From Sphingobacteriaceae bacterium (GTDB taxonomy: Bacteria > Bacteroidota > Bacteroidia > Sphingobacteriales > Sphingobacteriaceae): a stretch of DNA of 64,000 nucleotides. The notes below the pieces were generated by a model, which was not told the DNA's origin, did no database searches, and was given only the letters and a program-made list of their open reading frames with translations. Location of the stretch: assembly GCA_947463785.1 (NCBI GenBank), contig CANHRG010000001.1, forward strand, positions 1-64,000, given 5' to 3'. Position numbers and translations under genes: made by a program. Positions 1 through 64,000 of this stretch are shown in pieces (the stretch's first letter is position 1; each line of letters starts with the position of its first letter).

Positions 1-2
1 AG

Positions 3-76
3 CGGTCTGGACGGGACTCGAACCCGCGACCCCATGCGTGACAGGCATGTATTCTAACCAGCTGAACTACCAGACC
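3..76 (-). tRNA. tRNA-Asp (GTC)
   Basis: Read on the minus strand, the acceptor arms GGTCTGG and CCAGACC pair fully. The D-arm TAGTTCAGCTGG, the anticodon stem CATGC/GCATG with loop CTGTCAC (anticodon GTC) and the T-arm GGTTCGA are all in place. The discriminator base is G, as expected for tRNA-Asp, and CCA is not encoded. It lies 3 nt downstream of the tRNA-Lys gene and is probably co-transcribed with it. Confidence 0.96.
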
Positions 77-79
77 AAG

Positions 80-152
80 TGATCCCGCTGGGACTCGAAC
101 CCAGGACCCCAACATTAAAAGTGTTATGCTCTACCAGCTGAGCTACGAGATC
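80..152 (-). tRNA. tRNA-Lys (TTT)
   Basis: On the minus strand the acceptor stem is GATCTCG/CGGGATC with one G-T pair and discriminator A. The anticodon stem TAACA/TGTTG encloses loop CTTTTAA, giving anticodon TTT. The T-loop GGTTCGA is canonical. CCA is not encoded. It is the first gene of a two-tRNA transcription unit. Confidence 0.96.
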
Positions 153-196
153 ATCTTTGTTAGAACGAATTCTCTGATTTTTTCAGAAAAGTGAGG

Positions 197-228
197 CAAA
201 TATAGCGTTATAAACTAAAGCCTGCAAA
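197..228 (-). promoter_or_regulatory. Promoter of the tRNA-Lys/tRNA-Asp unit
   Basis: The minus strand carries TTTG (225-228), exactly 20 nt, then TATATTTG (197-204). This matches the Bacteroidota housekeeping consensus TTTG-N19-21-TAnnTTTG. Transcription would begin near 192, about 40 nt before the mature 5' end of tRNA-Lys. It is the best match to the full two-box consensus that I found in the window. Confidence 0.85.
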
Positions 229-242
229 TAATAATCAAAAAA

Positions 243-1316
243 TTAGGCAACCGTGCCCTCTTTCATTTTTTCAGCGTTTTCCGCCAACTGCAAAGCATCA
301 ATCACCTCCTGAATGTTCCCATTCATCACATCCGGCAAATTGTAAATCGTTAAGCCAATACGATGCTCCGTAACACGGCCCTGCGGATAATTATACGTTC
401 TAATTTTCGCCGACCGATCACCCGAGCTCACCATCGTTTTACGCTTGCTCGCCGTCTCCGCATTACGCTTCGCCAGCTCCAGTTCGTAAATACGGCTACG
501 CAAAACCGATAAAGCCTTATCAAAATTCTTCAACTGCGACTTCTCATCCTGGCACTGCGCCACAATACCCGTCGGAATGTGCGTCAAACGAACAGCCGAA
601 TACGTCGTATTCACCGACTGTCCACCCGGACCAGAAGAACAAAACAAATCCTTACGGATATCGTTCATATTAATCTCCACATCAAACTCATCCGCCTCAG
701 GCAACACCACTACCGAAGCTGCCGACGTATGCACCCTACCCTGCGTCTCCGTATCCGGAACACGCTGCACCCGGTGAACGCCACTTTCGTATTTCAACTG
801 CCCGTAAGCATCCTCACCCTGCACCTCAAACACCACCTCCTTATAACCACCAGCCGTACCCTCCGTCACATCCATCACCTGAATTTTCCAACCCTTACGC
901 TCACAAAAACGGCTATACATCCTAAACAAATCACCCGCAAACAAAGCCGCCTCATCACCACCCGTACCACCTCTAATCTCCACAATCGCATTTTTCGCAT
1001 CCTCAGGGTCCTGCGGAATCAACATCACCCTAATTTCCTCCTCCTTCAACTCCTTTTTCACCAGCAACTCATCCAAATCCAACTTCGCCATTTCCCGCAA
1101 CTCCTCATCCTTCTCCGTCGCCAAAATCTGCTTATTCGCCTCAATATTGCTCACCATATTGCGGTAAACCTTATACTCCTCCACAATCCGGGTCAAATCC
1201 TTATACTCCTTATTCAATTGCGCAAAGCGTTTCATATCGCTCATCGCACTCGGCGAACTCAGCTCAGCCTCCACCTCTTCCCACCTAACCTTAATCGCTT
1301 CCAGTTTATCTAACAT
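243..1316 (-). CDS. prfA: Peptide chain release factor 1
   Basis: RF1 recognises UAA/UAG stop codons in the ribosomal A site and triggers peptidyl-tRNA hydrolysis. The 357-residue protein has the usual RF1 length, the GGTGGDEA motif of the N-terminal half and the catalytic GGQ loop ([12 protein letters not shown], about residue 230). The anticodon-like tripeptide region reads [13 protein letters not shown], a PxT form (RF1) rather than the SPF form of RF2. The start is ATG with no clear Shine-Dalgarno sequence. It follows lpxH in the same direction after about 150 nt. Confidence 0.96.
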
Positions 1317-1378
1317 ATTATTTATTTAGAAAATCAATTATTCTATTTCAATCAGCAGCCAGCCCCGCTTTTCGCTCC

Positions 1379-1395
1379 TTTGGCCTGCGGCCAAA
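1379..1395. repeat. Hairpin in the lpxH-prfA intergenic region
   Basis: TTTGGCC-TGC-GGCCAAA forms a 7-bp stem with a 3-nt loop, inside a GC-richer patch (about 1357-1435) of an otherwise AT-rich gap. No T-tract follows on the minus strand, so a simple intrinsic terminator is doubtful. The patch resembles dispersed intergenic repeats that I associate with Sphingobacteriales genomes; that link is from memory and unverified. Nothing else is evident in 1317-1468. Confidence 0.45.
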
Positions 1396-1468
1396 CCGCT
1401 GCAATCGGGTTTATTCAGCCCGGCTATTGTATAAAAACGCACAAAAATAAGCTTTTTAGCCCTAAAAA

Positions 1469-2212
1469 TTAAGGATTAATCAAGAGCAGGTCCTCGCCAT
1501 CAAAAACAGCATAACTGCTATAATGCATCCACTCACCCAAGTTCACATAACGCGATTGCTCATTCAAACGAATATCGAGCGGCAAATGCCTATGACCAAA
1601 AACAAAATAATCAAAATGCTGCTCCTGCAACACCCCCTTAGCATAAGCCACCAGCCACTCCTTATCCTCACCCACAAAAGCCTCCTTAGCCTTATTCGCC
1701 AAACGGCTACTTCTCGACCAACCATTCGCCAAACCAATAGCAAAATTAGGATGCAACCTGGCAAACAACCACTGGCACACCCTACTTCTAAAAATCTTTT
1801 TTAAAAGCTTATACTTCGCATCCCCCGGTCCTAAACCATCCCCATGGTGCAAAAAGAAACGCTTCCCATTACGCTCAATAATCAACTCATCCGACACCAC
1901 TTCAACCCCCAATTCCTCTTGGAAATAAGTAAACATCCACATGTCGTGGTTGCCTTTAAATAAAGTCACCCGAATACCCGCATCCGTCAACTCCGCAATC
2001 TTACCCTGCAAACGCACAAAACCCTTAGGCACCACAGCAGCATACTCAAACCAAAAATCGAAAATATCGCCCATCAAATACACCTCAGCCGCATCCTTTT
2101 TAATGCTGTCCAGCCAAGCCACCACCCGGTCCTCACGCTCACGACTCGAAGCATAATCAGGCACACCCAAATGAAAATCAGAAGCGAAATAGATGTTTTT
2201 ACCAATTGGCAT
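1469..2212 (-). CDS. lpxH: UDP-2,3-diacylglucosamine diphosphatase (LpxH family)
   Basis: LpxH cleaves UDP-2,3-diacylglucosamine to lipid X and UMP in lipid A biosynthesis at the inner membrane. This is a calcineurin-like metallophosphoesterase with metal-binding motifs in order: SDFHLG, GDIFDFW, GNHD, LHHGDG and FGHRH. Both histidine clusters are intact. I start at the ATG giving MPIGKN (247 aa) instead of the track's longer ORF, because the extra 11 residues overlie a promoter box whose end is 4 nt from this ATG. LpxH-like proteins in Bacteroidota could alternatively be general phosphoesterases, but the DFHLG and GDIFDFW context fits LpxH. Confidence 0.9.
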
Positions 2213-2216
2213 AGCC

Positions 2217-2224
2217 CAAAAGTA
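2217..2224 (-). promoter_or_regulatory. Promoter -7 box of lpxH (leaderless)
   Basis: TACTTTTG on the minus strand matches TAnnTTTG and ends 4 nt before the lpxH ATG. The start of transcription should coincide with, or fall within 1-2 nt of, the start codon, so the mRNA is predicted to be leaderless. Confidence 0.7.
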
Positions 2225-2303
2225 CATAAAAATAATTTTGGCCACGCTTTATGGCGCCGGGCAGACAAAACGGCGGGCCGGGAGTCTGGCCTGTGGGAAG
2301 AAG

Positions 2304-2372
2304 CTTCGTTTTGTCTTGATTTTTTTTGTTTCCTTTTTGATCAAGCAAAAAGGAAAAATAAACAAAACGAAG
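2304..2372. repeat. Nested inverted-repeat element upstream of the S9 peptidase
   Basis: An outer pair, CTTCGTTTTGT (2304-2314) and ACAAAACGAAG (2362-2372), is perfectly complementary. An inner pair, TTTCCTTTTTG (2329-2339) and CAAAAAGGAAA (2346-2356), is also perfect and encloses ATCAAG. CTTGAT (2315-2320) is complementary to that loop, offering an alternative fold. A GC-rich patch (about 2245-2300) precedes it. Spurious ORFs run through it, as is common for dispersed repeats in this phylum. It could act as a hairpin in the leader of the peptidase gene or be a mobile repeat remnant. Confidence 0.6.
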
Positions 2373-2408
2373 AAATCAGTATTTTTAGTCCTCATCAAAA
2401 TCAACATC

Positions 2409-4538
2409 ATGAAAAAAATAGCGGCTTTCTCCTTACTTATCCTAGGCAGCACTTGGGCCCTAGCACAACACAGTTCCCCAATGACAGATAAAATTACCTA
2501 CCCTAAGACCAAAAAAGGCGATGTAGCAGATACCTACTTCGGCACCAAAGTAGCCGACCCCTACCGTTGGCTCGAAGACGATCGCTCGGCCGAAACAAAA
2601 GCCTGGGTAGAAGCACAAAACAAAGTCACCCAGAATTACCTCAATAAAATTCCATTTAAAAAAGACATCCAGAACAAACTCACCCAACTCTGGAACTACG
2701 AAAAATTTTCGGCCCCGTTTAAAGAAGGCAGCTATACCTATTTCTATAAAAACGATGGCTTGCAGAACCAGTCAGTGTTGTACCGCCAGCAAGAAAACGG
2801 AACACCAGAAATCTTCCTCGACCCCAATAAATTCTCTAAAGATGCCACCACCTCACTGGCCGGCATAGAATTTACCAAAGACGGCAGCCTGGCAGCCTAT
2901 CAACTATCCGAAGGCGGTTCCGACTGGCGCAAAGTAGTAGTGCTACAAACTGCCGATAAAAAACTAGTAGGCGATACACTGATCGATGTCAAATTCTCAG
3001 GCCTGGCCTGGAAAGGCAACGAAGGCTTCTTTTACAGCAGCTACGATAAACCCAAAGAAGGCAGCGCCCTCTCAGGCCTAACCCAATACCACAAATTGTA
3101 TTACCACAAACTCGGCACCAAACAAAGTGAAGATCAACTCATTTTTGGCGGAGCCGAAACTCCACGCCGATACATTGGTGCCTACCTCACCGAAGATCAA
3201 CGCTACCTCATCATTTCGGCTGCGAACTCAACCACCGGAAATGAACTATACATCAAAGATCTGAGCGCAGCAAACTCCCCAATCATTACGGTAGTGGCTG
3301 ATATGAATCAAGAACACTCGGTTATTGATCACCTAAACGGAAAGCTATACATCTACACCAATTTAAAAGCACCAAATTACCGAGTGGTAAGCGTAGACGC
3401 GACCAATCCCAAACCAGAAAACTGGAAAGACCTCATACCGGAAACCGAAAATGTGATGAACGCAAACACAGCAGGAGGCAAAATTTTTGCCAGCTACCTC
3501 AAAGATGCAACTTCCATGGTGCAGCAATTTGATATGGAGGGCAAGCTTGAGCGAACCATTGAACTACCCGGCGTAGGTTCTGCATCGGGTTTTGGCGGAA
3601 AAAATACCGATAAAGAAATTTACTACAGCTTTACTTCCTACATCTACCCTTCAACCACCTTCAAGTACGATATTGCTAGTGGTAAATCTACACTTTATAA
3701 AAAGTCGGGCGTACAGTTCGATCCAGAAAAGTTTGAATCCAAACAAGTATTCTATACCTCCAAAGACGGAACCAAAGTGCCCATGATCATTACCTACAAA
3801 AAAGGTACGGTACTAAATGGTAAAAATCCTACCCTGTTGTATGGCTACGGAGGCTTTAGCGTAAGCTTAACCCCAAGCTTCAGTACCTCAAACATCATTT
3901 TGTTAGAACAAGGCGGAATTTATGCCGTGCCTAACCTGCGTGGTGGCGGCGAATACGGTGAGAAATGGCACCTGGCCGGCACCAAAATGAACAAGCAAAA
4001 TGTATTCGACGACTTCATTTCGGCAGCAGAATACTTAATTGCTAATAAGTATACGTCTAAAGACTACCTGGCTGTTTCAGGTGGCTCAAACGGAGGATTA
4101 TTGGTCGGTGCGGTCATGACACAGCGTCCGGATTTGTTTAAAGTTGCATTCCCTGCAGTAGGTGTAATGGACATGCTGCGTTACAATAAATTTACCGCTG
4201 GTGCGGGATGGGCCTACGATTACGGCACCGCCGAAGATTCTAAAGAAATGTTCGAATACTTGAAAAATTACTCACCGGTACATGCTTTGAAACCAGGCAC
4301 CAAATACCCGGCAACCTTAGTAACCACCGCCGATCACGATGACCGCGTAGTACCTGCACACTCGTTTAAGTTTGCAGCAACCTTGCAAGAAAACCTGGCA
4401 GGCAATGCCCCGGGCTTGATTCGTATTGAAACCAATGCCGGTCACGGAGCGGGTAAACCAACGTCTAAAATCATTGAAGAAGCCGCCGACAAATGGGCCT
4501 TCATGTTGTACAACATGGGCCTCACCTGGAAGAAATAA
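2409..4538 (+). CDS. Prolyl oligopeptidase family serine peptidase (S9A), secreted
   Basis: This enzyme cleaves short peptides after proline. I chose the ATG at 2409 because it begins a clean signal peptide ([20 protein letters not shown]) after which the mature protein follows; the track's 72 upstream residues come from the repeat element. The protein is 709 aa, typical for the family. A seven-bladed propeller spans roughly residues 90-430, followed by an alpha/beta hydrolase domain with nucleophile motif GGSNGG, the Asp of DHDDRV and the His of NAGHGAG. The signal peptide implies the periplasm or outside. It ends at a bidirectional terminator. Confidence 0.93.
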
Positions 4539-4540
4539 GT

Positions 4541-4578
4541 TAAACAAAAAAGCCCCGAAATCGGGGCTTTTTTGTTTA
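4541..4578. terminator. Bidirectional intrinsic terminator
   Basis: An 18-bp perfect palindrome: an A-rich arm, AGCCCCGA, a 2-nt centre, then TCGGGGCT and a T-rich arm. It serves both the S9 peptidase (plus) and polA (minus). The polA stop codon lies inside the right arm. Confidence 0.93.
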
Positions 4579-7410
4579 GTGTGCTTCCAGCCAATTAAGC
4601 CCTTGGCCAATCTCCACCTCAATAGGAACAGCAACCGGCATGGCGTGCTTCATGCGCTCAGCGATAATGGTTTTCATCGCTTCGATCTCTGCCAAAGGCA
4701 CATCAAACACCAATTCGTCATGCACTTGCATGGTCATGCGTGAAGCCAATTTTTGATCAATAATATCCTGATGAATTTTGATCATAGCCAGCTTGATCAT
4801 ATCGGCTGCCGAACCCTGAATGGGAGCATTGATCGCATTTCGCTCGGCAAAACCACGAATCGTTGCATTTTGCGAATTAATATCTCTTAAATACCTTCTG
4901 CGGCCCATGATCGTTTCCACATAGCCTTTCTCACGGGCAGAAATCATGGTATTTTGCATGTATTGCTTAATACCCGGATACTGATTGAAATAACTCTCAA
5001 TAATTTCGGCAGCCTCTTTCCGCGGAATCCCCAAGTTTTGCGATAAGCCAAAAGCCGACTGTCCGTAAATGATACCAAAGTTTACCGCCTTGGCATTGCG
5101 ACGTTGCGTAGAAGTCACCTCAGCCAAAGGCAAGCCATAAACCTTGGCAGCCGTAGCCGTGTGGATATCTAGGCCTTGGGCAAAGGCCTCCAGCATATTC
5201 TTGTCCTGACTGATCTCTGCAATTAAACGCAATTCGATCTGCGAATAATCGGCAGACAAGATCACGTGGTTTTCATCTCTCGGGATGAAAGCCTTACGCA
5301 CCTCCCGTCCACGTTCAGTACGGATAGGAATATTCTGCAAATTCGGATTGTTCGAACTCAAACGACCCGTAGCAGCTACCGCTTGGTTATAGGATGTATG
5401 AATTCTACCCGTCTTTGGATTAATTAATTGTGGCAGAGCATCCACGTAAGTCGATTTCAATTTCTGTAACTGACGGAAATCCAGAATATCCTGCACAATA
5501 TCACTCTTGTGGGACAGAGCCAACAACACATCTTCACCGGTTTGGTATTGGCCGGTCTTGGTCTTTTTAGCTTTAGGGTCTAATTGTAATTTATCAAACA
5601 ACACTTCGCCCAATTGCTTTGGCGAAGCAATATTAAAACGTACGCCCGCTTTTTCATAAATGCTGGTTTCCAGCTGGGCAACATCTTTCTCTAACTGTTT
5701 AGAAAAATCTTCCAAAGTCTGGCGATCTACTTTTACGCCTTCACGCTCCATATCAGCCAGCACATAAATCAGCGGATTTTCAATTTCCTTCAACAATTTA
5801 TCGCCATTAACCGGGGCCAGCATTGGCTCAAAGGCATGCTTCAGCTGCAAGGTAATATCGGCATCCTCGGCAGCGTATTCCTTAATTTTTTCGAGTTCCA
5901 CATCACGCATGCTGCCCTGGTTTTTGCCTTTGGCACCAATTAAACTCGTAATTGAAACTGGCGAATAACCCAAATAATTTTCGGCTAAAATATCCATACT
6001 GTGGCGGCTATCCGGATCGAGGATATAATGCGCCAGCATAGTATCAAACAACGTACCTTTTATGCTTACCCCGTACCACTTCAATACCAAAATATCGTAT
6101 TTAATGTTCTGCCCGATCTTGGCAATCGATGAATTCTCCAAAACCGCTTTGAATTCATTCACCACCTGCTGGCACTCCTGCTGATTGGCCGAAACCGGCA
6201 CATACCAGGCTTCGCCAGGTTTGATGGCAAAAGATAAACCAACCAATTCGCAATTATTGGCATCAGTTCCGGTGGTTTCGGTATCAAAACAAATTTCTTT
6301 TTGCTGATTCAATAAAGCGATAAGAGCAGCTCTTTTTTCGGCCGTATCCGCCAAGTGGTACGTATGCGGGGTATTCTCAATATTTTTTGCAGCCACCGGA
6401 GCAGGTGAATCAAATTCATCGAGGTGCAACTGCTTGGCAATTACTTTTTCGGCATCTATCGGGTTACCAAACAAATCGGTCTGCCCCGCATGATGTACCG
6501 GAGCTGCTGCAGTAGCCGGTCGTGATTCGGTAACGCTAAAATCTTCTCCAAAAACCCGACGGCCAAGCGTGCGGAATTCCAGTTCGGCAAAAAGCGGTTC
6601 CAATATGCTGCGATCTGGCTGCTCTACCAAGAGAGATACCGGATCTAAAGCCACCGGTGCATCCAAAATAATAGTGGCTAGCTTTTTAGATAGCAAACCC
6701 TGCTCCGCAAAATTCTCTACATTCTCTTTTAACTTCCCCTTCAGTTCGTGGCTATTGGCAATGATGTTTTCCATAGAACCGTATTGCTTGATGAGCGCCT
6801 TGGCCGTTTTTTCACCCACACCCGGAATTCCCGGAATATTATCCACCGCATCGCCCCATAAACCCAAAATATCAATAACCTGTTCTACTCGTTCCACTTC
6901 CCATTTCTCACAAACCTCCTTCACGCCCAAAATTTCCACATCATTACCCATACGAGCCGGTTTATAAATGAAAATATTTTCTGAAACTAGCTGTGCAAAA
7001 TCTTTATCCGGAGTCATGCAGAAAACGGTAAAACCTTCCATTTCTGCTTTCTTGGCCAGGGTGCCAATAATATCGTCGGCCTCATAACCATCTGAAGTGA
7101 TTACCGGAATATTAAAACCTTCAATCAAACGGATAATGTATGGAATGGCTTTCGCCAGATCTTCGGGCATGGCTTCGCGGTGGGCTTTGTAGGCCTCAAA
7201 CTCCACATGCCTTTCGGTAGGTGCCGAAGTATCAAACACCACGGCCATATGCGTTGGTTTTTCTTTTTTGAGTACCTCCAAAAGTGTATTGGTAAAACCC
7301 ATTACCGCCGAAGTATTTAAACCCGAAGCGGTAAAACGGGGGTTTTTACTCAATGCAAAATGCGCCCGGTAAATGAGGGCGAAGGCATCTAAAAGAAACA
7401 ATTTTTTCAT
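4576..7410 (-). CDS. polA: DNA polymerase I
   Basis: Pol I fills gaps in excision repair and removes RNA primers during replication. The start at MKKLFLLDAFALIYRAHF (944 aa) is chosen over the track's 12-residue extension because a promoter box and a hairpin occupy that upstream stretch. Domains: 5'-3' exonuclease (about 1-300, with the GVGEKTA helix-hairpin-helix), 3'-5' exonuclease (about 350-540) that keeps the DTETTG acidic motif and so appears proofreading-competent, and polymerase (about 560-944) with DYSQIELR, the O-helix RRNAKAVNFGIIYG, and HDE. It lies downstream of a 3-methyladenine glycosylase gene. Confidence 0.97.
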   Translation of the reverse strand: MKKLFLLDAFALIYRAHFALSKNPRFTASGLNTSAVMGFTNTLLEVLKKEKPTHMAVVFDTSAPTERHVEFEAYKAHREAMPEDLAKAIPYIIRLIEGFNIPVITSDGYEADDIIGTLAKKAEMEGFTVFCMTPDKDFAQLVSENIFIYKPARMGNDVEILGVKEVCEKWEVERVEQVIDILGLWGDAVDNIPGIPGVGEKTAKALIKQYGSMENIIANSHELKGKLKENVENFAEQGLLSKKLATIILDAPVALDPVSLLVEQPDRSILEPLFAELEFRTLGRRVFGEDFSVTESRPATAAAPVHHAGQTDLFGNPIDAEKVIAKQLHLDEFDSPAPVAAKNIENTPHTYHLADTAEKRAALIALLNQQKEICFDTETTGTDANNCELVGLSFAIKPGEAWYVPVSANQQECQQVVNEFKAVLENSSIAKIGQNIKYDILVLKWYGVSIKGTLFDTMLAHYILDPDSRHSMDILAENYLGYSPVSITSLIGAKGKNQGSMRDVELEKIKEYAAEDADITLQLKHAFEPMLAPVNGDKLLKEIENPLIYVLADMEREGVKVDRQTLEDFSKQLEKDVAQLETSIYEKAGVRFNIASPKQLGEVLFDKLQLDPKAKKTKTGQYQTGEDVLLALSHKSDIVQDILDFRQLQKLKSTYVDALPQLINPKTGRIHTSYNQAVAATGRLSSNNPNLQNIPIRTERGREVRKAFIPRDENHVILSADYSQIELRLIAEISQDKNMLEAFAQGLDIHTATAAKVYGLPLAEVTSTQRRNAKAVNFGIIYGQSAFGLSQNLGIPRKEAAEIIESYFNQYPGIKQYMQNTMISAREKGYVETIMGRRRYLRDINSQNATIRGFAERNAINAPIQGSAADMIKLAMIKIHQDIIDQKLASRMTMQVHDELVFDVPLAEIEAMKTIIAERMKHAMPVAVPIEVEIGQGLNWLEAH

Positions 7411-7422
7411 GTATACAGCTTT

Positions 7423-7451
7423 CGCTGGATAGGACCAGCGTTTCAAATTTA
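7423..7451 (-). promoter_or_regulatory. polA promoter box with 5'-terminal hairpin
   Basis: Minus-strand TAAATTTG (7444-7451) fits TAnnTTTG. Three bases later a hairpin CGCTGG-TCCTAT-CCAGCG (7423-7440) begins, so the predicted mRNA would start at or just before the stem. The ATG follows 12 nt after the stem. This gives polA its own promoter downstream of tag. Confidence 0.6.
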
Positions 7452-7467
7452 AGTAAACAGCTCGTAT

Positions 7468-8043
7468 TTATTGCCGGCAAATACAGTCGACTAAGTGATC
7501 GTTTACCATACCCGTAGCCTGCATATGGGCATAGCAGATGGTGGTGCCAAAAAACTTTATGCCACGTTTCTTCAGGTCTTTGGCAATTTGATCAGATAAT
7601 TCGGTTCTAGCAGGTACCTCTTTCAAAGACTTCCACTTATTCACGATTGGTTTTTTATTGGGAAGATACCCCCAAATAAAATCGGAAAAACTGCCAAATT
7701 CTTTTTGGAGTTCCAAGAAAATCTGAGCATTGCGAATAGTTGCAGTAATTTTTAAGCGGTTGCGGATAATACCCGAATCCTGCATCAATCGTTCTACATC
7801 TGCATCGGTAAACAAAGCCACTTTGGCCGGATCGAAATCGGCAAAGGCCTTACGGTACCCCTCCCGCCTACGTAAAATGGTGATCCAGCTAAGCCCGGCC
7901 TGTGCCCCTTCGAGTATCAAAAACTCAAACAGCAAGCGGTCGTCATAAACCGGTTTTCCCCATTCTTCATCGTGGTATTTTACATAGAGTGGGTCAGTGC
8001 CACACCAGCCGCATCTGAGTTTGGAGTCTGTAGTCTTAGGCAT
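7468..8043 (-). CDS. tag: DNA-3-methyladenine glycosylase I
   Basis: Tag excises 3-methyladenine from alkylated DNA. The protein shows the family signatures RCGWCG near the N-terminus, YHDEEWG, the EGAQAGLSW helix-hairpin region and the C-terminal YAHMQATGMVNDH with zinc-binding histidine and cysteine residues. I place the start at the ATG of MPKTTD (191 aa), giving an 8-nt overlap with the stop of the upstream gene; a start five codons earlier is possible. Neighbours (ATL upstream, polA downstream) fit base-excision repair of alkylation damage. Confidence 0.93.
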   Translation of the reverse strand: MPKTTDSKLRCGWCGTDPLYVKYHDEEWGKPVYDDRLLFEFLILEGAQAGLSWITILRRREGYRKAFADFDPAKVALFTDADVERLMQDSGIIRNRLKITATIRNAQIFLELQKEFGSFSDFIWGYLPNKKPIVNKWKSLKEVPARTELSDQIAKDLKKRGIKFFGTTICYAHMQATGMVNDHLVDCICRQ

Positions 8044-8383
8044 TCGCGTTGAGTTCATCCCAATACTCCACGGCTCTCCGATAATGAGGAATCACGATAG
8101 AGCCTCCCACTAGGTTGGCTATCATGAAGATCTCGTTCATTTCGTCGTGATTGACGCCTGCCTCATGGCATTTACCCAAGTGATAACGGATGCAATCGTC
8201 GCAACGCAACACCATCGATGCTACCAAACCCAGCATTTCCTTGGTTTTTACATCGAGAGCACCATCGGCATAGGTGGTGGTATCTAAAGCGAAAAATCGC
8301 TTGATATTGGTATTGGCCGATTCCATGATCCGGTCGTTCATCCGGGTACGGTAAGCATTAAAATCGTCTACTAATTTTCCCAT
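8036..8383 (-). CDS. Carboxymuconolactone decarboxylase / AhpD-like protein
   Basis: A 115-residue all-alpha protein of the CMD superfamily. The redox motif CDDC followed by histidine (LRCDDCIRYHLGKCHEAG, about residues 59-76) matches the AhpD-type CxxC...H active site, which points to a thiol-dependent peroxidase or redox role rather than lactone decarboxylation. The physiological substrate cannot be told from sequence. It sits 3 nt from the ATL gene and overlaps tag, so it belongs to a repair-gene operon. Confidence 0.85.
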   Translation of the reverse strand: MGKLVDDFNAYRTRMNDRIMESANTNIKRFFALDTTTYADGALDVKTKEMLGLVASMVLRCDDCIRYHLGKCHEAGVNHDEMNEIFMIANLVGGSIVIPHYRRAVEYWDELNANA

Positions 8384-8386
8384 AAT

Positions 8387-8722
8387 TTATAAAGTAAGTT
8401 CGGTGTTTGGATCCCAAAATACCGTTTTAAAATCCTGTACTTGATCGTCTTTTACGTGTATTCCTTCTTTTTCGAGTGCATCCTGCATCGCGGTAGCTGA
8501 AGCAAAATGGTGTTTACCGGTAAGCAAACCCTGGCGGTTAACCACCCGGTGTGCCGGCACCGGCGGCTGCACCGTGTGCGACCCATTCATGGCGTAACCC
8601 ACCATGCGTGATGAGCCCCGGGTGCCCAAATACTGGGCAATGGCCCCGTAAGAGGTTACCCTGCCTTTGGGAATGAGGCGAACTACCTGATACACCTGCT
8701 CGAAAAAATCGGCTCTGTCCAT
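8387..8722 (-). CDS. Alkyltransferase-like protein (MGMT family without catalytic Cys)
   Basis: The protein matches the DNA-binding domain of O6-alkylguanine-DNA alkyltransferase: KGRVTSYGAIA, RGSSRMVGYAM (arginine finger and helix) and the active-site region. The usual PCHRV motif reads PAHRVV, with Ala at residue 57 confirmed by the GCA codon. It therefore cannot transfer alkyl groups to itself and should act as an ATL lesion sensor feeding other repair routes. The ATG at 8722 overlaps the trmB stop (TGATG); the track start one codon earlier is a TTG. Confidence 0.88.
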   Translation of the reverse strand: MDRADFFEQVYQVVRLIPKGRVTSYGAIAQYLGTRGSSRMVGYAMNGSHTVQPPVPAHRVVNRQGLLTGKHHFASATAMQDALEKEGIHVKDDQVQDFKTVFWDPNTELTL

Positions 8723-9369
8723 CAAAAACTAAATTTAAGATAATTGATGTTCTTTTCGTGGGCCAGGTATTTTTTTTCGTAATAAGTTTTAATGGAAAGC
8801 ACTTCGTCTACCAGATCCGAGTGGTACAAATCTTCGGTACGGGCAACTAATTTTAGGGATAATTCCTCAATTTTTTCGAGCGTGTAGGCATGTAGGCCGT
8901 CGTTATCTGTTTTTAGATGAATAAAGCCTCCGGGCATCAAAATCTGTTTGTACTTTTCTAAAAATCGCGGAGAAGTCAGTCGTTTTTTCTCCCGGCTGAT
9001 TTGCGGTTGCGGATCGGGGAAAGTGATCCAGATTTCATCTACTTCTTCCTCGCCAAAATAGTCCAGAATGTTTTCTATTTGGATCCGCAAAAACGCCACA
9101 TTTGGAATCTGATCTTCCAGAGCGGTTTTAGCACCACGCCAAATGCGGTTACCTTTATAATCTAGGCCAATAAAATTAGTAGCCGGAAACAAGCGGGCCA
9201 GGTTCACGGTATATTCACCTTTACCGCAAGCCAGTTCCAAAATAAGCGGCTGATCGTTTTTAAATTGTTTGGCACTCCAGCCCCCCTTAAAAGGCTTGCC
9301 TTCGTCTAATTGCAATACGTTTTCAAACGTTTCTATTTCCGCAAATCGGCGTAATTTATCTTTACCCAT
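8722..9369 (-). CDS. trmB: tRNA (guanine-N7-)-methyltransferase
   Basis: TrmB methylates G46 of tRNA using S-adenosylmethionine. The 215-residue protein shows the SAM-binding motif [11 protein letters not shown], the family motif WITFPDPQP and the TDN motif near the C-terminal part. It is the first gene of a minus-strand run (trmB, ATL, CMD, tag) with overlaps or very short gaps, suggesting one transcript from the promoter at 9388-9395. Confidence 0.94.
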
Positions 9370-9387
9370 CAGTTCAGTTTAGGGCTA

Positions 9388-9407
9388 CAAAAATAGTTTT
9401 ATCTTTG
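9388..9407. promoter_or_regulatory. Compact divergent promoter pair (trmB / fucose synthase)
   Basis: TATTTTTG on the minus strand (9388-9395) and TATCTTTG on the plus strand (9400-9407) both match TAnnTTTG. They are separated by 4 nt. The minus box lies 18 nt from the trmB ATG and the plus box 18 nt from the TTG at 9426. The two polymerase sites overlap, so the genes probably compete for polymerase. Confidence 0.7.
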
Positions 9408-9425
9408 AAGGCATATCAAAAACCC

Positions 9426-10352
9426 TTGGAAAAAAACGCGAAAATATTTGTAGCCGGACATCGTGGAATGGTGGGTTCGGCTATTCTGAGAAAATTGCAG
9501 GCCGAAGGCTATACGAATTTAATTACACGTACTTCTGCTGAGCTGGATCTGCGCAACCAGCAAGCTGTAGCTGATTTCTTTAAGCAAGAAAAGCCGGAAT
9601 ACGTATTTCTGGCTGCAGCCAAAGTGGGCGGCATTGTAGCCAACAATACCTATCGGGCCGATTTTTTATACGAAAACCTGGCTATTCAGAATAACGTCAT
9701 CCACCAAGCTTATGAGAATGGTGTGAAGAAACTACTGTTTTTAGGCTCGAGCTGTATCTATCCAAAACTGGCCCCGCAGCCGTTGAAAGAGGAATATTTA
9801 CTGACCGGACCACTAGAACCCACCAACGAACCTTATGCCATTGCCAAAATTGCCGGCATTAAACTATGTGATGCTTACCGCGACCAATACGGCTGTAATT
9901 TCATTTCGGTGATGCCTACCAATTTGTACGGCTACAACGACAATTACCATCCGGAAAATTCGCACGTATTGCCTGCCCTCATCCGAAAGTTTCATGAAGC
10001 AAAAAGCAAAGGCGAAGCCAGCGTGAGCATTTGGGGCAGCGGATCGCCGAAACGTGAATTTTTATTTGCCGATGACTTGGCCGATGCCTGCTATTTCTTG
10101 ATGCAAACCTATAACGAACCCAACCTGATCAATATTGGCACTGGAGAAGATCTCTCTATTAAAGACCTGGCCTTATTGATCAAAGAAGTAATTGGTTTTG
10201 ACGGCGAACTAGTTTTTGATACCACCAAACCCGATGGCACGCCACGTAAACTGATGGATGTAGCTAAATTACATAGCTTAGGCTGGAAACACCAAATTGA
10301 ATTAAAACAAGGCATCGCCTTAGCTTACCAAGACTTTTTATCCAAAAATTAA
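9426..10352 (+). CDS. fcl: GDP-L-fucose synthase
   Basis: This NADPH-dependent epimerase/reductase converts GDP-4-keto-6-deoxymannose to GDP-L-fucose for surface glycans. It is a Rossmann-fold SDR with GHRGMVGS near the N-terminus, SSCIYP and the YAIAK catalytic Tyr/Lys pair. The track starts at a TTG that overlaps the promoter box (9400-9407), so translation most likely starts at the second TTG (9426), giving 308 aa and an N-terminus [11 protein letters not shown] typical of the family. No ATG is available. The M28 peptidase gene follows after 1 nt. A partner gmd gene is not in the window. Confidence 0.92.
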
Positions 10353-10353
10353 T

Positions 10354-11637
10354 ATGAAGAAATTATTCCTATCCCTATCGGGGATGTTTTTGTTGCTGAA
10401 CGTTTTCGGCCAAAATGTAAATCAAATTAAAGAAAAAGAAGTGGCTCGAATCATCGCTAAACTGGCTTCAGATGAAATGCAGGGTCGTGCTACATTTTCA
10501 CCGGGTATTGAAAAAGCGGCTCAATTCATCGAGTCGGAATTTAAAAAAATTGGCTTACAACCGCTACCAAATGAAAAGGGATTTCGCCAGTCGTTCAGTA
10601 TTAAACGATTCAAACCCGGAAGCATTCAAGTAAATTTTAATGGCCAAGTTATTAGCTCAGAAAATGTACTAGCTTCTACCGACCAAGAAATGTTGAGTTG
10701 GACGGAAGCCAGTGGCATTGAACAGATTCAGTTAGGCTCAGGTGTTAATTTCTTAAACCGTTATCGGGAGATTTTACGTACCAATAAATCGGCTCTTGTT
10801 TGGGTTAATCCGCAATATGCCGATGCATTCAAACGCCTGCGTGAATCTTCGTTGCGGGTACGCCCGGTGGTAAAAGCCAGAACAAGCTCGGTTGTATTCA
10901 TATTGGCCGAACAGCCTGCCAATACCTACAGCATCAACATCAAAAACACCTTGGAAGATAGCCAATTGTTTAATGTAGCGGGTGTGATTCCTGGCAAGTC
11001 GAAAACGCAGGAACTGGTAGTTTTTTCCGGACACTACGATCATTTGGGTATTGTTAAACCCACAGAAGGTGACTCCATTGCGAACGGCGCCGATGACGAT
11101 GCTTCGGGCACTACGGCTGTAATTAGCTTGGCAAAATATTTCAAAAAACTGAATAACAATGAACGCACTTTGATTTTCGTGGCCTTTACTGCCGAAGAAA
11201 TTGGCGGCTTTGGTTCTAAATATTTTTCAGAGCAATTAAATCCAGACCAGGTAGTAGCCATGTTCAATATTGAAATGATTGGCAAGGAGTCTAAGTTCGG
11301 AAAGAACAATGCCTTTGTTACGGGTTACGAGCGTTCTGATTTTGGAGAGATTTTGCAGAAGAATTTGGAAGGCACTGATTTCAAATTTTATCCAGATCCA
11401 TATCCACAGCAAAACTTATTTTACCGTAGCGACAATGCCACACTGGCGGCTTTGGGCGTTCCGGCACACACCATTTCTACCGACCAAATTGACACCGATA
11501 AATTATACCACACCGTTAACGATGAGGTAGAGAGTTTAGATGTAAAAAATATTATGGCTACCATTAAAGCCATTGCTTTGAGCTCGAGAAGTATTGTGGG
11601 TGGAAAAGATGCCCCTAAACGGATACCAAAATTATAA
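10354..11637 (+). CDS. M28 family zinc metallopeptidase, secreted
   Basis: A 427-residue aminopeptidase-like enzyme with a signal peptide ending in VFGQ. Di-zinc ligands are seen in order: SGHYDHLG, GADDDASG, AEEIGGFGS and the late STDQID...HTVNDE region. An N-terminal segment of about 200 residues precedes the catalytic core and may hold an inserted PA-like domain. It probably acts in the periplasm. It is translationally linked to the fucose synthase gene, though no functional link is obvious. Its 3' end overlaps the convergent GNAT gene by 6 nt. Confidence 0.9.
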   Translation: MKKLFLSLSGMFLLLNVFGQNVNQIKEKEVARIIAKLASDEMQGRATFSPGIEKAAQFIESEFKKIGLQPLPNEKGFRQSFSIKRFKPGSIQVNFNGQVISSENVLASTDQEMLSWTEASGIEQIQLGSGVNFLNRYREILRTNKSALVWVNPQYADAFKRLRESSLRVRPVVKARTSSVVFILAEQPANTYSINIKNTLEDSQLFNVAGVIPGKSKTQELVVFSGHYDHLGIVKPTEGDSIANGADDDASGTTAVISLAKYFKKLNNNERTLIFVAFTAEEIGGFGSKYFSEQLNPDQVVAMFNIEMIGKESKFGKNNAFVTGYERSDFGEILQKNLEGTDFKFYPDPYPQQNLFYRSDNATLAALGVPAHTISTDQIDTDKLYHTVNDEVESLDVKNIMATIKAIALSSRSIVGGKDAPKRIPKL

Positions 11638-12126
11638 GTTTTTGCGCATCACATAATCGTTCAATACGAAAGTGTGATAAGGAATATCTAGGGTTTGGTG
11701 AATATCAAACCCTATTTTTTTGTAAAAATACTGAGCTTTGTTGCCACGATTTACATTTAGTTCCAAGATTTTTCCGCCCGCAGTTTTAGCTAATCTACTC
11801 ACTTCGTCTACCATAGCTTTACCTGTTCCTTTACCTTGCTCGGAAGGTAAAACATAAAGTTTGTGCAACTTAAACACCTGTTCGGCAGTATTGGTCAGGC
11901 TAAATCCGGCAAAGCCCACAGGAACTTCATCTCGTATAGCCAGTAGAAAAGTAACGCCTTCGGCCATTTGCTGATCTAAAGAACTTATTGAGTACATTTC
12001 TTCGAGCATGAAACTGATCTGCTCCTCCGAAATGAAATCCCGGTAGGTAGGCCACCAGATCTCATCCGCCAAGCGACTAATTATTGGAATAGCTTGGGCT
12101 GTAGCTTGGCGAATGCGTAAACTCAT
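11632..12126 (-). CDS. GNAT family N-acetyltransferase
   Basis: A 164-residue GNAT protein with the acetyl-CoA pyrophosphate loop LPSEQGKGTGKAMVDE and beta-5 LELNVNRGN, followed by a YKKIGF motif. The substrate is unknown. It is the last gene of the riboswitch-controlled operon: its ATG overlaps the TPK-like stop (ATGA). Whether it acts on a thiamine-related compound is purely a context-based guess. Confidence 0.88.
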   Translation of the reverse strand: MSLRIRQATAQAIPIISRLADEIWWPTYRDFISEEQISFMLEEMYSISSLDQQMAEGVTFLLAIRDEVPVGFAGFSLTNTAEQVFKLHKLYVLPSEQGKGTGKAMVDEVSRLAKTAGGKILELNVNRGNKAQYFYKKIGFDIHQTLDIPYHTFVLNDYVMRKNL

Positions 12127-12689
12127 AGTTCTTCGGCAATAAAAATAAAGGGCTGATGAAAAGCCAAGCTATAAAACCCGTCTTTTTCGGTTTCGAACCG
12201 ATATGGCTTCAACTGACGTAACCCCTGCACTTCCAGGTGATTAATATCGTGCATCATTTCCACTTTTTCGCCCGCAACCACCCATTTGCTAAAACCCGTT
12301 TTAACTGGAAATATTTTTTTACCCGGATTGTAGATAACCAGATTGATCAGATCCACAAACAAGGCATAGTCTTTCAATAAAAATTTAGAATCAATGATGT
12401 TTACGGCCGGATAAGCCTCTGCTACCAAAAACTTCAGGGCATCTTCCAATACATCAGCTTCAAAAGGAATCAAACGCGTGTGTTCCTGCGCATAAAACTG
12501 CCCATTATTGGTGATTATCCCATCTACTTTGATGCCCATGCTATCTGCTTGCTCATAAACGCTTTCTGTTACAATCACCGTGGGACTCCATTCGAGCAAT
12601 TGTCCAAGGTATTCTGAATCAAAGCCATCCAGGTTCATGATGAGGAGCGCTGGCTCCTGTTTTTCCCTGACAATGTGGTGCGACGACAT
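12123..12689 (-). CDS. Thiamine pyrophosphokinase-like protein, apparently degenerate
   Basis: The N-terminus MSSHHIVREKQEPALLI and the segment LGQLLEWSPTVIV resemble sphingobacterial thiamine pyrophosphokinases, which make TPP from thiamine and ATP. The start at 12689 (188 aa) gives this family N-terminus; the track ORF extends into the phosphatase gene. Where active enzymes have a GDFDS-type metal site after the GIKVD strand, this one reads GIITNNGQF, and the second acidic motif is FEADVLEDAL. Catalysis is therefore doubtful. It lies 1 nt after the phosphatase and overlaps the GNAT gene, in a TPP-controlled operon. Confidence 0.7.
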   Translation of the reverse strand: MSSHHIVREKQEPALLIMNLDGFDSEYLGQLLEWSPTVIVTESVYEQADSMGIKVDGIITNNGQFYAQEHTRLIPFEADVLEDALKFLVAEAYPAVNIIDSKFLLKDYALFVDLINLVIYNPGKKIFPVKTGFSKWVVAGEKVEMMHDINHLEVQGLRQLKPYRFETEKDGFYSLAFHQPFIFIAEEL

Positions 12690-12690
12690 C

Positions 12691-14340
12691 TTATTTGAGC
12701 GCCTCGGTAATGGGTGTGCCAACTGCCCCATTAGGCATTTGGATATGCAATAGCGTAGAAATTGTTGGCGCAATATCAGTCATGTAGATTGAGCGGTTGG
12801 TTTTGCCCTTCTTTATACCCCAGCCCATAAAGAGTAAGGGGATATGCGAATCGTAAGGGTTCCAGCTACCGTGTGTGGTTCCGGTTACATCACTACTGTG
12901 GTACCATCCTGGATTCAGGACCACAAAAATAGCACCACTACGATCTGGATGATAGCTATTGATCAATCGGGTTTTAATGATAGCAGGTATAGATTCCTGT
13001 TCAGGATTTTTCATATCAACTACATACTCCACCCCTTGCTGACGTTTCAAAAATTCTACACAGCTTTTTCTTATAGCTGCCTCGTCTAAGCCTACACTTT
13101 TAATGAGATTAGTATTCAAGGAAACCTGATAATTGTCTAAACTCAGCGTTAGGTTTTGATGACCGAAATCTTTTTCTAATTGGGCAGATAAGCGTTTGCT
13201 AATCTCTTTCTCAGGCCAGATGCCAGCCGGAATTTTGCGGTCTTTTAAGAATTGTGCTACCTCAGCGCCACCGTGATCTGCGGTTAGAAAAAGCGTGTAA
13301 TTCCCTTTGCCAACACGATTGTCTAAGAATGTAAAAAAGGAAGCCAGGTCTTTGTCCAAACGCAAAAACGTATCCTCAACCTCTATCGATTTAGGTCCGA
13401 AGTCATGACCCACATAATCTGTTGAAGAGCAAGAAACCGCCAAAAAATCGGTCTCGCTATCTATCCCCATTTCTTCATTACTGATGATTGCCTTCGCCAA
13501 ATCTAAGGTCAGCGTATTTCCAAAAGGGGTGGTACGAATAACGCCTAAATCTTTACTGAAAAGCTGAGAGGTTTTAATCGGAAAAATTGGGGCTTCAGTG
13601 CCTTTAATCTTACGCTCATACGAATTACTATCGGGCAAGCTTGCAGTGTACGTTTCAATTGGATATAGTGTATTCCAATCCTGACTCAAATACTTCTCAG
13701 GTAGTTTTTGTGCATTGAAGTTTTTTAACCATTGAGGCAAATCCTTCATGTAAAAAGTAGAACTAATCCAATTGCCGCTTACATCATCAAACCAATACGC
13801 TGCATCGGCCATGTGACCTGCTGGCAGAATAGCACCTCGATCTTTTAAAGCAATCCCAATGACTTTTGACCTTGAGTTGGTGGCAATTTTTAGCTCATCA
13901 GTTACAGTGGTGGTTAATAAATTCCGAGGTGACATTTTACCAGCTTTAACTGATCCTCCAATAGATTGTACTGAACTATCTGCCACACAATACATCGACT
14001 TACCAGTAGATTGGATGATAAAGTCATTCTCTGTAATACCATGAATGGCCGGTATTGAACCTGTATACACCGTTGTATGTCCGGGAGCTGTTACTGTTGC
14101 TGCATAGGGTATTTGCGTATTATCGCATGAAAAACCCTCGTTTAACAACCTTTTAAATCCAGCCTCACCATAACGGTTGTAATATCTAAATAAATAGTCC
14201 CAACGCATTTGATCAACCACTAAACCTACTACCAGTTTTGGTCTCTGTAGGCTAAGGGTAGTTGTTGGTGTAATTTTTTGTTGTGCATGAGTACTGCCAA
14301 TACACCAAACTAAAACCAAAGACCAAAAAGCTTTTTTCAT
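12691..14340 (-). CDS. PafA-like alkaline phosphatase (AP superfamily)
   Basis: A 549-residue periplasmic phosphomonoesterase-type protein with signal peptide MKKAFWSLVLVWCIGSTHA. Metal and catalytic motifs: VVDQMRWDY, nucleophile Thr in VTAPGHTTVYTG, STDYVGHDFGP, LTADHGG and a late THGSWNP. KDRG (about 165) matches the Lys/Arg pair that marks PafA-type monoesterases over diesterases. The start is moved 8 codons in from the track to the signal peptide Met. It is encoded between a TPP-regulated TonB receptor and a TPK-like gene, so thiamine phosphates are a plausible substrate; that is inference. Confidence 0.88.
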   Translation of the reverse strand: MKKAFWSLVLVWCIGSTHAQQKITPTTTLSLQRPKLVVGLVVDQMRWDYLFRYYNRYGEAGFKRLLNEGFSCDNTQIPYAATVTAPGHTTVYTGSIPAIHGITENDFIIQSTGKSMYCVADSSVQSIGGSVKAGKMSPRNLLTTTVTDELKIATNSRSKVIGIALKDRGAILPAGHMADAAYWFDDVSGNWISSTFYMKDLPQWLKNFNAQKLPEKYLSQDWNTLYPIETYTASLPDSNSYERKIKGTEAPIFPIKTSQLFSKDLGVIRTTPFGNTLTLDLAKAIISNEEMGIDSETDFLAVSCSSTDYVGHDFGPKSIEVEDTFLRLDKDLASFFTFLDNRVGKGNYTLFLTADHGGAEVAQFLKDRKIPAGIWPEKEISKRLSAQLEKDFGHQNLTLSLDNYQVSLNTNLIKSVGLDEAAIRKSCVEFLKRQQGVEYVVDMKNPEQESIPAIIKTRLINSYHPDRSGAIFVVLNPGWYHSSDVTGTTHGSWNPYDSHIPLLFMGWGIKKGKTNRSIYMTDIAPTISTLLHIQMPNGAVGTPITEALK

Positions 14341-14386
14341 TGACAAAGGGTTAATAATCTGCAAATATCGATATCCTGCCCTGTAT

Positions 14387-16753
14387 TTAAAACTTCATAT
14401 TCAAAGAAAACAAAAAGTTTCTAGTGGCCTGAGGGAAAAAGGCATTACTTCTGGATAACTCTCCACCACTTATGGCACTAAAAGTAAAGCCATTAGTTTC
14501 GTAATATTCGTTGAATAGGTTGTTGATTAACAAACTCATGCCGATGTTTTTGATCGCTTTTGTTTTTAGTTGATAAGATAACCGCAAATCGTTCACCAAA
14601 AACGCATCTAACTGGGCTTTGGCATTGGCTGTATTGTCTAAAAACTGCCTTCCCACGTATTTGCTCAGTAAGGCTATCTCGGCACGCTCAAAGGGCTTAA
14701 AACCAAGCTCACTTCCGGCAACTACAGCAGGTGAAAAAGCAATATTGGTATTGCGATACGTAGTAGCTACTTGGGTATTGTTATCGAAATTATCAACGAA
14801 ATTGGTGTAATCCTTGATCTTATTTCGACTAATTGCCAAGTTAGCTGCCCAAGACCAACGTGTATTGATCTGCCATTTTCCATCAATTTCTAAACCCAAT
14901 CGGTAGCTATCCGTCACGTTCTGACGGGTATAAGCCCCCACATCGTTAATCTGGCCAGTTAGTATCAACTGATTCTGATACTGCATGTAATAGGCATTGG
15001 CTGTCCAGTCAAAACGATTTCTTTTTACACGGTAACCCAATTCCCAGTCAATCAGCCTTTCAGACTGAGGCCGGCTGCTAGGGCTGGAATTGGTCAGATC
15101 ATCCCGGTTTGGCTCTTTATTCGCTACAGCTATAGACGCGTATAATTGGTCATAATCGTTTAACTGGTAGGTCACCCCCGCTTTCGGATTAAAGAAATTG
15201 AACAAGACTGCTTGTTGTAAATTTTGCAAGTTGGTATCAAAACCTACAAATTCATGGCTTACACGACGGTATTGCAAATCGGCATAGTACGACCATAAAC
15301 CCCGCTGATAAGAAAGTTTGGCATAGCTGTTAAAGTCGGTTTTGAAACCATTATTATCGTAATAACGCTCACGTATTTTGCTTTGAGAAGCATATTTCGC
15401 CCAAATCACTTCTCCAAAGTGGTCACCATTATACTCGTTATAAGCCCCGCCAAGTGTTAGTTCTAAGCCATCTTTAGGCTGATAGGTCAAGTTGTAGGTC
15501 ATACCATAAAAATCATTATCCAACCAACGACGGCGAATCAAATCGGTTTGATTGATGGTAGTAGCACCTAACACAATAGGCGAGAAGCCATATTTTAAAA
15601 AATCCTGATCTTCCTTGTATTCTTCGTAATAACCACGTCCATACGTATAATGCAATGCTCCGTTTATAGATAATTTAGATGAAAACCGATGTGCATATAA
15701 CATTTGATAATGATCCTGCGTGTAATTATCGGTTTGGTCTTCGTAAGTAAATCCGTTAAAGGTTCGGTTAGTGGTTAACAATTCCTCGGGTACACCATTC
15801 CAGGCTTGGTAGGTCTTTTCAGTTCCCGAAAATACATTGGCTCGAATAAGTGTGTTTTTACCGTACCATGCACCCGTAAGGAAATAAGATTTCAATCGTG
15901 AAGAAGCTCGATCTATATAACCATCTGAGCTAATTTTTGATAATCGACCATCAAATGTAAATTGATTATTAATTAATCCAGAACCAAAATTAATCGTGTT
16001 TTTAGACGTATTGAATGAACCAAAGGTAGTATTCAGTTCGGCATACGCTGTATCATGGCGGGTAGTAGTTTGCAAATTAATACTGGCGCCAAAAGCCCCC
16101 GCACCATTGGTAGACGTACCTACTCCTCTTTGTACCTGGATATTATCTGCCGAAGAAACAAAATCTGGTAAATTAACAAAGAAGGTACCTTGACTTTCCG
16201 GATCGTTGAAGGGAATACCATTCAAAGTAACGTTAATGCGGGTAGCATCACTACCACGGATACGGATACCGGTATAGCCAATACCTGCCCCAGCATCTGA
16301 CGATACAACCACGCCCGGTGTCTGGTTGAGTACAAAAGGCAAGTCTTGTCCAACATTATTCTTTTGGATCTCCGCCTTCGACAAGTTTCTGTAAGTAGTT
16401 GCCGTTTGTTCAGATGCCCGGGTAGATTTAACTACGACCTCATCTCCAAAAAGTGCCGCTACTTTCAAATTTACCTCGATTTTTAAATCAGCACTTACAC
16501 TCAGGTTTTGACTAAACGTTTCGTAACCCACAAAACTTACTTTCAGTTTATAATTACCTGCGGGTAAGTTTCTGAAACTAAAAATCCCTTCACTGTTGGT
16601 TTGAGCAGATTGCCCATTACTTAAAAGCACGGTGGCTCCACTTAAAACCTGCTGGTTTCGCATATCCTGTACTTTACCGCCAATACTAAGCTGTGCCCAA
16701 GCAACAACGGGCAATACCATCGCCATAAAAGCGATACAAATTAATTTTTTCAT
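14387..16753 (-). CDS. TonB-dependent outer membrane receptor, TPP-regulated (thiamine uptake candidate)
   Basis: A 788-residue outer membrane receptor with signal peptide (ending AWAQ), a CarboxypepD_reg-like beta-sandwich (about 22-105), a plug domain (about 115-225, with GIRIRGSDATRINVTLNG) and a 22-strand-type barrel ending in an aromatic residue (LNMKF). Its mRNA leader is a TPP riboswitch, so expression should rise when thiamine pyrophosphate is scarce. The likely cargo is thiamine or a phosphorylated thiamine. No SusD partner lies beside it. It heads an operon with phosphatase, TPK-like and GNAT genes. The N-terminal Met is an ATG. Confidence 0.92.
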   Translation of the reverse strand: MKKLICIAFMAMVLPVVAWAQLSIGGKVQDMRNQQVLSGATVLLSNGQSAQTNSEGIFSFRNLPAGNYKLKVSFVGYETFSQNLSVSADLKIEVNLKVAALFGDEVVVKSTRASEQTATTYRNLSKAEIQKNNVGQDLPFVLNQTPGVVVSSDAGAGIGYTGIRIRGSDATRINVTLNGIPFNDPESQGTFFVNLPDFVSSADNIQVQRGVGTSTNGAGAFGASINLQTTTRHDTAYAELNTTFGSFNTSKNTINFGSGLINNQFTFDGRLSKISSDGYIDRASSRLKSYFLTGAWYGKNTLIRANVFSGTEKTYQAWNGVPEELLTTNRTFNGFTYEDQTDNYTQDHYQMLYAHRFSSKLSINGALHYTYGRGYYEEYKEDQDFLKYGFSPIVLGATTINQTDLIRRRWLDNDFYGMTYNLTYQPKDGLELTLGGAYNEYNGDHFGEVIWAKYASQSKIRERYYDNNGFKTDFNSYAKLSYQRGLWSYYADLQYRRVSHEFVGFDTNLQNLQQAVLFNFFNPKAGVTYQLNDYDQLYASIAVANKEPNRDDLTNSSPSSRPQSERLIDWELGYRVKRNRFDWTANAYYMQYQNQLILTGQINDVGAYTRQNVTDSYRLGLEIDGKWQINTRWSWAANLAISRNKIKDYTNFVDNFDNNTQVATTYRNTNIAFSPAVVAGSELGFKPFERAEIALLSKYVGRQFLDNTANAKAQLDAFLVNDLRLSYQLKTKAIKNIGMSLLINNLFNEYYETNGFTFSAISGGELSRSNAFFPQATRNFLFSLNMKF

Positions 16754-16817
16754 TTTTTTGTATAAAATAAGTTAACAATGACTGCCTAAGGGGTTATAGC
16801 AGCATAAATAACTTTTA

Positions 16818-16975
16818 CCTCTCCCTACGCCGGCATTATCCGGATCAGGTGCTCGAATCAAGTTTAAATTCAAAAGTCAAAAACGCTTAAGCCCTTTTAA
16901 CTTTTTATTTTTACTTTATCGATGGGTATAATCTCAGCCCGTTTTTGTGTTTGCAACAAACAAGGCACCCCTATT
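16818..16975 (-). promoter_or_regulatory. TPP riboswitch (THI element)
   Basis: On the minus strand the conserved blocks appear in order: AGGGGTGCC, a P3 hairpin TGTTTG-TTG-CAAACA, GGGCTGAGATTATACCC (pyrimidine-binding), then ACCTGATCCGGATAATGCCGGCGTAGGGA (pyrophosphate-binding). All invariant blocks are intact. About 70 nt are inserted between the two halves and can fold on themselves. No terminator hairpin with a U-tract is visible before the receptor ATG at 16753. ACCCCT at 16789-16794 (read on the minus strand) could pair with the aptamer's AGGGGT, offering a switch without termination. Confidence 0.97.
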
Positions 16976-16983
16976 TCAAAGCA

Positions 16984-16991
16984 CAAAATTA
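16984..16991 (-). promoter_or_regulatory. Promoter box of the riboswitch operon
   Basis: TAATTTTG on the minus strand matches TAnnTTTG and ends about 12 nt before the aptamer's first conserved bases, so transcription would begin just before the riboswitch. No good -33 TTTG is present at the usual distance. Confidence 0.55.
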
Positions 16992-17033
16992 GCTCAATTT
17001 TTGTTTGCAGCGTCTGATTTGTGTCAGAAATAA

Positions 17034-17041
17034 TACTTTTG
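17034..17041 (+). promoter_or_regulatory. Promoter box of aspS
   Basis: TACTTTTG matches TAnnTTTG and ends 17 nt before the aspS ATG, predicting a leader of about a dozen bases. Confidence 0.65.
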
Positions 17042-17058
17042 TAATTCATTAACCAACT

Positions 17059-18804
17059 ATGCTCAGAACACATACTTGCGGAGAATTAAGCCTTAAAGAT
17101 CTTGGTAAAGAAATTACCCTAACGGGATGGGTACAAAAATCGCGTGATTTAGGCGGAATGACTTTTGTGGATATCCGGGACCGTTACGGCATTACACAAT
17201 TGGCTTTCAATGCAGATGACGACGCTGAATTACGTGCTAAGGCTCGTGAACTGGGTCGTGAGTTTGTGATCAGTGTACGCGGAGTGGTGATTGAGCGTTC
17301 GAGCAAAAACCTTAAAATACCTACCGGAGAAATTGAAATAAAGGTTAGCAAACTAGATATTTTAAATCCGGCGAAACTGCCTCCTTTTTTAATTGAAGAT
17401 GAAACAGATGGCGGTGACGATTTGCGGATGAAATACCGCTATTTGGACTTACGCCGTAATCCGGTGCGTAACAATTTGGTACTACGCCATAAAATGGCTC
17501 AAGAAATACGTAGATATTTAGATGGATTGGATTTTATCGAGGTAGAAACCCCGGTGCTGATTAAATCTACACCCGAAGGTGCCCGCGATTTCGTGGTGCC
17601 TAGCCGCATGAACCCGGGTGAGTTTTATGCCTTGCCACAATCGCCACAAACCTTTAAGCAATTGCTTATGGTTTCAGGTTTCGATCGGTATTTTCAAATT
17701 GTAAAATGCTTCCGCGATGAAGATTTACGAGCCGATCGTCAGCCCGAATTCACGCAAATCGACTGCGAGATGGCGTTCATTGAGCAAGAAGATATTTTAA
17801 ACGTATTCGAAGGGCTAATCAAAACCTTATTCAAAAATGTAAAAGGGATTGATTTGGGTGAAGTTCCCCGCATGCAATATGCCGATGCCATGCGCTTGTA
17901 CGGATCAGATAAACCGGATACCCGTTTCGGTATGACTTTCGTTGTACTGAATGATGTGGTTAAAGGTTTTGATTTCCCGGTTTTTGATGGTGCTGAACTG
18001 GTTGTCGGGATCAATGCCAAAGGCTGTGCGGAGTACACCCGAAAGCAACTGGACGAGTTAACCGATTTCGTAAAACGCCCACAAGTGGGTGCCACCGGAC
18101 TGGTGTATTGCCGCTACAATAGCGATGGTACGTTAAAATCATCGGTAGATAAATTTTATACCGAAGTTGCCCTGAAAAATTGGGCCTCGGCTTTTGGTGC
18201 CGAAGCCGGCGATTTGATGTTGGTGATGGCTGGCCCTGCCGAAAAAGTGCGTAAACAATTGAACGAGCTTCGTTTAGAAATGGGTAACCGTTTAGGATTA
18301 CGCGATAAAAATACCTTTGCTCCACTTTGGGTGCTCGATTTTCCTTTATTAGAGTGGGATGAAGAGAGTGGCCGCTACCATGCCATGCACCATCCATTTA
18401 CTTCACCAAAGCCGGAAGATATTTCCTTGCTGGATAGCAAACCTGGAGAAGTAAGAGCCAATGCCTACGATATGGTCATCAACGGCACCGAGATTGGTGG
18501 TGGCTCCATCCGTATCCACGACCGCGAACTGCAAGCCTTAATGTTCAAGCATTTAGGATTTAGTAAAGAAGAAGCACAAAAACAATTCGGTTTCTTGATG
18601 GAAGCTTTTGAATACGGAGCACCTCCGCATGGCGGTATTGCCTTCGGCTTTGATCGATTAGTTTCAATTTTTGCCGGCCTGGATAGCATTCGCGACGTAA
18701 TTGCCTTCCCTAAAAACAATTCGGGCAGAGATGTAATGATCGATTCACCTTCTACCATTTCGGAAGAGCAATTGAAAGAATTGAACATCAAAACGAACCT
18801 ATAA
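17059..18804 (+). CDS. aspS: Aspartyl-tRNA synthetase
   Basis: This class II synthetase charges tRNA-Asp. The 581-residue protein shows the N-terminal OB-fold anticodon-binding domain (about 1-110), class II motif 2 [18 protein letters not shown], the bacterial GAD insertion domain (about 285-410) and motif 3 GIAFGFDRL. Length and the GAD domain indicate the bacterial type. The window contains no gatCAB genes, so whether it also charges tRNA-Asn cannot be judged. Confidence 0.97.
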
Positions 18805-18831
18805 GTAACAATTTTGGTTCATAAAAAATTA

Positions 18832-18857
18832 AGCTCCGCTAAACGGGGCTTTTTTTA
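18832..18857 (+). terminator. Intrinsic terminator of aspS
   Basis: AGCTCCG-CTAAA-CGGGGCT (one G-T pair) is followed by seven T, 28 nt after the aspS stop. Confidence 0.88.
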
Positions 18858-18896
18858 TGCAGATTTTTTACATTTAACTTCTAATCAAACCAAAAC

Positions 18897-20204
18897 ATGA
18901 AAAGAAATTTAATACTCATTTTACTTGGTGTTTCTTTTTCAGCTTTTGCTCAAAATGATGCATTGAAAGCCAAAGCCAGCCAATCTGCCGATCAGATTGA
19001 AGATAAAGTAATAGCCTGGCGTCGCGATTTTCACGAGCATCCCGAATTGGGCAATAATGAAATTCGAACCAGCGAAATTGTCGCCAAACACCTCAAATCA
19101 TTAGGTTTAGAGGTAAAAACAGGAATTGCTAAAACTGGCGTAGTAGGTGTTTTAAAAGGTGGAAAACCCGGACCTGTAGTTGCCTTAAGGGCTGATATGG
19201 ACGGACTGCCAGTTACAGAAAGAGTTCCCTTACCTTTTGCTTCTAAAGCGAAATCAACCTACAACGGACAGCCGGTGGGCGTGATGCATGCCTGTGGACA
19301 CGATTCACATACGGCAATATTAATGGGCGTTGCTGAAGTACTTTCTGGAATGAAAAAAGACTTGAAAGGAACTGTAAAATTTATCTTCCAACCGGCCGAG
19401 GAAGGCCCTCCATTTGGTGAAGTTGGTGGTGCCGAGCAGATGGTGAAAGAAGGTGTTTTAGAAAATCCTAAAGTAGATGTCATTTTCGGTTTACACATTA
19501 ATGCACAAACTGAGGTGGGTAAATTGACTTACCGCCCTGGAGGTACCATGGCCGCCGTAAACGACATGCAAATTGTGGTTAAAGGTAAACAAGCACACGG
19601 TGCAGCACCTTGGGATTCGGTAGATCCAATTGTAACCTTGGCACAAATCATCAATAACCTGCAGACCGTAGTTAGCAGGAATTTAGATGTTACCCACAAT
19701 GCCGGCGTAGTAACCGTTGGTTTGATCAAAGGTGGTAACCGATCAAACATTATTCCTGAGCAGGCCGAACTGCTAGGAACAATACGTGCCTTAAGCAAAG
19801 AAGACGAAAAATTAATCATTGATCGGGTAAGAACCATTGCGACTAAAACTGCAGAAAGTAACGGTGCCATTGCCGAGGTTAAAATTCCATTCAGTCACCA
19901 TTATCCGGTTACTTATAATGACCCAGCGCTAACCAATAAAATGTTACCGAGCTTGCAGAAAACTGCCGGTACAGGAAATGTGGTTTTAGAAGCTGCCACT
20001 ACAGGCGCAGAAGATTTTTCATTTTTCCAGGAAAAAGTTCCGGGTTTGTATTTCTTTTTAGGAGGTATGCCCAAAGGACAAGATCCTCGTAAAACGGCTT
20101 CACACCATACTCCAGATTTCTTTATTGACGAAAGCGGATTTAAGTTAGGAGTTAAAGCTTTAACCAACCTAACCTTAGATTACATGGATCAAGGAAAAAA
20201 ATAA
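18897..20204 (+). CDS. M20 family amidohydrolase (metallopeptidase), secreted
   Basis: A 435-residue M20D-type hydrolase related to IAA-amino acid and N-acyl amino acid hydrolases. It has a signal peptide (ending FAQN), the zinc motifs RADMDGLPV, MHACGHDSH and QPAEEG, and the late TTGAEDFSFF. A dimerisation domain occupies about residues 210-330. The Cys/His metal ligands are present, so it should be active. Substrate is unknown; removal of N-acyl groups from amino acids is likely. It is flanked by terminators and probably monocistronic. Confidence 0.9.
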   Translation: MKRNLILILLGVSFSAFAQNDALKAKASQSADQIEDKVIAWRRDFHEHPELGNNEIRTSEIVAKHLKSLGLEVKTGIAKTGVVGVLKGGKPGPVVALRADMDGLPVTERVPLPFASKAKSTYNGQPVGVMHACGHDSHTAILMGVAEVLSGMKKDLKGTVKFIFQPAEEGPPFGEVGGAEQMVKEGVLENPKVDVIFGLHINAQTEVGKLTYRPGGTMAAVNDMQIVVKGKQAHGAAPWDSVDPIVTLAQIINNLQTVVSRNLDVTHNAGVVTVGLIKGGNRSNIIPEQAELLGTIRALSKEDEKLIIDRVRTIATKTAESNGAIAEVKIPFSHHYPVTYNDPALTNKMLPSLQKTAGTGNVVLEAATTGAEDFSFFQEKVPGLYFFLGGMPKGQDPRKTASHHTPDFFIDESGFKLGVKALTNLTLDYMDQGKK

Positions 20205-20220
20205 GTGAAACGAATTAACC

Positions 20221-20256
20221 AAAAAAAAGCCTTTCGGAATCCGAGAGGCTTTTTTA
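20221..20256. terminator. Bidirectional intrinsic terminator
   Basis: Eight A precede AAGCCTTTCGG-AAT-CCGAGAGGCTT, followed by T residues. It separates the convergent amidohydrolase (plus) and ssb (minus). Confidence 0.9.
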
Positions 20257-20682
20257 TTAAAACGGCAAGTCGTCGTCCGGAGCCGATTCGCCAAAATCAA
20301 CAGGCTGGTCTTCGGGTTTGGCTATGCCTAAATTCCCGTTTCCTTCAAAATCACTTTTGCGACCCAGCATGGTGAAATTCTCGGCAACTACCTCGGTAGT
20401 ATATTTCTTATTTCCTTCTTTATCCTCAAACGACCGGGTTCTAAGTTTACCCTCAATGTAAACCAATTTGCCTTTTTGCAAATATTTAGAGGCAATGTCT
20501 GCCAAACCACGCCACATTACAACATTATGCCATTCGGTTTGTTCCACTTTCTTGCCATCTTTGGTATAGGTTTCAGAAGTAGCTAAGGGGAAACTGGCCA
20601 CGCTTACTCCACCATCCAAGTGTCTAACCTCCGGGTCCTTGCCCAGATGACCTACTAATATTACTTTATTTATTCCTGACAT
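20257..20682 (-). CDS. ssb: Single-stranded DNA-binding protein
   Basis: A 141-residue SSB with an N-terminal OB fold (MSGINKVILVGHLGKDPEVR, FPLATSE, WHNVVMW, GKLVYIEGKLRTR) and the acidic C-terminal tail DDDLPF that recruits partner proteins. It coats single-stranded DNA during replication and repair. It is encoded 16 nt downstream of mutY and is probably co-transcribed with it. Confidence 0.96.
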   Translation of the reverse strand: MSGINKVILVGHLGKDPEVRHLDGGVSVASFPLATSETYTKDGKKVEQTEWHNVVMWRGLADIASKYLQKGKLVYIEGKLRTRSFEDKEGNKKYTTEVVAENFTMLGRKSDFEGNGNLGIAKPEDQPVDFGESAPDDDLPF

Positions 20683-20698
20683 GTATTTATTAATTAAC

Positions 20699-21757
20699 TT
20701 AATTTCTATTCAATTTAAAAAAGTTTATCAAAAATTCAAAAATTAATTTCGGCTGAGCCAAATTTTTTAAATCCTCAGCTTGCACCCAAATCCAATCCTG
20801 ATCTAAAGCAGGCTTAACAGCTGATTCAATAACAATAAACTGTGCCCATAAACGCTGGTGACTCAACAAATGTTTTACCGGGCCTTGCATATTTTTGACA
20901 GTAACAGTACTTCCGAAATGTTTCACAAACCCAGAATCTTGAACGAGTTCTCCCGGACCAAGCAAAGCTGAAGTCTCAAACAAAGGGAAATCGTATAAGT
21001 TTTGCCAAATATCATTAGGTCCACGTTTCTTCATCAACAAGCCGGAATCAGTATACAGTACCACATAGTTAAAGAAACGCTCACGAACTTTCAGAGTTTT
21101 CAGTTTAACCGGAAGTTCTGCAATTCGATTTGTTTGGTAAGCCACACAAGCTGTTTGTAAAGGGCAGGTTTCGCAGAGCGGATTTTTGGGTTTGCAATGC
21201 AATGCGCCAAACTCCATTACTGCCTGATTGTACAATCCAGCATGTTCAGGAATTAAGAGTTGATTTGCTAAATCGCTAAACAGTTTTTTTCCTGCAGTTG
21301 AATTAATCGGGGTATCGAAACCAAAAAATCGCGATAGCAAACGAAAAACATTGCCATCAAGTACAGCTTTGGCTTCGTTTTGGCTGAAAGAGGAAATAGC
21401 CGCTGCGGTATACTCGCCAATACCTTTTAATTGAATCAATTCGGCATACGATTTTGGGAACCGTCCTTGGTGCTTATCCATCACCAGCTTTGCTGTATGG
21501 TGCATATTTCTGGCTCGGGAATAATAACCTAAGCCTTGCCAGTCTTTTAAAATCTCTCCTTCATCCGCGGCAGCGAAATCAGCAACAGTTGGATAATGTT
21601 CGCTAAAGCGGTAATAATACGGCAACCCTTGATCCACACGGGTTTGTTGCAAAATAATTTCAGAAAGCCATATCAGATAGGGATCATTGGTTTCCCGCCA
21701 GGGTAATGACCGCTTATGTTGATGATACCACGCAATAATTTCTTGTCCGAACTCCAT
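20699..21757 (-). CDS. mutY: A/G-specific adenine glycosylase
   Basis: MutY removes adenine mispaired with 8-oxoguanine. The 352-residue protein has the catalytic Glu in SEIILQQTRV, the helix-hairpin-helix LKGIGEYTAAAI followed by the catalytic Asp in VLDGNV, and the 4Fe-4S motif C-x6-C-x2-C-x5-C. The C-terminal NUDIX-like 8-oxoG recognition domain occupies about residues 225-345. It is first in an operon with ssb, from the promoter box at 21787-21794. Confidence 0.96.
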   Translation of the reverse strand: MEFGQEIIAWYHQHKRSLPWRETNDPYLIWLSEIILQQTRVDQGLPYYYRFSEHYPTVADFAAADEGEILKDWQGLGYYSRARNMHHTAKLVMDKHQGRFPKSYAELIQLKGIGEYTAAAISSFSQNEAKAVLDGNVFRLLSRFFGFDTPINSTAGKKLFSDLANQLLIPEHAGLYNQAVMEFGALHCKPKNPLCETCPLQTACVAYQTNRIAELPVKLKTLKVRERFFNYVVLYTDSGLLMKKRGPNDIWQNLYDFPLFETSALLGPGELVQDSGFVKHFGSTVTVKNMQGPVKHLLSHQRLWAQFIVIESAVKPALDQDWIWVQAEDLKNLAQPKLIFEFLINFFKLNRN

Positions 21758-21786
21758 TTGTTGCTAAAAACCGGGTGAAAGGTCTG

Positions 21787-21794
21787 CAAAAATA
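21787..21794 (-). promoter_or_regulatory. Promoter box of mutY-ssb
   Basis: TATTTTTG on the minus strand matches TAnnTTTG, 29 nt before the mutY ATG. Confidence 0.6.
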
Positions 21795-21867
21795 GCTTAG
21801 TATTTGTTTTCTAGTAAGTTGCTTTAAAATATTCCGGGATTTATTTCCCAAATTCATTTTAAAAAGA

Positions 21868-21875
21868 TACTTTTG
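21868..21875 (+). promoter_or_regulatory. Promoter box of the HU gene
   Basis: TACTTTTG matches TAnnTTTG, 60 nt before the HU ATG; the AT-rich leader between them has no clear structure. Confidence 0.6.
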
Positions 21876-21935
21876 CAACCCCAAAACAACAAAGTTTTTT
21901 GATTGAATTGATTTAAAAACTATTTATAAATATTT

Positions 21936-22229
21936 ATGACTAAGGCAGAAATTATTGCAGAAATCTCCAGCAAGACTGGAATCGAAAAAGGTGATGTACA
22001 AGAAGCTGTTGAAGCGTTCTTCAAAGTGGTAAAAACCTCTATGGTGAATGGTGAAAATGTTTACGTAAGGGGTTTCGGAAGTTTTGTAGTAAAAAAACGT
22101 GCTAAAAAAACTGCCAGAAATATTTCAAAAAATACAGCTATCATTATTCCAGAGCATTTCGTACCTAGCTTTAAGCCAGCCAAAGTGTTTGTAGAAAAAG
22201 TGAAAAGCGGCAATAAATCTAAAGCCTAA
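21936..22229 (+). CDS. HU/IHF family DNA-binding protein
   Basis: A 97-residue nucleoid protein that bends DNA. The HU fold is clear: TKAEIIAEISSKTG at the N-terminus, VYVRGFGSFVVKKRAKKTARN in the middle and the arm reading SKNTAIIIPEHFVPSFKPAK. The arm has IPEHFVPSF where E. coli HU/IHF have a proline-containing IPAR/IPxxxxPxF form, normal for Bacteroidota. The TPR gene starts 3 nt after the stop, so they share a transcript. Confidence 0.95.
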   Translation: MTKAEIIAEISSKTGIEKGDVQEAVEAFFKVVKTSMVNGENVYVRGFGSFVVKKRAKKTARNISKNTAIIIPEHFVPSFKPAKVFVEKVKSGNKSKA

Positions 22230-22232
22230 TTG

Positions 22233-23066
22233 ATGCTAAATGCCAAACAAGTAAGTGTAATCGGATTAGTAATTTTACTGATTGGAGCTTTGTTTGCATT
22301 AGATATTAAAGGATTAGTAAAAGAAGAGGGTAAAGAAGAAACTCCCGCAAAGGAAGTTGCACAAGTTAGCCTCGAGAGTGTATCGGAAACTGCTAAAATG
22401 AGCTTGAATGCGAATTTAGCAGCCGAAATTGAAAGTTTGGAAAATGCGTTTAAAAACGCTGGAGAGTCGGAGGAGCAGATTACAATCTCTGAACAGCTTG
22501 CCCAAAAATGGGATGATGTGAATCAACCCGCACCGGCAGCTTTTTATAGTGAAATCATCGCTAAAGCTAAACCCGATTATGCCAATTGGCTTAAAACCGG
22601 TGATCGTTTTACCGCAGCTTATCAGTCAACACAAGATACCATTGTGCAGGCAGGATTAGTTCAAAAAGCGATTTCAGCCTACCAGGAAGCAACTAAACTG
22701 AATCCTGAAGGATTGGATGCCAAAACAGGCTTAGGTATTGCTTATGTTAGCGGAACTCCAAACCCGATGCAGGGAATCCAATTGCTGCTTGAAGTAGTAA
22801 AAGTGGATCCTAAAAATATAAAGGCGAATACGAACCTGGGCTTGTTCTCCATGCGTTCGGGCCAATTTGACAAAGCGGTAGAACGCTTTAAAACTGTAAT
22901 TGAACAACAACCCGATCCGGAAGCCTGGTTTTACCTGGCCTCTAGCTACGAAAATCTGGGGCAAAACGAAGAAGCCATTTTGGCTTATCAAAAAGCTAAG
23001 GAATTAGCTGCCGACCCGGGATTGACTAAGTTTGTGGATCAAAAAATACAAGCATTAAAGAAATAA
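22233..23066 (+). CDS. Membrane-anchored tetratricopeptide repeat protein
   Basis: A 277-residue protein with an N-terminal transmembrane segment (about 7-24, VSVIGLVILLIGALFAL) and TPR units in the C-terminal half, such as AWFYLASSYENLGQNEEAILAYQKAKELA. The TPR part should face the periplasm. The track begins at a TTG; I use the ATG three bases later. The gene order HU - TPR - tiny basic protein - rng suggests a conserved housekeeping cluster, but the partner of the TPR protein is unknown. Confidence 0.88.
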   Translation: MLNAKQVSVIGLVILLIGALFALDIKGLVKEEGKEETPAKEVAQVSLESVSETAKMSLNANLAAEIESLENAFKNAGESEEQITISEQLAQKWDDVNQPAPAAFYSEIIAKAKPDYANWLKTGDRFTAAYQSTQDTIVQAGLVQKAISAYQEATKLNPEGLDAKTGLGIAYVSGTPNPMQGIQLLLEVVKVDPKNIKANTNLGLFSMRSGQFDKAVERFKTVIEQQPDPEAWFYLASSYENLGQNEEAILAYQKAKELAADPGLTKFVDQKIQALKK

Positions 23067-23096
23067 CAGAATACTAAAACATTAAAATTTAAAGCT

Positions 23097-23186
23097 ATGC
23101 CAAGCGGAAAGAAAAGAAAAAGACATAAAATGGCTACCCACAAACGCAAAAAGCGTTTGAGAAAAAACAGACATAAGAAAAAATAA
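23097..23186 (+). CDS. Tiny basic AURKAIP1/COX24-domain protein (ribosomal-type)
   Basis: A 29-residue ORF too short for the track: MPSGKKRKRHKMATHKRKKR at the N-terminus, ending in HKKK. More than half the residues are Lys, Arg or His. It matches the short COX24/AURKAIP1 (mS38-like) proteins annotated throughout Bacteroidota and is likely a ribosome component. It is encoded 30 nt after the TPR gene and before rng, with an AT-rich upstream region. The reading frame ends in TAA. The exact ribosomal location is not derivable here. Confidence 0.85.
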   Translation: MPSGKKRKRHKMATHKRKKRLRKNRHKKK

Positions 23187-23211
23187 GCACGTTTCTGTGC
23201 TACTTTAAATG

Positions 23212-23250
23212 AATTAACCTCCCGTATTGAACATGCGACGGAGGTTAATT
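23212..23250 (+). terminator. Inverted repeat between the tiny basic gene and rng (possible terminator/attenuator)
   Basis: AATTAACCTCC and GGAGGTTAATT form an 11-bp perfect stem around a 17-nt loop. The following sequence (TGTTGCTGTTTTA) is only moderately T-rich, so termination would be partial. It could set the ratio between the upstream genes and rng, or be an RNase processing site. Confidence 0.55.
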
Positions 23251-23323
23251 TGTTGCTGTTTTATCAATCAACCCTCATATTAATTTGGTTGGATACAAGC
23301 ATCCAATTCCTAAAGAGTAGCCA

Positions 23324-24874
23324 TTGGTTAAAGAACTAATTATCAATTCTGGGCCAAATGGGTCCACAATTGCTTTATTACAAGACAAGCAACTCGTAGA
23401 ACTCAACAAAGAGCAAGTCAACAACAACTATGCTGTTGGCGATATCTATTTAGGCAAGATCAAAAAGATCATGCCCGGATTAAATGCTGCTTTTGTTGAT
23501 GTTGGATACGAGAAAGATGCTTTTTTACATTACCTCGATTTAGGTCCGCAGATAAAATCGTTGATGAAACTGACCAAGATGATCAAATCTGGCGGTCATC
23601 AGGGCAAACTGCTTGACAATTTTAAACTCGAAGCAGAAATAGAAAAAAGCGGTAAGATATCCGATATCGTGAGCCGTAACATGCTCTTGCCGGTACAAAT
23701 TGCCAAAGAGCCTATTTCTACCAAGGGGCCGCGTTTAAGTGCCGACCTGTCTATTGCCGGACGCTTTGTGGTATTGGTTCCCTTTTCAGATGCCACCTCG
23801 ATCTCTAAAAAGATCAAGAGCAATGCCGAAAGAACCCGACTTCGCAAAATTGTAGAGAGTATTAAGCCGAAAAATTTCGGAGTGATTATTCGTACCGTAT
23901 CTGAAGGTAAAGGTGTAGAAGAATTACAGAAAGATTTACTCGACCTGATTGCGAAATGGGAACGTTTTTCGAAACGCTTGAAAGACACCCAGCCATCAGA
24001 GAAAGTACTTGGTGAAATGGGCAGAACTTCTACCATTTTACGTGATATCTTAAATCCTGAATTCGCCAATATCCAAATAGACGACCCCGCTTTGTACGAA
24101 GAGGTTCGCACTTACGTGCAATCTATTTCTCCAGAGATGGAGAAAATTGTAAAGCTGTACAAGCACAAAGAACCTATTTTCGAGCATTTTGGAGTAGATA
24201 AACAAATTAAAGGTGCATTTGGTAAAACCGTTAATCTACCGGGAGGTGCTTACTTGGTTATTGAACATACCGAAGCCCTGCACGTGATAGATGTAAACAG
24301 TGGTAACCGCACAGCCAGCAAAGAAAATCAGGACGAAAACGCGCTGATGGTGAACAAAGAAGCTGCACGCGAAATTGCCCGCCAATTGCGTTTACGCGAT
24401 ATGGGTGGTATTGTAGTGGTCGATTTCATTGACATGCACAAACCCAGCAGCCGCAAAGAGCTGTTCGATTATCTGCGTGAGCAAATGAACCTGGATCGTG
24501 CCAAACACACCATTTTGCCACCAAGTAAATTCGGATTGGTGCAAATTACCCGTCAGCGAGTTCGTCCGGAAATGAATATCATTACCAACGAAAAATGTCC
24601 AACCTGCGACGGTACCGGAGAAATTAAAGCAAGCATTGTGCTTTTGGATGATATTGCTGCCAATTTGCAATACATCATTCGCGAACAAAACGAAAAAAGC
24701 ATTACCCTCTGCGTACATCCGTACATTGAGGCTTATATCAAAAAAGGTGTTTTCTCTTTGCAGTGGAAATGGTTCCTGAACTATGGACGCTGGATCAGCG
24801 TAAAGGCTGTATCTTCATACCACCTTACCGAATTCCATTTCCTGAACAACAAGGAAGAGGAGATTAAATTGTAA
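23324..24874 (+). CDS. rng: Ribonuclease G (Rne/Rng family)
   Basis: This endoribonuclease processes rRNA and mRNA. The 516-residue protein has an S1-like domain (VGDIYLGKIKKIMPGLNAAFVDVG, about 37-60), catalytic acidic motifs HVIDVNSG and VVDFIDMH and the zinc-link CPTCDGTG near 427. It lacks the long C-terminal scaffold of RNase E, as expected for RNase G. The start codon is TTG; no ATG lies near enough to replace it. It precedes radA. Confidence 0.95.
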   Translation: MVKELIINSGPNGSTIALLQDKQLVELNKEQVNNNYAVGDIYLGKIKKIMPGLNAAFVDVGYEKDAFLHYLDLGPQIKSLMKLTKMIKSGGHQGKLLDNFKLEAEIEKSGKISDIVSRNMLLPVQIAKEPISTKGPRLSADLSIAGRFVVLVPFSDATSISKKIKSNAERTRLRKIVESIKPKNFGVIIRTVSEGKGVEELQKDLLDLIAKWERFSKRLKDTQPSEKVLGEMGRTSTILRDILNPEFANIQIDDPALYEEVRTYVQSISPEMEKIVKLYKHKEPIFEHFGVDKQIKGAFGKTVNLPGGAYLVIEHTEALHVIDVNSGNRTASKENQDENALMVNKEAAREIARQLRLRDMGGIVVVDFIDMHKPSSRKELFDYLREQMNLDRAKHTILPPSKFGLVQITRQRVRPEMNIITNEKCPTCDGTGEIKASIVLLDDIAANLQYIIREQNEKSITLCVHPYIEAYIKKGVFSLQWKWFLNYGRWISVKAVSSYHLTEFHFLNNKEEEIKL

Positions 24875-24893
24875 ATATTTATTGCGGGTTTTA

Positions 24894-24954
24894 TATTACG
24901 GGTTACGAGTTATAAATTAGTTTATTCAATTCGTAACCCGTAACTCGTAATATT
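24894..24954. repeat. Degenerate inverted repeat of the TCGTAACCCGTAA type
   Basis: TTACGGGTTACGA (24896-24908) and TCGTAACCCGTAA (24931-24943) are perfectly complementary; further copies of the words TAACTCGTAA and TAACCCGTAA follow to about 24970. This kind of low-complexity GTTACGAG-word repeat occurs dispersed between genes in Bacteroidota genomes (general recollection). Here it fills the rng-radA gap and may work as a terminator-like hairpin or be neutral. Confidence 0.6.
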
Positions 24955-24980
24955 CAATAGCTAACCCGTAATAACAAGCC

Positions 24981-26357
24981 GTGGCTAAAAGTAAATCAGC
25001 ATATTTCTGTCAAAGTTGTGGCCACGAATCGGCCAAATGGTTGGGTAAATGCCCTGCATGCAACCAGTGGAATACTTTTGTAGAAGAAGTGATTGAAAAA
25101 ACGCCTGCGGCCGTTCCAGACTGGAAAACAAGCAATTCGGGTAAAAGATCCAACAAACCATCGGCCATTCACGAAATTACTTACCAAGAAGAAAACCGAT
25201 TTGTTACGCCTGATAAAGAACTGAACCGTGTTTTAGGAGGTGGTATTGTACCCGGATCATTGGTATTAATTGGCGGAGAACCCGGCATAGGAAAATCAAC
25301 CCTCATGCTGCAATTGGCTTTGTTAATGCCGGGCATGAAGGTCTTATACATTTCGGGCGAAGAAAGCGAACAGCAAGTGAAAATGCGTGCCGAACGTTTA
25401 CTCAAATCCAGCAAAGCCGATTGCTATATCCTTACTGAGACATCAACCCAAAATATTTTTAAGCAGATAGAACAGCTCGAACCACAATTGGTAGTGGTGG
25501 ATTCTATCCAAACCCTACATTCAGCTCATATCGACTCTACCCCAGGTAGTGTATCGCAGGTTCGTGAGTGTACCGCCGAATTGTTACGTTTTGCCAAAGA
25601 AACCGGCACACCGGTATTCCTGATTGGCCACATTACCAAAGACGGCACCATTGCCGGACCAAAGATTTTGGAGCACATGGTAGATACCGTGCTGCAGTTT
25701 GAAGGCGACCGCCACCATGTTTACCGCATTTTACGTTCGGTGAAAAACCGTTTTGGCTCGGCATCAGAATTGGGTATTTACGAAATGCAGGGCAGCGGCT
25801 TACGCGAAGTGTCCAATCCTTCAGAAATTTTACTTTCGCAACGGGATGAACCCCTGAGCGGTATCACCATATCGGCCATGCTTGAAGGGATGCGCCCCAT
25901 GCTGATTGAAACGCAAGCATTGGTAAGCCATTCAGCTTACGGCACCCCTCAGCGTTCGGCTACGGGCTTCGATACCCGCCGTATGAATATGTTGTTGGCA
26001 GTATTGGAAAAACGTTGTGGCTTTCGCCTCAGCACCAAAGATGTTTTCCTGAACATTGCCGGCGGTTTACGCGTAGAAGATCCGGCTATTGATTTGGCGG
26101 TAGTGGTAGCTATCATCAGTTCGCACGAAGATATGGCGGTGCCCACCAAAATTTGTTTTGCTGCTGAAGTCGGATTATCAGGAGAAATAAGAGCGGTAAA
26201 CCGCATTGAACAACGCATCGCGGAAGCCGAAAAACTGGGCTTCGAGCAAATCTATATTTCTAAATACAACAAAAAGGGCTTAGACCTAAAACGCTATCAA
26301 ATAGAAATCAAAACTGTGGCCAAAGTGGAAGAAGTATTCTCTTCACTATTTGGGTAA
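24981..26357 (+). CDS. radA: DNA repair protein RadA
   Basis: RadA is a RecA-like helicase helping branch migration in recombination. The 458-residue protein has the N-terminal zinc finger CQSCGHESAKWLGKCPAC, Walker A GGEPGIGKST, the RadA-specific KNRFGSASE motif and the C-terminal Lon-protease-like domain (about 285-458). The start codon is GTG. The upstream gap carries the repeat element, and transcription probably continues from rng. Confidence 0.96.
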   Translation: MAKSKSAYFCQSCGHESAKWLGKCPACNQWNTFVEEVIEKTPAAVPDWKTSNSGKRSNKPSAIHEITYQEENRFVTPDKELNRVLGGGIVPGSLVLIGGEPGIGKSTLMLQLALLMPGMKVLYISGEESEQQVKMRAERLLKSSKADCYILTETSTQNIFKQIEQLEPQLVVVDSIQTLHSAHIDSTPGSVSQVRECTAELLRFAKETGTPVFLIGHITKDGTIAGPKILEHMVDTVLQFEGDRHHVYRILRSVKNRFGSASELGIYEMQGSGLREVSNPSEILLSQRDEPLSGITISAMLEGMRPMLIETQALVSHSAYGTPQRSATGFDTRRMNMLLAVLEKRCGFRLSTKDVFLNIAGGLRVEDPAIDLAVVVAIISSHEDMAVPTKICFAAEVGLSGEIRAVNRIEQRIAEAEKLGFEQIYISKYNKKGLDLKRYQIEIKTVAKVEEVFSSLFG

Positions 26358-26364
26358 TACTCTG

Positions 26365-26733
26365 TTAATTGTTTTCTTTATACCCCATACTTAGGTTGGT
26401 TTCACCGCGTAATTTGATCGATATTACCGCTACTTTTTTACCTAAATTTTTAAAGCTCACTCGGTTATTATTAGCCACTCGGTATTCCTGTTGATCTCCT
26501 TTATTAAGCACCCCTAAAGAGGTAATCACTTCGGATTGATATTTTTGGATATATACTTCAACCGGGCTAGTGGCGGTATTTTTGATAACTGCTGTATAAC
26601 CTCCGTGCTCACCCTCCCCCAAAACAAATGATTTTCCGGGTTCTATACTAGTTTGGGAAGTTAGTACGCCAAAAATGCTACACGATTGAAAAAAAACAAA
26701 GCTAAATAGCGTAAATACGCGTAATCTCTTCAT
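26365..26733 (-). CDS. Small putative lipoprotein of unknown function
   Basis: A 122-residue protein with a lipobox (FFQSC, Cys about 18) so it is probably lipid-anchored. The mature part is beta-rich (YTAVIKNTATSPVEVYIQK) and I recognise no family. It starts 12 nt after carB and is likely co-transcribed. It ends 7 nt from convergent radA. Confidence 0.7.
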   Translation of the reverse strand: MKRLRVFTLFSFVFFQSCSIFGVLTSQTSIEPGKSFVLGEGEHGGYTAVIKNTATSPVEVYIQKYQSEVITSLGVLNKGDQQEYRVANNNRVSFKNLGKKVAVISIKLRGETNLSMGYKENN

Positions 26734-26745
26734 TGTGTGGCTTGA

Positions 26746-29562
26746 TCATTTACTTAAATACATCGATTTCTCTTTGTACAACTTGATGAAGTAAGGATCT
26801 TCCAAGTCTTTGATGAAACGAATGGCTTCACCGGTCGATTTCATTTCCGGACCTAGCTCTTTCTCAATCTCTGGGAATTTATTGTGTGAAAACACTGGTT
26901 CTTTGATCGCGTAGCCTTTCAGCTTGCGCTCAATCTTAAAGTCTTTCAACTTATTGGCACCAAGCATGATTTTCGCGGCAATATTAATGTAGGGAACATC
27001 GTATGCTTTCGCGATAAATGGTACCGTACGTGAAGCTCTCGGATTGGCCTCAATTACGTAAACTTTATCATTCTTTATGGCAAACTGAATATTGAGCAAG
27101 CCACGAACATTTAGCGCTTTGGCAAGTTTGATGGTGTACTCCTCCATTTGTTGCTGCACTTTTTCAGAAAGGCTGAATGGCGGCAAAACCGCACTCGAAT
27201 CGCCGGAATGGATACCTGCAGGTTCAATGTGTTCCATCATGCCGATGATATGTACCTCCTCGCCATCACAAATCGAATCTGATTCGGCTTCTTCGGCACG
27301 ATCTAGGAAATGATCGATCAATACCCGGTTGCCCGGCATAGCACGAAGTAGTTTTACTACGGCTTTTTCCAGATCTTCATCATTGATTACGATACTCATT
27401 CCTTGTCCACCCAATACATAACTCGGCCTCACCAATACCGGATAGCCTACCTCGTTGGCCACTTTAATGGCTTCCTCGGCGGTTTCAGCTACACCGTATT
27501 TCGGATAAGGAATGTCTAGAGCTTTCAACAGATCAGAGAAACGACCGCGATCTTCGGCAATATCCATATTCGGGAAACTGGTGCCGATAATTTTGATACC
27601 TTTCTCATGTAATTTCTCGGCCATCTTTAGAGCGGTTTGTCCACCCAACTGCACAATTACACCTTCTGGTTTTTCATGGTCGATAATTTCACGCACATGC
27701 TCCCAGAATACGGGTTCGAAATACAATTTATCGGCCATATTAAAATCAGTAGAAACCGTTTCAGGATTACAATTTACCATAATGGCTTCGAAACCGGATT
27801 CTTTGGCGGCCAACAAACCATGTACACAAGAATAATCGAACTCAATCCCCTGACCAATCCGGTTGGGACCAGATCCTAAAACAACAATTTTCTTTTTATC
27901 AGATGCTATCGATTCGTTTTCAAATTCGAATGTAGAATAGTAATACGGTGTTTGAGCGGGGAATTCCGCTGCACAAGTATCTACCATTTTATACACCCGC
28001 TTAATGCCCAATTCACGGCGACGATCGTAAACTTCATCTTCAGTTACATTACCCAACACCCAGGCAATTTGTGCATCAGAATAGCCTTTTTGTTTCAGTG
28101 TCAGGAAGAAGTCTTGTGGGATATTGTTTAATGAATAACGTTTCAGTTCTTGCTCCAGATTCACCAATTCCTGGATTTGCACCAAGAACCACTTGTCAAT
28201 TCGGGTAACCTTTCGGATAGATTCTAAAGGAACGCCCAATTCGAAAGCATCTTTAATATGGAACAAACGATCCCAACTTGGATGTTCCAAACTGGCCATA
28301 ATTTCTTCCAAATTGCGGCTCTGGCGACCATCAGCACCTAAACCCAAACGATTGGTTTCTAAACTTTGACACGCTTTCTGTAAGGCCTCAATAAAACTGC
28401 GACCAATACCCATTACCTCACCTACCGATTTCATCTGCAGGCCCAATTCTTTATTGGCACCTTTAAATTTATCGAAGTTCCAGCGTGGTACTTTTACGAT
28501 CACATAATCCAACGTAGGTTCAAAGTAAGCTGAAGTAGTTTTAGTAATCTGATTTTCGAGCTCGTCTAAATTATAACCAATAGCCAACTTGGCAGCAATT
28601 TTAGCGATAGGATATCCGGTAGCTTTTGAAGCTAGCGCCGAAGAGCGTGACACCCTTGGATTAATTTCAATGGCGATGATCTCGTCGTTTTCCGGATTTA
28701 CGGAGAACTGCACGTTACAACCACCAGCAAAATTTCCAATGGCACGCATCATCTTAATAGCCTGATTACGCATATCCTGGTAGCAACGATCGCTGAGGGT
28801 CATTGCGGGAGCAACGGTAATCGAGTCGCCGGTATGGATACCCATGGGGTCGAAGTTCTCGATAGAACAGATGATGATCACATTATCCTTGTTATCACGA
28901 AGCAACTCCAACTCGAATTCTTTCCAGCCCAATACCGCTTGCTCCACCAATACTTCATGAGTAGGAGAAGCCTGTAAACCACGGCTCAAAGCCGCATCAA
29001 AATCTTCTTTTCTATGTACAAAACCGCCTCCAGTCCCTCCTAGAGTGTATGAAGGACGTATTACTAGTGGATAACCAATTAGCTGAGCAGCTTCCTTGCC
29101 TTCCAAAAACGAATTGGCAATTTTAGATTTCGCTACACCCACACCAATCTCCACCATTAATTTTCTAAACTCTTCGCGGTTTTCGGTTTTTTCAATGGCA
29201 TCTACATCTACCCCAATAACTTTGACATTGTACTTAGCCCAAATGCCTCTCTCTTCGGCTTCTTTACACAAATTCAAAGCGGTTTGTCCGCCCATGGTAG
29301 GTAAAACCGCATCTATTTTCTGCTCCTGCAAAATTTGTTCAATGCTTTCGCAAGTAAGCGGCAAAAGATACACGTGATCAGCAATCACCTTATCCGTCAT
29401 AATGGTAGCCGGGTTAGAATTGATGATGGAAACCGAAATGCCTTCTTCTTTCAAAGAGAGTGCAGCTTGAGATCCGGAATAATCAAATTCGCAGGCCTGA
29501 CCGATAATAATTGGTCCTGATCCGATAATCAGGACAGATTTGATGGAAGTATTTTTGGGCAT
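26746..29562 (-). CDS. carB: Carbamoyl phosphate synthase large subunit, lacking the C-terminal allosteric domain
   Basis: CarB makes carbamoyl phosphate for pyrimidine and arginine synthesis from bicarbonate, ATP and ammonia supplied by CarA. The two homologous halves are clear, each with an ATP-grasp: RPSYTLGGTGGG in the first, RPSYVLGGQGMS in the second. The chain stops at 938 residues, after the second ATP-grasp. E. coli CarB has about 1073 residues, with its UMP/ornithine-binding MGS-like domain from about 936 on, so that regulatory domain is absent. carA is not adjacent. Confidence 0.95.
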   Translation of the reverse strand: MPKNTSIKSVLIIGSGPIIIGQACEFDYSGSQAALSLKEEGISVSIINSNPATIMTDKVIADHVYLLPLTCESIEQILQEQKIDAVLPTMGGQTALNLCKEAEERGIWAKYNVKVIGVDVDAIEKTENREEFRKLMVEIGVGVAKSKIANSFLEGKEAAQLIGYPLVIRPSYTLGGTGGGFVHRKEDFDAALSRGLQASPTHEVLVEQAVLGWKEFELELLRDNKDNVIIICSIENFDPMGIHTGDSITVAPAMTLSDRCYQDMRNQAIKMMRAIGNFAGGCNVQFSVNPENDEIIAIEINPRVSRSSALASKATGYPIAKIAAKLAIGYNLDELENQITKTTSAYFEPTLDYVIVKVPRWNFDKFKGANKELGLQMKSVGEVMGIGRSFIEALQKACQSLETNRLGLGADGRQSRNLEEIMASLEHPSWDRLFHIKDAFELGVPLESIRKVTRIDKWFLVQIQELVNLEQELKRYSLNNIPQDFFLTLKQKGYSDAQIAWVLGNVTEDEVYDRRRELGIKRVYKMVDTCAAEFPAQTPYYYSTFEFENESIASDKKKIVVLGSGPNRIGQGIEFDYSCVHGLLAAKESGFEAIMVNCNPETVSTDFNMADKLYFEPVFWEHVREIIDHEKPEGVIVQLGGQTALKMAEKLHEKGIKIIGTSFPNMDIAEDRGRFSDLLKALDIPYPKYGVAETAEEAIKVANEVGYPVLVRPSYVLGGQGMSIVINDEDLEKAVVKLLRAMPGNRVLIDHFLDRAEEAESDSICDGEEVHIIGMMEHIEPAGIHSGDSSAVLPPFSLSEKVQQQMEEYTIKLAKALNVRGLLNIQFAIKNDKVYVIEANPRASRTVPFIAKAYDVPYINIAAKIMLGANKLKDFKIERKLKGYAIKEPVFSHNKFPEIEKELGPEMKSTGEAIRFIKDLEDPYFIKLYKEKSMYLSK

Positions 29563-29607
29563 AGGGCTTAAAATTGGGGGATTTTCCTATGCGTTTAAAA
29601 CGAAAAT

Positions 29608-29636
29608 CCCGACTTAATTGTCGGGTTATAAAAGTA
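29608..29636 (-). promoter_or_regulatory. carB leader: near-consensus promoter box and 5'-terminal hairpin
   Basis: TACTTTTA (29629-29636, minus) differs from TAnnTTTG only at the last base. Three bases later CCCGAC-AATTAA-GTCGGG forms a hairpin, followed by ATTTTCGTTTT. The arrangement resembles the polA leader and could be an attenuator or a stabilising 5' stem. The rest of 29563-29852 is AT-rich. Confidence 0.5.
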
Positions 29637-29771
29637 GGCATTTTACCAGAAATTATTGGACAACTCGAAGAAAAAAATAAAAAATAAAAACCTTTTGTTA
29701 GCTGCAATGTTGAGTATTCGATTAGTACCTCAATACTAATTTCTTCATAATAATTTGTTTGGTTAATAAAT

Positions 29772-29801
29772 CCTTCAGGCAAAAACCTGAAGGGTTTTTT
29801 T
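29772..29801 (+). terminator. Intrinsic-terminator-like hairpin upstream of the M13 peptidase gene
   Basis: CCTTCAGG-CAAAAA-CCTGAAGG is followed by seven T on the plus strand. It lies between two divergent genes, where no annotated plus-strand transcript ends. Either a small plus-strand RNA or micro-ORF (ATG TTG AGT ATT CGA..., 10 codons, about 29709-29741) ends here, or it attenuates the M13 gene. Confidence 0.6.
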
Positions 29802-29852
29802 GTAGATTAATTAATTCGGCCAGAAGTCTTAAATTCGGATAAAATTTAGCTC

Positions 29853-31895
29853 ATGAAATTAAAATACTTCGTTCTGGCAGCAGGCTTTGCTTTGCTTTTT
29901 AGCGCTTGCTCACAAACTCCTAATCCTGGTCCAGATCAGGATGTGGTTTTTCAAAACTTGGACTCCACAGCTAATCCAGGTAAAGATTTCTTTATGTACG
30001 CCAATGGCGGATGGATTAAAAAGAATCCAATCCCGGCAGCCTATTCTTCCTGGGGCATTGGTAACCTGGTAACTGAAGAAATTCGGAACCAATTGAAAAA
30101 GATCAATGAGGATGCCTTAAATGAACAAGCAGAAAAAGGAAGTAGCAGCCAAAAAATTGGCGATTTCTACGCCAGTGGAATGGATTCGGTAAAAATTGAA
30201 AAACAAGGATTATTACCTCTAAAACCAGCATTCGACCAGATTGAGCAAATCAAGGATGTGGCGGGTTTGCTGCAAGTGATTTCTGCTTTCCAGAAGATGG
30301 GCGTAAGTTCTTTCATCAATCCAGGAGTTTATCAAGATGCCAAGAACAGTGAGCAAATGGCTTTGCACCTCTGGCAGGGAGGCATTGGTTTACCAAATCG
30401 GGATTACTATTTCAATACCGATCAAAAGACCAGCACGATCCGTAAAGATTATGCCGAAGTCCATTTACCAAGCATGTTGAAATTATCGGGATTGACTGAA
30501 CCCGATGCCAAAAATGCAGCAAAAGCGGTATACGAAATTGAAAAAATGCTGGCAACTAAATCACGTAAACTCGAAGACTTGCGTGATCCCTACGCCAATT
30601 ACAACAAAATGGCCATCGGGGAATTGGATGCACTAACACCAACAATCAAGTGGTCAACCTTATTTGCTAAAATGGGCATCAAGAAGGTTGATTCAGTAAT
30701 TGTGGGTCAGCCTGAGTTTTATAAAGAAGTAGATGTATTATTAAACAGTCGTCCAATTAGCGATTGGAAAGCCTACCTGCGTTGGAATTTAGTCAACAGC
30801 TTTGCATCTTACTTGAATAAAGCCATTGACGATGAAAACTTCCGTTTTTACGGCAAGGTTATCTCTGGTAAAAAAGAGCAGCTTCCGCGATGGAAACGCG
30901 TATTAGATACTGAAAACGGCCTGATGGGTGAAGTTTTGGGCCAATTATTTGTAAAAGAATACTTCCCTGAAAAAACTAAAAAACGCTACGAAAAATTAGT
31001 AGAAGCCATCCGCGAAACCTATTCCGAACGCATCAAAAATTTAGATTGGATGAGTGAACCTACCAAGAAAAAAGCCTTGGCTAAATTGAATTCAATTACC
31101 CCAAAAGTAGGTTATCCGGATAAGTGGAAAGATTTTTCATCACTTGAAATTTCTCGTGATTCTTATGTAGGTAATATCATGCGGGCCAACCAGTTTTGGT
31201 ACAACTATCAGATCAATAAGCTCGGTAAACCCGTTGATCGTACAGAATGGGACATGACGCCGCAAACTTACAATGCCTATTACAATCCATCAAACAATGA
31301 GATTGTTTTGCCAGCTGCCATTTTCACCATTCCGGGAATGCGTGATGAGGAAGTGGATGATGCCGTAGTTTATGGTTATGCCGGTGCTTCTACCATTGGT
31401 CACGAAATTACCCACGGTTTTGACGATCAAGGGCGCCAATACGATGCAGATGGTAACCTGAAAAACTGGTGGACCAAGTCCGATGAAGAGAAATTTAATC
31501 AGCGTGCCGAGCTGATGGTAAAACAGTTCAATGATTTTGTAGTGCTCGACAGCCTACACGTAAATGGCAAAGCCACCTTAGGCGAAAACATTGCCGATTT
31601 AGGCGGAATTGTATTGGGCTATGAGGCCTTTAAAAAAACAGAGCAATTCAAATCCGGTAAAAAGATTAACGGATTAACGCCTCAGCAACGCTATTTCTTG
31701 GGTTATGCCCTGGGCTGGTTAGGCTCACAACGAAACGAACGTTTAGCAAACCAAATTTTAACCGATGTACACTCACCGGCTAACCTGCGTGTAAATGGAC
31801 CATTTGCCAACTTGACCGAATTTTACGAAGCCTTTGGTATTAAACAAGGTGATGTCATGTGGCGACCGGAAAATGTAAGAGTAAAAATCTGGTAG
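29853..31895 (+). CDS. M13 family metallopeptidase (neprilysin/PepO-like) lipoprotein
   Basis: A 680-residue zinc endopeptidase for short peptides. A lipobox LFSACS places it as a lipoprotein of the periplasm. The zinc motif HEITH (in STIGHEITHGFDDQG), the third ligand in GENIADLGG and the C-terminal SPANLRVNGPFANL substrate-binding region are intact, and the ending VRVKIW replaces the C-terminal CxxW of animal neprilysins. It is followed by a strong terminator and is likely monocistronic. Confidence 0.93.
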   Translation: MKLKYFVLAAGFALLFSACSQTPNPGPDQDVVFQNLDSTANPGKDFFMYANGGWIKKNPIPAAYSSWGIGNLVTEEIRNQLKKINEDALNEQAEKGSSSQKIGDFYASGMDSVKIEKQGLLPLKPAFDQIEQIKDVAGLLQVISAFQKMGVSSFINPGVYQDAKNSEQMALHLWQGGIGLPNRDYYFNTDQKTSTIRKDYAEVHLPSMLKLSGLTEPDAKNAAKAVYEIEKMLATKSRKLEDLRDPYANYNKMAIGELDALTPTIKWSTLFAKMGIKKVDSVIVGQPEFYKEVDVLLNSRPISDWKAYLRWNLVNSFASYLNKAIDDENFRFYGKVISGKKEQLPRWKRVLDTENGLMGEVLGQLFVKEYFPEKTKKRYEKLVEAIRETYSERIKNLDWMSEPTKKKALAKLNSITPKVGYPDKWKDFSSLEISRDSYVGNIMRANQFWYNYQINKLGKPVDRTEWDMTPQTYNAYYNPSNNEIVLPAAIFTIPGMRDEEVDDAVVYGYAGASTIGHEITHGFDDQGRQYDADGNLKNWWTKSDEEKFNQRAELMVKQFNDFVVLDSLHVNGKATLGENIADLGGIVLGYEAFKKTEQFKSGKKINGLTPQQRYFLGYALGWLGSQRNERLANQILTDVHSPANLRVNGPFANLTEFYEAFGIKQGDVMWRPENVRVKIW

Positions 31896-31900
31896 AATAA

Positions 31901-31930
31901 AAGCTCCTGAAAATTTTCAGGAGCTTTTTT
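31901..31930 (+). terminator. Intrinsic terminator of the M13 peptidase gene
   Basis: AAGCTCCTGAAAATTTTCAGGAGCTT is a 26-nt perfect palindrome followed by T residues, right after the stop codon. Confidence 0.92.
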
Positions 31931-31935
31931 GTGTT

Positions 31936-31943
31936 TATCTTTG
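31936..31943 (+). promoter_or_regulatory. Promoter box of pnuC (leaderless)
   Basis: TATCTTTG matches TAnnTTTG and lies just after the M13 terminator, 5 nt before the pnuC ATG at 31949. Confidence 0.7.
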
Positions 31944-31948
31944 GCCCG

Positions 31949-32551
31949 ATGGAAGTACTAAACTCATTCACCAACTGGCTGGCCCAGCAGAGTCTTCTAG
32001 AGTCTGCCGGTGTAGTTAGCGGTATTTTATGTGTGTGGTTGGCTGCCAAAAATAACATCTGGAATTGGCCCATAGCTATTATCAGTGTGGCCATTTACAT
32101 CGTCATTTTTTTAGAAGCCAAACTGTATGCCGATACGGGTTTGCAAGTCTATTTTTTAGGTATGAATATTTACGGCTGGTATTTCTGGAGTCGTAAAGCG
32201 AAAGATGCTCCTAGGGTGCCGGTAAAAAGAATCAGTAAAACAGAATTGTTGATTTCACTGGCCTGCATTGCCTTATTTACAGCCTTGCTTGGCTTCTTTC
32301 TGTTTAAACAAACCGATGCCGCTTTCCCTTTCATCGATAGCTTTTGTACGGCCTGCAGTTTAGTAGCTCAGGTGTTTTTGGCCCGCAAAGTTTTAGAAAA
32401 TTGGTTGATCTGGATTTTTGTAGACATCATTTATGTGGGTGTTTACCTGGCTAAAGACTTACATCTTACAGCCGGCATGTATGCCTTGTACATTTACATT
32501 GCCCTATCGGGATACCTGGCCTGGAGAGCCGAATTGAAAACGCAATCATGA
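31949..32551 (+). CDS. pnuC: PnuC-type nicotinamide riboside transporter
   Basis: A 200-residue inner membrane facilitator with about seven predicted spans and the family segment AAKNNIWNWPIAIISV plus YFLGMNIYGWYFW. It most likely imports nicotinamide riboside, because a riboside kinase gene overlaps its 3' end by 4 nt (ATGA). PnuT, the thiamine homologue, is an alternative, but no TPP riboswitch precedes it here. The track start is a GTG that overlaps the terminator/promoter; the ATG at 31949 is preferred. Confidence 0.88.
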   Translation: MEVLNSFTNWLAQQSLLESAGVVSGILCVWLAAKNNIWNWPIAIISVAIYIVIFLEAKLYADTGLQVYFLGMNIYGWYFWSRKAKDAPRVPVKRISKTELLISLACIALFTALLGFFLFKQTDAAFPFIDSFCTACSLVAQVFLARKVLENWLIWIFVDIIYVGVYLAKDLHLTAGMYALYIYIALSGYLAWRAELKTQS

Positions 32552-33069
32552 ACATCCAAAAGATCGCAATTGTAGGGCCCGAATCTACCGGGAAATCGAC
32601 CATATCGCCGATGCTGGCCGAGCATTACGATACAGTTTGGGTGCCCGAATATGCCCGCGAATATTGTGAAAAATTGACTGCTCCCTGCACCTGGGAGGAC
32701 GAGATCAACATGTTTCGCGGACAGCTTGAATTGGAAAAAAAGTTGCTGCCCAAGGCCAACAAAATCTTGATTTGCGATACCACGTTTATTACCGTTAAAA
32801 TTTGGAGCGATCAGATGTTCGGAAAAGCACCGCAAGAAGTTTTGGATGAGTTACCCAAACATACCTACGATTTCTACCTGCTCATGAATATCGACCTGCC
32901 CTGGGAAAATGATCCACTCCGTGATTTCCCGCACCTGCGTGAACATTTTATGGAAGTTTGGCATCAAGAACTTCAAGCTTTGGGCGCCAAATACGAAGTT
33001 ATTTCGGGTACAAACGCCCAGCGATTCCGCAATGCGGTAAAAGCCATCGACCATTTCCTCAAAAGCTAA
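32548..33069 (+). CDS. NadR-like ribosylnicotinamide kinase (P-loop)
   Basis: A 173-residue P-loop kinase with Walker A GPESTGKST, the WVPEYAREYCE motif and ICDTTFIT, all typical of the C-terminal kinase domain of NadR. The NMN adenylyltransferase and repressor domains of enterobacterial NadR are missing. It should phosphorylate nicotinamide riboside entering via PnuC, trapping it as NMN for NAD synthesis. Translational coupling to pnuC supports this. Confidence 0.88.
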   Translation: MNIQKIAIVGPESTGKSTISPMLAEHYDTVWVPEYAREYCEKLTAPCTWEDEINMFRGQLELEKKLLPKANKILICDTTFITVKIWSDQMFGKAPQEVLDELPKHTYDFYLLMNIDLPWENDPLRDFPHLREHFMEVWHQELQALGAKYEVISGTNAQRFRNAVKAIDHFLKS

Positions 33070-33090
33070 TCAAATCGTAATTTCGAACCC

Positions 33091-33873
33091 ATGGAACTAT
33101 TAAGCAACCCCGAAATCTGGATCTCATTAATTACGCTAACGGTTTTAGAAATCGTTTTGGGTATAGATAATATTATTTTTATTTCAATTTTAGCCGGAAA
33201 ACTACCGGAGAACCAACAAAGAAAAGCCCGTCAATTGGGTTTGGCTTTAGCTATGATTACCCGGGTGTTACTATTGCTGTCCTTAAGCTGGATCATGACC
33301 TTAACCAGTCCCCTATTTAATATGGGTGAATGGATTGGCGCCAGCGATGCAACGCTCTTAGAAAAATTAGCCATCTCTGGCCGCGATTTGATTTTATTGG
33401 TTGGAGGCTTATTCCTGATTTACAAAAGTACCAGCGAGATTCACGAAAAACTGGAAGGTGCCGAGCATGCTCAGGATAGCAAGAAAAAATTGTCGTTTTC
33501 AGCCACCATTGTTCAGATTTTATTATTGGATATTGTATTCTCCCTCGATTCTGTAATTACGGCGGTTGGTATGGCCGACCATGTTGAAGTAATGATTGCG
33601 GCGGTAATTATTGCCGTGTTGGTGATGATGGTTTCTGCAGGCGCCATCAGTAATTTCGTAAACCGACACCCTACGGTTAAAATGCTGGCCTTGTCGTTCT
33701 TATTACTGATTGGGGTTTCATTGTTGGCCGAAGCTTTCGAGCAACACATCCCGAAAGGATACATTTACTTTGCCATGGCCTTCTCGGTATTGGTAGAAAT
33801 GCTCAATTTGAGGATGAACTCCAAAACCAAACCGGTGCATTTGCGCAATACACCTGAAGAGCCTAAAAATTAA
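33091..33873 (+). CDS. TerC family integral membrane protein
   Basis: A 260-residue protein with seven or so membrane spans and the TerC hallmarks: EIVLGIDNIIFISIL near the N-terminus and DIVFSLDSVITAVGMA in the middle, whose acidic residues are thought to bind metal ions. TerC proteins are linked to manganese export or metallation of secreted proteins. It begins 21 nt after the kinase gene. TAATTTCG just before the ATG is one base off the promoter consensus. Confidence 0.9.
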   Translation: MELLSNPEIWISLITLTVLEIVLGIDNIIFISILAGKLPENQQRKARQLGLALAMITRVLLLLSLSWIMTLTSPLFNMGEWIGASDATLLEKLAISGRDLILLVGGLFLIYKSTSEIHEKLEGAEHAQDSKKKLSFSATIVQILLLDIVFSLDSVITAVGMADHVEVMIAAVIIAVLVMMVSAGAISNFVNRHPTVKMLALSFLLLIGVSLLAEAFEQHIPKGYIYFAMAFSVLVEMLNLRMNSKTKPVHLRNTPEEPKN

Positions 33874-35061
33874 TTAAACCACTCTGCAAAGCAGTCCCTT
33901 AAGGTATTCTCCCTCCGGGAAAGATGCCCTAACGGGATGATCTTCCGGTTGGCAGTACTGATCTATAAATTGCACTTCTTTGCCTGCATCTAAGGCAGCC
34001 CAGGCAAGAATTTGTTTAAAGGTATCGATGTCTACTGCTCCCGAACAAGAATAGGTAGCTAGCAAACCGCCTTGGTTTAGCAAGAGCATGGCCAAGCGGT
34101 TCAAGTCTTTGTAAGCTCGGGCAGCTTTATCGAGTGCCGAACGCGAAGGAGCATATTTAGGTGGATCGAGTACGATGACATCAAACTTTTCGCCGCTCTC
34201 TTTAAACTCACGCAGTTGCTTGTTTACATCCGATTGTATAGACTGCTGCTTCGGTTTTTTAAAGGTATTTAGTTTCAGATTGCGTTGCAGGGTTTCGATA
34301 GCCAAGGCAGAACTGTCTACACTGGTTACCGAGGCCGCTCCTGCCGCTAATGCATTCAGGGTAAATCCACCCGAATAGCAAAAACAATCCAATACTTTTT
34401 TGCCTTGCACATGTGCCGCTACTTTTTTGCGGTTATCACGCTGGTCGCAATAAAAACCAGATTTCTGACCTTCGGCAATATTCACTTCATACTGAATGCC
34501 GTTTTCCATTACCTGAATAAAATCGGGTGGTGCCTCACCCCAAAGCACCCCTGAACTTGCTTCCATCCCTTCGTGTGAACGGGCATTGGCATCGCTTCGG
34601 TCAAAAATACCTTTGGGTTTCATCAGCTTTTGCAATTCATCCAACCAAACAGATTTGAATTGTTCCATGCCCGAACTTAAAATCTGCACCGACAGAAAAT
34701 CGGCATAACGGTCTACAATTAATCCCGGCAGGAAATCGGCCTCACTAAAAATTAAGCGACAGGTATTGGTTTCCTTACTTTCGAGCAAATCTCGACGGGC
34801 ATTTACGGCCTGCTGAATTCGCATACGCCACCAATTGGCGTCTATTTTCTGATTGCTATCCCAGCTTAATACGCGTACGGCAACTCTGGATTGGGCATTG
34901 TAAAATCCATACGCCAAGAAATTATCCTGAAAATCGGCTACTTCAACTACTTCGCCATTTTGAGGTTTACCCGAAATTTTTTCGATAGCACCCGAAAAAA
35001 TCCAGGGATGTTGCTGACGGATGGCTTTCTCTTTTCCTTTTTTAATACTGATGCGGTGCAT
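33874..35061 (-). CDS. RlmI-like class I SAM-dependent rRNA methyltransferase
   Basis: A 395-residue protein with an N-terminal PUA domain (about 1-75, containing the HPWIFSGAIEKI RNA-binding segment), an EEHEED-like middle domain and a C-terminal Rossmann fold with VLDCFCYSGGFT (SAM motif I) and VLDPPKYAPS (motif IV). This is the RlmI (23S rRNA m5C1962) family layout. The target nucleotide is not certain. It ends back-to-back with terC and starts 50 nt from tadA on the other strand. Confidence 0.88.
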   Translation of the reverse strand: MHRISIKKGKEKAIRQQHPWIFSGAIEKISGKPQNGEVVEVADFQDNFLAYGFYNAQSRVAVRVLSWDSNQKIDANWWRMRIQQAVNARRDLLESKETNTCRLIFSEADFLPGLIVDRYADFLSVQILSSGMEQFKSVWLDELQKLMKPKGIFDRSDANARSHEGMEASSGVLWGEAPPDFIQVMENGIQYEVNIAEGQKSGFYCDQRDNRKKVAAHVQGKKVLDCFCYSGGFTLNALAAGAASVTSVDSSALAIETLQRNLKLNTFKKPKQQSIQSDVNKQLREFKESGEKFDVIVLDPPKYAPSRSALDKAARAYKDLNRLAMLLLNQGGLLATYSCSGAVDIDTFKQILAWAALDAGKEVQFIDQYCQPEDHPVRASFPEGEYLKGLLCRVV

Positions 35062-35065
35062 GGCG

Positions 35066-35105
35066 CAAATCTACTTAAATAATGCTTTTCGTTTTTCTAC
35101 CTTTG
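35066..35105. promoter_or_regulatory. Divergent leaderless promoter pair (RlmI-like / tadA)
   Basis: TAGATTTG on the minus strand (35066-35073) ends 4 nt before the methyltransferase ATG. TACCTTTG on the plus strand (35098-35105) ends 6 nt before the tadA ATG at 35112. Both match TAnnTTTG. Only 50 nt separate the two start codons. Confidence 0.72.
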
Positions 35106-35111
35106 GAACAA

Positions 35112-35588
35112 ATGAAATACGTCAATTTTGGTGAAGAAAGCAGCCTGGCTCCCGATGAGTTTTTTATGAAGGAGGCCCTGAAGGAGGCGCATAAGGCTTT
35201 AGAGCTGGACGAGGTTCCTATTGGAGCGGTTATTGTTTGCCAGGGCCGAATTATTGGTCGTGGACATAACCTTACTGAACGGCTGAATGATGTAACTGCC
35301 CATGCGGAAATGCAGGCTTTTACAGCTGCAGCCGATTATTTGGGCGGAAAATATTTGAGAGATTGCACCTTGTACGTAACCATGGAACCTTGTGTAATGT
35401 GTGCCGGGGCTTCTTTCTGGACCCAAATTATTCGGGTTGTTTTTGGCGCTTACGATCCGCAGCGGGGTTTCACATCCATTAAACAGCCCTTGCTTCATCC
35501 AAAAACCGAGTATATTGGAGGCGTAAATGGGGAGGTTTGCGGAGAGTTGGTACGTGAGTTTTTCCGGTCAAAACGAAGTAAAACTTAA
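35112..35588 (+). CDS. tadA: tRNA-specific adenosine deaminase (TadA-like)
   Basis: TadA deaminates A34 to inosine in tRNA-Arg(ACG). The protein (158 aa from the ATG at 35112) has the zinc/catalytic motif HAEMQAF and PCVMCAGA, plus the family phrase DEVPIGAVIV. The track begins ten codons earlier, at an ATG that lies upstream of the promoter box and would not be transcribed. Related guanine or cytosine deaminases are less likely given the TadA-like N-terminal half. Confidence 0.9.
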   Translation: MKYVNFGEESSLAPDEFFMKEALKEAHKALELDEVPIGAVIVCQGRIIGRGHNLTERLNDVTAHAEMQAFTAAADYLGGKYLRDCTLYVTMEPCVMCAGASFWTQIIRVVFGAYDPQRGFTSIKQPLLHPKTEYIGGVNGEVCGELVREFFRSKRSKT

Positions 35589-35620
35589 TCGGCTATAAAC
35601 AAATTATCAAAAGGCCGGGT

Positions 35621-35628
35621 TATATTTG
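35621..35628 (+). promoter_or_regulatory. Promoter box of sodA
   Basis: TATATTTG matches TAnnTTTG, 36 nt before the sodA ATG. Confidence 0.65.
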
Positions 35629-35664
35629 TAGCATCAATTTGTTCAACCTTTAACTCAACATACT

Positions 35665-36273
35665 ATGTCATTTGTATTGCCTGCATTACCGTATGCAACC
35701 GATGCGCTAGAACCGCATATTGATAAAATGACCATGGAAATTCACCATGGCAAACACCACCAGGCTTATGTAGATAACCTGAACAAGGCTTTGGCCGGTA
35801 CAGGTTCTGAAAATATCGCTTTGGAAGATTTGATGAAATCTATCTCAAAATTCCCGATGGCGGTACGCAACAATGGTGGCGGACACTATAACCATACTTT
35901 ATACTGGTCTATCATGTCGCCTAACGGTGGTGGTAATCCAAGTGGCGATTTAGCGAAAGCTATTGATGCTGCTTTTGGTTCTTTTGATGAGTTCAAAAAG
36001 AAATTTGCTGAAGCTGGTGCTACCCGTTTTGGATCTGGCTGGGCTTGGCTTTGTGTAAAAGCAGATGGTTCGTTATGTGTGTGTTCTACGCCTAACCAGG
36101 ATAACCCGCTAATGGATATTGCCGAGTGCCCAGGTAGCCCTATTTTGGGTATGGACGTTTGGGAGCACGCGTATTATTTGAAATACCAGAACAAACGCCC
36201 AGATTACATTGCTGCATTTTGGAATGTAATTAACTGGACTGCTGTTGCAGAGCGTTTTGCGAAAGCGAAATAA
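35665..36273 (+). CDS. sodA: Superoxide dismutase (Fe/Mn family)
   Basis: It converts superoxide to oxygen and hydrogen peroxide. The 202-residue protein has all metal ligands: the His of [11 protein letters not shown], a second His in [11 protein letters not shown], and DVWEHAYY. The segment [10 protein letters not shown] carries the Gln usually seen in Mn-type or cambialistic enzymes. No signal peptide, so cytoplasmic. It has its own promoter and terminator. Confidence 0.96.
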
Positions 36274-36295
36274 ACATTCTTAAAACAAAATCTTT

Positions 36296-36332
36296 TAAAA
36301 AGAGTAGTGTAGAAATATACTGCTCTTTTTTT
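36296..36332 (+). terminator. Intrinsic terminator of sodA
   Basis: AGAGTAGTGTA-GAA-ATATACTGCTCT (imperfect, with G-T pairs) is followed by a long T run 25 nt after the sodA stop. Confidence 0.85.
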
Positions 36333-36491
36333 ATGCGCCAGTTTGTACCCATCTTATGTTTTGCTGCACTCCTAACGGGATGTGAGATTGTGAGCGGTAT
36401 TTTCAAAGCGGGTTATTAGACCGCCTTAATTCTGGTGTTTGTTGTGATTTTGCTCATTCTCTTTCTGATTGGCTATTTCCGGAAGAAATAG
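36333..36491 (+). pseudogene. Small lipoprotein gene interrupted by an in-frame amber codon
   Basis: Frame 36333: a 28-codon lipoprotein start (MRQFVPILCFAALLTGCE, lipobox TGC) reads IVSGIFKAGY and hits TAG at 36417. The same frame then continues for 23 codons with a perfect membrane-span pattern (TALILVFVVILLILFLIGYFRKK) before a second TAG. Intact homologues as I recall them have a Trp at the break (KAGxWT), so a single TGG-to-TAG change explains the split. The codons after the stop show no frame damage, so the mutation is recent, or the stop is read through. Small proteins of this type have sometimes been annotated, dubiously, as phosphatidate cytidylyltransferase. Confidence 0.65.
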
Positions 36492-36531
36492 TACGCACTA
36501 CCGTGACGTAAGTGCTTAGGTTAGCACCTAA

Positions 36532-36756
36532 CTAGGCTAATTCTGCAAGTAATTTGCTGAGTTTGGTGTTTATACGTTCAAGTATAGATTTAAGAATTTG
36601 AAGTCTCGTTATTGGTGTGTTTATATCTGAACCAGTATATCCTACTTTAGAAATCTTATGCTCGTTATTCGAACTTAGTGTGCTTACTATTGCTATTGTA
36701 GTGTTTAATACCGAAACAAGAGTGTCGAGTTTCGAAACCTGCTTGTCCAAGTCCAA
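36532..36756 (-). CDS. Doubtful 74-residue ORF, possibly coiled-coil
   Basis: The ORF has only a TTG start and no recognisable family. The predicted protein is rich in Leu, Ser, Thr and Asn, with heptad-like leucines at both ends (DKQVSKLDTLVSVLN and LKSILERINTKLSKLL), so a short coiled coil is imaginable. No promoter box lies at a good distance. Surrounding sequence (36492-36926) has no other feature that I can support apart from a short TTAGGT/ACCTAA hairpin near 36511-36527. It may be chance. Confidence 0.25.
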   Translation of the reverse strand: MDLDKQVSKLDTLVSVLNTTIAIVSTLSSNNEHKISKVGYTGSDINTPITRLQILKSILERINTKLSKLLAELA

Positions 36757-36926
36757 AACATAAGTGCTGATTTCTGTTTACTACCTGTGTGGTTTCAAAC
36801 TAAGTATGTTAAGTAACAAACATTGGGTGTTGAGTTCTGTACATTTCTTGCTAAAGTGCGAACATAACCTTACAAGTTCAGTATACTTGCTGAGATTGTT
36901 TATCTTAGGTTAAACGTATTCGTATC

Positions 36927-38639
36927 ATGTTTAAAAAAATCGCTCTGTTTTTCTGTTTAGTGCTGGTTTCGGTTTCGCTAGTTGCCCAAGTAGTGGGTGC
37001 CGGCCGTGCGGTTGATCCTTATCGCTATTCGCTATCTAAAACAGAAACGCTACCTAGTGCAGCTGTAGTGAGTGCACATGCTTTAGCTTCGCAGGTAGGT
37101 GCCGAAATCATGAAACGTGGGGGTAATGCCTTTGATGCGGCTATTGCTACTCAATTGGCTTTGGCCGTGGTTTATCCGGTTGCTGGCAATATTGGGGGTG
37201 GCGGGTTTTTACTGGGCAGAAAAAGCGATGGGAAAACGGTAGCTATTGATTTTAGAGAAACTGCGCCTGCAAAGGCCAGCAGAACTATGTATTTAGACAA
37301 AGACGGTAAGGCTCAAACCGCTTGGTCGCAAAACGGACATTTGGCTTCGGGGGTTCCGGGAACTGTTGCCGGACTTTTTGCTACGCTGCCTTATGCCAAA
37401 TTGCCGTTTAAAGAATTGATTCAGCCGGCTATTGACTTGGCCGAATTTGGTTTTGTGCTGAGTGAAAACGAGGCTCGTAGCTTCAACTGGACCATTGGCA
37501 ATTTTAAAAAGTATAGCACCCGGGCTTCTGCGTTTACCGGCAGAACCGAGTGGCATACCGGTGATACCCTAATTCAAAAAGACTTGGCGAACACCCTGAA
37601 ACGGATACGAGATAGGGGTGCGAAGGGTTTTTACTCTGGCCGTACAGCCGGACTTTTGGTGGCTGAGATGAAACGTGGGGGCGGTATTGTAGGGAAAAAA
37701 GACTTGAGTGCTTACCGTGCTAAGAGCCGTGAAGCCCTGGAGTTTTCGTACCGGGGGCACCACATCATCGGGTTTCCGCCACCGAGCAGTGGTGGGGTTA
37801 TTTTAGGTCAGATATTAAAAATGCTCGAAGCTTATCCGCTTGAGCAGTATGGTTTTCAGTCGCCAGAAGCGGTGCAGTTGATTGTTGAGGCTGAGCGCCG
37901 TGCTTATGCAGATCGTGCCGAGCATTTGGGAGATCCGGATTTTTGGAAGGTACCGGTAGCCCAATTGCTATCGAGTAAGTATTTGAAGAAGCGGATGGCT
38001 GACTTTGAGTGGGGCAAGGCTTCGGTGAGTGCTAGCATAAAGGCTGGTGATTTCCGGGAAAGCGATCAGACCACCCACCTGAGTATTGTAGACCCTGAGG
38101 GAAATATGGTAGCGGTAACCACTACCCTGAATGGTGCTTACGGCAGCAAAACGGTGGTTGGCGGTGCGGGATTTATACTGAATAACGAGATGGACGATTT
38201 TAGCATTAAGCCGGGTGTGGCGAACATGTATGGTGCCATTGGTGGTGATGCGAATGCTATTGAGGCGAATAAACGTATGCTGAGTTCTATGTGCCCTACG
38301 CTGGTGCTCAAAAATGGAAAACCCTATATGGTGGTGGGTACACCTGGAGGTACGACCATTCCAACCTCGGTATTGCAGGCGCTGGTTAACAGCATTGATT
38401 TTAAACTGGATGCTGCAAGTGCTATCAATTATCCGAAATTTCATCATCAGTGGTTACCCGATGTAGTGGATATTGAAACTGGCTTCCCGGAGGAAACACG
38501 TAAAAAATTAGAGTCCATGGGCTATACTTTCCGTTTACGTGATGGCATTGGTCGAACAGAAATTATTGTGATTGGGCCTGATGGAAAATTACATGCCGCT
38601 GCCGACAAGCGGGGTGAGGATAGTGTGGCTGGGTTTTAG
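36927..38639 (+). CDS. ggt: Gamma-glutamyltransferase
   Basis: This periplasmic enzyme transfers or hydrolyses the gamma-glutamyl group of glutathione-like peptides. The 570-residue precursor has a signal peptide (ending VSLVAQ), substrate-binding RETAP, and the autoprocessing nucleophile Thr in DQTTHLSIVD, where the chain is cut into large and small subunits. GTPGGTTIPTSV matches the C-terminal glycine loop. The upstream region is the gene-poor patch; a near-match box TATCTTAG precedes the ATG. It ends back-to-back with the photolyase gene. Confidence 0.94.
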   Translation: MFKKIALFFCLVLVSVSLVAQVVGAGRAVDPYRYSLSKTETLPSAAVVSAHALASQVGAEIMKRGGNAFDAAIATQLALAVVYPVAGNIGGGGFLLGRKSDGKTVAIDFRETAPAKASRTMYLDKDGKAQTAWSQNGHLASGVPGTVAGLFATLPYAKLPFKELIQPAIDLAEFGFVLSENEARSFNWTIGNFKKYSTRASAFTGRTEWHTGDTLIQKDLANTLKRIRDRGAKGFYSGRTAGLLVAEMKRGGGIVGKKDLSAYRAKSREALEFSYRGHHIIGFPPPSSGGVILGQILKMLEAYPLEQYGFQSPEAVQLIVEAERRAYADRAEHLGDPDFWKVPVAQLLSSKYLKKRMADFEWGKASVSASIKAGDFRESDQTTHLSIVDPEGNMVAVTTTLNGAYGSKTVVGGAGFILNNEMDDFSIKPGVANMYGAIGGDANAIEANKRMLSSMCPTLVLKNGKPYMVVGTPGGTTIPTSVLQALVNSIDFKLDAASAINYPKFHHQWLPDVVDIETGFPEETRKKLESMGYTFRLRDGIGRTEIIVIGPDGKLHAAADKRGEDSVAGF

Positions 38640-40124
38640 CTACTCGCCACTGATACGCACCTCTGAAATACGTGGATGTGTATGGGTAATCAATATTCTT
38701 AAATTCTCTTTTTGAACTGCCTCGTGTTTGCGATGGGCCCAAATTTTATCGCGGGCTTCTCGGCCACTCTGCTCTAAATCTATTAGAGGAGCGGGATAAT
38801 CTACACCAATTTTAACACCGTATAATTCCTGCTCTATTTGGCTCATTTTGTGGGGCTCGTGAATAAATACCAGGGGAACAGGGCTTAACTCCGGCAGCCA
38901 TTTCTTGATAAATATGCCCTCCGGATCGTGGTCTTGCGATTGTTTTACCGGGTTATACATGCGGATGGTATTGATACCTGTGGTACCGGCCTGCATTTGA
39001 AATTGGGGGTAATGAATACCGGGTTCATAATCGAGAAACAATTGAGCCAGGTGGTACACTCCCAAGCGCCAATCTTGATAGAGGTGGTGACAGAAAAACG
39101 ATACTAGCATGGCCCGCATCCGAAAATTAATCCAGCCGGTTTGCTGTAAACAGCGCATGCAGGCATCAACTAGTGGGAAGCCGGTTTGACCGGTTTTCCA
39201 GGCTTGGATATAGGTTTCGTTTTCGGGATGCTCGAGCAGTTCGTAACCTCGATTAATGCATTCGGATTCGTAACGACACTCTACCTCAAACTTTTGGATA
39301 AAATGGCAATGCCAGCGCAAACGGGTTTGGAAATTGTTGATTGCGGTCTTGAAACCCGATGTTTTTTTGGCGGCTTCTGTTGCCTGGTAAACCTGGCGGA
39401 TGCTGAGGTTACCCCATGCCAAATAGGGTGATAATCGCGAACACGAAGTGCGGCTTTGTGCCGGTTTTGAAATATGTTTACTGTAGTTTCTGGCCCTTTC
39501 GGCACTGAAGGAATGGAGGTATTTCCGGGCAAACGATTCACCGGCAGGCTGAAAGGTATCCGGATAATCCGTCCAGTTTTGGATGAGCTCTGTTGGAATA
39601 GGAAATGGATTTTCCCATTCAGGTGATGAACCTGGGGTAAAGGTATTATGGATAAGTGGGGCATGCATAACCCGGTGCCAGGCTTTGATCCAGCCTTCGC
39701 GGTTTTTAATTCCTCGAAGAATGCCATCTCGCTGAAATTCTTGCCAGCTGATTCCGTGTTTTTTAAAATACTGCTTGAGCTGTTTATCTCTTGTATACGA
39801 AAGATCAATGCCACTTTCCTGATAAGAGAATACGGTGCGAATATCAAAGTATTGGTTTAGTACATCGAAAACCTGAGCGGCTTCTGCGTAACATAGGGTG
39901 ACTTGCTTTTGATAAGCTTGCAGCGTTTGGTTGACTTGCTGCAGCGAATGGTACTGAAACTGTAAATGCCTGAGCGAAGTATCTGGGTGGGCCAGCAAAG
40001 AGGGTTCGAACAGGTAAAGAATGAGGTAAGGCAATCCGTTTTGTTCAGCGGCCTGTAGCGGAGCATGGTCTTGCGTTCGTAGGTCGCGTTTGAGCCAGAC
40101 GATATTGATTGCCTGCTTTGCCAT
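38640..40124 (-). CDS. Cryptochrome/photolyase family protein
   Basis: A 494-residue flavoprotein with an N-terminal antenna-binding Rossmann domain (INIVWLKRDLRTQDHAPL) and a C-terminal FAD-binding helical domain (TSCSRLSPYLAWGNLSIRQVYQ, TGFPLVDACMRCLQQTGWINFRMRAM). It should repair UV photoproducts or act as a light sensor. The segment corresponding to NNGGWQW of class I CPD photolyases reads IHYPQFQ, so the conserved Asn and two Trp of that stretch are missing in my by-eye alignment. It is last in an operon with DUF2805, a LolA-like gene and an ABC transporter. Confidence 0.88.
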   Translation of the reverse strand: MAKQAINIVWLKRDLRTQDHAPLQAAEQNGLPYLILYLFEPSLLAHPDTSLRHLQFQYHSLQQVNQTLQAYQKQVTLCYAEAAQVFDVLNQYFDIRTVFSYQESGIDLSYTRDKQLKQYFKKHGISWQEFQRDGILRGIKNREGWIKAWHRVMHAPLIHNTFTPGSSPEWENPFPIPTELIQNWTDYPDTFQPAGESFARKYLHSFSAERARNYSKHISKPAQSRTSCSRLSPYLAWGNLSIRQVYQATEAAKKTSGFKTAINNFQTRLRWHCHFIQKFEVECRYESECINRGYELLEHPENETYIQAWKTGQTGFPLVDACMRCLQQTGWINFRMRAMLVSFFCHHLYQDWRLGVYHLAQLFLDYEPGIHYPQFQMQAGTTGINTIRMYNPVKQSQDHDPEGIFIKKWLPELSPVPLVFIHEPHKMSQIEQELYGVKIGVDYPAPLIDLEQSGREARDKIWAHRKHEAVQKENLRILITHTHPRISEVRISGE

Positions 40125-40129
40125 GGGTA

Positions 40130-40423
40130 TTATCGCTTGCTGATTTTATTGAGGGTAATTTGTCGTTGCAGGGTACATTTGAAGCGAGAGATTTCGGAGT
40201 TTCGCTTTGAGGCGTGTTTTTGGCTAATTCCACTATTGACCCGTTTGCGCCAAAGGTTGAAGCTGCTTCGCTTTAGCGTGGCACGCATTAAGGCAATGGT
40301 TTCGGCTTCGGTTAACCCAAACTGATAGGTGATTGCTTCGAATGGGGTACGGTCTTCCCAGGCCATTTCAATAACCCGGTCTTTCTCGGCATCAGTTAAG
40401 CTCTTAGTTCCGAAAGACTTCAT
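40130..40423 (-). CDS. DUF2805 / TIGR03643 family protein
   Basis: A small (97 aa) protein with the family core DAEKDRVIEMAWEDRTPFEAI followed by a helix-turn-helix-like stretch (FGLTEAETIALMRATLK) and a basic tail. Function is unknown; such proteins are often encoded beside photolyase genes (family knowledge). A DNA-contacting role is only a guess from the HTH-like look. The ATG at 40423 overlaps the 3' end of the LolA-like gene by 20 nt; the track's further 11 codons are less likely. The photolyase gene starts 5 nt after its stop. Confidence 0.78.
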   Translation of the reverse strand: MKSFGTKSLTDAEKDRVIEMAWEDRTPFEAITYQFGLTEAETIALMRATLKRSSFNLWRKRVNSGISQKHASKRNSEISRFKCTLQRQITLNKISKR

Positions 40424-41093
40424 CTTTGATTCCTTTATTGAGTTGATAGTCGGCAAAGGTGATGGTGATTTTGCCGTTTTTAGGGCTTGGTTTTCCGGTA
40501 TCTGAACTGGATGTCCGGTTGATGTCTGTAGCCAGGCCTTTCGGGATTTTGAATTTTTTAACTTCTACGGTGAAGATCATTTTATCGGGTAAACCAAAAG
40601 CAATTTGAGAACCGTATTCGTAATTGGCACTGATGGTGCCGTTTGAACGGGTGGTACTTTGTGATTTTAGCAACAGATCGGTTTTTGGATCGATCCACAA
40701 TTTGAGCAAGACCAAATCGCCGCTATCATCTATAGGCAGAACAGTGAGGACGGTCGTTTTTTGCGTCTGGATGACTTCTGTTCCGGTAATGAGGGCTGTA
40801 TAGCTGTTTTTATCTCTGAGGAATTTGGGCAGTTCGTTGAAATTCTGTTTCGGCAAAATGGCAATTCCTTTAGAAAGCATTTTGAATTGGTCTTTTTGCT
40901 TGAAATAGATGGTGGCTTTTACCGGAAAAGATTTGATCAAAGGAATTTCTGACTTGATGTTTACTTGAACAGCATAGTCTTTTACGCGGTTCCACTTCGC
41001 CATCATTTGCTCCAGTATAGCTGTTGCGTCTTGTGCTGCGGCAAACACTGGGAGGCATCCCAATAAAATCAAGGTAAGGAAGCGTGAAATCAT
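40404..41093 (-). CDS. LolA-like outer membrane lipoprotein carrier family protein
   Basis: A 229-residue periplasmic protein with signal peptide (ending FAAAQ) and a LolA/LolB-like half-barrel pattern: LEQMMAKWNRVKDYAVQV, alternating strands, and LLKLWIDPKTDLLLKSQ. LolA proteins ferry hydrophobic molecules such as lipoproteins through the periplasm. It overlaps the ABC permease gene by 4 nt, so it may be the periplasmic partner of that transporter. Its cargo is unknown. Confidence 0.8.
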   Translation of the reverse strand: MISRFLTLILLGCLPVFAAAQDATAILEQMMAKWNRVKDYAVQVNIKSEIPLIKSFPVKATIYFKQKDQFKMLSKGIAILPKQNFNELPKFLRDKNSYTALITGTEVIQTQKTTVLTVLPIDDSGDLVLLKLWIDPKTDLLLKSQSTTRSNGTISANYEYGSQIAFGLPDKMIFTVEVKKFKIPKGLATDINRTSSSDTGKPSPKNGKITITFADYQLNKGIKDEVFRN

Positions 41094-41932
41094 GTGGTAA
41101 TGTCTTTTTTGTTGAAATGATACAAGGACAAGCCAATAAGTATAACTTGATGAACCAGTAGAATGATCAGTGATTTGATGATCTCTTTTAGAGGTAACGG
41201 TTCTTCAAAAAAGCTACGCCAAGAGGCCATGTGTGTGGTAAAAAGGTAGGGCCTGATGGCATCAAATAGTTTGACATCCAGGGTGCCGATGATGGTGAAC
41301 AGGATGATGATGGCCATGGTTACTACGATTGGACCAATGGAATTGTTGCTAAAACAAGATAGGCAGATGGAAAGGGTACTTACGGTGAGTAAGGCCAGAA
41401 AAGCTACTGCAAATCCGCCAGCATAGCGCCAGTTGACATCCTGTTCTTGTAAAATGACCAAACCGTCGCTGTTGAGTACCATTAAATCGCCAGTACCGAA
41501 CAATACTTTACCTACAATGACGGCCAGTATGCCTAGCCAGATGATGAGGCAAAGGGTGTAAACTGCGCCGGCAATAAATTTGGAGAGCAGTAACTGGGTA
41601 CGTGAAATGGGCTTGGTGAGCAACATCCGGATAGTGCCCGAAGCGGCTTCGCCGGATACCAAATCGCCCGTAACTAGGGCCACGAGCAAAGGAATGTGGA
41701 TGATGAGCATTTGCAGCACAATAAATGCTACCAGGTTTCCATTGAGTAGTGTACCCTGAAAACTTAAGGTTTGCTCGAAGGAGGAAGTTACAAAGGCAAT
41801 CATAGACTGGCCATCTACCTTGAGTGCAAACAGAATTACTCCTACCAATACGGTAATGGCCAGTAAGCCCAAATAGCTGCGTGGCTTGGCGGTAATTTTG
41901 ATGAATTCGTTGTATACGCTATTCCACAGCAT
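41090..41932 (-). CDS. ABC transporter permease (ABC-2 type)
   Basis: A 280-residue membrane protein with six predicted spans and the ABC-2 signature GDLVSGEAASGTIRMLLTKPISR after the second span. A large periplasmic loop lies between spans. It overlaps the ATPase gene by 14 nt and the LolA-like gene by 4 nt. Transporters of this type move lipids, glycans or drugs; substrate is not evident. Confidence 0.9.
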   Translation of the reverse strand: MLWNSVYNEFIKITAKPRSYLGLLAITVLVGVILFALKVDGQSMIAFVTSSFEQTLSFQGTLLNGNLVAFIVLQMLIIHIPLLVALVTGDLVSGEAASGTIRMLLTKPISRTQLLLSKFIAGAVYTLCLIIWLGILAVIVGKVLFGTGDLMVLNSDGLVILQEQDVNWRYAGGFAVAFLALLTVSTLSICLSCFSNNSIGPIVVTMAIIILFTIIGTLDVKLFDAIRPYLFTTHMASWRSFFEEPLPLKEIIKSLIILLVHQVILIGLSLYHFNKKDITT

Positions 41933-42842
41933 CGGCTTTGAGCATTTTAATGAAATAATCTTCGAGCTTACGCTTAGACTCTATGGCGTAGATGCTGAAC
42001 CCTTGTTGCACAAGTAATTTGTTGAGTTCCGGCAGCATTGATTTGGTTATTGCCAACTCCAAATGGGTTGCGGTACTGTCTATAATTTCCAGTTGAGGCA
42101 GGTGGTTTTTTAAATAATTTTTGGCTGCTTCTACTTTGTCTATTTCTAACTGAACCACCAAATCATCGCTACTTAATAATTTGGACACTTCTCCTTCTAC
42201 CACTGTTTTTCCTTTGTTGATGATTACCATGCGGTTGGCAATGAGTTCCATTTCGGCCAAGAGGTGTGAAGAGAGTACTACGGTTTTGCCCTGTTCATCG
42301 CGTAGGCGCAAAATGAGGTTTCGGATATCGATGATTCCCTGCGGGTCTAAGCCAGTTGTGGGTTCGTCGAGGATGATCAAATCGGGTTTGTGCAATAAGG
42401 TTTGCGCAATGCCCAAACGTTGTTTCATGCCGTGTGAAAAACCGGCCACTTTGTCTTTTTCCCTTCCAGCGAGTCCGACAAAATCGAGCATTTGGTAAAT
42501 TTCCTTTGCGGATGCTGTTGCACCGGATATACGTGAAAAGATAGCTAGATTTTGATAGGCAGAAAGGTATTTGTAAAAGTCGGGTTTCTCAATGATGCTG
42601 CCCGTTCGGGCTAAGATGTGACTACGGTTGGCCGCTAGGGTTTGCCCGTAGATTTTGATCTCACCGCGATCTGGTTTTATAAGTGAAAGTAGACACCGGA
42701 TACTGGTACTTTTGCCTGCACCGTTGGGTCCTAAAAAACCGAATACATCGCCTTTGTAAACCGTAAAATTGACGTCTTTTACGGCTTCAAAACTACCAAA
42801 TCGTTTGGCGAGTTGTTGTACTTCAATAATTTTATCGGACAT
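41919..42842 (-). CDS. ABC transporter ATP-binding protein
   Basis: A 307-residue ATPase with Walker A GPNGAGKST, signature GFSHGMKQRLGIA (degenerate LSGGQ typical of ABC-2 exporters), Walker B LIILDEPTTGLD and switch histidine in LSSHLL. About 80 C-terminal residues form an accessory domain. The start at MSDKIIEV is chosen over the track's longer ORF. It heads the five-gene operon from the promoter at 42882-42889. Confidence 0.93.
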   Translation of the reverse strand: MSDKIIEVQQLAKRFGSFEAVKDVNFTVYKGDVFGFLGPNGAGKSTSIRCLLSLIKPDRGEIKIYGQTLAANRSHILARTGSIIEKPDFYKYLSAYQNLAIFSRISGATASAKEIYQMLDFVGLAGREKDKVAGFSHGMKQRLGIAQTLLHKPDLIILDEPTTGLDPQGIIDIRNLILRLRDEQGKTVVLSSHLLAEMELIANRMVIINKGKTVVEGEVSKLLSSDDLVVQLEIDKVEAAKNYLKNHLPQLEIIDSTATHLELAITKSMLPELNKLLVQQGFSIYAIESKRKLEDYFIKMLKADAVE

Positions 42843-42881
42843 GCTTGAATGCGGTATGCACACTGCTATTCAGGTGTTCGG

Positions 42882-42889
42882 CAAAAGTA
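42882..42889 (-). promoter_or_regulatory. Promoter box of the ABC/LolA/DUF2805/photolyase operon
   Basis: TACTTTTG on the minus strand matches TAnnTTTG, 39 nt before the ATPase ATG. Confidence 0.65.
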
Positions 42890-42941
42890 TTGAATCCGAC
42901 AGCTTTAAGCTAAAGCTTTGTTTTTTATGATATTGTAATGA

Positions 42942-43478
42942 TTAATAAACCGCTTTGAAGCTGATTTTAAATTCGTCGTCGGTAGGTATGGCTAACAAGG
43001 TGGGTGGTTCGATGTTGAACTGCGTCATTTTTACAGGAAATGTCCCGGTAATCTCCAGCTTATCTCCCATTTTTTTACGTGATGCTTCAAAACTGATGTT
43101 TCGGTTTACTCCATGGAAATTGAGTATTCCTTTAACCAATAATTTATCTGCCTGTTGTTGTATTTCGGTACTACTAAAGGTAATGTTGGGGTATTTGAGC
43201 CCCTCGGTTACTTCGATGGTGTGAGAATCTCGGTTGGCATTTTTACTATCAAAGCTCGAAACTTTGACGCTTACGGCTACTTGAGTGATGTTCGTTTTAG
43301 TCGCATCAGCCAAAATCACCGAATTTAAATCTCTACTTACGCCATCCCAATCGTGCAGGCGATGGTGCATGCTGTAGGTAATACTGGAAATTTTTTTATC
43401 GGCTGTAAATTTGACTTGCTGTGCCCATACTGAGTTGAATAGCAAACTAAGTACTATGCTTAAGATTATTTTTTTCAT
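42942..43478 (-). CDS. YceI family periplasmic lipid-binding protein
   Basis: A 178-residue protein with signal peptide (ending SVWAQ) and the YceI lipocalin-like beta-barrel: SITYSMHHRLHDWDGVSR, the strand LKYPNITFSSTEI, and LNFHGVNRNISFEA. YceI proteins bind long isoprenoids such as quinones. The start is placed at MKKIILSIV; the track's 22 extra residues overlap the preceding gene. It is last of a minus-strand run with a histidine-bearing membrane protein and a Rieske protein, a context that suggests electron transfer. Confidence 0.9.
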   Translation of the reverse strand: MKKIILSIVLSLLFNSVWAQQVKFTADKKISSITYSMHHRLHDWDGVSRDLNSVILADATKTNITQVAVSVKVSSFDSKNANRDSHTIEVTEGLKYPNITFSSTEIQQQADKLLVKGILNFHGVNRNISFEASRKKMGDKLEITGTFPVKMTQFNIEPPTLLAIPTDDEFKISFKAVY

Positions 43479-43482
43479 GGGT

Positions 43483-44115
43483 TTAGAATTTAATAACCAA
43501 CATTGATGCCGCAAACGCACCGAAAGCGGTGTAAGCTGCTGCACGGTGGTAAGGTTTTAAATCTGGCCTATCTTCAATACGTTCGGCAAGTACATTGGTT
43601 GCAATCATGGCGCTCATGTGGACCAAAGCCAACCATTTATGGACTTTTATACTGCTATAGCCTTTCCGTTCGTCTAGTGCTTTAGGCGGGGCGAACAGGG
43701 ACAAAGACGCTGTAGTAAAATACGTGAAGTTGACAGCTGCTCCTAAGGCCTCGTGTGTATCTTTCAGATTGTTATTCCCATTGTACAATCTACTTCCTAC
43801 AATTCCTTGAGCAACCATGCCACCCAAGGTTGCAAAACCTAAAACCTGATGGGCAGCCAATGCCGTACGACGGAGTTTAAGTTCCTGTTGTCGCTTTTCG
43901 GGAGTGAGTTCAAAACGGTTAAATTTTCGCATAAAGCCTTTCTCGCCCCATAGCAATCGCTGGGTAATCATCATTTTATTGGGCAGCAGTTTTTCCTGCT
44001 CAGTTGTGCTTGCGTTTAACTCTTGTAAGAGGTTGTTGTTTTGGGTGCTATCCGTTTGGGCAAACAGGTTAGCGCCAAAAAGACAAAAAAAGAATACGAG
44101 GAATAGGTGTTTCAT
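43483..44115 (-). CDS. Predicted multi-span membrane protein with conserved-type histidines (possible b-type haem)
   Basis: A 210-residue protein with a signal peptide (ending LFAQ), a soluble 70-residue segment, then four hydrophobic spans. Histidines sit near helix ends: AAHQVLGF, DTHEALGA, KVHKWLALVHM, PYHRAAAY. This pattern resembles cytochrome b561-like proteins, but I cannot prove haem binding. It lies 4 nt upstream of the yceI gene, similar to the E. coli yceJ-yceI pair where YceJ is a b561 homologue. It follows the Rieske gene after 16 nt. Confidence 0.7.
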   Translation of the reverse strand: MKHLFLVFFFCLFGANLFAQTDSTQNNNLLQELNASTTEQEKLLPNKMMITQRLLWGEKGFMRKFNRFELTPEKRQQELKLRRTALAAHQVLGFATLGGMVAQGIVGSRLYNGNNNLKDTHEALGAAVNFTYFTTASLSLFAPPKALDERKGYSSIKVHKWLALVHMSAMIATNVLAERIEDRPDLKPYHRAAAYTAFGAFAASMLVIKF

Positions 44116-44131
44116 TGGGTGTAAATTAAAC

Positions 44132-44551
44132 TCAGGAATAGACTCTTAAGCTATTTCCATTTAAACTGGTGTTGTATACGGTAAGGTTTTTGTTTGCGGG
44201 TCCTTGTGTAACTACTCCGGTACTAGAAAACTGCGCATTATGGTTCGGACATACAAACTTATTACTACTGGCAACAAAATTAATGGTGGTGCCTTCGTGT
44301 GTACAGGCTGCTGAAACTGCTAGAAATGTGCCTGAATTTGTTCGGGCTATAATTACTCCATTTTTGACCAAAAAGCCACCATTGCTGGCTAATGCACCCG
44401 TACTTACATCAACTGTAAAATCAACATTTTTAGGTGCTTCTGGTACACCGGTATTTGATTTTCCACATGCAGCTAATCCTCCCAAACAAACAGGTGCCAA
44501 GAGGGCAGCTGCACCGATACCTACTTGATTTAAAAATTCTTTCCTATCCAT
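44132..44551 (-). CDS. Rieske 2Fe-2S protein, exported
   Basis: A 139-residue protein with the Rieske cluster motif CTH...CPNH (AACTHEGT and FVCPNHNAQF). The N-terminus MDRKEFLNQVGIGAAALLAPVCLGGLAACG looks like an export signal with a possible lipobox, lacking the twin arginine. It should carry a 2Fe-2S cluster in the periplasm. Neighbours (b561-like membrane protein, YceI) fit a quinone-linked redox chain. A near-consensus box TAATTTTTG lies 5 nt before the ATG. Confidence 0.9.
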   Translation of the reverse strand: MDRKEFLNQVGIGAAALLAPVCLGGLAACGKSNTGVPEAPKNVDFTVDVSTGALASNGGFLVKNGVIIARTNSGTFLAVSAACTHEGTTINFVASSNKFVCPNHNAQFSSTGVVTQGPANKNLTVYNTSLNGNSLRVYS

Positions 44552-44682
44552 ATTTGCAAAAATTAGTCAATTATCTGTTGGGGTTAATTAAGGTTAAAAC
44601 GGATATTAAATGTACTAAATTTCATTCTTAAGACAAAAATTTGGTATAGCAGCCAACTTTACCTTAAAAAGAATCGATATGA

Positions 44683-45249
44683 TTATTCGGATCTCATTCG
44701 TTTAGGACCGTACCAAAGCCAAAATCCGGTGATGGTAAAGATGAGTAAAGCGATACCCATTATGGAGGTATAGACCACTTTAATTTGACCGTTACTGGTT
44801 TCGAAATAGAGGTCGAGGATGGAGCCATCGTGAACTTTTTCTATAAAATCAGAACGACGAGTTTCTATGTGGAGCAGTTTACCGGTAGCACCATCTAATT
44901 GAATTCCCCAAAAACCATCTATAAATACAAACTTGACCATTCCCTTATCTTTTCTGATGTCGATACGGTCTAGGTCGAGCGAAAGTGTGGTAGAGATGGA
45001 ATCGCGGAAAATCTGACAAGCGTTTTTGTGGAGACTGTCTATGGGCAGCCAATCTTTCAAATTGGTTGAGCTTCCCTGGTACGATTTAGCCAAAATCAAG
45101 TTGCCACTATGCTTTTTCCAGCCCAATAAAAACCCAGTGATGGATACGATGAAGAAAAAGATAAACAGAAAAGCGCCTGTAGTTCTGTGAATTTTTCTAA
45201 AAATTCGCAGAATCCTAGCTTGTTGCTGTCTGTTCTTGTGTCCCGCCAT
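44683..45249 (-). CDS. PepSY-domain membrane protein
   Basis: A 188-residue protein with an N-terminal span (RTTGAFLFIFFFIVSITGFLLGW), a periplasmic PepSY region (about 65-140, containing GFWGIQLDGATGKLLHIETR) and a C-terminal span (SIMGIALLIFTITGFWLWYGP). This is the PepSY_TM layout seen near iron-reductase or redox genes. It starts 14 nt after glmS and precedes the Rieske gene by 131 nt. Confidence 0.85.
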   Translation of the reverse strand: MAGHKNRQQQARILRIFRKIHRTTGAFLFIFFFIVSITGFLLGWKKHSGNLILAKSYQGSSTNLKDWLPIDSLHKNACQIFRDSISTTLSLDLDRIDIRKDKGMVKFVFIDGFWGIQLDGATGKLLHIETRRSDFIEKVHDGSILDLYFETSNGQIKVVYTSIMGIALLIFTITGFWLWYGPKRMRSE

Positions 45250-45263
45250 CTGGATAGCTGGGC

Positions 45264-47099
45264 TTATTCTACGGTAACCGATTTCGCCAAGTTACGCGGC
45301 TGATCTACATTGCAACCTCGCATTACCGCAATGTGATACGACAATAATTGCAGAGGGATAGTTGCTAAAATTGGCAAGAAAGCTTCGTCTGCATCCGGAA
45401 TTTCGATGACGTGATCAGCCATTTTCTTCACTTCGGTATCGCCCTCGGTTACAATAGCAATCACCACACCTTTACGGGCCTTAACTTCTTGAATATTGCT
45501 GATTACTTTTTCGTAAGAAGAGTTTTTGGTAGCAATGACTACTACTGGCATTTCCTCATCAATCAAAGCTATTGGTCCGTGTTTCATTTCTGCAGCCGGA
45601 TAGCCTTCGGCATGGATGTAAGAAATCTCTTTGAGTTTTAAAGCACCTTCCAAGGCAACTGGGAATCCGGTACCCCGACCCAAGAACAAGAAGTTTCGGG
45701 CGTCTTTAAATTGGGCCGCAATTTTTTGTATGTACTCGTTGCTCTTTAATGCTTTTTCAACCAAAGCCGGGATTTGATCCAATTCTGATAATAGACTTAC
45801 GGACTGAGATACGGATAATTTACCCCGCTGCTGCCCCATGTAAAACGCCATCAGGGTTAGTACGGTAACTTGTGCGGTGAATGCTTTGGTTGAAGCCACT
45901 CCAATTTCCGGACCAGCATGGGTGTAAACCCCGGCATGGGTTAAGCGTGGAATGGACGATCCCACAACATTACAAATACCAAATAGGGTTGCGCCTTTTT
46001 CTTTCGCTAATTCCAGTGCGGCCATGGTATCGGCTGTTTCGCCCGATTGCGAAATGGCGATAACCACATCTTTATCAGTAATAATTGGATTTCTGTAACG
46101 GAATTCTGAAGCATATTCTACTTCTACCGGAATTCGAGCGTACTCTTCGATCAGGTATTCTCCTACTAAACCGGCATGCCATGAAGTTCCGCAGGCAACA
46201 ATAATGATGCGATCTACATTTTTAAGTTTATCGGCATATTCTTTAATACCCCCCAATTGCACTAAGCCTTCATCCGGTTGAATACGACCTCGCATGCAAT
46301 CTTTGATGGAACGGGGCTGCTCGTAAATTTCTTTGAGCATAAAGTGCTCGTAACCGCCTTTTTCCAACATTTCGAGTTTAATCTCGAGCTCTTGAACATA
46401 AGGTGTTTTTACCACGTTATCTAAGTTCTTGATCAATAACTCATCACGTTTTAGGTAGGCAATTTCGTTATCGTTCAGGTAGATTACATTCTTGGTGTAT
46501 TCTACAATCGGCGAAGCATCAGAAGCAATAAAATATTCATCTTTGCCAACGCCAATAACCATGGGGCTTCCCTTACGAGCAGCGATTAGCTGATCGGGTT
46601 CGTCTTTGCTCATTACTACGATGGCATAGGCCCCCACAACCTCGTTTAAGGCTACTCGTACAGATTCACGTAAATCTAAGCCTGTTTTTTTCTGGATATG
46701 TTCAATGAGATGAATCAACACTTCGGTATCGGTATCGCTACGAAACTCGTGTCCCTCGGAAATCAATTCGTCTTTCAGGGTAGCATAATTCTCAATTATA
46801 CCGTTGTGGATGATGGCCAAACGTTCGTCGCCCGAAGTATGAGGGTGTGAATTGCGGTCGGATGGTGCACCGTGAGTTGCCCAGCGGGTATGACCCATTC
46901 CCATTTTACCAGCCAGATCTTGATGTGCTGCAAAATCTTCTAAATCGCTAACTTTCCCGGCTTTTTTGTAGATGCGCATATCGCCATTCTGTAAGGCCAC
47001 TCCTGCACTATCGTAACCGCGATATTCTAAGCGATGTAATCCTTTTATGATGATTGGCCAAGCTTCACGATGGCCGATGTATCCTACTATTCCACACAT
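45264..47099 (-). CDS. glmS: Glutamine--fructose-6-phosphate aminotransferase
   Basis: GlmS makes glucosamine-6-phosphate, the entry to peptidoglycan and lipopolysaccharide. The 611-residue protein has the N-terminal Ntn glutaminase (nucleophile Cys2 in MCGIVGYIG, about 1-240) and two SIS sugar isomerase domains (about 280-600, with ACGTSWHAGL and SQSGETADT). The end, RNLAKSVTVE, is the conserved C-tail. No glmS ribozyme is seen in the 71-nt leader. It follows DUF4270 in the same direction. Confidence 0.97.
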   Translation of the reverse strand: MCGIVGYIGHREAWPIIIKGLHRLEYRGYDSAGVALQNGDMRIYKKAGKVSDLEDFAAHQDLAGKMGMGHTRWATHGAPSDRNSHPHTSGDERLAIIHNGIIENYATLKDELISEGHEFRSDTDTEVLIHLIEHIQKKTGLDLRESVRVALNEVVGAYAIVVMSKDEPDQLIAARKGSPMVIGVGKDEYFIASDASPIVEYTKNVIYLNDNEIAYLKRDELLIKNLDNVVKTPYVQELEIKLEMLEKGGYEHFMLKEIYEQPRSIKDCMRGRIQPDEGLVQLGGIKEYADKLKNVDRIIIVACGTSWHAGLVGEYLIEEYARIPVEVEYASEFRYRNPIITDKDVVIAISQSGETADTMAALELAKEKGATLFGICNVVGSSIPRLTHAGVYTHAGPEIGVASTKAFTAQVTVLTLMAFYMGQQRGKLSVSQSVSLLSELDQIPALVEKALKSNEYIQKIAAQFKDARNFLFLGRGTGFPVALEGALKLKEISYIHAEGYPAAEMKHGPIALIDEEMPVVVIATKNSSYEKVISNIQEVKARKGVVIAIVTEGDTEVKKMADHVIEIPDADEAFLPILATIPLQLLSYHIAVMRGCNVDQPRNLAKSVTVE

Positions 47100-47170
47100 A
47101 TTAATGATTTATCTCAGGTAAATGAACATATAACTATAGGTATAATTATACGCTAAAATAAAGAAAGTTT

Positions 47171-48562
47171 TTAGTTGTTTACTTTGGTGTAGATAACCGT
47201 TAACTTCATCGGATAATTTGCATTCGTTCCGCTGGCTAGAACCACTTTATCAGCCGTTGTGCCAGAAGGATTAATCGCAGTTGAGGCGTTGTTGATATTT
47301 TTATCAACTACGGCCAGGTAGTTTGCGTATTGTTTAGTTTTGCCACTCAATAAATCCTGAATGTAGGCAGTGAGCACAAAGGAATACGATTTTGTAACAC
47401 TGTTGTAGGTGCCACCAAAACCATCAATACCAACAGAACGACCATCAAAAGGATTTAAATCAGGTACTGGTTGACGCTGATCTGCAATATCCGTTTGATA
47501 AAACATGAGACGTGGGGCCGGAGCAAATGGGACATCGGTGCCTGCCTCAACTTTCACTTCAAGGATCGCTTTATTGATGACTATATTACCCAAAGCCTTT
47601 AGGTTTGCTAAATCAGGGAAAGTGATTTTTGTTCGCACTCCGCCAAGAGCTTGCACAAAAGTTTTGGTATAGGAGGTATTTGGATTAGCTAATTGGGTTG
47701 CTACCTCGGTTCCTGTATAATCGTGCGTAAAATTGGCCGCTACTTTTGAAGAATTGCTGTTGATGCTAAATGTGGTGTAATTGGTATCAATAGTAGCGTT
47801 AACATTTCGATAGTATAATTCCAGTTTACTTGCTCCGGAACTCAAATCAAAAAACGGTATACCTCCAGCTTGAGAACCGCTAGGAGGATCTGTTTTAATG
47901 TAAATGCCCTTGAAAAACTCAGTGAAACTTTTATCGTTTACAAAAGTTCCGGCTGGAGCATTGAAAAAATTGGCATTTATAAAGCTTGAATTAATTGGGA
48001 TACGAAGATGAGCAGGAACTTTAGTTAGCGAATCTTTTTTTCCCTTAATGATTTGATTGACCTTTATACTATCCTTTAATCTAATTTTATTCACCACTAA
48101 ATTCCCGATCTCTGAGGGATCAAAATTAACTGGAGTAGTGTTGTAGTACGTTGTAGCCGGATTTAATTTCTCTGTAAGTTTATGAACTGTAAAGCGGTAA
48201 GTAGAATTCACAGAATCGCCATAAAAACTGGTGCCGTATTTTAAAACTAAAACCGCAGAATCTAGTACGATATTATCCCCAAAAACTAAATCGTTGCTTG
48301 GCAAGTTGAGGGTAGCTGCAACTGCTGCTTTGGTAATTCCGGTGTAGGGGTCTTTTAAGTAACCAATTGGGTACTGTGACAGGTTTTGGGTAATGACATT
48401 ATCTTCGGCAACGGTTGTTGCCTTAACGGTGCTATTGTCTGCAATGGCTGTATTGATACCGAAGTTCGCAACATCCAAGCCTATTTCATCCGGATTGTTG
48501 CAGGCTTGCAAAATAAAAAGACTTATCAACAGAGTTAATAAGCCTAATTTATAGTTCTTCAT
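47171..48562 (-). CDS. DUF4270 lipoprotein
   Basis: A 463-residue lipoprotein (lipobox LQAC, Cys about 21) matching the DUF4270 family, confined to Bacteroidota. The sequence is beta-rich, with DSAVLVLKYGTSFYGDS and a late AYIQDLLSGKTKQYANYL. Function is unknown; it is probably at the outer membrane. The track starts five codons upstream at MTVKS; I prefer MKNYKLG because of the signal peptide. It lies 18 nt after the glycogen-synthase-like gene and upstream of glmS. Confidence 0.85.
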   Translation of the reverse strand: MKNYKLGLLTLLISLFILQACNNPDEIGLDVANFGINTAIADNSTVKATTVAEDNVITQNLSQYPIGYLKDPYTGITKAAVAATLNLPSNDLVFGDNIVLDSAVLVLKYGTSFYGDSVNSTYRFTVHKLTEKLNPATTYYNTTPVNFDPSEIGNLVVNKIRLKDSIKVNQIIKGKKDSLTKVPAHLRIPINSSFINANFFNAPAGTFVNDKSFTEFFKGIYIKTDPPSGSQAGGIPFFDLSSGASKLELYYRNVNATIDTNYTTFSINSNSSKVAANFTHDYTGTEVATQLANPNTSYTKTFVQALGGVRTKITFPDLANLKALGNIVINKAILEVKVEAGTDVPFAPAPRLMFYQTDIADQRQPVPDLNPFDGRSVGIDGFGGTYNSVTKSYSFVLTAYIQDLLSGKTKQYANYLAVVDKNINNASTAINPSGTTADKVVLASGTNANYPMKLTVIYTKVNN

Positions 48563-48580
48563 AGATTTAACCGTCATAAC

Positions 48581-49408
48581 TTAAACCATAGATACCAGTT
48601 CGTCGTTGGTAATCTCTTGGTAAAGGTTGTAATAATTTTCGAAATCTGCAGTGGCTGAAAAGTCTAAAACAGGCTTATTGGCTTTTTTAACAAACTTTAA
48701 CACTTCGTCATTCAGATTTTCACTTCCAAACACCACAGCATCTGAATACGAGATGGCGCCTTGATGCAGCGCATCGTTATCTGCCGACTGGTAAGCTTGT
48801 GTATGGGCGGATTCCATACCATTCATAACGGCCTTACGGGCAAATTCGGTATGCAATTTCTCCGAAAACTGATCTTCTTCGTAAACAGAGTACACTACTT
48901 TTGAGTTTTTGAAGGTTGGATCGTCTTTATAAATTGTTTTTAAATACGCTGGGACCAAAGCTGTCATCCAGCCATGGCAATGTACCACATCAGGCGACCA
49001 GCCTAGTTTTTTTACTGTTTCTAAAGCACCCTTGCAGAAGAAAATAGTACGCTCATCGTTATCGTCAAAGAACTTATTTCCGTTGTCTCTGAAAACGTGT
49101 TTACGTTGGAAATAATCTTCGTTATCTAGAAAATAAACCTGCATTCGGGCAGCGGGTATTGAGGCCACCTTAATGATTAATGGATTATCGTTATCGTCTA
49201 TAATAATATTCATTCCCGATAAACGGATCACCTCGTGTAAACGGTTACGACGTTCATTAATGTTTCCAAAACGAGGCATCAGGATACGAATTTCGTAACC
49301 TTTGTCTTGCATGGCTTGAGGCAATTTTCGGGTAATTTCAGCAATCTTAGTTAGCTCCAGGAAAGGCGACATCTCGTGGGTAATAAACAGAAGCTTCGTT
49401 TTTGCCAT
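48581..49408 (-). CDS. Glycogen/starch-synthase-like protein, N-terminal domain only
   Basis: The 275-residue protein resembles the GT5 catalytic domain of glycogen synthase: KLLFITHEMSPFLELTKIAE, LPQAMQDKGYEIRILMPRFG, DVVHCHGWMTALVPAYLK. Real GlgA is near 480 residues with a second Rossmann domain that binds ADP-glucose. That domain is absent, and the K-x-G-G-L loop reads LTKIAEITRK. It is therefore unlikely to be an ordinary glycogen synthase. It is read from the promoter at 49449-49456 with DUF4270 and glmS. Confidence 0.82.
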   Translation of the reverse strand: MAKTKLLFITHEMSPFLELTKIAEITRKLPQAMQDKGYEIRILMPRFGNINERRNRLHEVIRLSGMNIIIDDNDNPLIIKVASIPAARMQVYFLDNEDYFQRKHVFRDNGNKFFDDNDERTIFFCKGALETVKKLGWSPDVVHCHGWMTALVPAYLKTIYKDDPTFKNSKVVYSVYEEDQFSEKLHTEFARKAVMNGMESAHTQAYQSADNDALHQGAISYSDAVVFGSENLNDEVLKFVKKANKPVLDFSATADFENYYNLYQEITNDELVSMV

Positions 49409-49448
49409 CTCGGATTTGGTTTTGATTTTAAAAAAGGAAATTAGAAGG

Positions 49449-49456
49449 CAAAGATA
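49449..49456 (-). promoter_or_regulatory. Promoter box of the glycogen-synthase-like/DUF4270/glmS run
   Basis: TATCTTTG on the minus strand matches TAnnTTTG, 40 nt before the ATG. Confidence 0.65.
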
Positions 49457-49510
49457 AGCATTATATTATGATTTATCAACGAAATAAGCAAAACCGCTTT
49501 GCTTTTCTGA

Positions 49511-49518
49511 TAGATTTG
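49511..49518 (+). promoter_or_regulatory. Promoter box of panC
   Basis: TAGATTTG matches TAnnTTTG, 38 nt before the panC TTG start; it faces away from the glycogen-synthase-like promoter. Confidence 0.6.
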
Positions 49519-49556
49519 AGCATTTTTGAAAGCTACATACAGACACTTCTCCATAC

Positions 49557-50396
49557 TTGAAAATTTTCAATACCAAAGCCGAACTTGAGCAACATCTGAG
49601 TGTGCTTAAACACAAAGGACTCCGCATTGGGTTTGTACCTACCATGGGGGCCTTGCATCAGGGGCACCTTTCTTTAATCAATTTGGCGAAACAGCAAACC
49701 GATGTGGTGGTTTGCAGCATCTTTGTGAATCCAACCCAATTTAATGACCCTAAGGATTTGGAGCTTTACCCCAAGCCGATTGCCAGTGATATTGAAAAGT
49801 TAGAAAGTGTTGATTGTGATGTCCTGTTTAACCCCGTAACTTCCGAAATGTATTCGGAAAACGAGCAATGGGCACTAGATTTGGATGGACTGGATTTGTT
49901 GCTGGAAGGCGAACAACGCCCGGGGCATTATCAGGGTGTAACCCAAATTGTCAAAAAACTATTTGATTGTGTTCAACCTCAGAAGGCATTCTTTGGTCAG
50001 AAAGATTACCAGCAGTTTTTGGTTATTGAGAAAATGGTCAAAAAACTGGCAATGAAGGTTGAATTGGTGATGTGTCCGATTGTACGTGAGGCAGATGGAT
50101 TGGCCATGAGCTCCAGAAATATCAGACTCAGTGCTGAGGAAAGAAAAAACGCCTTAGCCATTTACCAGACCTTATGCTGGATGAAAGACCAATTTGGTCA
50201 CTGCGATTTGCACGAATTGAAAGCCCTGGGCAGAGAGAAGTTGGGGAAAAGTCCTGGTATTGTTTTAGAGTACCTGGAAATTTGTGATGGCGACTCACTA
50301 ATTGAAGCTACGGACCAAAATCCTCAAAAATTAGTCATTCTGGTGGCTGCCAAACTTGGTAAAACCCGATTAATTGACAATATCCTGCTCAAATAA
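49557..50396 (+). CDS. panC: Pantothenate synthetase
   Basis: PanC joins pantoate and beta-alanine with ATP. The 279-residue protein shows FVPTMGALHQGHLSLI (HxGH nucleotide site), FVNPTQFN, GQKDYQQ and the second-signature AMSSRNIRLS. The start is TTG (MKIFNTKAEL), which is the family N-terminus. panD follows in the same direction, so beta-alanine supply and use are encoded together. Confidence 0.96.
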   Translation: MKIFNTKAELEQHLSVLKHKGLRIGFVPTMGALHQGHLSLINLAKQQTDVVVCSIFVNPTQFNDPKDLELYPKPIASDIEKLESVDCDVLFNPVTSEMYSENEQWALDLDGLDLLLEGEQRPGHYQGVTQIVKKLFDCVQPQKAFFGQKDYQQFLVIEKMVKKLAMKVELVMCPIVREADGLAMSSRNIRLSAEERKNALAIYQTLCWMKDQFGHCDLHELKALGREKLGKSPGIVLEYLEICDGDSLIEATDQNPQKLVILVAAKLGKTRLIDNILLK

Positions 50397-50420
50397 ACTC
50401 ATCCCCCTTTAAATTATTAT

Positions 50421-50428
50421 TACTTTTG
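50421..50428 (+). promoter_or_regulatory. Promoter box of panD (leaderless)
   Basis: TACTTTTG matches TAnnTTTG and ends 4 nt before the panD ATG, so panD may have its own leaderless transcript within the panC-panD unit. Confidence 0.65.
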
Positions 50429-50432
50429 CCCT

Positions 50433-50783
50433 ATGATTATCGAGGTATTAAAATCTAAAATACACCGGGCTAAAGTTACCCAAGCCGAACTCAACTATGT
50501 GGGAAGTATTACCATTGATGAAGATTTAATGGATGCCGCCAACATTATTGCTAATGAGAAAGTTCAGGTGGTCAACAACAATAACGGTGCTCGTTTTGAA
50601 ACGTATGTAATTAAGGGTGAACGTGGCAGTGGCATTGTGTGCTTGAACGGAGCCACCGCACGCTTGGCTCAAGTGGGCGACATCGTAATCATTATGTCTT
50701 ATGGATCATTACCGATGGATGCTGCCAAAGCCTACCAACCCATTTTGGTTTTTCCTGACGATAACAACCGTCTAACCCAATAA
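50433..50783 (+). CDS. panD: Aspartate 1-decarboxylase (pyruvoyl enzyme)
   Basis: PanD decarboxylates aspartate to beta-alanine. The 116-residue proenzyme is self-cleaved at the Gly-Ser bond in NYVGSITID, giving the pyruvoyl group. [12 protein letters not shown] and [17 protein letters not shown] are typical. It is placed after panC, which uses the product, and before a UPF0104 gene. Confidence 0.96.
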
Positions 50784-50790
50784 GCCAACA

Positions 50791-51768
50791 TTGAATTCGA
50801 GAATATTCTCAGTCGTAAAATATCTTCTCTTTCTTAGCCTAGCTATTTTCTTGCTGTATTGGACATTTCAGGGTCAGGATATTGGCAGTTTATTCAATAA
50901 CATTCAACAAGCAAATTACTTGTGGGTGTTGGCCTCTGTGCTTGCTTGTTTAATTGCCCATGTATTACGAGCCATCCGCTGGACCTTACTGATAGAACCA
51001 CTCGGTTATAACATCTCTACTAAAAACGCATTCTATGCCGTAATGATTGGTTACCTGGCCAATTTGGCTTTCCCGAGGCTAGGTGAAGTTTCACGATGTG
51101 GCGTATTGCACAAAACGGATAAAGTTCCGATGAACCAATTGCTTGGCACAGTAATTACCGAAAGGCTGTTTGATTTACTATTGTTGCTCAGCACCACCTT
51201 GCTGGCTATACTTTTGGAATTTAAGCGGATTTCGGGCTTTATTTACCAACACGTATGGCTGAAACTTGAAACAGTTTTTGCCGATGGACTTGTGCTGTGG
51301 ATGAGCTTAATCAGCATGGTATTGATTTTGTTTTTTTACGTAATCAGATTAAAAATTCGCGTCCTGATAAAGCCTTTCTCGAACAGCCTCAAGGGCTTTA
51401 AAAGTGGTTTACTTTCATTTTGGGGGATGAAAAATAAAGGCCCTTTTATGTTACTATCGGTACTGATCTGGTTTTGCTATTTCTTATCCACCTATCTTTG
51501 CTTTTTTGCACTCTCGGACACAGCTGAACTGAGTCCACTTGCAGCCTTATCGGCATTGGTGTTGGGCAGCTTGGGTATGATCGTACCCGTACAAGGAGGT
51601 ATTGGAGCATTTCATTGGATGGTAGCCGAAGGTCTTGGCTTGTATGGCATCGACAAACTCCATGGACTTGCATTTGCCACGCTCATCCATTCCACTCAAC
51701 TACTCGTAATTCTTATCATTGGGGGCATAAGCCTAATCCCTACATTGCTCTATCGCAACAAGAATTAG
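50791..51768 (+). CDS. UPF0104 / lysylphosphatidylglycerol synthase TM-region family protein
   Basis: A 325-residue membrane protein with about eight spans, TTG start, and the family motif RAIRWTLLIEPLGY and NLAFPRLGEVSRC. It matches the flippase-like membrane half of MprF. No catalytic synthase half is present, so only a lipid-flipping or membrane role can be suggested. It is encoded 7 nt after panD. Confidence 0.85.
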   Translation: MNSRIFSVVKYLLFLSLAIFLLYWTFQGQDIGSLFNNIQQANYLWVLASVLACLIAHVLRAIRWTLLIEPLGYNISTKNAFYAVMIGYLANLAFPRLGEVSRCGVLHKTDKVPMNQLLGTVITERLFDLLLLLSTTLLAILLEFKRISGFIYQHVWLKLETVFADGLVLWMSLISMVLILFFYVIRLKIRVLIKPFSNSLKGFKSGLLSFWGMKNKGPFMLLSVLIWFCYFLSTYLCFFALSDTAELSPLAALSALVLGSLGMIVPVQGGIGAFHWMVAEGLGLYGIDKLHGLAFATLIHSTQLLVILIIGGISLIPTLLYRNKN

Positions 51769-51827
51769 CACAATGTTAATTCAATATCAAAATCTTACAC
51801 GGTGGTATTCAAAATGAGATTAAATAG

Positions 51828-51835
51828 TATTTTTG
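51828..51835 (+). promoter_or_regulatory. Promoter box of the acyl-CoA dehydrogenase gene
   Basis: TATTTTTG matches TAnnTTTG, 26 nt before the ATG. Confidence 0.6.
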
Positions 51836-51861
51836 GTCCAAACTAAACAAAAGTACAACCT

Positions 51862-53001
51862 ATGCAATTCCAATTCACCGAAGAACAATTAATGATTCAA
51901 CAGGCAGCCCGCGATTTTGCGCAAAACGAATTAAAGCCTGGTGTTATTGAACGAGATGAGCACCAAAAATTTCCAGCCGAGCAGATCAAACAATTGGGCG
52001 AACTGGGGTTTTTGGGCATGATGGTAGATCCGAAATACAATGGTGCGGGTTTAGATACCGTTTCCTATGTGTTGGCAATGGAAGAATTATCGAAAATAGA
52101 TGCCTCTGCTTCGGTAGTAGTTTCAGTGAATAATTCGCTAGTTTGCTACGGATTAGAAAAATACGGTAGTGAAGAACAAAAAGAGAAATACCTAAAACCT
52201 TTAGCTGCCGGAGAGATTATCGGAGCCTTCTGTCTTTCTGAGCCGGAAGCAGGTTCTGATGCTACTTCTCAACGTACTACCGCCATTGACATGGGCGATC
52301 ATTATCTCCTTAACGGGACTAAAAACTGGATTACCAACGGGGGAAATGCCTCTGTTTATCTGGTAATTGCACAAACCGATACCGAAAAAGGACACCGTGG
52401 AATCAATGCCCTGATCGTAGAAAAAGGTATGGAAGGGTTCAGCATCGGACCAAAAGAAAATAAATTGGGTATCCGCGGATCAGATACGCACTCTTTGATG
52501 TTCACCGATGTGAAAGTTCCTAAAGCCAACCGAATTGGTGAGGATGGTTTTGGCTTCAAATTTGCCATGAAAACCCTAGAAGGTGGACGAATTGGTATTG
52601 CCGCACAAGCACTTGGCATTGCCGCCGGAGCTTACGAATTGTCTGTTCAATATGCGAAAGAACGCCAGGCGTTTGGAAAACCAATTGCCGATCATCAGGC
52701 AATTCAATTCAAATTGGCCGATATGGCAACCGAAATTGAAGCTGCCCGTTTATTGTGTTTAAAAGCAGCCTGGTTAAAAGACCAAGGTTTGCCTTACGCA
52801 CAGGCTAGTTCAATGGCTAAGTTATTTGCCTCTGAAGTGGCTATGAAAACTACGGTTGAGGCTGTACAGGTACATGGCGGATACGGCTTTGTGAAAGAAT
52901 TCCATGTAGAACGTTTAATGCGTGATGCAAAAATTACTCAAATTTATGAGGGCACTTCAGAAATTCAGCGTATTGTTATCGCTAGAGAAGTGCTGAAATA
53001 A
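51862..53001 (+). CDS. Acyl-CoA dehydrogenase
   Basis: A 379-residue FAD enzyme that oxidises acyl-CoA to the enoyl form. Signatures: FCLSEPEAGSDA, KNWITNGG, FGKPIADHQAIQFKLADMA, and the catalytic Glu in QIYEGTSEIQRIV. The catalytic base is in the C-terminal position of short/medium-chain enzymes. Chain-length preference is not readable. The TlpA-type gene follows after 13 nt. Confidence 0.94.
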   Translation: MQFQFTEEQLMIQQAARDFAQNELKPGVIERDEHQKFPAEQIKQLGELGFLGMMVDPKYNGAGLDTVSYVLAMEELSKIDASASVVVSVNNSLVCYGLEKYGSEEQKEKYLKPLAAGEIIGAFCLSEPEAGSDATSQRTTAIDMGDHYLLNGTKNWITNGGNASVYLVIAQTDTEKGHRGINALIVEKGMEGFSIGPKENKLGIRGSDTHSLMFTDVKVPKANRIGEDGFGFKFAMKTLEGGRIGIAAQALGIAAGAYELSVQYAKERQAFGKPIADHQAIQFKLADMATEIEAARLLCLKAAWLKDQGLPYAQASSMAKLFASEVAMKTTVEAVQVHGGYGFVKEFHVERLMRDAKITQIYEGTSEIQRIVIAREVLK

Positions 53002-53014
53002 TTTAATACTCAAA

Positions 53015-54259
53015 ATGAAAAAAACACTGCAACAACTCTTCTGCCTAAGCTTTATTGTACTGATGTTCAATGCTTGTCAGCCTGCTGGTATTGCAGATTT
53101 ACAGAGTGGTATTTGGCGAGCCACGCTAAAAACCGAGACGGGTGTAGAAATACCTTTCAATTTTGAGTTGAGCGATTCTGCCGGTAAAAAGATCATTCAC
53201 ATCATCAACGGCAAAGAACGTTTCCGGGTGGATGAAATTGTACAAGAAGGCGATTCTATCCGCATACAAATGCCTTTGTTCGATTCTGAAATAAAAGCTG
53301 TACTCGATGGCAAGCAATTGAGTGGTAAATGGGTTAAACACTTGGCTACAACCGATGTAGCTATGGATTTTGCCGCCCAGCATGATGTAAACTGGCGATT
53401 TTTTGAAGCAAGCCCATCAGCCAAAGTTGATTTAACAGGAAAATGGTCTACAACATTTATCAGTGCCGATGGCAAAGACACTACCCTGGCCATTGGTCAG
53501 TTTAGCCAAGAAGGATCTAAATTATACGGTACTTTTTTAACCACCACCGGAGATTACCGGTTTTTAGAGGGTAGCGTATCCGGAGATAAGTTTTACCTGT
53601 CCTGCTTTGATGGTTCTCATGCTTACTTGTTTAGTGGAAAAGTGAAAGGCAATACCATTAGCGACGGTAAAATGTATTCGGGCTATTCTGCTATCGAAAA
53701 CTGGACCGCCACAAAAGACGATCAAGCTGTTTTGCCAGATGCCTATAGTTTAGTGGGCTTAAAACCGGGTTACAAAACCATCGATTTCTCCTTTCATGAT
53801 TTAGACGGTAAACCCGTATCACTTAAAGATTCGGAGTTTAAAAATAAAGTGGTGATTGTTCAGTTTTTTGGCTCTTGGTGTCCAAACTGTATGGACGAAA
53901 CAGCTTTTATGGTTCCTTTTTACAATCGATACAAAGATAAAGGCCTCGCTGTTGTAGGTTTAGGTTACGAACGTACCACCGATGCAGAACGATCCAGAAA
54001 AAATATCAATCGATTAAAAGACCGTTTTCAAGTACCTTACCCATTGTTGATTACCGGATATACCAATGACAAAGTCGAGGTAGTAAAAAGTATTCCGATG
54101 TTAAACGGTTTTATGGCGTTCCCAACCACCATCATCATCGATAAAAAAGGTGAAGTACGTAAAATACATACCGGCTTTTCCGGACCAGGTACTGGTAAAT
54201 ATTATACGGAGTTTGCTGAAGAGTTTGAAAAGTTGATTCAGGATTTACTAGCAGAATAA
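53015..54259 (+). CDS. TlpA-family thioredoxin-like lipoprotein
   Basis: A 414-residue protein with lipobox (MFNACQP). The first about 250 residues are beta-rich and not assignable, with features of DUF4369-like domains. The C-terminal 150 form a TlpA/ResA thioredoxin fold with active site FFGSWCPNCMDE and a cis-Pro region (GFMAFPTTIII). It should reduce or oxidise disulfides in the periplasm. It is probably co-transcribed with the acyl-CoA dehydrogenase gene, without an evident link. Confidence 0.9.
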   Translation: MKKTLQQLFCLSFIVLMFNACQPAGIADLQSGIWRATLKTETGVEIPFNFELSDSAGKKIIHIINGKERFRVDEIVQEGDSIRIQMPLFDSEIKAVLDGKQLSGKWVKHLATTDVAMDFAAQHDVNWRFFEASPSAKVDLTGKWSTTFISADGKDTTLAIGQFSQEGSKLYGTFLTTTGDYRFLEGSVSGDKFYLSCFDGSHAYLFSGKVKGNTISDGKMYSGYSAIENWTATKDDQAVLPDAYSLVGLKPGYKTIDFSFHDLDGKPVSLKDSEFKNKVVIVQFFGSWCPNCMDETAFMVPFYNRYKDKGLAVVGLGYERTTDAERSRKNINRLKDRFQVPYPLLITGYTNDKVEVVKSIPMLNGFMAFPTTIIIDKKGEVRKIHTGFSGPGTGKYYTEFAEEFEKLIQDLLAE

Positions 54260-54610
54260 CTAATCGTCATCGCCTTCTGGTGTCAAAAGTCCGAATACCA
54301 TTTTGAGCAGAGCCAGTACTGCAGCAAATACCATTGCTGAGAAAAAGCCGGTTGTATGAAAACCGTCTAGCCAATTATCCACCAGTAAAACCATGAATAC
54401 GGTAATTACAAAAGACATTAAGCCGAGGGTAAGAAAATTGATGGGAAAAGTAAGAATACGCAATACAGTTCCGATGGTAGCGTTAACCAAACCTAATAAC
54501 AAGCCTGCAACAATGGCGGTTAAATAATTATCAACGGTAACACCAGGAATAATGTAAGCTGCAAGTGCCACAGCTAGCCCGGTTAGCAAAATCTCAACTA
54601 TAAATTTCAT
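54260..54610 (-). CDS. Small four-span membrane protein (phage-holin-family IV / PF04020-like)
   Basis: A 116-residue protein with four hydrophobic segments and the family phrase TGLAVALAAYIIPGVTVDNY, ending in an acidic tail. Despite the family name, it is a common chromosomal protein in many bacteria and no phage genes lie nearby. Function is unknown. Confidence 0.85.
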   Translation of the reverse strand: MKFIVEILLTGLAVALAAYIIPGVTVDNYLTAIVAGLLLGLVNATIGTVLRILTFPINFLTLGLMSFVITVFMVLLVDNWLDGFHTTGFFSAMVFAAVLALLKMVFGLLTPEGDDD

Positions 54611-54638
54611 AACTTGAATTTAGTTTAAAAAATCATTC

Positions 54639-55085
54639 ATGCATCAAAAGCACACGTTAAATTTAGTTTTAGTAGTGATGTTAGCCTTATGTGCTTGTAC
54701 AGGTAACACAAAAAATATAAAAAGTGTTGATCTAGCGGTAAAGTTATCTGCAGATAGCAGTAGCGTAGTGCTCAGTAATTTGCCTGCCGATCTGATTAAT
54801 GAACTCGGTTCCGAAAAATTGATATTTGATGAAGGAAAACGTTTTTTTGAGGTTTATCAGGAACCCCTTGATCCAGATCTGCGTGACCTGCAAAAGCCCA
54901 TACCCGGTGATTACCAAGTAAAAAACAAGGATTTGGCCTTTACACCCCATGTGCCATTTCAAAAAGGTAAGGCCTATTTTGTGCTGGTTTTTGCAAAAAA
55001 TCTAAGTTTAAACCCTATTAAAATGCTTCAAAAAAATAGCTGGCAAATTGCCGAACAGCCATTGGAATACAAATTCAGCTACTAA
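54639..55085 (+). CDS. Putative lipoprotein of unknown function
   Basis: A 148-residue protein with lipobox (LALCAC). The mature part shows no family I can name. It lies just upstream of the rimP promoter, in the same direction, with its own unidentified promoter. Confidence 0.65.
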   Translation: MHQKHTLNLVLVVMLALCACTGNTKNIKSVDLAVKLSADSSSVVLSNLPADLINELGSEKLIFDEGKRFFEVYQEPLDPDLRDLQKPIPGDYQVKNKDLAFTPHVPFQKGKAYFVLVFAKNLSLNPIKMLQKNSWQIAEQPLEYKFSY

Positions 55086-55089
55086 ACAC

Positions 55090-55119
55090 TTGAAAAACGA
55101 ATAATTTGTCTTATATTTG
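55090..55119 (+). promoter_or_regulatory. Promoter of rimP-nusA-infB
   Basis: TTG (55090-55092), 19 nt, then TATATTTG (55112-55119): a good two-box Bacteroidota promoter. Transcription should begin near 55124, leaving a leader of about 50 nt. Confidence 0.78.
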
Positions 55120-55128
55120 CAGGGATTG

Positions 55129-55160
55129 AAGAGGGGACCGTGTCCCCTCTTTTTATTTTT
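55129..55160 (+). promoter_or_regulatory. Attenuator-like hairpin in the rimP leader
   Basis: AAGAGGGGA-CCGTG-TCCCCTCTT is followed at once by TTTTATTTTT, a typical intrinsic terminator, placed between the promoter and the rimP ATG (55173). It could attenuate the whole operon, perhaps responding to NusA, the product of its second gene. Confidence 0.72.
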
Positions 55161-55172
55161 CAGTACTCGAGC

Positions 55173-55637
55173 ATGAAAATAGAGCAACGTGTTACAGCAC
55201 TGGTTGAAGAAAAAATTGCCGACCGCCCCGATTTGTTTCTAGTGCAGGTAAAAATGCACAGCAACGGCAAGTTGACAATTTTGGCCGACGGCGATCAGGG
55301 CCTAAGCATTCAGGATTGTGTAGCCATCAGCCGTCATGTGGGTTTTCATTTAGAGGAAGAAAATGCACTAGAGCAAGCTTACAATTTGGAGGTTTCCTCA
55401 CCTGGGGTAGACATGCCGCTTCAACTGCTGAGACAATACGTTAAAAATGTGGGTAGAAGCTTAAGCGTTAAACTCACAGACGGAACCAAAACAGAGGGTA
55501 AATTGCTGAAGGCAGATGATCAAAGCATCTGCATTGCAGAAACTAAAAAAGAAAAGGGCAAAAAAGCCCAGATAATAGAACGCGAAATTGCGTTTGTTGA
55601 TATAGCAGAAAGTAAGGTTTTAATTTCATTTAAGTAA
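55173..55637 (+). CDS. rimP: Ribosome maturation factor RimP
   Basis: RimP assists 30S subunit maturation. From the ATG at 55173 (154 aa) it shows the two-domain layout with the SVDFALGQ-like strand LTILADGDQGLSIQDCVAISR and NLEVSSPGVDMPL. The track's longer start is a GTG inside the leader hairpin and is rejected. It lies 1 nt upstream of nusA. Confidence 0.93.
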   Translation: MKIEQRVTALVEEKIADRPDLFLVQVKMHSNGKLTILADGDQGLSIQDCVAISRHVGFHLEEENALEQAYNLEVSSPGVDMPLQLLRQYVKNVGRSLSVKLTDGTKTEGKLLKADDQSICIAETKKEKGKKAQIIEREIAFVDIAESKVLISFK

Positions 55638-55638
55638 A

Positions 55639-56877
55639 ATGAGCAACATTAATTTAATCGATTCCTTTCAGGAGTTTAAAGATTTCAAAAACATCGACCG
55701 CCCAACCGTAATTAGTGTGTTGGAAGAAGTTTTTCGTAGCATGCTGCGTAAACGTTTTGGTACGGATGAAAATTGCGACGTAATTGTGAACCCAGATAAC
55801 GGGGATTTAGAGATTTGGCGTACGCGTATCGTTATGGAAGATGGTTTTTCTGAAGATGACGATTTAGAAATTGAATTAGGTGAAGCTAAACAATACGACT
55901 CTTCCTTAGAAGTTGGCGATGAATTTATCGAGCAAATCACTTTAGAAAGCTTTGGTCGCCGTGCCATCTTAGCTGCCCGCCAAACTTTGGTTTCTAAAAT
56001 TTTAGAACTGGAGAAAGACGAGATCTTTAAAAAATACAAAGATCGCGTAGGCGAAATTGTAACGGGTGAGGTTTACCAGGTTTGGAAAAAAGAGACTTTG
56101 GTTTTGGATGATGAGGGTAATGAACTAATCTTGCCTAAAACTGAGCAAATTCCTGCCGATTACTTCAAAAAAGGTGATGCCGTTCGTGCAGTAATTCAAG
56201 AAGTAGAAATGGTAAATAGCAACCCAAAAATTATCATTTCACGTACTGCACCAGAATTCTTACAGCGTTTGTTCGAGATGGAGGTTCCTGAAATTTTCGA
56301 CGGTTTAATCACCATCAAGAAAATTGTACGTGAACCGGGAGAGCGTGCTAAGGTAGCTGTAGAATCATACGACGACCGTATCGATCCGGTTGGCGCCTGT
56401 GTAGGTATGAAAGGTTCTCGTATACACGGTATCGTAAGAGAACTGAAAAATGAAAACATTGATGTGATCAATTATACCAATAACCTTTCATTATACATTC
56501 AACGTGCATTAAGTCCGGCAAAAATCACCAGCATTAAATTAGATGATGCCGAAAAGAGAGCAGCCGTGTACTTAAAACCAGATCAAGTTTCATTGGCCAT
56601 CGGTCGTGGAGGACACAACATTAAATTAGCCGGCAAATTAACCGGTTACGAAATTGATGTATACCGCGAAAATGCAGAAGAAGACGAGGAGGATGTGGAT
56701 TTGGAAGAATTCTCAGATGAAATTGAAGGCTGGATTATTGATGAGTTGAAACGTATCGGGTTAGATACGGCAAAATCAGTATTGGCATTAAGTGCCGATG
56801 AACTGGCCAAACGTACCGATTTAGAGGAAGATACCGTAAACGACGTGCTGGATATCTTGCGTGCCGAATTCGAATAA
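55639..56877 (+). CDS. nusA: Transcription termination/antitermination factor NusA
   Basis: NusA binds RNA polymerase and modulates pausing, termination and antitermination. The 412-residue protein has the N-terminal RNAP-binding domain (about 1-120), S1 (about 130-200), KH1 and KH2 (about 225-345, with VGACVGMKGSRIHGIVREL and SLAIGRGGHNIKLA) and a C-terminal helix-hairpin-helix region. It precedes infB with a gap of about 100 nt holding another promoter box. Confidence 0.96.
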   Translation: MSNINLIDSFQEFKDFKNIDRPTVISVLEEVFRSMLRKRFGTDENCDVIVNPDNGDLEIWRTRIVMEDGFSEDDDLEIELGEAKQYDSSLEVGDEFIEQITLESFGRRAILAARQTLVSKILELEKDEIFKKYKDRVGEIVTGEVYQVWKKETLVLDDEGNELILPKTEQIPADYFKKGDAVRAVIQEVEMVNSNPKIIISRTAPEFLQRLFEMEVPEIFDGLITIKKIVREPGERAKVAVESYDDRIDPVGACVGMKGSRIHGIVRELKNENIDVINYTNNLSLYIQRALSPAKITSIKLDDAEKRAAVYLKPDQVSLAIGRGGHNIKLAGKLTGYEIDVYRENAEEDEEDVDLEEFSDEIEGWIIDELKRIGLDTAKSVLALSADELAKRTDLEEDTVNDVLDILRAEFE

Positions 56878-56934
56878 ACGAAAAAGCATTTGGCGTGTTG
56901 AAAGAATAAATACAGCATAAGCCGTTAAAAAACA

Positions 56935-56942
56935 TATTTTTG
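56935..56942 (+). promoter_or_regulatory. Internal promoter box of infB
   Basis: TATTTTTG matches TAnnTTTG, 34 nt before the infB ATG, in the gap after nusA. It suggests separate transcription of infB. Confidence 0.6.
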
Positions 56943-56976
56943 TAGTATACAGAAGCTAAAAATTAGCAATTATTAA

Positions 56977-59643
56977 ATGTCAGAAGGTAAAAACATCAAC
57001 TTACTTAAAGCCGCAAAAGAGCTGAATATTGGCTTGTCTACAGCTGCCGAGTTTTTGTCCAAAAAAGGATTCGCTGTTCAGGCTAGTCCTATGTTCAAAC
57101 TCGAGCCAGCCATGTACGATGCGCTATTGAAAGAGTTTCAAGGCGATAAGATCGTTAAGGAAGAAGCTAAGCAAATTGCGATTGGCAAAATCCGCCGCGA
57201 AGATGTACCTGCTCCTGCGGAAAAACCAGCTGCGGCTCCAAAACGCCCTGAGGCTTTTGAGCAGGAAGAAATTCTGATAAAAAATACCGGTTCATTTGCT
57301 CAGCCTGAAAAACCAAAAGCGGTTGAAGAAAAACCAGAGGCCTTAAAAGGACCAAAAGTGGTGGGTAAAATTGATTTGGATGAATTGAATACCAAAACTC
57401 GTCCGGAGAAAAAAACAGAACCTGCTCCTGCTGCGCAAGCGGTTGAACCAAAAACTGAAGAGCCGGCCAAAGAAGAACCCAAAGCTCCAGCTGCACCAGA
57501 AAATGAGGTGGTACGTGCCAAAGCAAGTCGCCTAACTGGACCAAACGTGGTTGGTAAAATTGATTTACCAGAACCTAGAAAATCAGGTCCGATTGCTTCA
57601 TCGTCTGATGCGAATGCAGATCATAAACGTAAACGTAAGCGTAAAGAGTTTGGTGGAGGACCAGGTCAAGGCTCCAATACCGGCCGGAACGATTTCCGCA
57701 AACCACGTGAAGTGGCTAAGGAAGAGCCTTCAGATAAAGAAATTCAAGACCAGATCAAAGCAACGCTTGCTCGTTTAAGCGGTGCTGGAAAATCTGGAAA
57801 ATTTGCTCAAAGAGCCAAATTACGTCGCCAAAAACGCGATGATGTGGCCCAATCTGCAGAAGAAGCTGCACTAGAAAAAGAGCTACAATCTAAAGTACTA
57901 AAGGTTACCGAGTTCGTAACCGCCAATGAATTGGCAAAAATGATGGACGTACAGGTTACTCAAATCATTTCGACGTGTATGGCTTTGGGAATGTTCGTAT
58001 CCATTAACCAACGCCTGGATGCCGAAACCTTGAGCATTGTTGCCGACGAGTTTGGTTTCGAAGTGGAATTTGTAAAACCTGAAGATGAAGAAACCTCTTC
58101 ATTGGAAGAAGAAGATGCACCAGAAAACTTAAAACCTCGTGCCCCAATTGTTACCGTAATGGGTCACGTAGACCATGGTAAAACCTCACTCCTTGATTTT
58201 ATACGTAAAACAAACGTAATTGCTGGTGAAGCTGGTGGAATTACCCAACACATCGGTGCTTATGAAGTAACGCTAGAAAGCGGAAATAAAATTACCTTCT
58301 TGGATACACCGGGTCACGAAGCCTTTACAGCGATGCGTGCTCGTGGTGCCAAAGTAACAGATATTGCCATTATTGTGATTGCTGCAGACGATGCCGTGAT
58401 GCCTCAAACCAAAGAAGCTATCAATCACGCTCAGGCAGCCGGAGTTCCTATTGTATTTGCATTTAGTAAGGTAGATAAACCTGGAGCGAATGCAGATAAA
58501 ATCAGAGAGCAATTATCAACTATGAACATTCTGGTTGAAGATTGGGGCGGTAAATATCAGAGTCAGGAAATTTCGGGTAAAACCGGCCAGGGTGTTGATG
58601 CACTCTTAGATAAAGTATTGTTAGAAGCCGAATTACTGGAACTGAAAGCTAACCCGAATAAACGGGCAGTTGGTACAGTAATTGAAGCTGCATTAGATAA
58701 AGGTAGAGGTATTGTAACCACCGTATTAATCCAGTCTGGAACACTACAAGTTGGTGATCCGATATTAGCCGGATGCTATAGCGGAAGGGTGAAAGCCTTA
58801 ACCAACGAACGTGGCCAGAAAGTAGAAAAAGCCGGACCAAGTACACCAGTACAGGTTTTGGGTATGCAAGGTGCGCCTACTTCGGGCGATAAGTTCAACG
58901 CCATGGAGAGTGAGGTGGAAGCCCGAGAAATTGCCAATAAACGCTTGCAATTACAGCGTGAGCAAGGTTTACGTACACAGAAACACATCACCCTGGATGA
59001 GATTGGTCGTCGTTTGGCTATCGGAAACTTCAAGGAGTTGAATGTAATTGTAAAAGGTGACGTGGACGGTTCTATCGAAGCATTATCTGATTCCTTATTG
59101 AAATTATCTACCGAAGAAATACAGGTAAATATCATCCATAAATCAGTAGGTCAGATTTCCGAATCTGATGTATTGTTGGCCTCAGCATCTGATGCGATTA
59201 TCATCGGTTTCCAGGTACGTCCATCACAGGGTGCACGTAAACTTGCCGAGCAGGAACAAATTGATATCCGCTTGTATTCCATCATCTACGACGCTATCAA
59301 TGAAGTAAAAGCCGCGATGGAAGGTATGTTGGCGCCTGAATTTGAAGAGAAAATTACCGCTAACGTAGAAATCCGCGAAGTGTTCAAAATCAGCAAGGTG
59401 GGAACGATTGCCGGATGTATGGTACTAGATGGTAAAATTAACCGCAACAGCAGTGTGCGTATTATTCGCGATGGTGTAGTAGTTTACACCGGCGAGTTGG
59501 CTTCCTTGAAACGTTTTAAAGAAGATGTGAAAGAAGTGGCAACGGGTTACGAATGCGGTCTGAACATCCAAAACTTCAACGATATCAAAGTAGGCGACAT
59601 TGTTGAAGCATACGAGCAAGTTGAGGTTAAACGGAAGCTTTAA
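56977..59643 (+). CDS. infB: Translation initiation factor IF-2
   Basis: IF-2 is the GTPase that places initiator tRNA on the 30S subunit. The 888-residue protein has an N-terminal IF2-N domain (about 1-55), a low-complexity linker rich in Pro/Glu/Lys/Ala that twice contains GPxVVGKIDL, then the GTPase (about 388-555) with [17 protein letters not shown], and a G4 motif SKVD instead of the usual NKxD (Ser497, codon AGT), and the C-terminal domains II-IV. The C-terminal half is normal. Confidence 0.96.
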
Positions 59644-59663
59644 TCCGTAGAAATAAAATTGAA

Positions 59664-59694
59664 AAAGCCCCTGAAACTTTCAGGGGCTTTTTTT
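59664..59694. terminator. Intrinsic terminator of the rimP-nusA-infB operon
   Basis: AAGCCCCTGAAA-C-TTTCAGGGGCTT followed by T residues, 20 nt after the infB stop. The A-run before the stem also makes it usable by the convergent glycosyltransferase gene, whose stop lies in the T-tract. Confidence 0.92.
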
Positions 59695-60694
59695 ATAGAA
59701 ACAGATTCCGAATATCGGCATCAAACTGGCGCTCTTCTTCTTTGATGCGGGAAATATAAGCAGCAAACAGTGCTTGTTGCTTCTCAAAATCTGCAAAACA
59801 TTGCCTGATCTTACCAATCACTTCCGGTATCTGTTGCGCTGTGTCTTCGAATTTGAATCCCTTAGGCAGGGGCAAATCAGCATCAAAAGCTGCCGAGCCT
59901 CGTTTACCGGTAATTATGCAACAGCCCATTACTGCCGCTTCACGCGGGAAACGGTCTTTACCCGGATGCTGGCCAAAATCTATATAAACCTTACTTTCTG
60001 CCAAAGTATCTGCAACTTGTTTAGGGCTCATGTTTTCCAGGGGTATCCAGTTTAGGTCGGGTGCAGCAGCCATCAGTTGCTGGGTGAATTCAAAACCTTT
60101 CTTCGGATTGTACAATACCTGATCTTTTTTTGCGGCCAGGTTTACTTTAGCAGATTCAGCCAAAAAAACGGAGCTTAAGTAATCCGATAAATAGGAAATA
60201 TTTTGAAATCCCTTTTGAAGAAGAAAATCCATGGCATAAGCCGATTGTGCCAAATGGTAATACTTGGGATGGGCTAACAATTCATTGATACCTGGCATTT
60301 CTGGGATTACAGGCCTTCCCCTCAACCGGGAGTTCCATTTAGAAAAGATGGATTTCTTGCTTTTTTGAGCAATAAAAAGATAGTTGTCTACACTTAACCA
60401 CCAGATTACTTTGTGTGTACGATTTAAGTTTTTATCAGATAAGTTAGCTAATAGTATCTCAGGAAATATAACCAAGCTAGCTTCTTGATTTTCTACTAGA
60501 TGAGTAAAAGGTACTTGATAATGCAAATAATTGGGATGAACCGAGTTAGTTGGATTAGGCGGAAAATAGTACATCTGAGCATCCAAACCCATCTTTATCA
60601 GTTTATGCCCCAATTGGTGTAAAAGTTCTGGTCCGCCCGTAGCCAGTTGTGCAGGACATAAAATGTAGATCTTCTTATATTTTTTAAAATTCAT
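59693..60694 (-). CDS. Glycosyltransferase-like protein (GT4/GT-B type, tentative)
   Basis: A 333-residue protein with an N-terminal KIYILCPAQLATGGPELLHQLG (resembling the GG-loop of GT-B enzymes) and a C-terminal donor-site-like segment VYIDFGQHPGKDRFPREAAVMGCC. The Glu of REAAVMGC fits the GT4 EX7E region only partly. The likely role is adding a sugar to a surface glycan. The ATG at 60694 is preferred to the GTG one codon before. It is last in the minus-strand glycan cluster, 8 nt after glf. Confidence 0.72.
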   Translation of the reverse strand: MNFKKYKKIYILCPAQLATGGPELLHQLGHKLIKMGLDAQMYYFPPNPTNSVHPNYLHYQVPFTHLVENQEASLVIFPEILLANLSDKNLNRTHKVIWWLSVDNYLFIAQKSKKSIFSKWNSRLRGRPVIPEMPGINELLAHPKYYHLAQSAYAMDFLLQKGFQNISYLSDYLSSVFLAESAKVNLAAKKDQVLYNPKKGFEFTQQLMAAAPDLNWIPLENMSPKQVADTLAESKVYIDFGQHPGKDRFPREAAVMGCCIITGKRGSAAFDADLPLPKGFKFEDTAQQIPEVIGKIRQCFADFEKQQALFAAYISRIKEEERQFDADIRNLFL

Positions 60695-60702
60695 CACCCA
60701 GA

Positions 60703-61800
60703 CTAATTGAATTCATCACGAACAGCCTTTAATGCCGATGCGATTACCTGATGCATATCGTAGTAGCGGTATTCGGCCAGTCTTCCACCAAATATTACCT
60801 TTTCTTCCTGTTGAGATAAGGCTTTGTATTGATTGTAAACTGCAGTATTCTGGTCGTTATTTATAGGATAATAAGGCTCGGTGTCTTTTCCGGCCATCAT
60901 GGGATACTCGTAAGTAATTACTGTTTTGTCCTGTTGGCCAAATTCGAAATGTTTATGTTCAATGATGCGGGTGTAGGGCGTTTCGGCATCGGTATAATTT
61001 ACCACAGCATTACCCTGAAAATTGGACTGATCTAAGGTTTGGTGTTCAAAACGAAGACCTCGGTAATCAAGTGCCCCAAACCGGTGATCGTAATACTCAT
61101 CAATCTTACCAGTATAAACTACTTTTTTGGCCAAACCTTCAAAATATGCCCTATGGTCAAAGAAATTGGTATCGAGCTTTACTTCTATACCTTTCAGTAA
61201 CCCATCAATAATTTGGTTATAGCCGCCCTCGGGAATACCCTGGTATTTATCGTTAAAATAGTTATTATCGAACGTAAAACGGACGGGCAAACGCTTGATG
61301 ATGAAAGCCGGCAATTCTTTCGCACTCATTCCCCACTGTTTCTCTGTATAATGTTTGATGAGTTTTTCATAAATATCAGGGCCCACCAGCAATAAGGCTT
61401 GTTCTTCGAGGTTTTTAGGCTGGTTAAAGGGTAAACTGCTGATCTGTTCAGCAATTTTTGCCTGTGCCTCCTCGGGGGTTTTTACTCCCCAAAGCTGGTA
61501 AAAGGTATTCATGTTGAACGGAAGGTTGTACAACTCTCCCTTATAGTTAGCCACTGGCGAATTGGTATACCGGTTGAAAACCGCAAACTGGTTGACATAA
61601 TCCCAGATGCCCTTATCATTGGTATGAAATATATGAGCACCGTACCAATGTACATTAATACCTGCTATGTTTTCACAATAGACATTACCTCCGGCATGGG
61701 CTCTTTTATCAATAACTAGGCATTTTTTTCCTTTTTTATGTGCTTCATGAGCAAATACAGATCCGAAAAGCCCGGAGCCCACAATTAAATAATCGTACAT
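60703..61800 (-). CDS. glf: UDP-galactopyranose mutase
   Basis: A 365-residue flavoenzyme that converts UDP-galactopyranose to UDP-galactofuranose. It shows the FAD-binding YLIVGSGLFGSVFA and the family phrases RAHAGGNVY, NVHWYGAHIFHTND, FNMNTFYQLWG and RLAEYRYYDMHQVI. Its presence means that galactofuranose is part of a surface polysaccharide. It is flanked by glycosyltransferase genes. Confidence 0.96.
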   Translation of the reverse strand: MYDYLIVGSGLFGSVFAHEAHKKGKKCLVIDKRAHAGGNVYCENIAGINVHWYGAHIFHTNDKGIWDYVNQFAVFNRYTNSPVANYKGELYNLPFNMNTFYQLWGVKTPEEAQAKIAEQISSLPFNQPKNLEEQALLLVGPDIYEKLIKHYTEKQWGMSAKELPAFIIKRLPVRFTFDNNYFNDKYQGIPEGGYNQIIDGLLKGIEVKLDTNFFDHRAYFEGLAKKVVYTGKIDEYYDHRFGALDYRGLRFEHQTLDQSNFQGNAVVNYTDAETPYTRIIEHKHFEFGQQDKTVITYEYPMMAGKDTEPYYPINNDQNTAVYNQYKALSQQEEKVIFGGRLAEYRYYDMHQVIASALKAVRDEFN

Positions 61801-61851
61801 ACAGCTAACTAATGTCTAAATATAGTTTTTGTTTGGAATAACTGAATAGAC

Positions 61852-62667
61852 TTAAACCTGATGCTTGCGCTTTGGTTTGAAAAACTTGAAGAACTGTCTG
61901 ACAAAAAAAAGAATCGGGGGAGTATTAATAAAAAAACTACCCAATCGATTACCAGAGAGATAAAAACGGGTGATGGTCGTTGATATGAATCGAGCTCTAA
62001 AGGCCTTACGATATTTTTTTATCAATTGTTTACGTATCTGAAAAAAATGAGCATCGGCATTTCCATCACTTTTATGGATTAAGTTAAAATCTATGACGTA
62101 ACTGTTGTAGCCCAATACTTTTGCAATTACACAAAGGTCGGTACCGTAAAGATGAAACCCAGACAAATCAGCAGAGAGAGCCAAATTTGCCGAATTTTTG
62201 ACAACCATAAAGTTTTCATCAACTGTAATGGATTGTAAGGGTAAATCTGGTTCATGTAATTTATTACCTGAATTTTGGGTGAGATGCATGGCCAAGTATT
62301 TGAAATTTATTCCGCCTGCATTAGATAAAATAGCCCATTGAGGATCAACGCTATCCATGTATTCAATTTGCTTTGTTAACTCTTGAATACCTGCATCATG
62401 CAAAATAATATCCTGATGGCATAAAATGATATACTTACCCTGAGCTTTTCTGAGGAATTGATTTAATCCGGAAAAAGCATCAAATGCATTGTGAGCAGAA
62501 TTGTCGATGCATAAATATTCACATTGCTTACGATCAAAACCAGCTTTAATATAAGATTCGACCATTTCGCGATACTCATCCGGTTTGGATACAAGTGTGC
62601 AAATAGAAAATAGGAAAGGGAAAGTTTCCTTATCGGTCAGTGTTTTAGCGAGTTGTTGATCAATCAT
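61852..62667 (-). CDS. Glycosyltransferase family 2-like protein
   Basis: A 271-residue protein with GT-A-like features: FSICTLVSKPDEY, EYLCIDNSAHN, then AQGKYIILCHQDIILHD, where the D-x-D-like acidic residues (HQDIILHD) probably bind metal and sugar nucleotide. The C-terminal third is basic and hydrophobic. The start at MIDQQLAK overlaps the end of the ABC exporter by 8 nt; the track's six extra codons are less likely. The transferred sugar is unknown; galactofuranose is plausible given glf next door. Confidence 0.82.
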   Translation of the reverse strand: MIDQQLAKTLTDKETFPFLFSICTLVSKPDEYREMVESYIKAGFDRKQCEYLCIDNSAHNAFDAFSGLNQFLRKAQGKYIILCHQDIILHDAGIQELTKQIEYMDSVDPQWAILSNAGGINFKYLAMHLTQNSGNKLHEPDLPLQSITVDENFMVVKNSANLALSADLSGFHLYGTDLCVIAKVLGYNSYVIDFNLIHKSDGNADAHFFQIRKQLIKKYRKAFRARFISTTITRFYLSGNRLGSFFINTPPILFFVRQFFKFFKPKRKHQV

Positions 62668-64000
62668 TAAAAATCTGCATTTCAATTAATTTGCGGTACA
62701 AACCGTTTGCCTTTATAAGTTCTTGGTGATTCCCTTCTTCTACAATCTTCCCGGCTTCCAAAACCACAATCTTATCGGCATTCTGAATGGTACTTAAACG
62801 ATGGGCAATAACCAAAGATGTTCTGTTCTGCATCAGTTTGCTCAAGGCATCTTGCACCAATTTCTCTGACTCTGTATCTAAGGCAGAAGTTGCTTCATCT
62901 AACAGCATAATTGGAGGGTTTTTTAGTACAGCACGGGCAATGCATAAACGCTGACGTTGTCCTCCAGATAGTTTTAATCCGCGATCGCCGATATTGGTTT
63001 GGTAGCCATTCTCTGTATGCGTAATAAATTCATGAGCATTGGCAATTTCAGCAGCCCTAATAACTTCCTCTTCGGTTGCGTCTGGCTTACCAAAAGCAAT
63101 GTTGTTAAAAATTGTATCGTTAAACAATATGGATTCCTGGTTCACAATACCCATCTGATAACGGAAAGATTCCATGCTTAATTGTTTAATGTCATGACCA
63201 TCAAAAAGAATTTTTCCTTCATGAGGATCCATAAAACGAGGAATGAGATCCATTAGCGTAGATTTTCCGGCACCGGAAGGCCCAACCAAAGCAACTGTCT
63301 GCCCGGCCTCTAGAACCAGATTAATTTCTTTCAGTACCTTTCTTTTACCGTAAGCAAATGAAACATCTTCAAATTTGATGCTTTTCTTGAATTTGGGTGC
63401 TTGCTTGGCCGTGCTATCATCAATTACTTCTGATTGCAAATCAATCAATTCCAAAACACGCTCACCTGCAGCAATGCCTTGATGTATCTGACTAAACGAA
63501 TCGGTGATGGCTTTAGCCGGACGCATAACTTGTGAGAATAAGGCGATGTAGGTGATGAAAGCTGGTGCTTCTAAACCTGTATCACCGTTTAAAATCAAAT
63601 ATCCTCCGTACAACACAATGCCACAAACCACAGCAACGCCTAAAAATTCAGATACGGGTGAGGCCAATTGCTGTCGACGTGCCATCGCCTTGATTAGTCG
63701 GGTATACTGCTGATTTTCGGTATCAAATTTATCTTTTATCCACGGGGTGGCATTAAATGCTTTAATGATTTTAATACCCGAGAGTGCTTCATCTAAAAAA
63801 CTCACCATAGTTCCCAACGATTGCTGGGCTGCAACAGCTTGCTGCCTCAAACGTTTTACCAGGTGACCAATTATCAATCCCGAAATCGGAATAATCAACA
63901 AGGCAAACAAAGTAAGCTTTGCAGATATCATGAACAACATCACGATGTAGGCAATCAATTGAACCGGTTCTTTGAAAACTACTTGCAAAGTACTGGTTAC
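62660..64000 (-). CDS. ABC exporter, fused membrane and ATPase domains (MsbA-like), 5' part outside the window
   Basis: The window edge cuts this gene; the reading frame is open through position 64000 (…VTSTLQVVFKEP), so the track's first residue is an internal TTG, not a start. What remains (about 446 aa) has the last spans of the transmembrane domain, then the ATPase: Walker A GPSGAGKST, signature LSGGQRQR, Walker B MLLDEATSALD, H-loop IAHRLST. The usual role is flipping lipid-linked molecules such as lipid A. Its place in a glycan cluster fits, but a peptide or drug exporter cannot be excluded. Confidence 0.93.
   Translation of the reverse strand, partial: VTSTLQVVFKEPVQLIAYIVMLFMISAKLTLFALLIIPISGLIIGHLVKRLRQQAVAAQQSLGTMVSFLDEALSGIKIIKAFNATPWIKDKFDTENQQYTRLIKAMARRQQLASPVSEFLGVAVVCGIVLYGGYLILNGDTGLEAPAFITYIALFSQVMRPAKAITDSFSQIHQGIAAGERVLELIDLQSEVIDDSTAKQAPKFKKSIKFEDVSFAYGKRKVLKEINLVLEAGQTVALVGPSGAGKSTLMDLIPRFMDPHEGKILFDGHDIKQLSMESFRYQMGIVNQESILFNDTIFNNIAFGKPDATEEEVIRAAEIANAHEFITHTENGYQTNIGDRGLKLSGGQRQRLCIARAVLKNPPIMLLDEATSALDTESEKLVQDALSKLMQNRTSLVIAHRLSTIQNADKIVVLEAGKIVEEGNHQELIKANGLYRKLIEMQIFND

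Follow-up and report, generated by a model that had tools for sequence, protein, structure and literature searches.

The window analysed in this study, a 64,000-nucleotide stretch of a Sphingobacteriaceae genome, contains a TPP riboswitch aptamer and four genes that share the minus strand. Directly behind the aptamer, the arrangement by which OMthi-type receptors are recognized, lies the gene for an OMthi-like TonB-dependent receptor (14387..16753), which has a signal peptide-like N-terminus, a CarboxypepD_reg-like domain and Pfam matches to TonB_dep_Rec_b-barrel and Plug; homologous receptors lie behind TPP switches throughout Sphingobacteriaceae. Next come the genes for a 549-aa PafA phosphatase, also with a signal peptide-like N-terminus (12691..14340; ATG at 14340, stop at 12691), a 188-aa TPK-like protein without a TPK active site (pseudo-TPK; 12123..12689; ATG at 12689, stop at 12123) and a GNAT-family acetyltransferase (11632..12126; Acetyltransf_1, E = 4e-15). 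A sequence-only reading of this DNA had described the four as closely spaced and co-directional, and the reading frames agree: receptor and PafA are 46 nt apart, PafA and the TPK-like gene 1 nt, and the TPK-like and GNAT genes share a 4-nt ATGA overlap. A terminator in the gap between receptor and phosphatase, which would have spoken against that reading, was looked for on the minus strand, and no terminator-like site was found. The operon also holds no inner-membrane thiamine transporter, as had been stated; PnuT is absent from it and, in some relatives, is encoded in the same operon, where it accounts for the inner-membrane step. The order receptor-PafA-TPK-like-GNAT is kept in all five genus members where the locus was found (5/5), the genomes of which measure only 1.5-1.8 Mb. 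In relatives, the GNAT gene often adjoins the pseudo-TPK gene, and Pedobacter has the two genes as well, at sites around which no TPP switch was found.

The aptamer core occupies about 16822..16971 on the minus strand. Its RF00059 match in Rfam, at 16805-16869(-), scores 40.4 bits (E = 1e-6) and falls below the gathering score of 54.3 because a long insert of approximately 75 nt, which forms a hairpin, lies between P2 and P4. The conserved core that had been recognized ahead of the receptor is present, with all its motifs (AGGGGTGCC ... CTGAGATTATACCC ... CACCTGATCCGGATAATGCCGGCGTAGGGA); on inspection, distal P1 pairing is weak. This core was seen in 52 extracted leaders, and dozens of relatives combine it with an insert of varying length and sequence. 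Since most relatives carry the core with such variable inserts, default Rfam scans undercount these switches. The P2-P4 insert is hypervariable and often contains short repeats and inverted repeats (leaders L038-L057 and L140-L204). To judge from the leader, the operon is expected to be controlled by TPP.

Just 3' of the aptamer, a hairpin with two stems and a C-rich loop (16756..16821, minus strand) is the probable expression platform. In the window, its outer stem is AAGUUA/UAACUU and its inner stem CUGC/GCAG, and the loop sequence ACCCCU has complements both in P2 (AGGGGU) and in P4 (AGGG). Hairpins with a CCC or CCCC loop occur at this position in 42 of the 46 TPP leaders that have a long reading frame downstream, compared with 39 of 920 dinucleotide shuffles, the leaders being related by kinship and thus not independent. 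Between genera the stems covary (CUGCAUA/UAUGCAG, CUGGAUAG/CUGUCCAG, AUAUGCG/CGUAUAU) and the loop stays constant. No poly-U terminator follows the leader hairpin, and the C-rich hairpin is absent both from the thiC leaders for which folds were obtained and from orphan leaders, which carry terminator-like hairpins instead. From these pairings we infer an anti-aptamer switch, in which the loop would pair with the P2 or the P4 strand. The mechanism of TPP switches in Bacteroidota has been termed uncertain (PMC5613172), and the conserved hairpin bears on this question. An orphan aptamer with a terminator-like hairpin lies at L066:15106-15247 (G000:C2:327113-327206, minus strand), and others are found in L122 and L123. 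Three genomes in the genus have the orphan, with no thiamine gene downstream, and in the window genome ars genes are convergent to it; it is possibly the remnant of a lost thiC operon.

The TPK-like protein had no Pfam match at a threshold as loose as E = 10, and a profile search of PDB sequences with its alignment gave chance-level matches only, so that a fold search was needed. Its AF2 model (pLDDT 92.5) has as best Foldseek match the TPK of B. thetaiotaomicron (2omk; E = 2e-12, TM 0.77), with which it shares the fold but not the GDxDS, DQxxTD and GxRxDH segments. These catalytic motifs are absent from 97 of 97 unique homologues, a set that leaves out the relatives in G046 and G052 with full TPK motifs, and the DH loop (the GxRxDH segment) is deleted in all of them; QEPAL and LLEWSP are nearly invariant across the same 97 sequences. 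G046 and G052, which belong to two other families, share the MSSHH...QEPAL start and match PF04263. The earlier TPK-like label thus survives for the fold, whereas activity as a TPK is ruled out by the loss of the catalytic motifs in 97/97. The gene occurs in 25 of 37 family genomes, the window genome included, and in three genomes of other families (28/60 in all). Because a protein conserved across the family keeps the fold without the active site, it is best read, from sequence and model, as a pseudoenzyme and not a decaying gene, and its role is probably to bind either a partner protein or a B1 compound. In G013, a different 201-aa protein (L116:5908-6513) occupies the TPK-like slot, in the order TPP-receptor-PafA-x-GNAT.

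The phosphatase exceeds the cut-off of NCBIfam alk_phos_PafA (NF042991; 783 bits, cut-off 650) and matches Pfam Phosphodiest. It aligns over its full length with 5tj3, the PafA of Elizabethkingia, and retains the motifs VVDQM, TVTAPGHT, ND, LKDR, STDYVGH, ADHG and TTHG, which we take to comprise the nucleophile Thr, the Asn, the Lys/Arg and the two-zinc ligands. The pairing of a PafA gene with a TPP riboswitch, new to the sequence-only reading, recurs in relatives: pafA lies inside TPP-OMR operons in 12 of 37 Sphingobacteriaceae genomes from 8 genera (G000, G001, G003, G004, G005, G007, G010, G013, G015, G018, G025 and G029). In three further genomes it adjoins the ThiE or TPK-like gene and the receptor is absent, and in about 15 family genomes it is located away from the thiamine cluster. 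Eighty named TPK-like loci were also surveyed, these being the closest matches and biased to Mucilaginibacter; among the 80 matches listed, TPP and receptor occur within one stretch in 26, and 21 of these have pafA. Together, the neighbourhoods suggest an ancestral order of TPP, receptor, PnuT, acyl-CoA-dehydrogenase-like, PafA, ThiE-like, TPK-like and GNAT, parts of which different genera lack; PnuT and ThiE identities in relatives rest on Pfam. The acyl-CoA-dehydrogenase-like gene is regularly found 3' of PnuT under TPP switches (L055, L043, L049, L056, L100 and L102). A literature search for TPP switches with Pedobacter and phosphatase found no paper in the collection covered.

Profile searches detected neither ThiC nor ThiE in the window genome, the assembly of which is 99.5% complete, and ThiL is present; the organism would therefore need external B1. 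It is probably a B1 auxotroph, and from its gene content it should make TPP from TMP via ThiL. Canonical TPK was found by profile searches in none of the 37 Sphingobacteriaceae genomes, including that of the window, and ThiL in 36 of them. Any free thiamine released by PafA would still need a kinase before ThiL. A Pnu-family transporter gene without a TPP switch (31931-32551) overlaps an AAA_28/NadR-like kinase gene (32548-33069) elsewhere in the window, the pair spanning 31931-33069. Homologues of this kinase are encoded near TPP-receptor loci in four genera (G009, G011, G017 and G030); it may be the thiamine kinase, and is equally a candidate nicotinamide riboside kinase. An APH-type thiamine kinase was also considered and set aside: each genus member has one APH match, too generic for assignment.

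We propose, with a probability of roughly 0.55, that the locus is an operon for B1 acquisition, repressed by TPP, whose PafA would free thiamine from its phosphates, as PHO3 does in yeast. At low TPP, the leader would permit expression; the TonB receptor would carry thiamine and its phosphates over the outer membrane, and periplasmic PafA would dephosphorylate TMP and TPP. The resulting thiamine would then cross the inner membrane through PnuT in some relatives and perhaps, in the window organism, through the Pnu-family protein encoded elsewhere. A putative kinase would convert thiamine to TMP and ThiL would convert TMP to TPP, which the TPK-like protein no longer makes. Within this scheme we infer the substrates of the receptor and of PafA, the inner-membrane route and the thiamine kinase step. 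The yeast precedent is a periplasmic acid phosphatase that is induced on thiamine depletion and frees thiamine from TPP (PMC4807840). A secreted phosphatase, thiamine-responsive control and the proposed release of thiamine from TPP before uptake are common to both, but PHO3 belongs to an unrelated enzyme family and has no riboswitch, and its action on B1 phosphates has been described in yeast, whereas that of PafA is predicted. With the Bacteroides OMthi-pnuT-tnr3 operon (PMC5613172), the locus shares the TPP riboswitch, the TonB receptor and a TPK-family protein, as well as PnuT in relatives; it differs in the addition of PafA and GNAT, in the absence of PnuT and in a TPK-family protein devoid of its active site.

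The salvage role first suggested for the phosphatase gains from this precedent, from the retained catalytic residues and from recurrence with the receptor, PnuT and ThiE in 8 genera, but the enzyme is an ordinary PafA. Family genomes that have PafA carry one copy each (two in G030), and in the tree operon and non-operon copies are intermixed in one mixed group with at least nine forced changes; a dedicated paralogue is therefore rejected. We read pafA as an old resident of the operon with repeated exits, gains also being possible. As the usual only copy of its genome, with no separate clade, PafA may instead serve general phosphate supply, having inherited its neighbourhood; TPP would then control it weakly, or an internal promoter would circumvent the switch. 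Enzymes of this family hydrolyse phosphomonoesters broadly, and the Flavobacterium enzyme, which like that of Elizabethkingia shares family, catalytic residues and full-length match with the window protein, is described as constitutive and tied to phosphate supply, not to thiamine, unlike the operon context here (PMC8812569). The breadth of the family and the constitutive expression described in flavobacteria count against B1 salvage, as do the lack of a TPK to use free thiamine and the TPK-like/GNAT pair of Pedobacter. However, many genera have pafA between the receptor and the ThiE or TPK-like gene, either overlapping its neighbours or a short distance from them, and streamlined genomes retain it; we consider a purely general phosphatase a possible but distinctly less probable account.

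Alternatively, the operon might supply TMP: PafA would trim TPP to TMP, which would be imported and completed to TPP by ThiL alone. Such a route would account for a family that has no TPK although ThiL is nearly universal in it, but we regard it as unlikely, as the substrates known for Pnu-family carriers are unphosphorylated and an unspecific phosphatase would go past TMP. PnuT itself carries thiamine (PMC5613172). That receptor and phosphatase serve another phosphorylated nutrient, the TPP switch only coupling its use to central metabolism, would fit a receptor whose substrate is predicted and a GNAT and pseudo-TPK without known role, but PnuT and ThiE recur alongside these genes in the operons, which makes it highly improbable.

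Returning to B1 acquisition with PafA-mediated release of thiamine, a more complete reading would combine dedicated, TPP-switched scavenging of B1 phosphates by PafA, a dead TPK with a new, non-catalytic role and a further kinase feeding ThiL; we put forward this combination tentatively, and doubt that all its parts will hold. A lead for this further kinase is the AAA_28/NadR-like protein that is paired with Pnu transporters. If true, PafA would be, to our knowledge, the first bacterial secreted phosphatase under a thiamine switch. In Sphingobacteriaceae, which are soil and freshwater bacteria, environmental B1 phosphates would then be tied to the survival of an auxotroph, and a gap in B1 salvage would be exposed across a whole family that has ThiL but no TPK.
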